From Chloroflexota bacterium (GTDB taxonomy: Bacteria > Chloroflexota > Dehalococcoidia > Lucifugimonadales > UBA3495), in the NCBI GenBank assembly GCA_028875655.1, contig JAPPCX010000113.1, forward strand, positions 1 through 42,503: 42,503 bases of DNA, given 5' to 3'. The notes beneath the pieces were generated by a model. It was not told the DNA's origin. It searched no databases and saw only the letters and a program-made list of their open reading frames with translations. Each line of letters opens with the position of its first letter. Positions within the stretch are counted from its first letter, which is position 1. A program made the translations under genes and the position numbers. Below, in pieces: positions 1 to 42,503 of the stretch.

Positions 1-54
1 CAGGCTTGCTCACAGTCTACACCCCAACCGGCATCCCGACTTTTGAGACAGGCT

Positions 55-1332
55 CTATTGCTTTGCACCGGGAAGTCTGTCAACCTGGTGGTACTTCCCG
101 TCCGCGCCGATCACCGTCAAAAACACCGTATCGGACCCCTGATTGTCGTCCGCTCGTTCGTATCGCAGCCGGAAGCCATCGATATCAATGGTTCCCGCAT
201 TGTGCGCTCCATCCAGGAAGCACTTGCGGGTCAACTCCCGGCCGCAGGCTTGCAGGCCAGCGATGGCCAGCCGTCCCGCCAGGTAGCCCTCCAGGGAAAC
301 GAATCCGGGCTCGGCATCGGGATCATAGCCGGCCAGAGCCGCGTGGTATCTGGCGACCACGGGAATGTCCTCATCCTGCGGCAGAGGCACTACCTGGGTG
401 ACGTAAACGCCCTCGCCGGCCGTGCCGAGTTCTTCCGCGAGCGCGTCGCTCCCGACAAACGAAACCGTCATAAATACCGAATCAATGTCTCGCCTCAGCA
501 ATTCAATCGCTCTAGCAACGGGCGCGTAAGCCCCTACCATGATGACCGCTTCGGGATTGGCCTCCGCAATCCTCAAAGTAGCCGCTTTTACCGCCATCGT
601 ATTCCGAGGGTAGTGCCACGACACGACGGGCTGCATGTCCCGCCGTTGCAGCGCCAGCAAGACGCCTTCGAGACCGTCCCTACCGTATGAATCGTCTTGA
701 TACAAAACGGCGACCCTCGTAATGCCCAAATCCTCAGTCAGCCGGGCAACCATTTCATCGGTTTCCTGATAGTACGAGGCGCGAAGATTCAGCACGTTGT
801 CCAGATAGGGATCGCGCAGAAACGACGCTCCCGTGAACGGGGCAATGTAAGGCACGCCGGCAACGTGCGCCTGCGGAGTTGCGGCTCGGGCAGTCGGCGT
901 GCCCACCGCTCCGATCAACGCGAAAACCCCCGCTTTTTCGATCAGGTCACGAGTATTGGAGAACGCGAAATCGGCCTCGTAGGAATCGTTCAGGGATTCC
1001 AGCCTGAGCTCCCGGCCGTGGACGCCGCCGTTCCGATTTGCCTCTTGAAACGCCGCCTGGATACCCAGGCGCATAGCGTTGCCCAAGCCCCCGGCAGGTC
1101 CGGTGAACGCCGCCGATTGTCCGAACAAGACTTGACCATCGGATACCCCAGGATCACCCGGTCCTTGCTCCTGCATCGCTGCGCCAGTAGGAGAATCCAC
1201 CCCTGTTTCACCTGACGCTGCCGGCGGTGCGCTCCGCGCGCTGGAGCACGCCGCAGACGACGCGGCGGTGAACAACGCCAATATCATCACCACGACGGCG
1301 AAGCGGACAACCAATCCGTTGACTAGATTCAT
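55..1332 (-). CDS. Branched-chain amino acid-type ABC transporter substrate-binding lipoprotein
   Basis: Probable extracytoplasmic receptor of the LivJ/Peripla_BP_6 type, 425 aa. The N-terminus has a hydrophobic segment (about residues 5-28) ending in a lipobox-like SSAAC, then a Ser/Ala/Pro-rich linker. The mature part begins near VLFGQSAAFTGPAGGLG, the usual first strand and ligand loop of this fold, and continues with GVHGRELRLESLNDSYEAD and later IRVAVLYQDDSYG-like segments. An in-frame start 44 codons upstream would put charged residues before the signal peptide and run into the amidase gene, so the ATG at 1332 is preferred. It follows the amidase by 34 bp. No permease or ATPase lies nearby, so it may serve a sensor or a distant transporter. 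The ligand is unknown. Confidence 0.8.
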   Translation of the reverse strand: MNLVNGLVVRFAVVVMILALFTAASSAACSSARSAPPAASGETGVDSPTGAAMQEQGPGDPGVSDGQVLFGQSAAFTGPAGGLGNAMRLGIQAAFQEANRNGGVHGRELRLESLNDSYEADFAFSNTRDLIEKAGVFALIGAVGTPTARAATPQAHVAGVPYIAPFTGASFLRDPYLDNVLNLRASYYQETDEMVARLTEDLGITRVAVLYQDDSYGRDGLEGVLLALQRRDMQPVVSWHYPRNTMAVKAATLRIAEANPEAVIMVGAYAPVARAIELLRRDIDSVFMTVSFVGSDALAEELGTAGEGVYVTQVVPLPQDEDIPVVARYHAALAGYDPDAEPGFVSLEGYLAGRLAIAGLQACGRELTRKCFLDGAHNAGTIDIDGFRLRYERADDNQGSDTVFLTVIGADGKYHQVDRLPGAKQ

Positions 1333-1366
1333 TACCGAATCAGAGCGGACAAAAAGGTCAGCGGCG

Positions 1367-2800
1367 CTATAGCGCCGGTGGAAGTCGCTTGTGCCACGGC
1401 GTGGCCTGCTCGTAGGCGTAGGCCGCCCGGAATATAGCGGCTTCGCCCAGGTGCGGCCCGGCAATCTGCATCGCCAGGGGCAACGCCCCCTCGCCGTCGC
1501 CGGTGAACCCGCACGGGATGCTCAACGCCGGGCATCCGCTCAAACTGTACAAGCCTCGGAAACTGCCCTCACGCAGCGCCGCTGCCGCCATTTCCTTGCT
1601 GCTGACCACAGGCGGCTCGTCCGAGAGCAGCCCGGCCGGCCCCGTTGATGTCGGCTGAATCAACAGGTCCACTTCTCGGAACGCTTCGATCACCTGGCGG
1701 CGTACCAGGGCGCGCAGTTTCACCGCCTTGTAATACACCTGACCCGGTATCAAGTTGCCCGTGGCAAAGGCAACTCGCGTATTGGGGTGATAGTCCTCGA
1801 ATCGCTCCCGCAGCCACTCGGGGTTGAGGCTGACCCGCTCGGTGCTGGTGATGGTGCGGACAATCGGCCCGGTGTACTGCGCCATGGGCAGGCTGACCGG
1901 TACGACCTCCGCGCCCAACTCACGGAGCACTTCGGCGGCAGCGGCCACCGCGTCGCGGCTGCGGTCGTCTAGCTTCAATCCGTGTCCGCCCATCAGCTCC
2001 TGTACCACGCCGATGCGCATGCCGGCCACGCCACCATCCAAATTGTCCAGGTAGTCGGGCACGGGTTCCGTGCGGCTGTAGCGGTCTTTGGGGTCGTGGC
2101 CAGCGATGACCTGCAACGTCAACGCGCAATCGGCAACCGTGCGGGAGATGGGACCGATGGTGTCCGTGGACCAACTGGCGCCATCTACTCCGGCCCGGCT
2201 CACCCGACCCCAGGTGGGTCGGATGCCTACCAGGCCGCAGTTAGCTGCCGGCCCTCGAATGGAGCCGCCGGTGTCCTCGCCCAGGGAGGTGGCGCAGAGG
2301 AACCCGGCGGTCGCGGAACCGCTGCCGGTGCTGGATGTACCGGGATTCCGTGCCGTGTCCCAGGGGTTGCGTGCCGGCCCGGAGAAGCTGCTGATGGGGT
2401 CGCCCAGCGCGAACTCGCTCATGTTGGTCTTGCCGATGATAACCGCTCCGGCATCCTTGAGCTTGGATACTACCGTTGCGTCATAATCCGGCACGAAATC
2501 GGCGCGAATCTTGGAGGCGTCGGTGGTGCGAATGCCAGCCGTGTAGATCTGGTCCTTGACGCCGACCGGGACGCCGTGCAATGGCCCGCGAAAGTTGCCG
2601 GATGCCGCTTCGTCAGCTAGTCGTCTGGCATCGGCGCGGGCCTCGTCGGCGCACACGGTGATGTAGGCATTCAGCTTGTCGCCAACCGCGTCGATACGAT
2701 CCAGGTAAGCGTCCACCGCCTGGGCGGCGGAAATCTCACGCGCACGGATGGCGACGGCCAACTCGGAGGCGGGGAGGAATGGAATTTCATTGGGAGTCAT
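1367..2800 (-). CDS. Amidase (amidase signature family)
   Basis: Hydrolyses an amide or carbamoyl-type bond. The protein has 477 aa, normal for the family. The Ser-cisSer-Lys triad is visible: Lys82 in GVPVGVKD, cis-Ser at about 156 in NPGTSSTGSGS, and the nucleophile Ser180 in GEDTGGSIRGPA. It overlaps the small GatC/AtzG-like gene by 4 bp (ATGA). This arrangement matches GatC-GatA and also the AtzG-AtzE amidohydrolase pair. No gatB is adjacent, and a substrate-binding lipoprotein follows, so a catabolic amidase is more likely than tRNA-dependent amidotransferase. The substrate cannot be read from sequence. Confidence 0.88.
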   Translation of the reverse strand: MTPNEIPFLPASELAVAIRAREISAAQAVDAYLDRIDAVGDKLNAYITVCADEARADARRLADEAASGNFRGPLHGVPVGVKDQIYTAGIRTTDASKIRADFVPDYDATVVSKLKDAGAVIIGKTNMSEFALGDPISSFSGPARNPWDTARNPGTSSTGSGSATAGFLCATSLGEDTGGSIRGPAANCGLVGIRPTWGRVSRAGVDGASWSTDTIGPISRTVADCALTLQVIAGHDPKDRYSRTEPVPDYLDNLDGGVAGMRIGVVQELMGGHGLKLDDRSRDAVAAAAEVLRELGAEVVPVSLPMAQYTGPIVRTITSTERVSLNPEWLRERFEDYHPNTRVAFATGNLIPGQVYYKAVKLRALVRRQVIEAFREVDLLIQPTSTGPAGLLSDEPPVVSSKEMAAAALREGSFRGLYSLSGCPALSIPCGFTGDGEGALPLAMQIAGPHLGEAAIFRAAYAYEQATPWHKRLPPAL

Positions 2801-2994
2801 TCTGACACCTCCATATCGGCCGGCAGGGTAACGGCAACGTACTCTTCCAGGTTGAAACCCGGAGGATTGATGGCAGCCATCTCCTCCAGCATAGCGTTCA
2901 GGCTATGGGCAACTTGCGTCAACTCCGGTTCCGCCAACGTCAACCCAACCGCTTTGGCCAGGGCCTGGATTTCCTCATTGTTTAGATCGCTCAT
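2797..2994 (-). CDS. GatC/AtzG-like small subunit of amidase
   Basis: A 65-residue helical protein that begins with NNEEIQALAKAVGLTLAEPEL, the pattern of the GatC N-terminal helices, followed by a second amphipathic helix (LTQVAHSLNAMLEEMAAI) and a short tail. It is shorter than GatC (about 95 aa) and close in size to AtzG, a GatC-derived partner that stabilises the amidase AtzE. The 4-bp overlap with the amidase start implies translational coupling and a complex. The reading as a subunit is inference from size, pattern and position. Confidence 0.75.
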   Translation of the reverse strand: MSDLNNEEIQALAKAVGLTLAEPELTQVAHSLNAMLEEMAAINPPGFNLEEYVAVTLPADMEVSE

Positions 2995-3027
2995 ACCGGC
3001 TCCGTGTACTGTAGTGGGTTGATAATT

Positions 3028-3441
3028 TCAACAAATGGAAAAGCGGCGAAAATCGCTGTCCAAGGTGCATATTTGGCTGATATTGTGTTCGCGCATCAGC
3101 ACGGCGGTGTGCAGATCGTGAACCACATTGCCCCGCAGATTGGGCAGTTCCTCCACGATTTGCGAAAGGACCGTCAAATGCCTCTCAGTGGGGCGCAACA
3201 GGCCGAACTTCGGTGATTCTAGCAGCGTCGCAAGAAAACGACAGCCATCATCCAGACTCCACGGCTGAGGATAAATGGAGGGATGAGTGATGACCCGCAA
3301 AAATTCGTAACAGACATTCCAAGTCAGGAATACAGGCGACGAACCAACCCTGGCTTGCGCGAGCCGCTCCCGACACGGAACATGAAACTCCGAATCATCC
3401 CGGCCGGCGTAGACCAGCACGTTGGTATCGAAAACCATCAT
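3028..3441 (-). CDS. vapC: VapC-like PIN-domain toxin (putative RNase)
   Basis: 137-aa PIN domain, normal for VapC. The acidic residues of the family are visible: Asp5 in VFDTNVLVYA, Glu46 in NVCYEFLRV, Asp109 in VVHDLHTAV, and Asp128/Asp130 in CTLDSDF. PIN toxins are Mg-dependent RNases. Its ATG overlaps the last codons of the upstream antitoxin-like gene by 4 bp, the usual antitoxin-first order. The RNA target is unknown. Confidence 0.85.
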   Translation of the reverse strand: MMVFDTNVLVYAGRDDSEFHVPCRERLAQARVGSSPVFLTWNVCYEFLRVITHPSIYPQPWSLDDGCRFLATLLESPKFGLLRPTERHLTVLSQIVEELPNLRGNVVHDLHTAVLMREHNISQICTLDSDFRRFSIC

Positions 3442-3704
3442 ACGTACCTAAAACCATCATACTCGTCCATGACCCGATAGAGTTCCTCTTTGTCAGTGAT
3501 GTCAACCAACTCTCCGCCGCTGTTCCATTTGGGCAACTCGGGCCACGGGTCTTCCGATTTGTCGGGAGTCGCTTCTTTCGGGGCCTCGTCGAGGATTTGC
3601 AGAATGCCGGCCTCCGCCAATGCCGACGCCGTGGTGCCGCGCCGCTTGGCTTCCGCGTACAGTCTGTGTACGATTTTCTCGTTGATGTTCAGTGTAGTTT
3701 GCAT
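3438..3704 (-). CDS. vapB: VapB-like antitoxin (ribbon-helix-helix type)
   Basis: 88 aa. The N-terminus (MQTTLNINEKIVHRLYAEAKRRGTTAS is the region concerned, residues 1-27) reads as one beta strand followed by two helices, the ribbon-helix-helix pattern. The C-terminal half is acidic with Trp/Pro-rich and Tyr-rich parts suited to wrapping the toxin. It is translationally coupled to the PIN gene. RHH antitoxins usually repress their own operon. No operator could be seen in the 32 bp between this gene and tldE, so it may be transcribed from further upstream. Confidence 0.8.
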   Translation of the reverse strand: MQTTLNINEKIVHRLYAEAKRRGTTASALAEAGILQILDEAPKEATPDKSEDPWPELPKWNSGGELVDITDKEELYRVMDEYDGFRYV

Positions 3705-3736
3705 GGCGTTAAACCTGATACCCGATTTACGTTAGA

Positions 3737-5071
3737 TTACACCGTCTGCCCCGTGAAACGCCAACTTTCCAGCAGGGCCGCCGGCACGTGCATTGCCACG
3801 CCGGCCTCGTTCAGGTTCAGGTGAGCCGTGTCAGAAAGGGCCTGGCAGCCAGCCAGCGCATCTACGTAGCTTTGCGTGAACCGCAGATTTTTCACGGGCG
3901 TAGTGAGTTCGCCGTTTTCAATCACAAACGTCCCGTCCCGCGTCATCCCCGTCATCACGCAGCCCCGGTTGTGCGCTAGCCTTGTGTAATAAAACCGCGT
4001 GATGTAAAGCCCCTTGTCCACCGATGCAATCAACTGTTCAGTACTACGGATTCCCGGTCGCATAAACAGGTTGGTCGCTGTTGGCCCACCCGTCGCGCCG
4101 CGCTGGTGTCCAGTGGATGCCAAGCCGGCTTTGGCGGCGGTGTAACTGTTGTGAACCGGACCCTGCACTACGCCATCTGCGACGATCTCAACCCGGCTTC
4201 TCGGTACACCTTCAGCGTCAAAGGGCACGGGCCAGCCTGCCGGATCCAGGCCGTCATCCCAGATGGACACCAGCGGGCTCATCGCCGGCTGGCCCAGCGC
4301 TCCGCACATCCAGCTGCGCCCGTCCTGCACCATCTGCGCGCCCATGCCGTAGAAACTCAAAGCTTCCAGCATGTCGTCAACGGCGTAGTGTTCCAGCACT
4401 ACCGGGTAATCGCCCGGTTCCAGATCCTGCGGGTTGCGACCCCGCACCGCCTTGCCGATGGCCTCGTCCGCCAACGCCTCGGCGTCGATTTCGCCCATGC
4501 GCCAACCGCCGCCCTTGGACCAGCCGGCCGAGTCCTCGCTGCGGGCGGTGATGAGCAGGCCGGCGAAAGTGCCGGCGTGGTAGGAGTAACGAGGTCCCCG
4601 GGTACTGAATACCGCCAGCTCGGTTACACCCGTGCGGTAAAAGCCGGCGGCTTCCAGCCGGGCGTCCGCCGCCTTGCGGCAAACCGTGCCGACGATGGCG
4701 GCGCGATGTTCCGGCCCAGCGTTGGCCGTCGCCTCGTCATAGGCGTGAACGGACGCGGCTTGCGATGCGCTGGGCAACCCGGGAAAGTCGGGGTCTTCGG
4801 GCATGAGGCCGGCGTGTTCCCTGGCCTGCAAAACCGCGGCGCGCAATCCGTCGAACGACAAATTGTTGGTTACGGCGCGACCCTGACGTTTCTGGTAAGC
4901 GACGCGGATATGGGCCACGGCGTCGTCATGGTACACGTTCTGGTGGATACGGTTGTTGGCAAAGCGGGTGAGGGCCTGCGTGGTTGCAGTCAGGTAGATG
5001 TCCGCATCCCCCAGATGGAGGTTGCGCAGGGCATCTCGCAGCAACGAGCGAATGTGGTCGGGGCCGAGCAT
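3737..5071 (-). CDS. tldE: TldE/PmbA-family metallopeptidase subunit
   Basis: 444 aa, normal size for TldE/PmbA. It has the family's N-terminal substrate-handling half and a C-terminal half with GPVHNSYTAAKAG, ATNLFMRPG and MTGMTRDGTFVIENGE, typical of the barrel shared by TldD and TldE. It lacks the HExxxH zinc motif, as expected for the non-catalytic partner. It starts 6 bp after tldD, so the two are co-translated and probably form the TldD-TldE heterodimer, which degrades unfolded peptides and processes some leader peptides and antitoxins in other bacteria. Confidence 0.88.
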   Translation of the reverse strand: MLGPDHIRSLLRDALRNLHLGDADIYLTATTQALTRFANNRIHQNVYHDDAVAHIRVAYQKRQGRAVTNNLSFDGLRAAVLQAREHAGLMPEDPDFPGLPSASQAASVHAYDEATANAGPEHRAAIVGTVCRKAADARLEAAGFYRTGVTELAVFSTRGPRYSYHAGTFAGLLITARSEDSAGWSKGGGWRMGEIDAEALADEAIGKAVRGRNPQDLEPGDYPVVLEHYAVDDMLEALSFYGMGAQMVQDGRSWMCGALGQPAMSPLVSIWDDGLDPAGWPVPFDAEGVPRSRVEIVADGVVQGPVHNSYTAAKAGLASTGHQRGATGGPTATNLFMRPGIRSTEQLIASVDKGLYITRFYYTRLAHNRGCVMTGMTRDGTFVIENGELTTPVKNLRFTQSYVDALAGCQALSDTAHLNLNEAGVAMHVPAALLESWRFTGQTV

Positions 5072-5077
5072 CGCAAG

Positions 5078-6535
5078 CTAATGCATCACGCCGACGCGGA
5101 CGTTGCGGAAACGGGCCGGGCTGGTCCCATGACTAGTGTGGGCAATCTGGCCCGGCTGTCCCTTGCCGCACCGGGGCGTTCCCCAAAGTGTCCAATGCTC
5201 CGGCCCGCACACCGCGTCGCAGCTGCGCCAGAACTCCGGCGTGATGCCGGTATAGGTGGGGTTTCGGAGCAGGCGTCCCAATTTCCCGTTCTTGATCTCG
5301 CGCCCCACTTCCGTCCCGAACTGAAAGTTGTAGCGGCGGTCGTCAATGGACCAGGAGCGGTTGGTTTCCAGGTAGATGCCGTCGTCGGTGTCGGCTATCA
5401 GGTCGTCCAGCGTCCACTCGCCCGGCTCCAAACTCACGTTGGTCATGCGAATCAGCGGAATGCGATTCCAGGATGACGCCCGCATACAGCCGTTGGACGG
5501 CAGGCCCAGCCGCGTCGCCGATTCGCGGGACATCAGGTAGCCCACGAATTGCCCGTCGCGGATGATGTCAGTCGATTGGGCCGGCAGCCCCTCATCATCC
5601 CAGCCGAAGGTGCCGAGGCCGGTTGCGCTGGTGCTGTCGGCAGTGATGTTGACCTGTTCCGAACCATAGCGAAAGTCGTTGAGCAGGTCGGGGGTGAGAA
5701 ATGACGTGCCGGCGAACGCTGCCTCGTCGCCCAGCGCCCGGTCAAGTTCCACCGCATGGCCGCACGATTCGTGAATCTGCAACGCCAGCTGGCTGCTGTC
5801 TATGATCAGGTCGGTGGTGATGCCCACCGGACAAGGCTCGGCAGTAAGCAACTCTGCCGCTTCCTCTGCGATGCGACGAGCGTTCCCAGCCAGGTCCATT
5901 TCGACCACATACTCCCAGCCGGCGCACCCCTGCTGCCGACCGTGAGATTGCGGATACGAACGTCGTTGCGTCTCGCCATTGCCCACTGCGGTGGCCTGCA
6001 CGCCGCCGCCGGCTTCGTAGATGGTTTGGCTGACGCGCGCCCCCTCGGTGTTGGCAAAAGTGCGCTCTTCTCGGATGAACACCACGTTGGCCATCCGCGC
6101 GCTCACCTGGGGCACGGCGGCCATCTCAGTGTCAGCGGCCAGCAGCAGAGCCAACTTATCCCCAAGAGCTACGGTAAAGGGGTCGATGCCTATAGGAGTG
6201 GTGTAGCTGCCCCGGCTGGCCACCGGCCCACCCAGCAGTCGAGCAGCGGTCAACCCGGCGCCATTCTGCCCAGCGGAGGCGCGGGCAATCTGCACCGCCT
6301 GCCCGGCAGCCTGATCAGCGCCGGCGTTCGCCAACTCCCGTGTGGACGCGAATCCCCAAGCGCCGTTGTAAAGTGCGCGGACACCCAAACCAACGGACTC
6401 ATCAGCAGTCATCGTCTCCATCACACCGTTACGCACCACAATGCGCTGCTCCCGGTTGGAAACGAGACGCACATCAGCATATTCCGCCCCGCGAGCGCGG
6501 GCGGTGTTAAGGGCAGTGGCGATAATTGGGTCCAT
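5078..6535 (-). CDS. tldD: TldD-family zinc metallopeptidase
   Basis: 485 aa, close to typical TldD. The zinc-binding HExxxH motif is His255-Glu256-Ser-Cys-Gly-His260, followed by AVELDRALGDE. Further family segments are GTFGWDDEGLPAQ, RESATRLG and RMTNVSLEPGEWTLDDLI. The catalytic subunit of the TldD-TldE pair, cytoplasmic. tldE follows at 6 bp and vapBC lies just beyond. Confidence 0.92.
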   Translation of the reverse strand: MDPIIATALNTARARGAEYADVRLVSNREQRIVVRNGVMETMTADESVGLGVRALYNGAWGFASTRELANAGADQAAGQAVQIARASAGQNGAGLTAARLLGGPVASRGSYTTPIGIDPFTVALGDKLALLLAADTEMAAVPQVSARMANVVFIREERTFANTEGARVSQTIYEAGGGVQATAVGNGETQRRSYPQSHGRQQGCAGWEYVVEMDLAGNARRIAEEAAELLTAEPCPVGITTDLIIDSSQLALQIHESCGHAVELDRALGDEAAFAGTSFLTPDLLNDFRYGSEQVNITADSTSATGLGTFGWDDEGLPAQSTDIIRDGQFVGYLMSRESATRLGLPSNGCMRASSWNRIPLIRMTNVSLEPGEWTLDDLIADTDDGIYLETNRSWSIDDRRYNFQFGTEVGREIKNGKLGRLLRNPTYTGITPEFWRSCDAVCGPEHWTLWGTPRCGKGQPGQIAHTSHGTSPARFRNVRVGVMH

Positions 6536-6550
6536 CTTTCGACTGCCAGA

Positions 6551-7627
6551 TCACAAATCGGATAGTTCCCTCAGGGCGGTGCATAGCCGGTGGGTTAGCA
6601 CGTCGTTTTGTTCCACAAAAGCGTCCGAATTGACCGCCCACCCTTCACCCCACTTACCATTGTTGGAGGATACGAACTCGTCACCGCTGAACTGACCTAT
6701 GTACTCTTTCTGGAACGTCCGCAATCCTTCGGGAAGTCCATCAATGTAATCGATTGTAAACTCGAACCGGCCTCCGTCTGATACGTAAAACCGGGCCAGA
6801 TATAGAGGACGCTGCCACTGGGAACAGCGTCCCCTGACTGTGATGGCGGTTCTCCGATAGCGCAACTGCCCGCCAGCATCCGTGACCGCATCAATTAACT
6901 GGAGCATCGCATCTCGCACATCCGGACGGAATGAGTCGAGCAATTCAGCGGGGCTCAAGTTAGGACTTCTGGAGTTACTACTGCGAGGGGTGTTCACCTG
7001 TCCGATTACCCGCGAAACCAGTGCCTGACCAAACTGTCCGGGGTACTGCTTGACTTCAACAGCCAACACCTCAAGATTGTCGCGGGTTTGTTCGTTGAGA
7101 AACTTGACGACTCGCTCCAGCTCATCGGGAATCTCGTCCGCTACGAAAAGCAGCCGGAGCCGATTGGCGGCCAAATTCGTGGCTACCTCTTCCCAAAAAT
7201 CGTTGATAACGGGTTCTTCATCCCTCTGCAAAAGAATGCTGATTTCACCGTCCGGGTCATCCGAACTCTCCTCAAAAATCCGGCGCATATCGCGTTCCGA
7301 CCAAACGCTAGCAGCCGTGGCCGCGTAGTCCAGCATTTGCCCGACGATGTTACGACGGATTTCCCGATTGGCGCCGCGTTTGACCTCCACCAGCGTTGGC
7401 CGTGAGTGTTGATCAATCAGCAGGTGGTCAAGTGCCCAACCCTCAATCGGCATTTCGCGCTTAATGAGAATCCAGCGCAACGGATCGTGGGGACGCATTT
7501 GGTCGCCGGCCAGCAGTTCGGGGTGCTGCCCAATCAACTGCTGGAGCAGATCTTCCGTCTCGAACCGCTCTTCGGTCAGGGGCTCCAGCTCGCCGCTGGC
7601 GTTGCGGATGTAGATTTTTTCGGCCAT
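6551..7627 (-). CDS. Putative PD-(D/E)XK nuclease-like protein
   Basis: 358 aa, not assigned to a named protein. Residues of about 60-110 read LDHLLIDQ...PTLVEVKRGANREIRR, a D-x(n)-ExK core followed by a helix, as in the PD-(D/E)XK nuclease fold and DUF91/NucS-like domains. The next part (about 110-215) is helix-rich. The C-terminal part (about 230-358) has a separate domain with DVRDAMLQLIDAV and a beta-rich segment around FYVSDGGRFEFTIDY. It sits between a CMD-like gene and tldD with 12-15 bp gaps, so it is co-transcribed with metabolic genes and not an obvious defence island. Nuclease activity is inferred only from the motif. Confidence 0.6.
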   Translation of the reverse strand: MAEKIYIRNASGELEPLTEERFETEDLLQQLIGQHPELLAGDQMRPHDPLRWILIKREMPIEGWALDHLLIDQHSRPTLVEVKRGANREIRRNIVGQMLDYAATAASVWSERDMRRIFEESSDDPDGEISILLQRDEEPVINDFWEEVATNLAANRLRLLFVADEIPDELERVVKFLNEQTRDNLEVLAVEVKQYPGQFGQALVSRVIGQVNTPRSSNSRSPNLSPAELLDSFRPDVRDAMLQLIDAVTDAGGQLRYRRTAITVRGRCSQWQRPLYLARFYVSDGGRFEFTIDYIDGLPEGLRTFQKEYIGQFSGDEFVSSNNGKWGEGWAVNSDAFVEQNDVLTHRLCTALRELSDL

Positions 7628-7639
7628 TTCGGCCCGCCC

Positions 7640-8200
7640 CTAAACCGGCAGGAACGGCTCTTCCGACTCGGGCGGCAGTTGCTCGAAGGCGTTGATGTTG
7701 AACGCTAGGACGGAGTAGTAGCCCATGAGGTTGGTCAATTCAATCAGGCCGCGGTCTCCGAACTCGGCGCGGGCCGCGTCGAAGGTGGCCTGGGACACCC
7801 GCCGGGTGCGGAAGAATTCGCGCCCGTAATTGATGACAGCAGCCTCGGCTGACGACAGTTCCGGCAAGTCCTGCTTATCGCGCAGGCTGTCCACCAAGGC
7901 GTCGCTGAGGCCGGCGCGGCGGCCGGCGGCGGCGTGGGCGTGCCAGATGAACTGGCAGTCCAGCTCGCGGGCGGTGGTGAGCATGGCGAGCTCCGCCACG
8001 TTGTCGGACAGGGTAGATCCCCCGGCGCGCAGGTAGTCCCGCAGCACCTCGCCGCGCTGGGCGATTTCCGGCACGTGCAGCTGGACCGCCACCGGCCCCA
8101 TCTCCGGCACAACGTTGTTGCGGGATGACACTATCGCGTCGAAAGCGGCTACCTGTTCCTGTGGTACGGAGTCTCGGCTGGCGGCTGGAAAGCGTGGCAT
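7640..8200 (-). CDS. Carboxymuconolactone decarboxylase-like protein (copy 1)
   Basis: 186 aa. The central motif ARELDCQFIWHAHAA followed by AGLSDALVDSLRD and, later, INYGREFFRTRRVS is the CMD/AhpD-like helical fold. The AhpD CxxC pair is absent, so a peroxidase role is unlikely. It follows an LLM oxidoreductase by 30 bp. It is a paralog of the gene at 15977-16543. Proteins of this type next to flavin oxidoreductases usually take part in aromatic or heterocyclic degradation. The substrate is unknown. Confidence 0.82.
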   Translation of the reverse strand: MPRFPAASRDSVPQEQVAAFDAIVSSRNNVVPEMGPVAVQLHVPEIAQRGEVLRDYLRAGGSTLSDNVAELAMLTTARELDCQFIWHAHAAAGRRAGLSDALVDSLRDKQDLPELSSAEAAVINYGREFFRTRRVSQATFDAARAEFGDRGLIELTNLMGYYSVLAFNINAFEQLPPESEEPFLPV

Positions 8201-8230
8201 GAAGGGTCCTCCTAATGTTGGGGGTTGGGA

Positions 8231-9241
8231 TTACTGGCAATTTGGAATCACCTCTTCGCCGAACAACTGGATGGCCTCCATTATGCGCTCGTGGGGCGGC
8301 CCGCCGGAGTGAGCGTGACGCAGGCGCAGCAGGAAGTAGTCAGCGCCGGTCGCCTCGCTCCAGCGGTGGAACTCGTCCACCACTTCCTGCGGTTCGCCCA
8401 GGATCAGGCGGTCGGGGCCGAGGTTGTCGATGTTGATTTGGGATTCCTCCGTGTACCGGCGGAACTCGTTGAGGCCGTTGCGCCAGTAATACTTGTAGGC
8501 ATCCATTACCTCCGGCCCGTAAACTCGTTCGGCTTCGGAGCGGGTGGAGGCGACCCAGGCATCGCGCATCAGGCAAGTCACCGGCTCCCGCCCGGATGCC
8601 TCCGCAGCCCGTTGATAGGCGTCGGTCAGCGCTATGGTGCTCTCCAGACCCGTGCTCGGCCCCGCGACAAAGCCGTCGGCGATACGGCCGGCCCGACGCG
8701 CCCCGGGAGCGCGGCTTGCGCCAATCCATAGCGGCGGCGACGGGTCGGAATAAGGACGGGGTGTAATTGTGATGTCTTCCAGGTTGAAATGCTCGCCGGA
8801 GAAATCGAACCGTTCACCCGACCAGCATTGCCGAATGATCTCTATCTCTTCTTCAAACCGGCTAACCCGCTGTTCTATCGGTATGTCAAACGTTCGGAAG
8901 TCCACCGGCTGGTACCCCAGCCCTACGCCCAGGATGAAGCGGCCCCGCGAAACGATGTCCAGCGTTATGACGTCCTCAGCCATCTTCACAGGATGATGCA
9001 ACGGCAGCAGAATAACCGACGTGCCCAGGTTCAACGTGGTCGTCTGGGCAGCAACGGCGGCGGAAACGATCAGCGGCGACGGCAGGAACCCATCCTTGTC
9101 CTGGTGATGCTCGCCGAAGAAGCACGAATCAAACCCCACCGATTCGGCGAGCTTCGCCTCGGCAACGACTTCTTCAACCCGCAGGGCCAGGTTCTCGCCG
9201 GCCGGCGGGTCCGCAATGGAACTGTATATGCCAAACTTCAT
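8231..9241 (-). CDS. LLM class flavin-dependent oxidoreductase (copy 1)
   Basis: 336 aa luciferase-like (bacterial luciferase/F420-dependent) TIM barrel. Visible family segments are MKFGIYSSIADP, FDSCFFGEHH, LGTSVILLPLHHPVKMAEDV, DIVSRGRFILGVGLGY and ITPRPYSDPSPPLWIGA. The longer frame begins 21 codons earlier inside the neighbouring gene. The ATG at 9241 is preferred because AGGTG precedes it at SD distance and the protein then begins at the barrel's first strand. It lies 4 bp after a second LLM gene, so the two may act in one pathway. FMN or F420 use cannot be decided. Confidence 0.88.
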   Translation of the reverse strand: MKFGIYSSIADPPAGENLALRVEEVVAEAKLAESVGFDSCFFGEHHQDKDGFLPSPLIVSAAVAAQTTTLNLGTSVILLPLHHPVKMAEDVITLDIVSRGRFILGVGLGYQPVDFRTFDIPIEQRVSRFEEEIEIIRQCWSGERFDFSGEHFNLEDITITPRPYSDPSPPLWIGASRAPGARRAGRIADGFVAGPSTGLESTIALTDAYQRAAEASGREPVTCLMRDAWVASTRSEAERVYGPEVMDAYKYYWRNGLNEFRRYTEESQINIDNLGPDRLILGEPQEVVDEFHRWSEATGADYFLLRLRHAHSGGPPHERIMEAIQLFGEEVIPNCQ

Positions 9242-9245
9242 GGAT

Positions 9246-10199
9246 TCACCTGAAATGCGATAGCACCCGACCGGAAAACAACTCCATCTGCCGGAAGTAA
9301 TCATCCGTGTCTCCGGCCAAGAATCCGAAGACGAAATCCCGAACGCCGGCGTCGATGCGTTCCTGTATCGCGCCGATGCAGTCCTCGGCGTTGCCGGTCA
9401 CGCACAAAGCTCGCGCGATGTCTTCAGCACTGCGCTCCGGCGTGACGTAGCGTTGGCCGACGTGGGTTATCGCAGTTTCCAGGGCCCGGTCCGGGTTTTC
9501 GTGAATAGCAGTGGGCTGGTTCAAGCCCCATTTGAAGCCGCTGAGATCGCGGCCCGAGTGCTCGGCCATTTCGCGCACGCTGGCGTTGGAGCGGCGGATG
9601 CGGTTGACGGTGAACAGGTACGGATACCAGCCATCGCCAGCTATCGCCGCCCGGCGGATGGCGGCATCGCTGCGGCCGGCCACCCAGATCGGCGGGTAGG
9701 GTTGCTGAGTCGGCTTCGGCAGCAGCGTCACGTCGTCGAAATTGAAGAACCGCCCGTGATGAGAAACTTTTTCGGAGGTCCACAGGTCTCTCATCACCCG
9801 CAGCATCTCGTCGGTGCGACGGCCCCGGGTGTTGACCGGAATCTCCAGTGCGTCGAACTCGGCCCGGGTATCCCTCTGGCCGCTGATGCCGATGCCGAAA
9901 TCCAGCCGACCGTTGGAGATCTGGTCCAGGATGGACACCATTTTCGCCAGCATCACCGGATGGTACAGCGGCGCGATGACGATGCCGGTGAGCACGCGTA
10001 TCCTCGACGTCGCGCCGGCCGCTGCCGCCATCGCCGGTATGCCCATCATTGTGGGACGAGGCGGATTGCCGTCCATGATATGCTCGCCGACGGTTACCCG
10101 GTCGAAACCCAGGTCCTCCGCGCGACGGGCGAATTCAGCAACGTCCCAGTAGTCGTCAACGGTGAGATTGCAGCCGAATGTGATCGTGCCTTCAGGCAT
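9246..10199 (-). CDS. LLM class F420/flavin-dependent oxidoreductase (copy 2)
   Basis: 317 aa. The barrel shows GFDRVTVGEHI, RVLTGIVIAPLYHPVMLAKMVSILD as separate short segments, SNGRLDFGIGISGQRD and LLPKPTQQPYPPIWVAGRSDAAIRRAA, patterns shared with F420-dependent LLM oxidoreductases. It is clearly diverged from copy 1, so this is not a recent tandem duplication. It is 21 bp downstream of the TlpA-like gene and 4 bp upstream of copy 1. Confidence 0.87.
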   Translation of the reverse strand: MPEGTITFGCNLTVDDYWDVAEFARRAEDLGFDRVTVGEHIMDGNPPRPTMMGIPAMAAAAGATSRIRVLTGIVIAPLYHPVMLAKMVSILDQISNGRLDFGIGISGQRDTRAEFDALEIPVNTRGRRTDEMLRVMRDLWTSEKVSHHGRFFNFDDVTLLPKPTQQPYPPIWVAGRSDAAIRRAAIAGDGWYPYLFTVNRIRRSNASVREMAEHSGRDLSGFKWGLNQPTAIHENPDRALETAITHVGQRYVTPERSAEDIARALCVTGNAEDCIGAIQERIDAGVRDFVFGFLAGDTDDYFRQMELFSGRVLSHFR

Positions 10200-10220
10200 A
10201 TTCGTTTCCCTTCCCCTGTA

Positions 10221-10811
10221 TTATTGGCCCAGCATCTCGTCGGTGATCTCCGCCAATTTTTCGCCATTCAAGACTCCCTGCCACTTCCGGTGAAGGCTGC
10301 CATCCTCGTTGATAAAGAACGTCGCCGGCAACCCGGTTACGCCCAGCTCCGGCAGCACTCTGGCGTCTTCCGTATATCCCGCCGGGTAGGTTACCGACAG
10401 TTCGTTGAGCAACTTAACGGCGTCCTCCTGGGTGCCCAGGCTGAAGAACTGCCCAAGGTCAACTCCGATCACCAGCGCCCGGCCGGAATATTCGTCGGCA
10501 AAGTGCTGAAACTCCGGCATCTCCGCGCGGCAGGGCGGACACAAGCCGGCCCAGAAATTCAGTACGACCGGTTGTCCCTGCAAGTCAGACAGCGAAAGAT
10601 TCTCTCCCCCAACGGCATCCTGGCCCTGGTAAAAATTAATCGGGAAGTCATAGACGGCGTTAGCCGCAGGGTTGACCTCGGTCGCGGCCCCTGATTCGGA
10701 GCCACAAGCGCTTGTTCCAAAAACCAGGAGCGTGACAGCAACCACCACGGCCAAACCCACAGCCGGAGAGTCGGCGCGCGCCTTTTGTAGAAAGCCCGTC
10801 ATACTTTTCAT
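10221..10811 (-). CDS. TlpA-like thioredoxin-fold lipoprotein
   Basis: 196 aa. A hydrophobic N-terminal helix (about 17-33) ends at Cys36 in a lipobox-like TSAC, so it is probably membrane-anchored and extracytoplasmic. The thioredoxin fold carries the redox pair Cys91-Pro-Pro-Cys94 in NFWAGLCPPC, and the cis-Pro region is VTGLPATFFINEDG. It probably reduces extracytoplasmic disulfides or supports cytochrome c maturation. It is the first gene of the long minus-strand run. A promoter-like pair ends only a few bases upstream, so its mRNA may be nearly leaderless. Confidence 0.88.
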   Translation of the reverse strand: MKSMTGFLQKARADSPAVGLAVVVAVTLLVFGTSACGSESGAATEVNPAANAVYDFPINFYQGQDAVGGENLSLSDLQGQPVVLNFWAGLCPPCRAEMPEFQHFADEYSGRALVIGVDLGQFFSLGTQEDAVKLLNELSVTYPAGYTEDARVLPELGVTGLPATFFINEDGSLHRKWQGVLNGEKLAEITDEMLGQ

Positions 10812-10823
10812 CGCGGGCAGATT

Positions 10824-10851
10824 AGCATAGGCGCCGGGGATTGTTAAGCAA
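10824..10851 (-). promoter_or_regulatory. Candidate promoter of the minus-strand run
   Basis: On the minus strand TTGCTT (10851-10846), a 16-bp spacer and TATGCT (10829-10824). The predicted start of transcription is only about 6 bases before the tlpA-like ATG at 10811. The match is fair, not strong. Confidence 0.4.
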
Positions 10852-10902
10852 ACTCAATCCTGATAGTCTGGCGCCGTATTCGTTCCAGATCATGCTGTAG
10901 CC

Positions 10903-12048
10903 ATGCCAGAACTGACTCCCTGCGCCCAACGTCGCCTGCGATTGTCGCTGTCGGTGCTACTTGCGTTCGCTTTGGCCGTCGTGGTCTGGCAGTTGTTCAG
11001 CATACTCCTGCCCTTTTTGATCAGCGCGGTCATGGCCTATCTCCTGCTGCCCCTGGTTAAGCAGGGCGACCGGGTTCCTCTGGCACAGCGATGGCCCGGC
11101 GGAGTTCGGGCGGCCACGGCCGGATTCGCCACTTTGGCGGTAATCGTGGCGGTGGTCGTCGTGTTGGCGTTGGGCGTTTTCAGACTCGTCGATGGTTCCA
11201 TAACCCTGGCCGAACGCGCTCCGAGCATCATCGCTGAAGGCAGGGCCGTTTGGGAAGAATTGCAGGAGGTATACCGAAATCGTGTGCCCGCGAACATACA
11301 AGAAATAGTAGATCCCCGCCTAAACGAATTGCAGTCTGCGCTGTTGAACGCCTCCCTCGCCGCGTTGCAAAGGGTCTCCCGGGTCGCCCAAAGCGGAATC
11401 TCCCAGGTCGTAAGCTTGGCCGCATCGCCGATAATCCTGTTCTACCTGCTGTACCAGCCCGCGACCTTGGGCAGCGGCACCAGACGACTGCTCCCCGGCC
11501 CGTTGCGGGAAGACCTGTCGGAAATCGGACGGCTGGCCGGCGAGTCCATCGGGGCCTACATCCGGATGCAGTTGTTGTTGGGAGTGTCGGTCGGCGTCGT
11601 GGTATGGCTGGCCTTGCTGGTCATGGGCGTTCCGCTGGCGCTGCCACTGGGCATCTTGGCGGGCATGGCCGAATTGGTCCCCATCGTCGGAGCGACAATA
11701 TTCATCATTCTGGCCAGCATTGTGGTCGCGCTTCTGGACTACACCAAGCTGCCCTTTCTCATCGCCGTGTATCTCGTGGTGCAAATTTTGCAGAACACTT
11801 TGATCGCGCCCAGGATGCAGGGACAAGCATTGGGACTGCATCCTCTGGCGGTGATCCTGGCATTAGCCATATTCGGCCTCTTCTTCGGGTTCCTGGGAAC
11901 TCTGCTGGCCGCGCCCCTTACCGCCGCCGGCTACCGCGTACTTGATTATGTGCGCCGGGAATGGACAATCGCCGGCATTGTCCGGCTCGATGATGACTCA
12001 TTGGCGGCTGTGGAGATGGAAGAACCCAGCGACCCCGGCGCCGCGTAG
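10903..12048 (+). CDS. AI-2E family transporter (UPF0118/PerM-like permease)
   Basis: 381 aa integral membrane protein. It has two N-terminal membrane helices (about 16-60), a third near 75-95, a soluble central part (about 100-165) and a C-terminal bundle of helices. The family segments AAPLTAAGYRVLDYVR and GILAGMAELVPIVGATIF are visible. Family members have been linked to AI-2 export, Na+/H+ exchange or unknown export, so substrate is not assigned. It is transcribed divergently from the tlpA-like gene and is 71 bp upstream of the radical-SAM-like gene. Confidence 0.88.
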   Translation: MPELTPCAQRRLRLSLSVLLAFALAVVVWQLFSILLPFLISAVMAYLLLPLVKQGDRVPLAQRWPGGVRAATAGFATLAVIVAVVVVLALGVFRLVDGSITLAERAPSIIAEGRAVWEELQEVYRNRVPANIQEIVDPRLNELQSALLNASLAALQRVSRVAQSGISQVVSLAASPIILFYLLYQPATLGSGTRRLLPGPLREDLSEIGRLAGESIGAYIRMQLLLGVSVGVVVWLALLVMGVPLALPLGILAGMAELVPIVGATIFIILASIVVALLDYTKLPFLIAVYLVVQILQNTLIAPRMQGQALGLHPLAVILALAIFGLFFGFLGTLLAAPLTAAGYRVLDYVRREWTIAGIVRLDDDSLAAVEMEEPSDPGAA

Positions 12049-12119
12049 TCTATTCGTACTGCTTGGTGTACAATCGGGGCGGTCAAGGACACCACGCTGC
12101 CGCTACAGGGGGACTTCCG

Positions 12120-13421
12120 ATGCGTATCCTGCTGATCGCCACCAACCGCCACAACCGCGTCATGAGCCGCATGCGCGCCCAGCCGATTCCCATTGGCCTG
12201 GCCTACGTTGCCGGACACATCGACCGGTCTCGCCACCAGGTCAAGCTGGTTGACCTGATGTTTGCCAGCGAGGACTACCTGGATGAGGTGGAGCAAACGG
12301 TGCGGGAATTCAATCCCGAACTGGTCGGCATCTCCATACGCAACCTCAGCAATCACAGTTATGTCGATCCCCAGTGGCAATTGCCCATCACGAAGAGCGT
12401 AATCGAGCGTGTCCGTTCCATCTCCGACGCGACCATCGTGTGCGGTGGCCCCGCGTTCAGCATCATGCCTACGCAGGTCTATGAATACGTACAGCCCGAC
12501 TTCGGTTTGGCGGGCGACGCCGGCGAAAGCTTCGCCGATCTCGCCGGCCGCATCGAGATCGGCGAACCTGACTACAGGGGCATGACCGGACTACTCTACC
12601 GCGAAAATGGCCAATTGGTGTACAACGGGATGCGCTGCTCGTCCGACTTCATCGAACGGCCCAGCCTTGACGATCTGGACATGCCCAAGTACGCCAAGGC
12701 GGGATTCGGCGTCAGCGTCCTCACCAAGCTGGGCGGTTTCTACTATCCCACTTCCGCCGACGACATCCGCACGCCGGAAGGGGCTTGGCGCGTCATCCGG
12801 CCCATCGACGAGGTGGTTGAGGAAGTGGCGGAGGTCACCGAGCGGTATGGGCTGAAGAAGATTTTCTTCGTGGACAACTGCTTCAATGTGCCGCTGGAGC
12901 ACGCCAAGGAACTGTGCAACGCGCTCATGGAAGCGGAGGTCAAGGTGCGCTGGAACACCTGCCTGGCCCCCTACGCCTGCGACGCCGAACTGATCGGGCT
13001 GATGAAGCAGGCGGGCTGCGGCTTGGTGATGATGGGAGGAACACGCGGCGGCGACCCCCATGAGGGCGACAACGACACCTCGCGCTACGCGTCCCTCAAA
13101 GAGACCACCGACCTGTGCGAAGCCGGCGACCTGCACTACACCATCTCTCAGCAGTTTGGCGAGCCGGGCGAAACCCGCGACTCAGTCGAGAACAAGCTGG
13201 AATTCCTGCGCGGGCTGAAACCGTCGCTGGCCAATCTGCGCGTCGGAGTCAGTGTCATGCCCGGCACCGAGGTGGCCACGCGCTGTATCGAAGAAGGCAT
13301 CATCGCCGACGAATCGGAACTGATTGCGCCCACTTTCTACATGGCGGAGGAAGTACGTCCCTGGCTGGTTGAATACCTCCGCGAGCTGGTGGACGCCAAC
13401 CCCCGCTGGAACCTGATGTAG
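12120..13421 (+). CDS. B12-binding/radical-SAM-like protein lacking the CX3CX2C motif
   Basis: 433 aa. Residues 1-150 form a Rossmann-type cobalamin-binding-like domain (MRILLIATN, ELVGISIRN, IVCGGPAFSIMP). Residues 195-400 follow the radical SAM barrel: VSVLTKLGG, IRPIDEVVEEV, YGLKKIFFVDNCFNVP, LIGLMKQAGCGLVMMG. Where family members have TKxGCxxxCxxC, this protein has TKLGGFYYPTSA (residues 202-213), so all three cluster ligands are gone. The other two frames there also lack Cys, so a frameshift is not the cause. ATG at 12120 is chosen because AGGGGGA precedes it at 7 bases. It is 41 bp upstream of a DUF1800 gene. It may be a non-catalytic cobalamin or substrate protein. Confidence 0.8.
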   Translation: MRILLIATNRHNRVMSRMRAQPIPIGLAYVAGHIDRSRHQVKLVDLMFASEDYLDEVEQTVREFNPELVGISIRNLSNHSYVDPQWQLPITKSVIERVRSISDATIVCGGPAFSIMPTQVYEYVQPDFGLAGDAGESFADLAGRIEIGEPDYRGMTGLLYRENGQLVYNGMRCSSDFIERPSLDDLDMPKYAKAGFGVSVLTKLGGFYYPTSADDIRTPEGAWRVIRPIDEVVEEVAEVTERYGLKKIFFVDNCFNVPLEHAKELCNALMEAEVKVRWNTCLAPYACDAELIGLMKQAGCGLVMMGGTRGGDPHEGDNDTSRYASLKETTDLCEAGDLHYTISQQFGEPGETRDSVENKLEFLRGLKPSLANLRVGVSVMPGTEVATRCIEEGIIADESELIAPTFYMAEEVRPWLVEYLRELVDANPRWNLM

Positions 13422-13462
13422 GCGTTGCGAACGACTCTTTGAGGAAACGAAGGAAGGCAACA

Positions 13463-14914
13463 ATGACCTCCACGCAAGGCTCCATGACCATAGCCGACCG
13501 GATTAGCTTGGCTGACCCCGAAACTACCCGCATCGCCCACCTGCTGCGCCGCGCCGGCTTCGGCGCAACCCGCGACGAAATCGACCGGGCGATCTCCCAA
13601 GGCTACGAAGCAACCGTCGAGGAACTGCTGCATCCCGAACTGCAGCCGGACCTTGAAATTGAAGACCTCATCCGGCGCTACCACACGGACCAGAACAGCC
13701 TGATGTTGCTGGAAAGCAGCCAAAGCTATTGGCTATACCGGATCATCAATTCCCGCCGGCCGCTGGAAGAAAAAATGGCCCTGTTCTGGCACGGCCTGTT
13801 CGCCACCGCCTACGGCAAGCTCAACCACGCCAAAGCCGTGGTCAACCAGACCCACACTTTCCGGCGGCATGGGTTGGGCAAGTTCGCCGACATCCTGCTG
13901 GAACTGTCCCGCGACCCGGCCATGATTTTCTGGCTCGACAACAAGGACAACCACAAAGACGCCCCCAACGAGAACTACGGGCGCGAATTGCTCGAACTGT
14001 TCTCCATGGGCATCGGCAACTACACGGAGGACGACGTGAAGTCCGCCGCCCGTTCGTTCACCGGCTGGACGATAGACAACGCGGAGTACATGAGCATTCG
14101 GGCCAGCCGCGATTCTTTCTGGCCTTACGGTCGCATCGACTGGCAATTCCGCTACCGTGACGACGACCACGACGACAGCGAAAAGACGTTCCTGGGCCAT
14201 GCCGGCGCCTTCAACGGCCAGGAAATTATCGACATCATCGTGCGACAACCGGCAACCGCCCACTACATCGGCAGCAAGCTTTACAACTTCTTTGTCTCTG
14301 ACCGCCCGGACGAGGAGGCTATCGGCATTCTTGCCGACGAGTTCACGCGTACCGGGGGCGACATCCGCGCCGTGATGCGCTGTCTGTTCCAGTCCGATTT
14401 CTTCTCCGATGAGTCCGCCCGCCTGGGGAGGGTGAAGAGCCCTGCCGAACTGGTCGGAGGCACGGCACGGCTGGCCGGCAGCCACCGGACGCCGGAGTGG
14501 ACCATCTGCAACCTGGCCATGGACGTGAACTTCATGGGCCAGGAGATACTCAACCCGCCCACAGTGGAGGGTTGGCACACCGGCATGGAATGGATCGATA
14601 CCGGCAACCTGGTGGAGCGCATCAACGCCGCCGGCGCGGAAATGCGCGATACTACCCGACCCGGGGTGTCCGCAATCGTGGGCAGGGTCCAGTCGGCCGG
14701 CGATATCCTGTCCCCTCGCCAACTGGCCGAGGCGTGCCTTGACGCCGTGGGCATGTTTGAGGTTTCGGAAACTACGTTGAACAGCCTCGTTGCACTGGCT
14801 GCTCCGTGGGGAGAAATCCGGTTCGACCAGGATGACGCCGTTGCCTGCTCCAAGGAGCGCGTAGTCGAAATGCTGCAGCTCATTGTGGCCTCGCGTGAGT
14901 ATCAGCTGGCATGA
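13463..14914 (+). CDS. DUF1800 family protein (copy 1)
   Basis: 483 aa. Recognised by HLLRRAGFGATRDEIDRA at the start, then EEKMALFWHGLFAT, NENYGRELLELFSMG, ARSFTGW, HDDSEKTFLGHAG and NPPTVEGWHTG, all characteristic of DUF1800. The ATG at 13463 follows AAGGAAGG at proper distance; the longer frame begins at a TTG with no SD. No signal peptide is visible. It is closely related to the DUF1800 gene at 38588. Its stop overlaps the NHL gene start by 4 bp. The family has no established biochemical function; in many genomes it pairs with DUF1501, which is missing here. Confidence 0.88.
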   Translation: MTSTQGSMTIADRISLADPETTRIAHLLRRAGFGATRDEIDRAISQGYEATVEELLHPELQPDLEIEDLIRRYHTDQNSLMLLESSQSYWLYRIINSRRPLEEKMALFWHGLFATAYGKLNHAKAVVNQTHTFRRHGLGKFADILLELSRDPAMIFWLDNKDNHKDAPNENYGRELLELFSMGIGNYTEDDVKSAARSFTGWTIDNAEYMSIRASRDSFWPYGRIDWQFRYRDDDHDDSEKTFLGHAGAFNGQEIIDIIVRQPATAHYIGSKLYNFFVSDRPDEEAIGILADEFTRTGGDIRAVMRCLFQSDFFSDESARLGRVKSPAELVGGTARLAGSHRTPEWTICNLAMDVNFMGQEILNPPTVEGWHTGMEWIDTGNLVERINAAGAEMRDTTRPGVSAIVGRVQSAGDILSPRQLAEACLDAVGMFEVSETTLNSLVALAAPWGEIRFDQDDAVACSKERVVEMLQLIVASREYQLA

Positions 14915-15933
14915 CCACGGCGACGGCGACGTTCGAGTACAGCCACACGGTAGGGTTCCTCGCCTACCGGGGGCGTGGCTTTATCCATCCCATCGCGCTT
15001 ACCCTGGGCGATAACGGGGCGATGTATGTTCTGAACCGGGGCGGCCCCGAGTCCGTCGGACGCCTGGAACACAAGCGCGTGTGCGTCTGCACCGTTGACG
15101 AGGGCTACATCGGGGAATGGGGCACCGGCGGCACCGAGGACGGGCAGTTCTGGTGGCCCAGCGACATCACTCGCGCTGCCGACGGTCGGATTTTCGTTAC
15201 CGACGAGGCGTTGCAACGGGTCACCATATTTGACCCAAACGGGAATTATGTCCGACACTGGGGCGATGTTGGCGACGCCCCGGGTCAGTTCAACCGGCCC
15301 GCCGGGATAACCGCAGCCCCGGACGGAACGCTGTTGATCACCGACGGCTTGAATCACCGCATTCTGCGGTTCACTACCGAAGGCGAATTCTTGGACGGCT
15401 GGGGCGAGTACGGCGCCCAGGCTGGACAGTTCAACACGCCGTGGGGATTGACGTGCGACTCCGACGGGAACGTATTCGTCGCAGACTGGCGCAATGATCG
15501 CGTCCAGGCTTTCACCCCCAACGGACGATTCATCGGTCAGTGGGGAACCGGCGGAGATGGCAGTGGCCAACTGAACCGACCCGCCTCGGTTGCGGTGGAC
15601 TCCGAAGGGTATATCTACGTCGCAGACTGGGGCAACGAGCGGGTGCATATTTTCGCGCCGGATGGGGAAGTGGCCGGCATCCTGCTGGGCGACGCGACGG
15701 TATCCACGTGGGCAGCCGACTACCTGGCGGCAAACCCCGACGAGCAGCGGGCCAGGACTGAAGCCAACCTTACTCCGGCAGTGAACCCGTGGCGTGACCA
15801 CCATCGGGAAACTTCAGCGCGCATCGAGTCCCGTTTCTGGGGCCCCACCTCCGTCGCCGTAGATTCGGAGGGACGTATCTACGTGGTGGATTCGTGCCGA
15901 CACCGCGTCCAGATCTACCGGAAAACAGTGTAG
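14911..15933 (+). CDS. NHL-repeat beta-propeller protein (copy 1)
   Basis: 340 aa made of about six repeats with the pattern G-x-G-Q-F-x-x-P-x-G/S-I-x(7)-G-x-I-Y-V-A-D-x-x-N-x-R-V-Q-x-F, e.g. GQFNTPWGL...VFVADWRNDRVQAF and GQLNRPASV...IYVADWGNERVHIF. An insert of about 45 residues (near 255-305) precedes the last blade; copy 2 has a shorter one at the same place. No signal peptide or membrane anchor is seen. Propellers of this type bind proteins, RNA or ligands. It starts inside the DUF1800 stop (ATGA), so the two are coupled. Confidence 0.9.
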   Translation: MTTATATFEYSHTVGFLAYRGRGFIHPIALTLGDNGAMYVLNRGGPESVGRLEHKRVCVCTVDEGYIGEWGTGGTEDGQFWWPSDITRAADGRIFVTDEALQRVTIFDPNGNYVRHWGDVGDAPGQFNRPAGITAAPDGTLLITDGLNHRILRFTTEGEFLDGWGEYGAQAGQFNTPWGLTCDSDGNVFVADWRNDRVQAFTPNGRFIGQWGTGGDGSGQLNRPASVAVDSEGYIYVADWGNERVHIFAPDGEVAGILLGDATVSTWAADYLAANPDEQRARTEANLTPAVNPWRDHHRETSARIESRFWGPTSVAVDSEGRIYVVDSCRHRVQIYRKTV

Positions 15934-15957
15934 GGGCGAATAATTCCTCGCCCCTAC
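15930..15957. repeat. GGGGCGA palindrome at convergent gene ends
   Basis: Perfect inverted repeat GTAGGGGCGA / TCGCCCCTAC with an 8-base loop. Its left arm contains the TAG stop of the NHL gene. It lies between convergent genes and is one of five similar palindromes in the window. It may act as a bidirectional terminator or mRNA 3' end. Confidence 0.75.
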
Positions 15958-15976
15958 GCGGCGGTGCTATGCGGTT

Positions 15977-16543
15977 CTATCCGGGAATCCTCTGCAACAG
16001 CGGCTCCGTCCGGTTGGGCAGCAGGTCGGTCTCGAAAGTGTTGATGAGCATTCCCAGCATGGTGTAGTTGCCCAGCACCAGCGTCAACTCGATGGTGCCC
16101 TGCTGGCCAAATACCTCCAGCGCGCTCTGGTAGCCGCCTCGGCTTACCTGGTGGTTGCGCAGAATCTCACGCCCCAGATGGATCACCGCCGACTCGTCGG
16201 GCGCCAGGTCCGGCAGCGGCTTGTTGTCGCGGATGGCGTCCACCACGGCGGCCGGCACGCCGGCGTCGCGGGCCGATGCGGCGTGGGCGTTCCAGATGTG
16301 CTGGCAGTCCATCTCTCGGGCCGCCACCAGCATGGCCAACTCCGCCGCTTTCATCGGCAGGCTGGCATCGTTGCGCAGGTACTGATTCAAGGCCGTGGCG
16401 TGCTTGCTCGCCTCCGGCACGTGGACCATGACGGACCCGGGTCCGTAGGGCGGCACCGCTGTGCCGTTCTGTGTAATCTCATCAAAGGTGGCCTCCTGGC
16501 CGGCCGGCACGGTCTCTCTGGTTGCTGCGGGTAGTCGCGCCAT
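15977..16543 (-). CDS. Carboxymuconolactone decarboxylase-like protein (copy 2)
   Basis: 188 aa and a clear paralog of 7640-8200: both begin MPRFPAA/MARLPAA with shared VPxxQxAxFDEI, MVHVPEA, AREMDCQHIWNAHAAS and INTFE-type segments. It lacks the AhpD CxxC motif. AGGAGG lies just upstream of the ATG. It is followed by an RraA-like gene and a 74-bp intergenic palindrome separates it from that gene's end, so the order of transcription is RraA-like first, then this gene. Confidence 0.82.
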   Translation of the reverse strand: MARLPAATRETVPAGQEATFDEITQNGTAVPPYGPGSVMVHVPEASKHATALNQYLRNDASLPMKAAELAMLVAAREMDCQHIWNAHAASARDAGVPAAVVDAIRDNKPLPDLAPDESAVIHLGREILRNHQVSRGGYQSALEVFGQQGTIELTLVLGNYTMLGMLINTFETDLLPNRTEPLLQRIPG

Positions 16544-16575
16544 GGTGATTCCTCCTGAGCTGCCAATTTCGCGCG

Positions 16576-16602
16576 TAGGGGCAACTCTTGTGGTTGCCCC
16601 TA
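16576..16602. repeat. GGGGCAAC palindrome
   Basis: Arms TAGGGGCAAC / GTTGCCCCTA with a 7-base loop. A variant of the GGGGCGA palindromes, located between the RraA-like gene and the CMD-like copy 2 gene, both on the minus strand. Confidence 0.65.
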
Positions 16603-16617
16603 TGTAAGCGTTTGGCT

Positions 16618-17352
16618 CTATCGGTACGGTTTCTTGCCGGTTTTTTCCTCAAACAGTTTCCAGGTGTTTTCGTTGAAGGGATAGTATTTCCCCGGAGAGC
16701 ATTGCTCGATTTCAAGCTGGGCCTTGATGACCCCTTCGACCTCTTCGCGCTGGTGCGCGATGTTGATCACTTCCTGAGCCGCGCTGGCCGGCACCACAAC
16801 CACGCCGTCATCGTCGCCCACGATGGCATCGCCGGGCCTAACCAGCACGCCGCCGCATTGGATGCAATCGTTGACCTGCCACGGCCAGAACTCGGCCGGG
16901 CCCTGCTTGGCGGTGGCGTTGGCCGCATAGACGGGGAATCCGTACTCTTTGAGCGTGTTGGTATCGCGCACCGCTCCGTCGGTCACCAGGCCCCCGACGC
17001 CGCGCTGGTACAGGCGAAAGAACTTGATGTCGCCGCCGATGCTGCTGAACGGCCAACGCATGGCGTCTATCACCAGAACCTCGCCGGGGCCGCACAGCTC
17101 GAACGCCACGTACTCGGCGGAATCCGCAGCCTTGGGTTTGTCGGCAGCGAGGTCGGGCCGGTGCGGGACAAACCTCAGCGTGACGGCGCGCCCGGCCATG
17201 TGCTGACCCGGCTGGAGTGGTTTTGCGCCCTCGATCATGCTCATGGGCCAGCCCATCACCCATAGGCCGTCAATCAGCGTCTGGGTCGGGATGGTTTTCA
17301 GGGCGGCCAGAGTTTCGTCGGAAACGAACGTAGTGGATTCGGTGGTGGTCAT
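16618..17352 (-). CDS. RraA-like / HMG aldolase-family protein
   Basis: 244 aa. The family core GGLVTDGAVRDTNTL (residues near 130-145) carries the Asp and Arg used for substrate and metal binding, followed by YGFPVYAANAT and GDAIVGDDDGVVVVP. Family members include 4-hydroxy-4-methyl-2-oxoglutarate/oxaloacetate aldolases and the RNase E inhibitor RraA. A catabolic lyase is more likely beside CMD-like and LLM genes. The ATG at 17352 is preferred because the 32 extra codons of the longer frame cross the upstream terminator hairpin. Confidence 0.82.
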   Translation of the reverse strand: MTTTESTTFVSDETLAALKTIPTQTLIDGLWVMGWPMSMIEGAKPLQPGQHMAGRAVTLRFVPHRPDLAADKPKAADSAEYVAFELCGPGEVLVIDAMRWPFSSIGGDIKFFRLYQRGVGGLVTDGAVRDTNTLKEYGFPVYAANATAKQGPAEFWPWQVNDCIQCGGVLVRPGDAIVGDDDGVVVVPASAAQEVINIAHQREEVEGVIKAQLEIEQCSPGKYYPFNENTWKLFEEKTGKKPYR

Positions 17353-17410
17353 CGGTGAACCGCTTTTGTGCAATGTGTGATTGCCCTGACGGGCGGCTGC
17401 ATTGTAGCAG

Positions 17411-17441
17411 AAAAGGAGGCGGCTCCCTTGGAAGCCGCCTC
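17411..17441 (-). terminator. Rho-independent terminator of the betaine transporter genes
   Basis: On the minus strand GAGGCGGCT, an 8-base loop and AGCCGCCTC are followed by CTTTTC. It lies 25 bp after the binding-protein gene and before the RraA-like gene, separating the two units. Confidence 0.8.
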
Positions 17442-17466
17442 TCGACAAGCCGGTTGGTTTGCTGGG

Positions 17467-18708
17467 TTATTCGGTGGGCCAACCGTCGGCTTCCTCGCCA
17501 GCGGTAAGCGCGGCCTGGATGCCTTCAGCAGCTTCATCAGTGACCCATCCACCCCAGACGTCGGCGTTGTTGTTCAACCACCACAGGGCCGTTGCCTTGA
17601 CGTCGGCATCAGGGTTCTGGCCCTGCCAGCGTGCAACTTCCTTGTAGATGTTGATGTTGAAATCCCAATTGCGCAGCATTTCAACTACGTCGGGAGCCTC
17701 GCCTGGCAGGTTGGGATTGACCGCGATGAGGATCGTGGCGTCCTGGTAGCCACAGGCTTTGTCGGAGTTCCAGCAAGCATCGCTGTACGCCGGTTCTTCC
17801 AGGCGAACCAGGTCCAGGATGAGCGCCGGGTCGTTGGTTCCCCACTGGTAGCCCAGCCAGGGCTCCTCGCGCTCATATGCGCCGTACAGGTCGGCGTTCA
17901 GCGCGGCGCCGTCGCCGGGGTTGATGATTTCCACGTGGTCGGAAAGGCCATAGCCCGCAACCTGTGCGGCGTTCACGGTTTCACAGGCCCAGCCGATGAT
18001 GCAGGAGACGAGGCGAGCCTTGTCGCCGGTTTCTGCGGTCTGGAACAGTTCCTTGTACTGCGGGTCTTTTAGGTCTTCCACGCTGTCCAGATCCGGGTAC
18101 TGCTCTTGCAGGTAGGCCGGAATGACAAAGGCCGACTGCCAGTCCTTGCCCAGGCTCTGCCCGACGGAAAGCACGGCGCCTTCTTCCCGAGCTTCGTTCC
18201 AGGCTTCGTTCTGGTTGGGCAGCCAGATTTCCATTGTTACGTCGGTGTCGCCATTCTTCAGACCCTGGAACAAGGGCAACGTCGCGCCGAACTTCACGTC
18301 GGTGGGATAGCCGTAGCCCTTCTCGACGATGTACTGGGCGATGCGGTTCTGTAGCAGGGCGCTGGACCAGTTGAGGTCTCCGAAAATGATGGTCTCTTTC
18401 GGTCCTTCGGGAGCCATTACCTCGACTTCCTTGATGACCTCGACCTCTTTCACCACCTCAACTTCCTTAACGACCTCTTTCTCAACCTCTACTTCTTTCA
18501 CAACCTCGACGGGTTTTTCAACGACTTTTTCGACTTCCTTGACCACTTCGACGGGCTTCTCGACGACTTTTTCCACCTCGACCTGCTCGGTCACAACGCG
18601 CGTGACTTCGACGGTCTGAGGTTCGGCCGGCGAACAAGCTACGACGGCAATGGCTGTTACCAGGGCCAGAACCATCGCTAGCGCCAAATATCTATACTTG
18701 GTGAACAA
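17467..18708 (-). CDS. proX: Glycine betaine/proline ABC transporter substrate-binding lipoprotein
   Basis: 413 aa. Signal peptide with lipobox AVVAC and lipidated Cys25. Residues 33-97 are a Val/Glu/Lys repeat (units such as VEVVKEVE and VEKPVEVVKEVE) likely to form a long helical or coiled-coil stalk. The binding domain (about 105-413) is of the OpuAC/ProX type: IIFGDLNWSSA, TMEIWLPNQNEAW, GWACETVNAAQVAGYGL, PWLGYQWGTNDPAL. TTG start, supported by GGAGG eight bases upstream and by the signal peptide following directly. It has its own promoter and a terminator, so it may be expressed above the level of the permease and ATPase. Confidence 0.87.
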   Translation of the reverse strand: MFTKYRYLALAMVLALVTAIAVVACSPAEPQTVEVTRVVTEQVEVEKVVEKPVEVVKEVEKVVEKPVEVVKEVEVEKEVVKEVEVVKEVEVIKEVEVMAPEGPKETIIFGDLNWSSALLQNRIAQYIVEKGYGYPTDVKFGATLPLFQGLKNGDTDVTMEIWLPNQNEAWNEAREEGAVLSVGQSLGKDWQSAFVIPAYLQEQYPDLDSVEDLKDPQYKELFQTAETGDKARLVSCIIGWACETVNAAQVAGYGLSDHVEIINPGDGAALNADLYGAYEREEPWLGYQWGTNDPALILDLVRLEEPAYSDACWNSDKACGYQDATILIAVNPNLPGEAPDVVEMLRNWDFNINIYKEVARWQGQNPDADVKATALWWLNNNADVWGGWVTDEAAEGIQAALTAGEEADGWPTE

Positions 18709-18770
18709 GATGCTTTCCTCCGTTTCTGTTGAGTCCGGGACGTACCCGGGCGGCGGTTGGATAGTTGCCG

Positions 18771-18799
18771 ATTATTGCAGCGTTGATTATCGTTGTCAA
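18771..18799 (-). promoter_or_regulatory. Promoter upstream of the betaine-binding protein gene
   Basis: On the minus strand TTGACA (18799-18794), a 17-bp spacer and AATAAT (18776-18771), followed by a leader of about 55 bases to the TTG start. This is a near-consensus sigma-70 type site in the 213-bp gap between permease and binding protein. Confidence 0.7.
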
Positions 18800-18921
18800 T
18801 CCGGCGATTGAAGCACGAATCGCATTACATAATGACTGCTTTTCGTATCGGCATCCAATTTCCATGGCTTTGGTTGCTCGCAGCGTCGAATCAACTGCCG
18901 CCGCTGCGCCGGCGAGGGCGG

Positions 18922-20010
18922 CTAGTGGCCCGCGTTCAACGCCTCCTGGCGGCCACGGGCGACGGCCTGGGTGAGGCGGTCGATGACGATTGCCATGAAC
19001 ACGATGGCGAGGCCAGCGATTACGCCGTTGCCTACCTCGTTCTTTTGAATCGCGCGGAGCACGTTGTCGCCCAGACCTCCGGCCGCCACCATGCTGGCAA
19101 TGGTGACCATGGCCAGTGCCATCATGGTCGTCTGGTTGATGCCGGCCATGATGGTCGGCAAGGCCATGGGAATCTGGACTTTCGCCAGCAGTTTCAGAGG
19201 AGACGCCCCAAAGGATCGGGCCGCTTCAACCGTTTCCGGTGAAACTTGCCGTATGCCCAGATTGGTCAGCCGGATTACCGGCGGCACCGCGTAGATAATG
19301 GTAGCGAAAATGCCAGCCGGTTTGCCCAAGCCGAAGAAAAGAATTCCGGGGAGCAGGTACACGAAGCTCGGCATGGTCTGCATACCATCCAGGATGGGCC
19401 GCATGATGCGATCTGCAGTCTGGTTGCGAGCGCCAAGAACACCCATAGGGAGACCTATGCCAACCGACAAAGCGACGGCGACCACCATCAATGCGACGGT
19501 GTCGATCGTGTTCTCCCACAAACCCATGAAACCGATAAACAGAAAGGCAAAGGCCGTGAATCCCATCAACGCCCAACGGCCCACCGCGAACGCCGCCAGC
19601 ACCAGCGCGAGCACCACGGCCGGCCAGGGTAGCCATTTCAATCCGTCCTCGATGTAGTTCAACGCGTAAGTTATGGCTGTCTTGATGCCGTCAAACAACC
19701 AATCCCCGTTGGTGGTCAACCAGCCGGTTCCATTGTCGATGGCCTGGCCGGTGACGTCACGCAGCGATTTGGGGAAACTCGTAGATCCGTCGCTGGATTG
19801 TACGTGCGCCACCGTGGTGGGGTACTCCATCTTGGGACCGAACATCGCAAGGCACACTACTAACACGATGATCACCGCCGCGACGCCGGCTCCCCACCAA
19901 TAGACGGGCGGCAAGCTCCCCAGGACGGCGCGGGCGGTTTGAGCGCCGTTTTGTGATTCCGCCGGCGTCACAATTGTGGCGTCGCTCTGTTCTCCGGTGA
20001 TTGCTGCCAT
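18922..20010 (-). CDS. proW: Glycine betaine/proline ABC transporter permease
   Basis: 362 aa. One membrane helix near 35-60, a soluble stretch, then five or more helices (about 115-350). The permease signature is in VEAARSFGASPLKLLAKVQIPMALPTIMAGINQT (segments EAARSFGAS and ALPTIMAGINQ). QTMPSFVYLLP and GLGDNVLRAIQ are typical of OpuAB/ProW. It lies 84 bp after the ATPase gene. Confidence 0.9.
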   Translation of the reverse strand: MAAITGEQSDATIVTPAESQNGAQTARAVLGSLPPVYWWGAGVAAVIIVLVVCLAMFGPKMEYPTTVAHVQSSDGSTSFPKSLRDVTGQAIDNGTGWLTTNGDWLFDGIKTAITYALNYIEDGLKWLPWPAVVLALVLAAFAVGRWALMGFTAFAFLFIGFMGLWENTIDTVALMVVAVALSVGIGLPMGVLGARNQTADRIMRPILDGMQTMPSFVYLLPGILFFGLGKPAGIFATIIYAVPPVIRLTNLGIRQVSPETVEAARSFGASPLKLLAKVQIPMALPTIMAGINQTTMMALAMVTIASMVAAGGLGDNVLRAIQKNEVGNGVIAGLAIVFMAIVIDRLTQAVARGRQEALNAGH

Positions 20011-20094
20011 GACTCTCTCCCTCCAGGTGGAATCGCCCGCCAGCGGGTCTTTCCGACAGCTCGGCAGGAATGGGGCGGCTTGCCAATGGCCGAG

Positions 20095-21396
20095 CTATTC
20101 CTCGGCCAGCGCGGCGTTTTCGGCGGCGTTTGCTTCGTAGTCGGTGTTGGGATTGGAGGTTTCCGCAATGGCCTCCGCCAACGCGCTCCGATGCACTTCG
20201 CCAACCAGGACGTTGTCCTCGTCGCAGCACGGTATGGGGAAATTGCTGCCCATCGCCATCGGGATCAGCTCATCAAAGGTAGTGGTCGGCGAGACGGCCT
20301 GGTATTCCCGATCCACGTATTCCCAGGCCTCGTCGATACGCTTAATGCCGGCGCGGAGGGCCCGCTCCGCGTCGGTGATGGAGAGCATCCCGATGTAGTG
20401 TTCCCGCATATCCACCACCCAGGCGGCGTCGCCGTCGCTGTTTCCGATGGTGTGAAGCGCCGCCCGGGGTCCCTGATGCCCCATGACGGTGGCCTTGGGC
20501 GTCACCATCACCTTGCTGGCGGTAAGCACGCTTTCCAGCCGCACGTCCTGGGTGAAATCGCCGACGTATTCGTCCTCGGGCCGCAGCACGATGTCCTCGG
20601 GAGAACCGATTTGAGCGACCTGTCCGTCGTGCATGATGGCGATGCGGTCGCCGAGCTTCAGCGCCTCGTTCAGGTCGTGCGTGATGAACACGATGGTCTT
20701 ATGCAGGTCCGTTTGCAGCCTCAACAGTTCATCCTGCATCTGCCGGCGGATCAACGGATCCAGGCCGCTGAAAGGCTCGTCCATCAGCAGGATGTCGGTG
20801 TCCACCGCCAGGGCCCGAGCCAGTCCCACGCGCTGCTGCATGCCGCCGGACAGTTGGCGCGGGTAGGCCTCTTCCCAACCGGCCAGGCCAACTAAGGCCA
20901 ACACCTCTTTGGTCCGGGCATAGCGTTCCGGCTTGTTCACGCCCTGGACCTCCAGGCCCCAACTGGCGTTGTCCAATACGTTCCGGTGCGGTTGCAGCCC
21001 ATAGTGCTGGAACACCATGGCGATTTTCTCGCGGCGAAATTCCATCAGTTCCTTGTCGGACATTCCGGTGATGTGCTCGCCGTCAATAACAATGTCGCCG
21101 GCAGTTGGCTCGATCAGGCGGATCAGGCACCTGACCATGGTGGACTTTCCACTGCCGGACAACCCCATGATGACGAAGGTTTCGCCACGATTGACCGTGA
21201 AGGAGACATCCTGGAGTCCCACAACGTTGCCGAACTCGCTCTGGAAGAAAGACTTGTCCTTCCCCGCATACTGAGGTTCCAGGATCCGTTCCGGATTTCT
21301 GCCGAAAACCTTCCAAATTGAGCTGACGCTAATGAAAGGCTGGCCGTCGCGCTCGCTGACGGAGGCATTGATCGTCGCTGTTTCGTCGGAAACCAT
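20095..21396 (-). CDS. proV: Glycine betaine/proline ABC transporter ATP-binding protein
   Basis: 433 aa, like ProV/OpuAA. Walker A is residues 78-86 (GLSGSGKST), the signature LSGGMQQR is at 182-189 and Walker B ILLMDEP at 202-208, with H-loop THD after it. The C-terminal part (about 270-405) looks like a CBS-type regulatory region that in relatives senses ionic strength or c-di-AMP. First gene of the transporter, opposite the acyl-CoA dehydrogenase gene. Confidence 0.92.
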   Translation of the reverse strand: MVSDETATINASVSERDGQPFISVSSIWKVFGRNPERILEPQYAGKDKSFFQSEFGNVVGLQDVSFTVNRGETFVIMGLSGSGKSTMVRCLIRLIEPTAGDIVIDGEHITGMSDKELMEFRREKIAMVFQHYGLQPHRNVLDNASWGLEVQGVNKPERYARTKEVLALVGLAGWEEAYPRQLSGGMQQRVGLARALAVDTDILLMDEPFSGLDPLIRRQMQDELLRLQTDLHKTIVFITHDLNEALKLGDRIAIMHDGQVAQIGSPEDIVLRPEDEYVGDFTQDVRLESVLTASKVMVTPKATVMGHQGPRAALHTIGNSDGDAAWVVDMREHYIGMLSITDAERALRAGIKRIDEAWEYVDREYQAVSPTTTFDELIPMAMGSNFPIPCCDEDNVLVGEVHRSALAEAIAETSNPNTDYEANAAENAALAEE

Positions 21397-21452
21397 GGTT
21401 CAACACCCCCGGCAATTGCGGCAGGCTTCATAATCCCATTCGTAGGAGGCTC

Positions 21453-21482
21453 AACGTAGGCCGGGCAACGACAGTTTGTCAA
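21453..21482 (-). promoter_or_regulatory. Candidate promoter of proV
   Basis: On the minus strand TTGACA (21482-21477), an 18-bp spacer and TACGTT (21458-21453). The -35 is perfect and the -10 weak. It lies 57 bp upstream of the ATG. Confidence 0.5.
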
Positions 21483-21507
21483 CCCTGCCGCTTCTCAGTC
21501 AAGTGGA

Positions 21508-21536
21508 ATGACAGCATCGGCGCAACCCGCTATAAT
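21508..21536 (+). promoter_or_regulatory. Promoter of the acyl-CoA dehydrogenase genes
   Basis: ATGACA (21508-21513), a 17-bp spacer and TATAAT (21531-21536), 50 bp before the ATG at 21586. Divergent from the proV promoter. Confidence 0.65.
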
Positions 21537-21585
21537 TGCACGCCGTACTAACCGGAGAACAACCCTCTAGTAAGGCGGCTTTGTC

Positions 21586-22788
21586 ATGGAATTCGCATTC
21601 ACACCGGAACAGGAAGCCCTCCGCTCCGAAGTCCGGCAATTCATCGCAGAAAACGTAACCCCGGAGATTGTGGCGGAGCTGGAGGACACTGGCATTCGTC
21701 GCCGTGGCCCCAAAACCCGCGAGATGTACAAGGGAATCGCCGAACGGGGCTGGATCGGTATTTCCTGGCCCAAAGAATACGGTGGACAGGCCGGAAGCCG
21801 CATTGACCAGTACATAGTTGAAGAAGAATTCGCCCGCGTCGGGATCACTGTCGGCGGAGCAGGGTCCGGCGCGCCGGCCATCCTGGCTGCCGGCACGGAG
21901 GAGCAGAAGCAGGAGTTCCTGCCCGGCATCATTCGCGGCGAAATCTCGTTCGCGCTGGGCTTCACCGAGCCCCAGGCCGGGGCCGACCTGGCCGGGTTGC
22001 AGTGCCGCGCCGTCCGCGACGGCGACGAGTACGTGATCAACGGCCAGAAGATGTACACCACGGCGGCCCATTACGCCACGCACATCTACCTGATGGCGCG
22101 CACCGACCCCGATGCCCCTCGCCACCGGGGGATCAGCATCTTCCTGATACCGATGGACACGCCCGGCATCACCGTCCGCCCGCTGTGGACCATTCAGAAC
22201 AACCCGCCGGCTCCCCTGGGCACCACTTACGGCGACGCCCGAACCAACGAAACGTTCTTTGAAAACGTTCGCGTCCCCGCCTCCTGCATGCTGGGCGAGG
22301 AAAACCAGGGCTGGTACGTGGGCGCCATGGGCTTGAACCTGGACCGGGTCGGCGCATCCCGTTACCTCATTTCCATCCAGCGCGACGAGGACATCGTAAA
22401 CTGGGTCAAGGACAATGAAATCGAGGGCGTCGCCATGCGCGAGGATCCCACGATGCGGGACCGGCTGGCCGATATGTGGATCGAGGGTCAGGTGTGTCGC
22501 TTGATGACCCTGCGGAGCATGTCAATAGTCGAGAACGACGGCGTATTCACCTACGAAGGCTCCGCGGAAAAAGTGTTCGCGCCGGAGCACGGCGTCCGCA
22601 CCACCGAAACCATCGCACAGATGCTCGGCCCCTACGGCCAACTGCTCAACGGGTCCGAGGACGCCGTCGAGGACGGTGTGTTCGCCCACAACCTCATGGG
22701 CGCGTTCCAAAGCGGCATCAACCACGGCAGCGTGCAGGTCATGCGCGACCAGGTAGCCCGCCGCGGACTGGGCATGCCCCGGGTATAA
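21586..22788 (+). CDS. Acyl-CoA dehydrogenase (subunit 1)
   Basis: 400 aa FAD-dependent dehydrogenase. N-terminal helical part with EVRQFIAENVTP, then WPKEYGGQ, the FAD-binding segment GFTEPQAGADLAGLQ, the middle beta domain (INGQKMYTTAAHYA, FFENVRVPASCMLGEENQGW) and the C-terminal helices. The C-terminal domain is unlike that of the next gene, which has the SSQQIHGGIG motif that is missing here. Adjacent, dissimilar acyl-CoA dehydrogenases often form alpha2beta2 enzymes acting on bulky or steroid-type acyl-CoA. That reading is an inference from pairing. Confidence 0.9.
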   Translation: MEFAFTPEQEALRSEVRQFIAENVTPEIVAELEDTGIRRRGPKTREMYKGIAERGWIGISWPKEYGGQAGSRIDQYIVEEEFARVGITVGGAGSGAPAILAAGTEEQKQEFLPGIIRGEISFALGFTEPQAGADLAGLQCRAVRDGDEYVINGQKMYTTAAHYATHIYLMARTDPDAPRHRGISIFLIPMDTPGITVRPLWTIQNNPPAPLGTTYGDARTNETFFENVRVPASCMLGEENQGWYVGAMGLNLDRVGASRYLISIQRDEDIVNWVKDNEIEGVAMREDPTMRDRLADMWIEGQVCRLMTLRSMSIVENDGVFTYEGSAEKVFAPEHGVRTTETIAQMLGPYGQLLNGSEDAVEDGVFAHNLMGAFQSGINHGSVQVMRDQVARRGLGMPRV

Positions 22789-22838
22789 CCGTAGCCTGCG
22801 GCACTCCCCAATCCGACCGATCCAACGACCGAGGCACG

Positions 22839-24014
22839 ATGAACGTACTACCCAACGAAGAAGAGTTGATGGTTAAGAACGCCGCCAGGGAATTCCTGGA
22901 GGCCGAGTGCCCGCCCAGCCTGGCCAGGGCCATCGAGCAGGATGAGCGCGGCTACTCGGTTGAGCTTTGGGAAAAAATGGCGTCCCTGGGCTGGTTTGGG
23001 ATTTCGCTGCCGGAATCCCACGGCGGCGGCGGACTGCCCGTGACCTATCTGGGCCTCATCCTGGAAGAGTGCGGCCGGGCCATTGCTCCGGTGCCTTTCC
23101 ACAGCACCGCGACGGCGGCGCTGGCGGTCTCCCGACACGGCTCTGCCGAGCAGCAACAGTCCATTCTGCCCCGCGCCGCTCGCGGCGACCTCATCATGAC
23201 GTGGGCCGTGCAGGAGCAGGACCCCCGGCTCCGCGCCGACGCCATCCAGTGCCGTGCCGAGGTGGACGGCGACAGCCTCGTAATCTCCGGAATCAAGCAC
23301 TTCGTGGATAATTTCTCCGCCGCCGAGCTGATGGTGACGGCAGTGCGCACGGCGGCCCCAAGCGACGATAACGCCGGCATCACTCTGGTAATCGTACCAA
23401 CCAATAGCGCCGGTATCACCGAAACCCGGCTGACCACGTTGGCCAAGGACTCCCAGAGCAAGCTTACGATGGACGGCGTCCGCGTCCCCCTGAGCAACGT
23501 CATCGGCGAGGTCAACCAGGGCTGGCCGGCCACGTCCGACATGCTGGACATCGGAACCGCCCTGCTGTGCGCCCAGATTACCGGCGCGGCCCGCAAGGAC
23601 GCCGAGATGGCCATCGACTACGCCAAGAATCGTGTTGCCTTCGGCCGCCCTATCGCCGGTTTCCAGTCCATTCAGCACCTGTGCGCCGACATGATCGTGT
23701 GGACGGACGGAGCGCAGTTGCTGACCTATGAAGCATTGTGGAAGCTGGATTCCGGCCTGCCGTTCGGCGTGGAAGTATCCCAGGCCAAGGCTTTTACTAA
23801 CGACAAGTGCCAGGCGACGGTGCGCTCCTCCCAGCAGATCCACGGCGGCATAGGTTTCATGATGGAATTCGACCTGCATCTCTGGTACCGGCGGGTTACG
23901 GCGTGGACGATGCGCCTGGGCACGAGCTTTGAGCACCGGGCTCGCGTTGCCCGCGCTCTGCTTGACCAGCCCGGCGAGGTACGGCTGGGCATGAACCTCC
24001 AGCCGGTGGGCTGA
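22839..24014 (+). CDS. Acyl-CoA dehydrogenase (subunit 2)
   Basis: 391 aa. It begins MNVLPNEEELMVKNAAREFL, a normal first helix; the longer frame overlaps the preceding gene, so ATG 22839 is chosen. Visible are SLGWFGISLPESHGGGG, the middle domain FVDNFSAAELMV and DGVRVPLSNVIGEVNQGW, and the C-terminal YAKNRVAFGRPIAGFQSIQH and SSQQIHGGIGFMMEFDLHLW. It follows subunit 1 by 50 bp and is probably its partner. Confidence 0.9.
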   Translation: MNVLPNEEELMVKNAAREFLEAECPPSLARAIEQDERGYSVELWEKMASLGWFGISLPESHGGGGLPVTYLGLILEECGRAIAPVPFHSTATAALAVSRHGSAEQQQSILPRAARGDLIMTWAVQEQDPRLRADAIQCRAEVDGDSLVISGIKHFVDNFSAAELMVTAVRTAAPSDDNAGITLVIVPTNSAGITETRLTTLAKDSQSKLTMDGVRVPLSNVIGEVNQGWPATSDMLDIGTALLCAQITGAARKDAEMAIDYAKNRVAFGRPIAGFQSIQHLCADMIVWTDGAQLLTYEALWKLDSGLPFGVEVSQAKAFTNDKCQATVRSSQQIHGGIGFMMEFDLHLWYRRVTAWTMRLGTSFEHRARVARALLDQPGEVRLGMNLQPVG

Positions 24015-24055
24015 CACCGCTAAACAGACTACCGATCCAACACAGGAGCTTGACA

Positions 24056-24256
24056 ATGCCCGTCTGCCCCGTCTGCAAGACTGAAATCAACGAGGACAGC
24101 GCCCGCGCCACCACCGGCCAGACCATGCACGGCGCCAACGAAGTGGACCCCAACGCCGGAACCCGCAGCTTCTTCAACGGCGAGTGGTACTACTTCTGCA
24201 CCTTGCAGTGCCGCACCAGGTTCCTGACGGCGCCCAATACCTTCATCGAAAACTAG
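24056..24256 (+). CDS. Small Cys-rich (zinc-ribbon/YHS-like) protein
   Basis: 66 aa. An N-terminal CPVCKTEI knuckle and a C-terminal WYYFCTLQCRTRFLTAPNTFI, the latter like the YHS motif with C-x3-C followed by F and P. Two Cys pairs suggest one bound metal. AGGAG lies 7 bases before the ATG at 24056. It lies between the acyl-CoA dehydrogenases and an LLM oxidoreductase, so it may serve one of these enzymes. No specific function is known to me. Confidence 0.75.
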   Translation: MPVCPVCKTEINEDSARATTGQTMHGANEVDPNAGTRSFFNGEWYYFCTLQCRTRFLTAPNTFIEN

Positions 24257-24262
24257 TCGTTT

Positions 24263-24289
24263 CCCGTCATTCCGGGAAAGCCGGAATCC
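24263..24289. repeat. GTCATTCC...GGAATCC dispersed element (copy 1)
   Basis: The sequence around GTCATTCCGGGAAAGCCGG is a short imperfect palindrome. It resembles the element at 30853-30885 in the opposite orientation and a type of small repeat found in many bacterial genomes. Confidence 0.5.
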
Positions 24290-24312
24290 AAGCGATATTG
24301 AGGAGGACCAAC

Positions 24313-25398
24313 ATGCAGCACGTCGGTCTGGTAATGGAATGTGATTACCGGGAGGGTCGCACGCAGGATGAGGCATTCGCCGAAGCCTTTACCGTGGCGA
24401 ATCTGGCGGACGAAGCTGGAATTGACGGCGTCTGGCTGGCGGAACGGCATTTCGCCGCTCCACGAACTCCGACAGACCCGGGCGGAGCGGGCATCCCGTC
24501 CGTGTCGTCGGTACCGCTGCTGATGGCCGGAGTCATTGCGGCCCGCACCGAGCGCGTGCGCGTGGGAACGGGAGTCAGCGTGTTGCCGCTGGCGCATCCG
24601 ATTCGCCTGGCTGAAGAAGCCGCCACGGTGGACAATATCTCCCAGGGCCGGCTGGACTTCGGCATCGGGCGCAGCAGCTTCCCCCGTTCCTACCACGGTT
24701 ATGACGTGCCGTACGACGAGAGCCGGGAGCGGTTCGCGGAGGCGTTGGAGATCATCCTCAAAGCCTGGAACAATTACCGATTCGACCACCACGGGCACTA
24801 CTACAACATGGACGACGTTGTAGTGACGCCGCGTCCCTACCAGCAGCCTCACCCACCTATCCGCATCGCCGCGAACTCCATTGACACTTTCAGAATTGTC
24901 GGAGAATTGGGCTTCCCGCTGGTCACCGGCGTACGTGGGCAGGGGCTCAAGCAGGTGGCGGACAACCTGGAACTCTATCGCGCCGCGACCAAAGAGAACG
25001 GGCACGACGTGGACGACGTCTACGTACGAATGCCGATCTACGTGGCGGAGTCCATGGAGCAGGTTCGGGCCGACACCGAAGAGAGCACCATGCGGGCTTT
25101 CCGCCGAACCGCGGATACCTACATTCGGACGGTTCAGGCAGAGGGCGAGAACGCCACGGCGGAGCGTCGCCAAAGAGCTGAGCAATTGCTCAACACCACC
25201 TACGACGACCTGCTGGGTGACCGGGTCGCCTATGGATCGCCGGAAGAAGTGGCCGAGCGGCTTATGGAAATCCGGGACCAACTGGGGCTGACCGGCGTAA
25301 TCATGGAGCCCAACCTGGGCGGCACCGTACCCGCCGAGCGAGTGCAGAACTCCATCCGACTCTACGCGGAAGAGGTTGCGCCGGCCCTGCGGGGTTAG
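24313..25398 (+). CDS. LLM class flavin-dependent oxidoreductase (copy 3)
   Basis: 361 aa. Family segments are IDGVWLAERHF, RVGTGVSVLPLAHPIRLAEEAATVD in pieces, SQGRLDFGIGRSSFPR and VVTPRPYQQPHPPIRIAANS. AGGAGG ends 6 bases before ATG 24313; the longer frame begins inside the Cys-rich gene. It is more like alkanal monooxygenase-type members than copies 1 and 2. It closes the acyl-CoA dehydrogenase unit. Confidence 0.88.
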   Translation: MQHVGLVMECDYREGRTQDEAFAEAFTVANLADEAGIDGVWLAERHFAAPRTPTDPGGAGIPSVSSVPLLMAGVIAARTERVRVGTGVSVLPLAHPIRLAEEAATVDNISQGRLDFGIGRSSFPRSYHGYDVPYDESRERFAEALEIILKAWNNYRFDHHGHYYNMDDVVVTPRPYQQPHPPIRIAANSIDTFRIVGELGFPLVTGVRGQGLKQVADNLELYRAATKENGHDVDDVYVRMPIYVAESMEQVRADTEESTMRAFRRTADTYIRTVQAEGENATAERRQRAEQLLNTTYDDLLGDRVAYGSPEEVAERLMEIRDQLGLTGVIMEPNLGGTVPAERVQNSIRLYAEEVAPALRG

Positions 25399-25422
25399 CG
25401 CCCCGCGACGGGATTTCCGGAA

Positions 25423-25839
25423 TTACAGGTTCATTGCCTCCAGGCCCACCCGGGACAGGTCTTCGTCGGCCTGTCCGCTCGGGTAGCCGCCCACGCCGAT
25501 GCCGCCGAGGATTACGCCTTCCTGCATGATCACCAGGCCGCCCTGGCCGTGGGTGAACCTGGGGTCGCCCAGGTCGGCGATGTTGCGTCCCTGGGCGTGC
25601 AGCCCGGCGGCATGCTCGCCGGAATCCCGACCCATCACCGCCGAGGTGTACGCCTTGCGCAGCGCGTGACGACGGCTGAAGACGCGCAGGTTGTCCATGG
25701 TGAGATAGGCCACGAGCTCGCCGGCGGCATCGACGATTGCCATGGCCACGGGCGCGTCTGGCGTCTCGTTCGCCTTGGCGAGCATCGCGCTCATTGCGGC
25801 GGTAACTTGTTCGGTGGTCAGCGCGGGTTTGGTTGCCAT
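25423..25839 (-). CDS. GlcG/HbpS-like (DUF336) protein
   Basis: 138 aa. Pattern of the GlcG/HbpS/PduO-C fold: PVAMAIVDAAGELVAYLTMDN, SRRHALRKAYTSAVMGRDSGEH, GGLVIMQEGVILGGIGVGGYPSGQADEDLSR (quoted in pieces), ending in a short helix. Members bind heme or act as accessory proteins; the molecular role here is unknown. AGGAGG precedes ATG 25839. It is convergent with the LLM gene and divergent from the selenoprotein gene. Confidence 0.85.
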   Translation of the reverse strand: MATKPALTTEQVTAAMSAMLAKANETPDAPVAMAIVDAAGELVAYLTMDNLRVFSRRHALRKAYTSAVMGRDSGEHAAGLHAQGRNIADLGDPRFTHGQGGLVIMQEGVILGGIGVGGYPSGQADEDLSRVGLEAMNL

Positions 25840-25878
25840 GAGAGTGCCTCCTGATGCTGTCAATTGAAATACGACGGG

Positions 25879-25907
25879 ATGATACCACGCTGTTTGTGGG
25901 TTATAAT
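25879..25907 (+). promoter_or_regulatory. Promoter of the redoxin gene
   Basis: ATGATA (25879-25884), a 17-bp spacer and a perfect TATAAT (25902-25907), about 72 bp before the ATG at 25979. Confidence 0.55.
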
Positions 25908-25978
25908 CTGCGCAACCCAAGCCGCCGACTCCGGGCCTCGCGGCCGGAGCCCGGTTGACATTAAAGAGGAGATGGTTG

Positions 25979-26446
25979 ATGCCAGGTCAGATTGGCGACG
26001 TTGCCCCAGACTTCACCCTGCCATCGCCGCACCACGGCGATGTTTCCCTGAACACCTACCACGGTACCCACACCGTTGTGCTGTCGTTCCACGTTCTCGA
26101 TTTCACCGGTGGTTGAACGGACCAGGCGACTTCGTTCCGCCGTTTCAACGGTCGGTTCGAAGAGCTGAATGCCCAGGTGCTGGGCATCAGTTGCGACCAC
26201 GTTGCCGCGCATCGCGCCTGGACGACGTCCATGGGCGGGCTGCCCTACCCTGAACTGTCGGACTGGCATCCCAAGGGCCGGGTCACGACCGCGTACGACC
26301 TCTGGAACGAGGAGCGCGGGGCGGGAACCCGCGCCGTGATTATCGTGGATCCCGATGGGGTCATTCGGTACCGGGAAACCTACGAACCCGGCACGCTTCC
26401 CGACCCCGAGACCATTCTCTCGGCAGTAGAGAACATAGGCCGGTAA
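25979..26446 (+). CDS. Redoxin (AhpC/TSA-type) with in-frame TGA, probable selenoprotein
   Basis: Read through the TGA at 26114-26116, the frame gives 155 residues ending at TAA 26446. It begins MPGQIGDVAPDFTLPSP and continues LSFHVLDFTGG-U46-TDQATSF, then VLGISCDHVAAHRAW, LSDWHPKGRVTTAYDLW and AVIIVDPDGVIRYRETYEPG, a complete peroxiredoxin-like fold. The TGA sits exactly where peroxiredoxins have the peroxidatic Cys (FTxxCTD). Both sides of the TGA are in the same frame with no further stop. SD AAAGAGGAG precedes the ATG. It would reduce peroxides with Sec46. Alternatives are a nonsense mutation or sequencing error, which would have to hit just that codon. Confidence 0.85.
26143..26162 (+). 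promoter_or_regulatory. Candidate bacterial SECIS-like hairpin
   Basis: UUCAAC and GUU(C)GAA can pair around a GGUCG loop, with one bulged C. The loop begins 33 bases after the TGA at 26114-26116 and starts with G, within the general rules for bacterial SECIS. The stem is short, and a competing pairing GGCG (26125-26128)/CGCC (26138-26141) is possible. Low confidence. Confidence 0.3.
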
Positions 26447-26450
26447 AGAA

Positions 26451-26478
26451 GAAGGGGCGAACTGTGATTCGCCCCTTC
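26451..26478. repeat. GAAGGGGCGAA palindrome at convergent gene ends
   Basis: Perfect inverted repeat GAAGGGGCGAA / TTCGCCCCTTC with a 6-base loop, starting 5 bp after the redoxin stop and 28 bp before the end of the convergent GreA-like gene. Confidence 0.75.
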
Positions 26479-26505
26479 AAAAATTATAGCCCAGAGTGGC
26501 AGCAG

Positions 26506-27375
26506 TTATTCGCCGATACCCTCGATGCGGTACTGGACGGCGCCGCGCGGGGTGCTTACCGTCAACTCCTCACCGACGCTACGACCCATCAGAGCCTGGC
26601 CTATGGGCGAGACCGTAGAGATCTTGCCAGCCGAAACGTCGGCTTCGCGGACGTCCACCAGCGTGAATGCCCGCTGTTGCTGCGTGTCCATATCATGGAG
26701 CGTGACGCGGGAGCCGATGCTGACTTTCTCGGTGTCCGCGTTGGCGGCGTCAACGATTTCCACGCGCGCCAAGTCATTTTCCAGCTGACGGATGCGGCGC
26801 TCGACCAGTTGCTGCTGCTCTCGGGCAGCATCCAACGGCGCATTTTCGCGAACGTCTCCGTCGCTGCGAGCAAGGCGGATCGTTTCGCGGATTTGAGGGA
26901 CCTCAGCGCGCAGCCGTCGCAACTCTTCCTGCAATTCGTTATGTCGTTCCTCGCTGAGCCGGGCGGTGGGAGTGCTGGCGCCGGTAGCCTGGTCGGTATT
27001 CTGGAAACGGCGCCGGTTGCGGCGAGGGGCGGTAGCGTAGCGGGCGAGGCTGATCTGGGTCCAGCCCTTGCGGTTGGCGAAGGTTAGGAATTTTTTGACC
27101 GGGTCGAGACGGGACGCCGGGTTCTCTACGTTTTCGGTGGTCCACCGAGCGTAGTCGCCCACTTCGATAGCGTGCAATGTTGCTATCATTTTGTCTTTGC
27201 CAATCCTGGCCTGGAAGCGGAGCAGTTCCTGCTGACCCTGCATGGGTTGGCGGCCGTCTTTAAGGTAATCGACGAATAGGTCAATGGCTTGCGATATCGA
27301 GAGGTGCGGTTCGTTGGTCAACTTGTATCCCTCCAGTCCGGTCGCAATCTCACGCCGCATACTGTCATCAATCAT
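26506..27375 (-). CDS. GreA/GreB-like transcription factor with an extra N-terminal domain
   Basis: 289 aa, far longer than GreA (about 158 aa). Residues 140-289 are a full Gre protein: a coiled coil with tip SDGDVRENAPLDAA (Asp174, Glu177 in the positions of the catalytic acidic pair), then a C-terminal domain with IGSRVTLHD, VSPIGQALMGRSVGEEL and TPRGAVQYRIEGI. Residues 1-115 are helical (QAIDLFVDYL, IEVGDYARWTTENV, DPVKKFLTFANRKGWTQ) and recall the SAM-like core-binding domain of tyrosine recombinases. A basic linker RRNRRR (118-123) joins them. Start 27375 or 27360; a -10-like TATGAT at 27376-27371 would favour 27360. Confidence 0.75.
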   Translation of the reverse strand: MIDDSMRREIATGLEGYKLTNEPHLSISQAIDLFVDYLKDGRQPMQGQQELLRFQARIGKDKMIATLHAIEVGDYARWTTENVENPASRLDPVKKFLTFANRKGWTQISLARYATAPRRNRRRFQNTDQATGASTPTARLSEERHNELQEELRRLRAEVPQIRETIRLARSDGDVRENAPLDAAREQQQLVERRIRQLENDLARVEIVDAANADTEKVSIGSRVTLHDMDTQQQRAFTLVDVREADVSAGKISTVSPIGQALMGRSVGEELTVSTPRGAVQYRIEGIGE

Positions 27376-27400
27376 AGCATTTCGACCGTTACGTGGGCAA
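27371..27400 (-). promoter_or_regulatory. Candidate promoter of the GreA-like gene
   Basis: On the minus strand TTGCCC (27400-27395), an 18-bp spacer and TATGAT (27376-27371). If used, transcription would start next to the ATG at 27360, giving a nearly leaderless mRNA. Confidence 0.4.
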
Positions 27401-27449
27401 TGTTGTGCTATTCTACTGCTCGGTAGCCCTAAGGCAGGAGCATGAGCAA

Positions 27450-28415
27450 ATGAAAGCAGTACAAATCACGGAATACGGCGGTCCGGAAGTCCTCCAATAC
27501 GTGGACCTGCCCGACCCCAGCGCCGGTGCCGACCAGGCGGTGGTCGAAATCCAAGCGGTGGGCGTCAACTTTACCGACATTTACAGCCGTATGGGTGTGA
27601 ATCCTCCGGGGCTGCCCTGGGTGGCCGGAGTGGAGGCCGCCGGCGTGGTTCGCGAAGTTGGTCCGGGCGTCAGCAACGTGGCGGTGGGCGACACGGTGGC
27701 CTATTGCAGTCATCCCGGTTCCTATTCTGAGCAGGCGGTGGTGCCGGCGTGGCGACTCATCAATATGCCGGACGGCCTGTCGGCCCAGGACGGCGCGGCG
27801 GCCATGCTGCAAGGCATGACGGCTCACTATCTCTGCTACGACACTTACCGGGTGAAAGCAGGCGACCGGGTCCTGGTACACTCCGGGGCAGGAGGAGTGG
27901 GACTGCTGCTCATCCAGATGTGCAAGGCGCTGGGGGCCTACGTTTATTCCACGGTCTCTACCGAAGCCAAGGCCGAGCTGGCCCGGGGCGCCGGAGCCGA
28001 TCACGTGATCCTGTACACCGAGCAGGATTTCGCCGCTGAGATCACCAAGGCTACCGACGGTGCCGGGCTACAAGCAGTGTACGACGCCGTGGGCAGGGAC
28101 ACCTTTGACGGCAGCATCGCGTGCCTGGCCCCCCGGGGTTACATGGTGCTGTACGGGCAGGCCAGCGGCGCGGTGCCGGCTGTTGATCCCCGAGTGCTGG
28201 GCAACGGCTCGAAGTTTCTGACGCGGCCGGGCCTGGGGGACTATACCGCTAATCGCGAGGAGCTGGAGCAGCGCGCCGGGGCGGTGTTGGGCTGGGTCAA
28301 GTCGGGCGAGCTCAAACTGAGGGTGGAACACCACTTTGCCTTGTCGGACGCCGCCGAAGCGCATCGACAACTGGCGGGCCGGGCCACCACCGGCAAGATA
28401 ATCCTTACGCCGTAG
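27450..28415 (+). CDS. Zinc-type MDR quinone oxidoreductase (NADPH:quinone reductase-like)
   Basis: 321 aa. MDR fold with MKAVQITEYGGPEVL, VGVNFTDIYSRMGV, VLVHSGAGGVGLLLIQMCKALGA (NADP Rossmann motif in the middle: AGGVG) and the closing SDAAEAHRQLAGRATTGKIIL. This is the QOR subgroup that lacks zinc ligands. It probably reduces quinones or enones with NADPH. ATG 27450 follows GGCAGGAG; the longer frame is not supported by an SD. Divergent from the GreA-like gene. Confidence 0.88.
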   Translation: MKAVQITEYGGPEVLQYVDLPDPSAGADQAVVEIQAVGVNFTDIYSRMGVNPPGLPWVAGVEAAGVVREVGPGVSNVAVGDTVAYCSHPGSYSEQAVVPAWRLINMPDGLSAQDGAAAMLQGMTAHYLCYDTYRVKAGDRVLVHSGAGGVGLLLIQMCKALGAYVYSTVSTEAKAELARGAGADHVILYTEQDFAAEITKATDGAGLQAVYDAVGRDTFDGSIACLAPRGYMVLYGQASGAVPAVDPRVLGNGSKFLTRPGLGDYTANREELEQRAGAVLGWVKSGELKLRVEHHFALSDAAEAHRQLAGRATTGKIILTP

Positions 28416-28426
28416 CCCTGATCGCT

Positions 28427-28870
28427 GTGCCAGTCAAAGATCCGGAGGCGTACAGCAATACGCCGGGTGGGCGTATCCTGATGCCGGCTCCTAAAGGAAT
28501 CGTGTTGAGCGACCTCGATTGGGTTGACCGGGTCGCTCAGCAGTACCGGATGGACAACCTGGATCTGGCCGCCGGGTCAATCGTGCTGGAGCGGATTGAG
28601 TCCGCCGGCGGACGCTGTTTCTGCTACCCGGACGGATCCTGGTTGATCGGATTGTCGCTGCCCAGGTTCCAACGTTGCGGGCGCAGCGGTATGGAGAGCA
28701 TCCTGGCCCACGAATTGCTCCACGCCTGGCTGTGGTCCCGGCATCGCTATACGGGCCACGGCCCGGTATTCCTACGTCACGCATCCGTGAGGGGAATTCC
28801 CAGATGGTGCCCCCCGACCCATGACGGGCGAGGCCAAAACTCCCGGCAACTGCTGCTGTTCGACATATAG
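28427..28870 (+). CDS. SprT-like zinc metalloprotease-like protein
   Basis: 147 aa from a GTG. His95-Glu96-Leu-Leu-His99 is a zinc HExxH motif, and His111 in YTGHGPVFLRHA matches the third ligand (HGxxF) of SprT/SPRTN-like proteins. The C-terminus (CPPTHDGRG) has a single Cys and no zinc ribbon. It lies 11 bp after the quinone reductase. The start is uncertain: the ATG at 28481 gives 129 aa. SPRTN-type proteases cut DNA-protein crosslinks; here the role is unknown. Confidence 0.72.
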   Translation: MPVKDPEAYSNTPGGRILMPAPKGIVLSDLDWVDRVAQQYRMDNLDLAAGSIVLERIESAGGRCFCYPDGSWLIGLSLPRFQRCGRSGMESILAHELLHAWLWSRHRYTGHGPVFLRHASVRGIPRWCPPTHDGRGQNSRQLLLFDI

Positions 28871-29011
28871 TTGGATGCGCAGTATTTCGTCACATTTTGC
28901 CAGCCGGCAAGACAAAACAGCCAAACCGGGTATTGTCAAGAGACTTTGTTGCAGTTTTTCTAAAAAATATACTGTTTTTCGGGCGACTACGCTTGGATAC
29001 CCCGCCCGGAT

Positions 29012-29040
29012 TTGACACGAATAGATTATGAGGCTACACT
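29012..29040 (+). promoter_or_regulatory. Promoter of the panD leader
   Basis: Perfect TTGACA (29012-29017), a 17-bp spacer and TACACT (29035-29040). Transcription would start near 29047, about 445 bases before panD. Confidence 0.7.
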
Positions 29041-29046
29041 GCCGCA

Positions 29047-29491
29047 TAGCAAAAGCAGGTCTGCACGCACCGAAACCTGCCCTTAAACAAGGAGGCTAAA
29101 TGAGTGCAGCCGCGCCTACAGCGCACCGGCAGTCGCCGGACCCCGACTCTACGCAGCCCCGCACGACGCGGGGGGAGTCCACCGAGCAATTCGGACGAGC
29201 AGCCTACCGGCAGAGGCAAATCGCGCCCCTGCGCGGACGTGGCGGCCACCAGCTTCCTTGCGAGCCTTAGCTGCTCCAAGCCTGAATGGGCGGCGGGATT
29301 AGCGCCCCGCAAGACGCCCGACTAACACCAGGGTTCTTGCCGCAACGTCGGCAACGGGTGTGAGCAAACGCTCCAAACGATACCCGTAGGCATACTTGTG
29401 CCTGTGCCGGCCGCGACGGCTCACACGCCGGTTAGCGCTGGCTACGTTCAAACCCCCAACTTCGGTTGGAAAACGCACGAGAGGAGAAAAC
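29047..29491 (+). promoter_or_regulatory. Long structured leader RNA upstream of panD (unassigned)
   Basis: Between promoter and panD lie 445 bases with many inverted repeats: GCAGGT/ACCTGC (29055/29075), GACTC plus CCCCGC pairing GCGGGG plus GAGTC (29145-29179), GGGCG-GCGGG with CCCGC-CGCCC (29288-29319), TTGCCG/CGGCAA (29337-29354), GTGTGAGC/GCTCACAC (29358-29365/29419-29426) and a CCAAC-TTCG-GTTGG hairpin (29456-29469) just before the SD. Two of the stems compete for GGTGT, as in RNA switches. It does not match tmRNA, RNase P RNA, T-box or cobalamin leaders that I know. The reported pan motif of Chloroflexi is a class to test. The region also holds a 56-codon ORF. Confidence 0.45.
29100..29270 (+). 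CDS. Small ORF in the panD leader (56 aa, hypothetical)
   Basis: The ATG at 29100 is preceded by a consensus AAGGAGG at 29089-29095. The 56-aa product is basic and Arg/Pro/Gln-rich, begins MSAAAPTAHRQSPDPDS and ends LPCEP. No homology is recognised. Its sequence coincides with strong hairpins, so it may instead be non-coding RNA, or a leader peptide whose translation affects panD expression. Confidence 0.3.
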   Translation: MSAAAPTAHRQSPDPDSTQPRTTRGESTEQFGRAAYRQRQIAPLRGRGGHQLPCEP

Positions 29492-29881
29492 ATGAGGGAG
29501 ATTTTACGGTCCAAGATTCACCGCTGTTGGATTACCGGAGCCAACCTGGGCTACGTCGGCAGCATTCTCATCGACCGCGACCTGATGGACCTGTCGGACA
29601 TCGTTCCGTTCGAGAAGGTCCAGGTGGTGAACTGCAACAACGGGGCTCGGTTTGAGACCTACGTGCTGCCGGGCGAGCGTGGCAGTGGTGTCATCTCGGT
29701 GCAGGGCGCGGCTGCCCGGCTCTGCCAGCTGGGCGACTGCGCGATCATCATGGCCTTTGAGGTCACCGACAAGGAAGTTGATCAGCGCATGATCCTGGTG
29801 GACGAAAACAACAAGTTCCTCGAATGGATTGAAGGGTCGATGTACGCCGAACCCCAGCCGGAACCCGTGGCGCTTTTCTGA
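29492..29881 (+). CDS. panD: Aspartate 1-decarboxylase
   Basis: 129 aa pyruvoyl enzyme that makes beta-alanine from aspartate for pantothenate and Co[26 protein letters not shown] carries the conserved Lys8 region and the self-cleavage site Gly23-Ser24. [25 protein letters not shown] and GDCAIIMAF are the following family segments. GAGGAG precedes the ATG. The C-terminus overlaps a methyltransferase remnant in another frame. Confidence 0.93.
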
Positions 29882-29966
29882 AAACGAAGACGAAGCACAC
29901 TATGATGCGGAGAACGCCCTCTACCGTTCCTTTCGGACGCAGAGGGCGGCCTTCACCGGAGAATTT
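29874..29966 (+). pseudogene. N-terminal remnant of a methyltransferase gene
   Basis: In the frame of the following methyltransferase, the codons read [19 protein letters not shown]...TGEFD, which parallels residues 9-40 of that protein (FSEQETEEYYDAEDVIYRS...WGVFE). It has no start codon of its own and runs into the last codons of panD. It looks like a remnant of a duplicated copy. Confidence 0.55.
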
Positions 29967-29993
29967 GACCTTAGCAACGCAAAAGGAGCAACT

Positions 29994-30848
29994 ATGGTAG
30001 TGGAAACCGGGCACCGGTTTTCCGAGCAGGAAACCGAGGAGTATTACGATGCCGAGGACGTGATCTACCGCTCGGTATGGGATGCTGACGGCAGCGTGCA
30101 TTGGGGCGTGTTCGAAGGAGATTCGGACGGGGACAGCAGCATACGCGACCAATTCCTGGCTGCCGGGATCCGTCTCAATGAACTGATGGTGGAATGCGCC
30201 GGCATCGACGAGAACTCCAGGGTATTGGACGTCGGTTGCGGAAACGGCAACGCGGCGATCTGGCTGACCCGCAACAGCGGCGCTCACGTCACGGGCGTTG
30301 ACCTGAGCGGCGTTCGCGTGGCCAACGCCGTGGAATCCCTGAAAGACGTGCCCGAACTGGCCGGGAAGCTGGCATTTGAAAAAGCCTCGGCAACCGAGTT
30401 GCCCTTTGACGATGGAACCTTCACCCACTTCTGGAGCCAGGCCACCATCTACCACGTGCCAGACAAGGATAAGGTGCTGCAGGAAGCGTACCGCGTGCTG
30501 CAGCCCGGCGGGATGATGATCTTCGACGATCTCACCAAGCCGCGTTCCGACATCAGCGAATCGGGGCGCAAGTTCGTGTACGACCGGCTGCTGTTCGACA
30601 CCGACTTCAGCTTCTATTCGTACATTGATGCGTTGCGCGACACCGGCTTTAAGGTGTTGCAGGCGCGGGACCTGTCGGAACATTTGGCGCAGAGCTACAC
30701 CTACCTGTCCAGGCTGGCTTCCATCGCGGAAGGCCCTGAGGGTTACCAGGACCGGTTCGACTACCTGGCGGACGCCTACATGAAGACGGTGGAAGCGATC
30801 AACAACGACGAATTGGGTTGGGCCCAGTTCCTCTGCATCAAGCAATAA
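29994..30848 (+). CDS. Class I SAM-dependent methyltransferase (UbiE/Erg6-like)
   Basis: 284 aa. Motif I RVLDVGCGNGNAAIW (about 76-90), then HVTGVDLSG, the post-I acidic loop, ATELPFDDGTFTHFWSQ (motif II) and VLQPGGMMIFDD (motif III). The N-terminal YYDAEDVIYRSVWD resembles small-molecule O- or N-methyltransferases. AAAAGGAG lies before ATG 29994. The substrate is unknown; the panD neighbour gives no clear hint. Confidence 0.87.
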   Translation: MVVETGHRFSEQETEEYYDAEDVIYRSVWDADGSVHWGVFEGDSDGDSSIRDQFLAAGIRLNELMVECAGIDENSRVLDVGCGNGNAAIWLTRNSGAHVTGVDLSGVRVANAVESLKDVPELAGKLAFEKASATELPFDDGTFTHFWSQATIYHVPDKDKVLQEAYRVLQPGGMMIFDDLTKPRSDISESGRKFVYDRLLFDTDFSFYSYIDALRDTGFKVLQARDLSEHLAQSYTYLSRLASIAEGPEGYQDRFDYLADAYMKTVEAINNDELGWAQFLCIKQ

Positions 30849-30852
30849 GCGG

Positions 30853-30885
30853 GGTCACCGGATTGCCCGCCTTCGCGGGAATGAC
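30853..30885. repeat. GTCATTCCCGC...element (copy 2)
   Basis: The minus strand reads GTCATTCCCGCGAAGGCGGG, an imperfect palindrome related to 24263-24289 in inverted orientation. It lies in the 64-bp gap between the two methyltransferase genes. Confidence 0.55.
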
Positions 30886-30912
30886 ATTTGATCGCCAACG
30901 GAGTGGAGAACA

Positions 30913-31557
30913 ATGCCAGAAGCGGGAAATATCGGGTCGGAAGACAGGGTACAGTGGGTCTATTCGTCCACCAACAACCAGGAACTCGCCGAACGGTATG
31001 ACGAGTGGGCCAAGGAATACGACGACGACCTGGAAAACACCTTCGTGTGGCTGGCTCCACGCATGGGGGCGGAAACGCTGGCCGGCCACGTCGCCAAAGA
31101 CGCGAAAATCCTGGACGCGGGCGCCGGCACCGGCCTGGTAGGGGTGGAACTGCAACGGCTGGGGTACGGCGACATCTGCGCCATGGACCTGTCCGAAGGG
31201 ATGCTGGAGGAAGCCCGAGCCAAGGGCTGCTACAACGACTTCCAGCAGATGGCGCTGGGGAGACGCCTGGACTTTGACACCGACGCCTACGACGCGGTCA
31301 TCAGCATCGGCGTTTTCACCCCTGGGCACGCGCCGCCCAGTTCTTTCGTGGATTTGTGCCGCATCACCAAGCCGGGCGGGCATATCGTGTTCAGCCTGCG
31401 CCCTGATACGCACCTGGAACTCGGTTTCAAGGAACAGCAGGACGCCCTGGTGGATAGCGGAGCCTGGAGCCTGGCGGAGGTTACCGAGCCGTTCCAGCCG
31501 CTGCCCAAAGGCGAGCCGGAGGTAACGCACCAGATCTGGGTGTATCGCGTGAACTGA
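30913..31557 (+). CDS. Class I SAM-dependent methyltransferase (WBSCR27-like)
   Basis: 214 aa. Motif I KILDAGAGTGLVGVEL, then DICAMDLSEGMLEEAR, YDAVISIGVFTPGHAPP and ITKPGGHIVFSLRP. The N-terminus (NNQELAERYDEWAKEYDDDL) matches Williams-Beuren syndrome protein-type methyltransferases. It ends 29 bp before a palindrome. Substrate unknown. It may be co-transcribed with panD. Confidence 0.86.
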   Translation: MPEAGNIGSEDRVQWVYSSTNNQELAERYDEWAKEYDDDLENTFVWLAPRMGAETLAGHVAKDAKILDAGAGTGLVGVELQRLGYGDICAMDLSEGMLEEARAKGCYNDFQQMALGRRLDFDTDAYDAVISIGVFTPGHAPPSSFVDLCRITKPGGHIVFSLRPDTHLELGFKEQQDALVDSGAWSLAEVTEPFQPLPKGEPEVTHQIWVYRVN

Positions 31558-31585
31558 TGCCCTGATCGGCGGAGCGCAAGCAACA

Positions 31586-31614
31586 GCAGGGGCGGGTCTG
31601 AGACCCGCCCCTGC
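31586..31614. repeat. GCAGGGGCGGG palindrome at convergent gene ends
   Basis: Perfect 14-base arms (left arm GCAGGGGCGGGTCT) around one central base. It lies between the convergent methyltransferase and HTH genes. The longest of the five palindromes. Confidence 0.75.
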
Positions 31615-31635
31615 GTAATTGGTCAAGCCGGAGCA

Positions 31636-32034
31636 TTACTCGCGGGTTTCCATGGGGAGGCCCTGATCCTGGACTTCCAGGAGGCACTCGGGACAACGCT
31701 GCCAGGTTTCGTGGCCGGTGGCCGGCCAGATATCTTCGCCCTTTACGCCGCAGAGGAAGAAGGGCTCGACTTCTTCGATGCCCAGGCTTTCCAAGTAATG
31801 GACTACGCCTTCCTTGCGGGGGTTGTCGTACCACCAGGGAGTCAGGGATCGAGCCAGGGCGTGGATGTTTTCCTTGAAGTCGTCGGAGTACTCTTCGACG
31901 TCTTCAGGGATGTCCACCACCCAACGGGAGCCGTCCTTGGTGGCCTGAAGTTTCCCTTCGCGGACGTTCTGACGGATAACGCTCTGGGACACATTCAAAA
32001 TTCGGGAAGCTTCCTGGATAGTGACGCGGGGCAT
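31636..32034 (-). CDS. MerR/excisionase-type helix-turn-helix protein with a Cys-containing tail
   Basis: 132 aa. The N-terminus VTIQEASRILNVSQSVIRQNVREGKL (in parts) is an excisionase/MerR-like HTH with a beta wing (ATKDGSRWVVDIP). An acidic linker and a Trp-rich helix (ARSLTPWWYDNPRKEGVVHYLESLGIEEVEPFF in parts) follow, then a C-terminal CPECLLEV with an earlier Cys in FFLCGVKGED and a His, which could bind a metal. GAGG precedes the ATG. It lies 99 bp downstream of ilvB. A DNA-binding regulator is likely; its targets are unknown. Confidence 0.7.
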   Translation of the reverse strand: MPRVTIQEASRILNVSQSVIRQNVREGKLQATKDGSRWVVDIPEDVEEYSDDFKENIHALARSLTPWWYDNPRKEGVVHYLESLGIEEVEPFFLCGVKGEDIWPATGHETWQRCPECLLEVQDQGLPMETRE

Positions 32035-32133
32035 ACGCTACCTCTACCGACGATATTCGTTGAATGTCAGTCGTATTTCTACCACTAACGCGGCGGTGCG
32101 GCAAGTCGCCGGCCGATTGAGCGAGCCTGACGG

Positions 32134-33834
32134 TCAGCGCGCCGGCACAGCGGTGCGGGGGTCTTCAATGGTGTCGGCCAGCGAACCACCGGGCGGGACC
32201 ATCGGGAACACGTTGGTCTCCTGCTCCACGACGAATTCGATGAGGAAGGGGCCGTCGTAGTCCTGGGCCTGGCGCAGGGCGTCGGCGACGTCCTCCTGGT
32301 GTTCTACCCTGATCGCCGGGATGCTGTAGGCGTTGGCGAGCTTGACATAGTCGGGGCCGGGCATGGGAACTTCCTTGATGTGTCCCTCAAAAAACATTTC
32401 CTGCCACTGGCGCACCATGCCGAGGTAGCCGTTGTTGAACAGGGCAATCTTGATGGGCAGCTTTTCCTGAACGGCGGTGACCAGTTCCTGCAAGGTCATT
32501 TGGAATCCACCGTCGCCGGCCACCGACCAGACGGTGGAGCCCGGCCGGCCCATCTGGGCGCCCAGGGCCGCCGGAACCTCAAACCCCATGGCGCCGAGCC
32601 CGCCCGACGTGACGAAAGAATTGGGCTGGTTCATAAACAGGTACTGAGCCGCCCACATCTGGTGCTGACCCACTCCCGTAACGACCACCGCGTCCTTGTC
32701 CCGCTGGATGGTTTCGTTCAACTGCGCCAGCACCTGCTGGGGCATCAGCGCATCGGAGGGCGGGATGGCAAGGGATGGGTGCTGGGATTTCAGGTGCCCG
32801 ATGGCAGCCATCCACTCGGGGCGCTCAGCCCACTTCACCAGGGGAACCAGCGCCTGCAAGATGGGACGGGCGTCGCCCACCAGAGGCACCTCCGCCGGCA
32901 CGATTCGACCTACCTGGCTGGCTTCAATGTCCAGGTGGATGATGCGCGCGTGGGGGGCGAAGCCGGAAACGCGGCCGGTTACGCGGTCGTCAAAGCGCAT
33001 TCCGAGGCCGATGAGGACGTCCGCCTGGTCCACCACCATGTTGCACCAGTACATGCCGTGCATGCCCAGCATACCCAGGCTCTGAGGATGGTTGCGGGGA
33101 AAACCACTGAGGCCCAGGAGGGTGTTGATTACCGGAATGCCCGTAGCCTCGGCCAACTGGCGGAGTTCCTCGTACGCCCCGGAATGGACGATCCCGTGGC
33201 CAGCGATGATTACGGGACGCTCGGCTTCATTAATAAGAGTGGCTGCCTTGTGAACGTTTTCCAGCACTTCGGGGGACAAGGTCGGCGGCGCGGCCCGGAC
33301 AGCGTCAGCATCCGGGTACTCAAACTCGACCTCTTCCAGCTGCACGTCGCGGGGCACGTCGATGAGGACCGGGCCGGGCCGACCCTCCTGCGCTACCTGG
33401 AAAGCCTCGCGGATGGTGCGGGCCAGATCAGCGGCGGACAGCACAAGGTAGGTGCGCTTGGTGCAGACAGAGGCGATGCTGCAGATGTCGCACTCCTGGA
33501 ACGCCTCGGTGCCCAGCGCGGCGCGGGCGACCTGGCCGGTGATGGCGACCATGGGCACGCTATCGGCCTTGGCGCCCATGATACCGGTAATGAGGTTCGT
33601 GGCGCCGGGGCCGGAGGTGGCCACACAGACGCCGGGCTTGCCGGTTACGCGGGCGTAGCCGTCGGCGGCGTGGGCTGCGGACTGCTCGTGCCGCACCAGG
33701 ACGTGGCGCAACTGTGGGTAGGACCACAGGGCGTCATAGAAGGGCAGGATGGCCCCGCCGGGGTGCCCGAACATTACGTCCACACCCTCGCGGAGCAAAC
33801 TTTCGCAGATGATTTCTGAGCCTTTGAGCTTCAC
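32134..33834 (-). CDS. ilvB: Acetolactate synthase large (catalytic) subunit
   Basis: 566 aa ThDP enzyme making acetolactate/acetohydroxybutyrate for Val, Leu and Ile. MFGHPGGAILPFYDAL with the catalytic Glu in VRHEQSAAHAADGYAR, the FAD-domain segment and the ThDP motif WSVAGDGGFQMTLQELVTAVQ (short segment GDGGF) are visible, and LFNNGYLGMVRQWQ. The GTG at 33834 follows GGAG; the longer ORF runs back into the T-box leader. No ilvN (regulatory subunit) is adjacent. The T-box upstream argues for a biosynthetic rather than catabolic enzyme. Confidence 0.92.
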   Translation of the reverse strand: MKLKGSEIICESLLREGVDVMFGHPGGAILPFYDALWSYPQLRHVLVRHEQSAAHAADGYARVTGKPGVCVATSGPGATNLITGIMGAKADSVPMVAITGQVARAALGTEAFQECDICSIASVCTKRTYLVLSAADLARTIREAFQVAQEGRPGPVLIDVPRDVQLEEVEFEYPDADAVRAAPPTLSPEVLENVHKAATLINEAERPVIIAGHGIVHSGAYEELRQLAEATGIPVINTLLGLSGFPRNHPQSLGMLGMHGMYWCNMVVDQADVLIGLGMRFDDRVTGRVSGFAPHARIIHLDIEASQVGRIVPAEVPLVGDARPILQALVPLVKWAERPEWMAAIGHLKSQHPSLAIPPSDALMPQQVLAQLNETIQRDKDAVVVTGVGQHQMWAAQYLFMNQPNSFVTSGGLGAMGFEVPAALGAQMGRPGSTVWSVAGDGGFQMTLQELVTAVQEKLPIKIALFNNGYLGMVRQWQEMFFEGHIKEVPMPGPDYVKLANAYSIPAIRVEHQEDVADALRQAQDYDGPFLIEFVVEQETNVFPMVPPGGSLADTIEDPRTAVPAR

Positions 33835-33900
33835 GGCGTATCTCCGTAGTCGATTGTCGTTTCCGCCTGCCAGCCCGTGCTGACGGTACGGCGGGGCACA

Positions 33901-33928
33901 AAAAAACCCGTCCCCATAGGGACGGGCC
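33901..33928 (-). terminator. T-box-controlled terminator before ilvB
   Basis: Minus strand CCCGTCCC, loop TATG, GGGACGGG, then six Ts (33906-33901). It competes with the T-box antiterminator at 33931-33948. Confidence 0.88.
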
Positions 33929-34185
33929 ATAACCCGCGGTACCACCCTATTTGCCATAGCCGCCTTCGGGCGACGCATGACCACTCTAGCAGGACACCAT
34001 CATGTCCCGTCGCTTCTAACGGGCAACGAACCCGGCCTGAGCTTACTGTTCGCCAATATCGGGAGGCGGTTTTCAGCCGGCAACTCCGGAGTGATTTTGG
34101 GCGGGATCGGCGCGTCTGCTTTCACCTTACCAGACTCGCTACTGCGCGTGCGGCCCGCTTACTCGTCTCCATCGCAGTTTTTCAA
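33902..34185 (-). promoter_or_regulatory. T-box leader, isoleucine type, controlling ilvB
   Basis: The minus strand carries the T-box AGGGTGGTACCGCGGGTT (33948-33931), the AG-bulge motif GACGAGTA and GGTGAAAGC of stem I, and, at the 3' side of the specifier loop, AAAATCACTCCGGAG. Reading the codon before the conserved A gives ATC (34095-34093), isoleucine. A terminator hairpin follows. Uncharged tRNA-Ile would bind the T-box and allow read-through into ilvB. Confidence 0.88.
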
Positions 34186-34191
34186 GCGGAG

Positions 34192-34220
34192 AATTTATCA
34201 TGGCGGGGCGGGAACGTCAA
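34192..34220 (-). promoter_or_regulatory. Promoter of the ilvB T-box leader
   Basis: On the minus strand TTGACG (34220-34215), a 17-bp spacer and TAAATT (34197-34192), with the T-box leader beginning just after. Confidence 0.75.
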
Positions 34221-34291
34221 TTGCCATCCTGCCCTCCTTTTTGAGAATTGCCTTTGGGACTTCGTTGCGGGATTGCGGTGTCAGGTCGGAA

Positions 34292-34321
34292 TTGACAAAG
34301 CAAGGGCGATGTGGCTAGTAT
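34292..34321 (+). promoter_or_regulatory. Promoter of the oligopeptide-type transporter genes
   Basis: Perfect TTGACA (34292-34297), an 18-bp spacer and TAGTAT (34316-34321), about 70 bp before the ATG at 34392. It faces away from the ilvB promoter. Confidence 0.7.
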
Positions 34322-34391
34322 GCCGACACTCCGGCAAGCCGTCAGGCCGGCAAGCCGATACATTTTCTTCCAAAGGAGGTACAGGGTAATC

Positions 34392-36362
34392 ATGAGACGA
34401 ATCCGCATACCGCGCTTACGCTTCTACCAGTTGCTGATTCCGGCAGCGGTAGCCGCGTTCATCGTAGGCGTCGCCTGCGGTGGGGCCGAGCAAACCGCCC
34501 CGGCCGCGAGCACCACCGGCGACAGCGGCGGCGCTGCCCCGGCAGCGACTTCACCGCCCGCGGCGGCAGTCGGCGCAACGGCGACTCCGCTGCCCACGCA
34601 AGTGCCTCAGGTAATGGCAGATACCGGCGAGGGCCGGCGACTCGTCGTGCTCACCGAGTCATTCGGCAACGAAGTTTGGGACCCCAAGTTTGAGAGCGGC
34701 GACAAGCACCTTTGGCACTTCCCGCTGCATTCTCACCTGATGACCACTGACGACGAGCTTGCGTACACCAAGGACGGCCTGGCCACCGATTGGGGCGTTT
34801 CCGCCGATGGGCTGAGCCTTTCCTGGACGCTGCGCGACGACGCTGTGTTCCACAACGGCGACGCGGTTACAGCTGAGGACGCCGCCTGGTATCTGCGCTA
34901 CATCTGGGACGATGGAGCTCGCTCCGTGGTGCGCATCCGCATCTGGCGCATAGTTGAAGCTGACCAGGACAACGCTGCCTACGAAGGCGACAACACCGCC
35001 AACGAAAAGGAAGGCCACGCCACGGTAACTGGTCCCAATGAGGTGACCATCACCTTCAAGCAGCCGGCCCTCAACTTCTTCTCCGACGTGAGCGAAGTGG
35101 GCGGCGGCACCGGCGGGTCCATAATGTCCCAGGCGCACTTCATGAGCCTGGGCAGCGACGACCAGTCCCGTTCCGACGGCCTGATTGCCAATCCCAACCC
35201 CGGCTCAGCCGGTCCCTTCGACCTGGTTTCCTTCACCGCCGGCTCGCAGATTGTGTACGAGAAGCGCGATGACCACTTCATCCTGGAAAAGCGCCCGTAT
35301 CCCTTCGACGAGTTGGAAATCAACCTGATTGCCGAGGCGGCAACCCGCAAGGCGGCGCTGCTGAGCGGCGAGGCTGACATCTCCCCCATTGACTTGGACA
35401 GCCGCGATGAACTGGAAAGCGCCGGTTTGCAGTATCGCTTCGGCCCCGAGTCCACGGTGATCTGGATTAACGCCTGGAACTGCAGCGTGGACGCTCCGCA
35501 GACTCTGGGATATGACCAGAGCCGGGAACAGGACGCTGACGGGAACTACATCGGCGACCCGCAGGGCACTCCGCTGATGTGCCAGGACAAGCGCGTCCGC
35601 CACGCCCTGGACTACGCCATCGACAAGGAAGCCATCCAGGAACTGGTGGGCGGACCCGACGTGTTCCACATCGCCGGCACCGCAGCTTCTTCGCCTTCCG
35701 GCGTAGGCTACCGGCCCGGCGGCGCCCTCGACCCCTTCCCCTTTGACCCTCAGAAGGCGCGCGAGCTATTCGTGGAAGCCGGCTACAACGTACCGGAAGC
35801 CACCACGCCCGACGGAACCACCCTACCCGCAGTGACCAACCTCAAGGACCCGGTCATGCCCGGCGGTGGCGACGAGTGGAACGTCTGGACCTGGGAAGCC
35901 GGCGCAACCGTGCCGAAGATGCTGCAAATCGTCGAGTTCGTCTGCGACGACTGGAGCACCTACCTGGGCCTGAACTGCAAGGTCAACGTCGGCGAAGAAG
36001 CCGCCATCAAGGACCGGCAGTACGGCGGCGAGATTCCGGGGCAATACCTCGTTCGCTCCAACGAGCACTCCTTCGACACCGGCTCCAAGCTGGTGGGCCG
36101 CTTCGGCGACTCGGCTGGTTCCTACATCAGCTACGACCCGTTGGTCGATCCGTTGGTAAAGGCCGCCCTGGCCGCTACCACCGAAGAGGGTCGCCAGGAA
36201 GCTTACTTCCAGGCGTTGTCTCAGGCGCACGAAGGCCACTGGGACTTTGCTCCCGGCTACCTGGACGCGCCCTATGCCATCGGCACGCGGTTGGAAGACT
36301 GGCGTCCGCGCCCGCTGCGCCCTTCGCCCAGCGCGCTGTGGACGGTCCGGTGGGCTAACTAA
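34392..36362 (+). CDS. Oligopeptide/dipeptide-type ABC transporter substrate-binding lipoprotein
   Basis: 656 aa (SBP family 5). Signal peptide with lipobox VGVAC, then a low-complexity Ala/Ser/Thr/Pro linker (about 30-75). The binding domain has LTWDPKF-like strands, GLATDWGVSADGLSLSWTLRDDAVFHNGDAVTAED in pieces, RHALDYAIDKEAIQELVGG and PFDPQKARELFVEAGYN, the usual SBP5 signatures. ATG 34392 follows AAAGGAGG (34372-34379). Two permease genes follow after a terminator-like hairpin, so permeases are probably made at lower level. Ligand unknown. Confidence 0.88.
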   Translation: MRRIRIPRLRFYQLLIPAAVAAFIVGVACGGAEQTAPAASTTGDSGGAAPAATSPPAAAVGATATPLPTQVPQVMADTGEGRRLVVLTESFGNEVWDPKFESGDKHLWHFPLHSHLMTTDDELAYTKDGLATDWGVSADGLSLSWTLRDDAVFHNGDAVTAEDAAWYLRYIWDDGARSVVRIRIWRIVEADQDNAAYEGDNTANEKEGHATVTGPNEVTITFKQPALNFFSDVSEVGGGTGGSIMSQAHFMSLGSDDQSRSDGLIANPNPGSAGPFDLVSFTAGSQIVYEKRDDHFILEKRPYPFDELEINLIAEAATRKAALLSGEADISPIDLDSRDELESAGLQYRFGPESTVIWINAWNCSVDAPQTLGYDQSREQDADGNYIGDPQGTPLMCQDKRVRHALDYAIDKEAIQELVGGPDVFHIAGTAASSPSGVGYRPGGALDPFPFDPQKARELFVEAGYNVPEATTPDGTTLPAVTNLKDPVMPGGGDEWNVWTWEAGATVPKMLQIVEFVCDDWSTYLGLNCKVNVGEEAAIKDRQYGGEIPGQYLVRSNEHSFDTGSKLVGRFGDSAGSYISYDPLVDPLVKAALAATTEEGRQEAYFQALSQAHEGHWDFAPGYLDAPYAIGTRLEDWRPRPLRPSPSALWTVRWAN

Positions 36363-36392
36363 TCGCCCTGGCGAATCGCCCGGAACACACCC

Positions 36393-36430
36393 GGCGGGGG
36401 TGGGCTGCGCGCCCATCCCCGCCGATTTTT
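36393..36430 (+). terminator. Rho-independent terminator-like hairpin after the binding-protein gene
   Basis: GGCGGGGGTGGGC, short loop, GCCCATCCCCGCC (one G-U pair), then GATTTTT. It probably attenuates transcription into the permease genes. Confidence 0.75.
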
Positions 36431-36504
36431 AACCGGGGCTTGCGGACCCGATTTTTCTGCTATAATCCCGCAAACTCAAGTCAGCGTGAAGGGAGGCGAC
36501 CAGA

Positions 36505-37428
36505 TTGGCACGCTTCATCTTGTTCAGGATTATTCAGGCGATTGCAACGCTGATAGTGCTCAGCGCGGCGGTCTTCTTCGGTACTGACCTGACCGGCGAC
36601 GCCGCCCTGGCAATGGCTCCCGGTGATGCCAAACCGTCGGAAATCGAAGCCATACGTAGAAACCTCGGGCTGGACCGCCCGGTGGTGGTGCGTTACTTCG
36701 ACTACCTCGGCGGCCTGTTCATTGGCGACTTCGGCCGCTCCTACAATAAGCGCCAGCCGGCCTTTGACCTGGTGATTGAGCGTGTGCCCAACACGGTGCA
36801 GTTGGCCGTGAGCGCTTTGATCATAGCCATCGTGATTGGCATACCCTTAGGCATCTTATCGGCGGTAAAACGAGACAGTTTCCTGGATCGGTTGGGCAAA
36901 TCCTTCGCTATTCTCGGTATGTCGATGCCCCAGTTCTGGTTGGCGATTATCCTGATGTGGATTTTCGCCGTGGAGTTCGGTGTCCTGCCCACCTTTGGGA
37001 AGGATGGTCTTGATCCCCGCTTTTTCGTGATACCCGCGTTCTCCATCGCCGTTTTTACCATGGCCGGCTTCATGCGCCTGACCCGCTCGGCGATGCTGGA
37101 AGTGCTGGACAGCGAGTACGTAAAATTCGCGCGCATCAAGGGGTTGGCCGAGCAGTTGGTGATTTTCAAGCACGCCCTGAAAAACGCGGTGATACCGGTG
37201 CTAACATTTGGCGGTATCAGCTTTGCCGGGCTGCTCAACGGCTCCATCGTGGTGGAGGTCATATTCGCCTGGCCGGGCCTGGGCTTGTTGATGCTGGAGG
37301 GGATTCGCACCCGCGACGTGCCAATCATCGAGGCCACGATTCTGACCTCGGGCTTCCTGTACATACTGATGTCCACCATCGTGGATATCGTCTATGCCTA
37401 CGTTGACCCGCGCATCCGGTACGGGTAG
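36505..37428 (+). CDS. ABC transporter permease (DppB/OppB-like)
   Basis: 307 aa. N-terminal membrane helix then five more (about 100-290). The permease EAA-type loop is visible at VKFARIKGLAEQLVIFKHALKNAVIPVLTFGG (segments ARIKGL and HALKNAVIPV). TTG start at 36505, supported by GGGAGG upstream and by MARFILFRIIQ, the usual DppB N-terminus. Confidence 0.88.
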   Translation: MARFILFRIIQAIATLIVLSAAVFFGTDLTGDAALAMAPGDAKPSEIEAIRRNLGLDRPVVVRYFDYLGGLFIGDFGRSYNKRQPAFDLVIERVPNTVQLAVSALIIAIVIGIPLGILSAVKRDSFLDRLGKSFAILGMSMPQFWLAIILMWIFAVEFGVLPTFGKDGLDPRFFVIPAFSIAVFTMAGFMRLTRSAMLEVLDSEYVKFARIKGLAEQLVIFKHALKNAVIPVLTFGGISFAGLLNGSIVVEVIFAWPGLGLLMLEGIRTRDVPIIEATILTSGFLYILMSTIVDIVYAYVDPRIRYG

Positions 37429-37465
37429 GCTCCGAATCTGACTCGCCAATCGGGAGTTACTGACC

Positions 37466-38356
37466 GTGGCAACGCAAGACCTGGCAACCCCAATGCCACC
37501 GGCGAACGCAGCGGCGCGCGCTTTACAGAAAGCGCGGGAGTTGCGGTTGCCGTGGATTCCCATCTTCATCTTGGTGCTGCTGGCGGTGGCGGCGATCTTT
37601 GCCCCCTTGTTGGCGCCGCACGACCCGGAACAGTTGAACAAGCGCGACCGAGAGGTTCCGCCCTTTGAGAGCACAAAGTTCCTGCTGGGCACGGACAAGT
37701 CGGGCAAAGACATCCTGAGTCGCATTATCTATGGCGCGCGCACCTCGGTGTTTATCAGCCTGGTTGCCTTGGGCACAGGCGCGGTGATCGGCAGCGCCAT
37801 CGGCGTGATTTCCGGGTACTTCGGCGGGCGCATCGACATCTTTTTGATGCGGTTGGTAGACGCCGTGCTCGGGTTCCCAACGGTGCTGCTCGCGTTGATT
37901 ATCGTTGCAATCGCCGGCGGCGCCGGCATCGGCAACGTGATTGTCGCTGTGGCGGCAACGGTGTGGGCGCGGTTCGCGCGGCAGGCCCGCGGCGAGGTGC
38001 TGAGCATCAAGGAACGGGACTTCGTCACGTTGGCCATCGTGGCCGGCGTCTCCGCGCCGGTGATCATGTGGCGGCACATTTTCCCCAACGTCATTAACAC
38101 AATTCTCATCGTCATCAGCCTGCTGGTGGGCCAGACTATCCTGCTGGAAGCGTCGTTGAGCTTCCTGGGCGTGGGCGTCCCGCCGGGCGACCCGGCATGG
38201 GGGATTATGGTGTCGGAGGGACGCGACCAGATATTTGAAATCTGGTGGCTCGCGCTGTTCCCGGGAATCGCGATCACAGTCGTGGTGATGGCCATGAACT
38301 TCTTCGGGGACTGGCTGCGGGACACGCTGGACCCACGGTTGCGGAGAACGCGGTAG
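37466..38356 (+). CDS. ABC transporter permease (DppC/OppC-like)
   Basis: 296 aa. First membrane helix near 30-50, then HDPEQLNKRD, GTDKSGKDILSRIIYGARTS in pieces, and five C-terminal helices with EASLSFLGVGVPPGDPAWG. GTG start after GGGAG. It is coupled to the DppB-like gene by a 37-bp gap. No ATPase genes follow; the next gene is DUF1800. Confidence 0.88.
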   Translation: MATQDLATPMPPANAAARALQKARELRLPWIPIFILVLLAVAAIFAPLLAPHDPEQLNKRDREVPPFESTKFLLGTDKSGKDILSRIIYGARTSVFISLVALGTGAVIGSAIGVISGYFGGRIDIFLMRLVDAVLGFPTVLLALIIVAIAGGAGIGNVIVAVAATVWARFARQARGEVLSIKERDFVTLAIVAGVSAPVIMWRHIFPNVINTILIVISLLVGQTILLEASLSFLGVGVPPGDPAWGIMVSEGRDQIFEIWWLALFPGIAITVVVMAMNFFGDWLRDTLDPRLRRTR

Positions 38357-38378
38357 GGATTCCGCAGATCGTCGGAAT

Positions 38379-38406
38379 GCAGGGGCGAAGAATCATTCGC
38401 CCCTGC
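38379..38406. repeat. GCAGGGGCGAA palindrome after the permease genes
   Basis: Perfect 11-base arms GCAGGGGCGAA / TTCGCCCCTGC with a 6-base loop, 22 bp after the permease stop and just before the next promoter. Confidence 0.75.
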
Positions 38407-38412
38407 TCTGTA

Positions 38413-38441
38413 TTGACAGTGAGTGCTACCGGCGATACGAT
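38413..38441 (+). promoter_or_regulatory. Promoter of the second DUF1800 module
   Basis: Perfect TTGACA (38413-38418), a 17-bp spacer and TACGAT (38436-38441), with a leader of about 140 bases containing a small AACGG/CCGTT hairpin and T runs before the SD AAAGAAAGGAGG. Confidence 0.65.
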
Positions 38442-38587
38442 TATAAACTGATAACGGTTCCGCCGTTTATTCGGGTTTTTTGCACGCCCGGATATTGCGG
38501 ATTTCGACGCCGTAAGATATATTTTTTGGCATCAAAATTACCCCTTCAGGACTACCAAGTTCGGGAGCAAAAAGAAAGGAGGAACCA

Positions 38588-40012
38588 ATGGCAGGAAGCA
38601 ATGACATCGCATTGATGGCTCACCTTCTGCGCCGGGCGGGCTTCAGCGCCAGCCGCGACGAGATTGAAGCCGCCGCTGCGAAAGGCTATGACACAGTGGT
38701 GGAGGAGCTTTTGAATCCGGGCGAAACGTCCGGCGTCGAAGACGACCTCATGCTGCGTTATCACCCGACCTACAACCACCCCGGGGCCATCGAAATCAAC
38801 ATCCAGAACTGGATGTACCGCATGGTCAACACGGAGTACCAGCTGCGCGAAAAGATGGCGCTGTTCTGGCACATGATCTTCTGCGCCGGACACTCGAAGA
38901 TCGACTCCGGCGAAGAGATGGGCAGAATGATCCAGATGTTCCGGGACAAGGGCATGGGCAACTTCGAGGAACTGCTGCTGGCGCTGTCCACCAGCCCCGC
39001 GATGATGTACTACCTTGACAACACCGAGAGCCACAAGGTTGCCATCAACGAGAACTATGGCCGCGAACTACTGGAACTGTTCTCCATGGGCGTCGGCATG
39101 AACGAAGATTTCAACTACAGCGAGGATGACGTCAAGGCATGCGCCCGGGCGTTCACCGGCTGGAACATCGCCCCGCCATATCCTCCTTTCCCTTATGGCC
39201 GCAGCCCCTGGGAATTCCGGTACGACCCGGCCGACCACGACAGCTCGGAAAAGACGTTCCTCGGCGAGACCGGCAACTGGGACGGCGACGACATCCTGTC
39301 GATGATCTGCAAGAACCGGGCCACCGCCCGCTTCATCTCCCGCCATATGTACAACTTCTTCGTCGCCGACGAGGTGCCCGTACCCAGCTGGCGCCAGACC
39401 CCGCCCAAGGACGAGAGCCTGCTGGCGGAGCTGGAGCAGACCTACTTCGACAGCGGCTACGACATCACCGCGATGCTGAACACCTTGTTCAACTCCGACA
39501 GCTTCAAAAACGCCCAGTACACCAAGGTGAAGAATCCAGCCGAAATGGTTGCCGGCACCCTGCGCATGGTTGGCGACCACCGGAATGTAGTCAAGCCCGG
39601 CATGTTCGAGCTCAGCCAGGAGCCCAAGTACATGGGCATGGACCTGATGAACCCGCCGACGGTTGAGGGCTGGCACACCGGCCACGAGTGGATCGATTCC
39701 GGCACGCTGGTGGAGCGTATCAACTTCGCCGCCGACTACCTGGGCCGCACGGACCTCCCCGGCGTCCAGGGCATGATTGACCGGCTGATGGCCCAGGGAG
39801 ACAGCCTGTCCCCCGAGCAGTTCGTGGACACCTGCGCCGACCTGGTTGGCTGCCGGAACCTGACCGACGACACCCGCGAGCAGTTGATCGCCCACGCCGG
39901 CCGCAGCGGCAACCTGACCCACGGCAGCGACGCCGAGCGCGCCGAGTTCACCCGCCGCTCCGGTGAGATGTTCCAGATCATCGCTTCCACCTCGGAGTTC
40001 CAGTTCGAGTAA
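38588..40012 (+). CDS. DUF1800 family protein (copy 2)
   Basis: 474 aa, paralogous to copy 1: AHLLRRAGFSASRDEIEAA, REKMALFWHMIF, NENYGRELLELFSMG, CARAFTGW, HDSSEKTFLGETG, NPPTVEGWHTG. AAAGGAGG lies 7 bases before the ATG. No signal peptide is seen. It begins the DUF1800-DUF1501-NHL unit. Function of the family is not established. Confidence 0.9.
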   Translation: MAGSNDIALMAHLLRRAGFSASRDEIEAAAAKGYDTVVEELLNPGETSGVEDDLMLRYHPTYNHPGAIEINIQNWMYRMVNTEYQLREKMALFWHMIFCAGHSKIDSGEEMGRMIQMFRDKGMGNFEELLLALSTSPAMMYYLDNTESHKVAINENYGRELLELFSMGVGMNEDFNYSEDDVKACARAFTGWNIAPPYPPFPYGRSPWEFRYDPADHDSSEKTFLGETGNWDGDDILSMICKNRATARFISRHMYNFFVADEVPVPSWRQTPPKDESLLAELEQTYFDSGYDITAMLNTLFNSDSFKNAQYTKVKNPAEMVAGTLRMVGDHRNVVKPGMFELSQEPKYMGMDLMNPPTVEGWHTGHEWIDSGTLVERINFAADYLGRTDLPGVQGMIDRLMAQGDSLSPEQFVDTCADLVGCRNLTDDTREQLIAHAGRSGNLTHGSDAERAEFTRRSGEMFQIIASTSEFQFE

Positions 40013-40120
40013 TCGGAAAGCCCCACAACCGGCCGGGGCGCGTCGCTGGAACCGATACAAACAGCGGGCGCTCCCGGCCAAGAACACAAGCCTAAAGCAA
40101 GCACAATGGAGGACTATCCA

Positions 40121-41260
40121 ATGGTCTCTACCAACAAAGACAACGTTCTGGTGGTGCTTTCCCTCTCCGGCGGGAACGACGGCCTGAACACTGTCATTCC
40201 CTACAACGACGGGCACTATCGCGACTTTCGCCCCGCGCTGGGCGTGCCGGCCGAGGCAGTCTTGGACCTGAACGGCGAGATCGGTCTGCACCCCACCATG
40301 GGCCCCCTGAAGAAGTACTGGGACGAGGGCAAGCTGGCCATCTTCCTGGGCATCGGCTACGCCAATCCTTCCTACAGCCACTTCCGCAGCATGGACATCT
40401 GGCACACCTGTGAACCGGACACCATCGGCACCGAAGGCTGGCTGGGCCAGGTCATCCATGAGCTGGACCCCAACGCCGAAGGCCAGGGAATCACCGGCGT
40501 GAACTTCGGCCGCGGCCTCCCCCGAGCCCTGGCCAAGGAAGGCGTCCCGGTCGCTTCCGTGGGCAACCTTGAGACCTACGGCCTGCTCACCGGCATCGAA
40601 GGCGATGACCAGCGCGCCGAAGCTCTGGACCTGTTCAGCAAGATCTACGCGCCCACCGTGGGCCAGGGCTTCGTGAGTGACTATCTACGCTCCACCGGCA
40701 CCTATGCCCGCATCGGCGCCGACATCCTGGCCACCGCGCCGCCGAAGTACACCTCCGACGTCGAGTACTCCGCGACCACCGTGGGCCAGTACATGAAGAA
40801 CATCGCGCAGACCCACCTGGCTGACCTGGGCACCCGCGTCCTGTTCACCACCAGCCCTTACAACGGCTTCGACACCCACGCCAACCAGGCGTCCGACCAC
40901 GCCCGGCTGTGGACCGACGTGTCCGCCAACGTTGACACCTTCATCACCGACCTTCGGAACCATGACGCCAGCGACAACGTCATCACGTTCATGTTCTCCG
41001 AGTTCGGTCGTCGCGTCGGCGACAACGGCTCCGGCACCGACCACGGCGCCGGCTCCGTGGCCTTCATGGTCGGCGAAAAGGTCAAGGGCGGCATCTACGG
41101 CGTCTATCCGTCCCTGGAGCCCGGCCAGCAGGAAGAGGGCGGCAACCTCAAGTCCAACATGGACTTCCGTCAGGTTTACGCCACCATCCTGGAAGACTGG
41201 ATGGGCCTGGACTCCAACCCCATCAACCGCGGCGTCTTCGAGAAGGTCCCCTTCCTGTAG
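40121..41260 (+). CDS. DUF1501 family protein
   Basis: 379 aa. VLVVLSLSGGNDGLNTVIPYND, FRPALGVPAE, GLHPTMGPLKKYWDEGKLAIF and SHFRSMDIWHT are DUF1501 hallmarks; FDTHANQ and DHGAGS are the later conserved segments. The ATG at 40106 is unlikely because GGAGG (40108-40112), the SD of ATG 40121, overlaps it. Most DUF1501 proteins have a Tat signal peptide; this one starts MVSTNKDN with none, so it is probably cytoplasmic. It follows DUF1800 by about 110 bp. Confidence 0.88.
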   Translation: MVSTNKDNVLVVLSLSGGNDGLNTVIPYNDGHYRDFRPALGVPAEAVLDLNGEIGLHPTMGPLKKYWDEGKLAIFLGIGYANPSYSHFRSMDIWHTCEPDTIGTEGWLGQVIHELDPNAEGQGITGVNFGRGLPRALAKEGVPVASVGNLETYGLLTGIEGDDQRAEALDLFSKIYAPTVGQGFVSDYLRSTGTYARIGADILATAPPKYTSDVEYSATTVGQYMKNIAQTHLADLGTRVLFTTSPYNGFDTHANQASDHARLWTDVSANVDTFITDLRNHDASDNVITFMFSEFGRRVGDNGSGTDHGAGSVAFMVGEKVKGGIYGVYPSLEPGQQEEGGNLKSNMDFRQVYATILEDWMGLDSNPINRGVFEKVPFL

Positions 41261-41351
41261 GCCGGTTGAGCGAATATTCGGCCACAGCGGACCCACATCA
41301 GATGGCCGCCCGCTGTGGCCCCACGACTGACGATCAAAGAGAGGGAAGTCT

Positions 41352-42356
41352 ATGAGTACCCACCTTTTCGGTCTCGTGGACACTGCCTTTACCTATAGCC
41401 ACTCCATCGGACGGAACGAGTTCAACGGAACCGGCCTCCGCAATCCTATGGACCTGACTATTGACGATGAGGGCAAGGTCTATGTGGTCAACCGATCCTA
41501 CGAAAACCGTCCCGACGGAGTGCGCGTTTCCATCGTCACCTTGGACGAGGATTTCGTAGGCGAATTCAGCCAGTTTGGCGAAGGGCCCGGCGACCTGTAT
41601 TGGCCCACCGCGTGCGCGCTGGATGGCGAAGGCAACCTGTACGTTGCCGACGAATGGCTCAACCGCATCACCATCTTCGACGGCGACGGCGAGTACCTGA
41701 GCCACTGGGGCGAGGCCGGCGACGGCCCCGGCCAGTTCAACGGTCCGTCCGGGATCGCCATTGATGGCGACACCATGTGGATCGTGGACAGCCGGAACAA
41801 CCGCGTCCAGAGCTACGGGTTGGACGGCGCTTTCAAGAGCCAGTTCGGCGAGGCTGGTTCCGGAAACGGTCAGTTGAACATGCCCTGGGGTATCTGCCTG
41901 GACAAGGACGGCCTGATCTACGTGGCCGACTGGCGTAACGACCGCATCCAGGTCTTCACCCAGGACGGCGAGTGGCAGGCCAGCTACGGCATGAGCGGCG
42001 ACGGTCCCGGCCAGTTCAAGCGGCCCAACGCCGTGTTCGTGGACAACGACGGCGACATCTACGTCTGCGACCGCGAGAACGACCGCGTCCAGATCCTCGC
42101 GCCCGACGGACGGTTCCGCGCCCAGTTGAAGGGCGACCACGAAATTTCGGGATGGGGCAAGAGCAAGCTCAACTCCAACCCCGACATGATCCGCCAGCGG
42201 ACCATGGCCATCACCCACGACGGCGGCGAGTTCGAAAAAATCTTTGCCAATCCGTGCGCGGTGCGGGTCACCCCTGAAGGTCAGATCGCGATCCTGGACC
42301 ACACCCGTGGCCGGATCCAGGTCTATCAGAAGGAGAAGGAGCCGGTCCTGCTGTAA
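41352..42356 (+). CDS. NHL-repeat beta-propeller protein (copy 2)
   Basis: 334 aa with about six NHL repeats, e.g. GQFNGPSGI...MWIVDSRNNRVQSY, GQLNMPWGI...IYVADWRNDRIQVF and GQFKRPNAV...IYVCDRENDRVQIL. The N-terminal TYSHSIGRNE matches EYSHTVGFLA of copy 1, and a similar insert precedes the last blade, so the two are paralogs. No signal peptide. GAGAGGGAAG precedes the ATG. It closes the module; a strong terminator follows. Confidence 0.9.
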   Translation: MSTHLFGLVDTAFTYSHSIGRNEFNGTGLRNPMDLTIDDEGKVYVVNRSYENRPDGVRVSIVTLDEDFVGEFSQFGEGPGDLYWPTACALDGEGNLYVADEWLNRITIFDGDGEYLSHWGEAGDGPGQFNGPSGIAIDGDTMWIVDSRNNRVQSYGLDGAFKSQFGEAGSGNGQLNMPWGICLDKDGLIYVADWRNDRIQVFTQDGEWQASYGMSGDGPGQFKRPNAVFVDNDGDIYVCDRENDRVQILAPDGRFRAQLKGDHEISGWGKSKLNSNPDMIRQRTMAITHDGGEFEKIFANPCAVRVTPEGQIAILDHTRGRIQVYQKEKEPVLL

Positions 42357-42387
42357 AGCAGACGGCACTTGACCACAACGAGCGAAC

Positions 42388-42423
42388 GAGTCCCGCCGGT
42401 GGGTTTGCCTGCCGGCGGGACTC
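42388..42423 (+). terminator. Strong hairpin terminator after the second module
   Basis: Perfect 12-base arms GAGTCCCGCCGG / CCGGCGGGACTC with a 12-base loop, followed by GGTTT. Confidence 0.7.
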
Positions 42424-42503
42424 GGTTTAGGAGGAGCGACTACCACTAAGAGCCTATCCTAAAAACTGTTGGAAACTTGCAGTGGTGCTGTGGGAAGGGA
42501 AGC

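Follow-up and report, generated by a model that had tools for sequence, protein, structure and literature searches.

A probable selenocysteine peroxiredoxin of the AhpE-like type in a selenoprotein-rich Chloroflexota genome

One gene in the window analyzed here (a stretch of 42,503 nucleotides in contig C111 of a 3.45-Mb MAG, G000, of a Dehalococcoidia/SAR202-type Chloroflexota bacterium) is crossed by a single in-frame TGA, which raises the question of whether this codon is a defect, a stop, or a site of selenocysteine (Sec) insertion in the active site of a peroxiredoxin. Close relatives of the host are recorded as Dehalococcoidia, Chloroflexi, or SAR202 cluster. The two features concerned are as follows.

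25979..26446, + strand: predicted Sec-containing AhpE-like peroxiredoxin gene, 155 residues with U46 (frame, PF00578 match, homologues, predicted fold)
26114..26116, + strand: putatively recoded TGA (Sec46) in the column of the peroxidatic Cys, context FTGG-U-TDQ (U/C in aligned homologues)

The ATG at 25979, the TGA (codon 46), and the TAA at 26444-26446 lie in one frame that contains no further stop. The 155-codon product read through the TGA matches PF00578 (AhpC-TSA) over residues 5-131 with 116 bits (E=1.4e-33), passing the curated cut-off of 26 bits, and the TGA coincides with the peroxidatic Cys column of this match. An earlier sequence-only reading had described a single TGA within an intact frame at the peroxidatic position; both its coordinates and its frame agree with our results, and the match to PF00578 is a full one. 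We consider it nearly certain that the product is an AhpE-like peroxiredoxin of the 1-Cys type that contains selenocysteine; in this reading, UGA would be decoded as Sec via SelB and a downstream hairpin. Standard gene callers would stop the protein at residue 45 or begin it late, so annotations of the enzyme in this lineage's MAGs are likely to be wrong.

The AlphaFold2 model of the product has a pLDDT of 90.5, and Foldseek placed AhpE of M. tuberculosis among its best matches (TM 0.91-0.94, rmsd 1.4-1.8, 34-35% identity). The same protein was the best sequence match of a phmmer search against the PDB (E 3.6e-25), and by sequence and predicted fold this 1-Cys peroxiredoxin is the nearest solved relative. 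Among 81 aligned representatives of the homologues, column 46 holds U in 72 and C in nine, so that the homologues have Sec or Cys there, and T43 and R118 are invariant (81/81). Most Sec members carry H38 followed by V or I39, where AhpE has F37 followed by P, giving a subfamily motif FH[V/I]xxFTxGU that lacks the usual peroxiredoxin proline. This Pro of PxxxTxxC/U is replaced by V39 in the window protein and is present in only four of the 72 Sec representatives. Its change to V or I in nearly all Sec members, together with that of F38 to H, would suit a protein into which Sec is inserted but which acts mainly as a redox sensor or as a thiol/selenol reductase on a peroxiredoxin fold. We regard such a function as unlikely, although it is the most credible of the alternatives considered here: the peroxide-activating T43, the Sec/Cys residue, and R118 are invariant, the closest solved relatives are peroxidases, and loss of the Pro has left the profile match, fold, Thr, and Arg intact. 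A Sec-dependent peroxidase is the preferred reading of the gene.

A homologue with one TGA was identified in 98 of 147 related genomes (by row count, 12 in the genus, 32 in the family, and 54 in the order), two of which (G089 and G132) show an additional TAG. When 86 distinct homologous segments were read directly, the TGA stood at the same codon in all of them; with this and the distribution over 98 genomes, chance is ruled out. The Sec copy was not seen in two members of the genus, G005 and G009, whose genomes are 85-86% complete. In family f24, all five fetched homologues (L084-L088) have Cys in place of Sec, and selA lies over the cut-off in four of the five genomes with the Cys form, the fifth genome being 79% complete; in this family, Sec seems to have been replaced by Cys without loss of selA. 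The homologue tree needs three Sec/Cys changes, its Cys clades being f24 (inside a Sec clade), one group of Cys paralogues, and one long-branch row. Homologues L109 and L143 were left out of the homologue set. Sec homologues with 60-67% identity (L044, L048, L049, and L050) were also found in MAGs labelled Proteobacteria, Entotheonella, and Armatimonadetes, for which horizontal transfer or mislabelled bins are possible explanations.

In a single sequence, a pseudogene or a sequencing error that had broken a Cys or Trp codon to TGA would look like the lone TGA in an open frame seen here. However, this explanation is refuted by conservation, as the same TGA recurs in dozens of independently assembled genomes and down to about 40% protein identity. 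The frame downstream of the TGA is under purifying selection, as is the frame upstream: in comparisons within the genus, pN/pS is 0.02-0.14 on the 3′ side of the TGA and 0-0.15 on the 5′ side, and the nearest relative differs in the codons after the TGA by 15 synonymous changes and one nonsynonymous change. Such low values after the TGA are not expected of a truncated or decayed gene; a degraded downstream frame, which the sequence-only reading had named as grounds for giving up Sec, is therefore not what we observe. A conserved hairpin that accompanies Sec genes and is absent from Cys genes, described below, also speaks against a broken codon, and we judge a pseudogene or sequencing error to be very improbable.

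26130..26162, + strand: bSECIS-like hairpin (pairing against a synonymous null, covariation, fold)

The hairpin starts 14 nt downstream of the TGA and consists of a lower stem (26130-26134/26158-26162), a TT/TT internal loop, an upper stem (26137-26141/26151-26155), and an apical loop of 9 nt at 26142-26150 (GTTTCAACG). Counted with the U of UGA as 1, pairs 17-21/45-49 and 24-28/38-42 flank a UU/UU internal loop, and positions 29-37 form the apical loop. The window's own upper stem has a C26140-T26152 mismatch, leaving four pairs. Across 48 homologues with at least 60% identity, the fraction of paired cells is 0.838 vs. 0.592±0.020 under a synonymous null (maximum of 1000 recodings, 65%), and the difference persists without the genus (0.842 vs. 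0.590). Pairs between two third codon positions are paired in 85% of cases vs. 46% in synonymous recodings, and sliding the partner strand by 1 to 6 bases lowers pairing to at most 53%. Among 105 third-third pairs, 27-39 (with GC, CG, TA, AT, and TG variants all present) ranks first in covariation and 18-48 third, but pair 33-51, outside the hairpin, also ranks high, so that covariation alone is not a clean signal. Downstream of the TGA, 86 Sec genes fold more strongly than their synonymous recodings (mean z -1.7), whereas 11 Cys genes do not (+0.2).

According to the published bSECIS model, the loop has 3-9 nt with a G in its first two positions, the upper stem has 4-16 bp, the spacing is 16-37 nt, and the MFE is at most -7.5 (PMC13188914). 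The conserved conformation of the window fits this model, with a 9-nt loop that starts with GU and lies 25 nt from the UGA. The best fold of the window, of -20.4 kcal/mol over a 54-nt segment, also lies below the MFE limit, although this value belongs to a fold with its top displaced by one or two bases. Of the 48 homologues, 37 have a G within the first two loop positions and 11 lack it. Taken together, the comparative evidence supports a SECIS hairpin well, and Cys homologues lack it. The sequence-only reading had called its SECIS candidate weak; the single-sequence fold of the window is indeed unremarkable (z -1.6) and not convincing alone, but pairing, covariation, and the folding difference between Sec and Cys genes together make a strong case, and the bSECIS search it had proposed after the TGA has yielded a conserved bSECIS-like hairpin.

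The same genome encodes the machinery for Sec insertion on four separate contigs. We identified selA (553 bits, contig C52) and selB (361 bits over 579 of 581 positions, contig C40), both over their curated cut-offs, selD (378 bits, contig C89; L013, G000:C89:5347-6270), and a tRNA-Sec with anticodon TCA (66.4 bits, contig C63). The selD gene carries its own in-frame TGA, in the context SHCAGUAAK, which indicates that selD is itself a selenoprotein gene. All four components that were to be sought outside the window (selA, selB, selC, and selD) are accordingly present, and a genome devoid of Sec machinery, which would have spoken against Sec46, is not the case here. A second tRNA-Sec match (L018, 54.9 bits) was discounted; by eye it is a class II tRNA with anticodon GTA that resembles tRNA-Tyr. 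As selA passes the cut-off in 124 of the 147 related genomes and nearly universal in the order, its co-occurrence with the Sec peroxiredoxin is consistent with Sec insertion but cannot discriminate. A genome-wide code change, with TGA read as Trp or Gly, is the least probable explanation of all and can be set aside, as we found no evidence in its favor, the homologue column contains Cys and never Trp or Gly, TGA is a true stop for about seven of 23 chosen ORFs of the window so that the code is not reassigned, and the genome has a TCA tRNA-Sec together with selA, selB, and selD. With the codon itself homologous to Sec or Cys, sel genes in the genome, and a conserved hairpin downstream, the Sec46 reading holds.

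The surroundings of the gene contain the following features.

25423-25920, - strand: HbpS-like gene, neighbor
25879..25907, + strand: candidate sigma-70-like promoter, ATGATA-17-TATAAT (consensus match only)
25966..25974, + strand: Shine-Dalgarno-like AAAGAGGAG, 5-13 nt upstream of the ATG (read from the sequence)
26451..26478, - strand: intrinsic terminator, most likely that of greA and no part of the SECIS (terminator scoring)
26506-27375, - strand: greA, converging neighbor

The peroxiredoxin gene has no operon partner between the HbpS-like gene and greA. The promoter, Shine-Dalgarno sequence, and palindrome had been described earlier as bracketing the gene. Promoter-like and Shine-Dalgarno-like sites are present (one sigma-70-like site found vs. 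0.2 expected). The palindrome at 26451-26478 has an intrinsic-terminator score on the minus strand only, where it is followed by the T tail TTCTTTACCG, and for this reason most likely terminates greA, which converges on the peroxiredoxin gene; the palindrome was rejected as a SECIS, since it lies 3′ of the stop codon and scores as a minus-strand terminator. Elsewhere in the window, a second redoxin-type gene (10221-10811, - strand) matches PF00578 with Cys in LCPPC and has a lipoprotein-like N-terminus. T-box leaders control tRNA-synthetase or amino-acid genes. One such leader lies at 33915-34184 on the minus strand (97 bits, Rfam RF00230).

Further candidate selenoprotein genes were identified in the genome.

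contigs C3:9779, C72:69341, C31:5952, C2:19798, and C52:608: five PF00578 relatives (L148, L149, L151, L152, and L153), each having one TGA precisely at the position of the catalytic Cys
contigs C101:41494 and C12:20879: two SelW-like (PF10262) genes (L155 and L156), CVPU, with TGA at the Sec position

The motifs of the five PF00578 relatives are WUPHC (twice), WUPYC, CUINC, and WUPEC, and these genes probably encode selenoproteins; other genomes of the genus also contain several TGA-bearing PF00578 genes. Together with the peroxiredoxin gene, the two SelW-like genes, and selD, the genome would encode at least nine selenoproteins, a lower bound drawn from two Pfam families and SelD. At least nine redox genes in which TGA occupies the catalytic position place it above the threshold of six applied to selenoprotein-rich organisms in an earlier study; Chloroflexota are not among the three selenoprotein-rich clades of that study (PMC5029168). 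Only three selenoproteins were reported for Chloroflexi in a 2006 survey (PMC1794560), and among the papers searched none contained both SAR202 and selenoprotein.

These results suggest that the Sec peroxiredoxin is a stable feature of a little-studied marine Chloroflexota lineage, and the Cys-reverted family f24 provides natural Sec/Cys pairs for asking what benefit Sec brings to a peroxiredoxin. A more far-reaching scenario, which we offer tentatively and hold to be rather doubtful, is that FH[V/I]xxFTxGU marks a distinct Sec-first subfamily in which Sec came with loss of the Pro and gain of the adjacent His, that it is ancestral to the whole selenoprotein-rich Chloroflexota order, and that one family went back to Cys while keeping selA. 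Regarding mechanism, gene content and RNA conservation suggest that SelB with Sec-tRNA(Sec) would bind the hairpin 14 nt past the UGA and thereby allow its decoding as Sec. By analogy with the family mechanism, Sec46, polarized by T43 and R118, might attack peroxide to form a selenenic acid, for which an external thiol or selenol may then act as the reductant. C72, which is found in 51 of the 72 Sec representatives and is not universal, could be a resolving residue, and in members having it the reduction might, speculatively, proceed via a selenosulfide with C72.

Compared with known systems, the window protein shares the fold of M. tuberculosis AhpE (1XXU, 4X0X, and 5C04), and the TxxC and active-site Arg of the two align. 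It differs in having Sec for Cys and H38-V where AhpE has F37-P; the AhpE F37H mutant has been crystallized (5C04) and resembles the natural state of the window protein. Like PrxU from Eubacterium acidaminophilum (NCBIfam NF040737), it would be a thioredoxin-fold Sec peroxidase, but with 64.5 bits against a cut-off of 270 it is no equivalog of PrxU. Marine metagenomes yielded 253 Sec peroxiredoxin sequences (pfam00578, TxxU) in 2008 (PMC2398784), and these and the Sec peroxiredoxins of a 2026 review (PMC13188914) resemble the present protein in belonging to PF00578 and in having TxxU with Sec at the peroxidatic position. The review calls PxxxTxxU highly conserved, whereas most members described here have V or I at the Pro. 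Peroxiredoxins with TxxU are therefore already known, and the present case, where they are tied to Chloroflexota genomes, adds the lineage, the motif of the subfamily, and a genome rich in selenoproteins.
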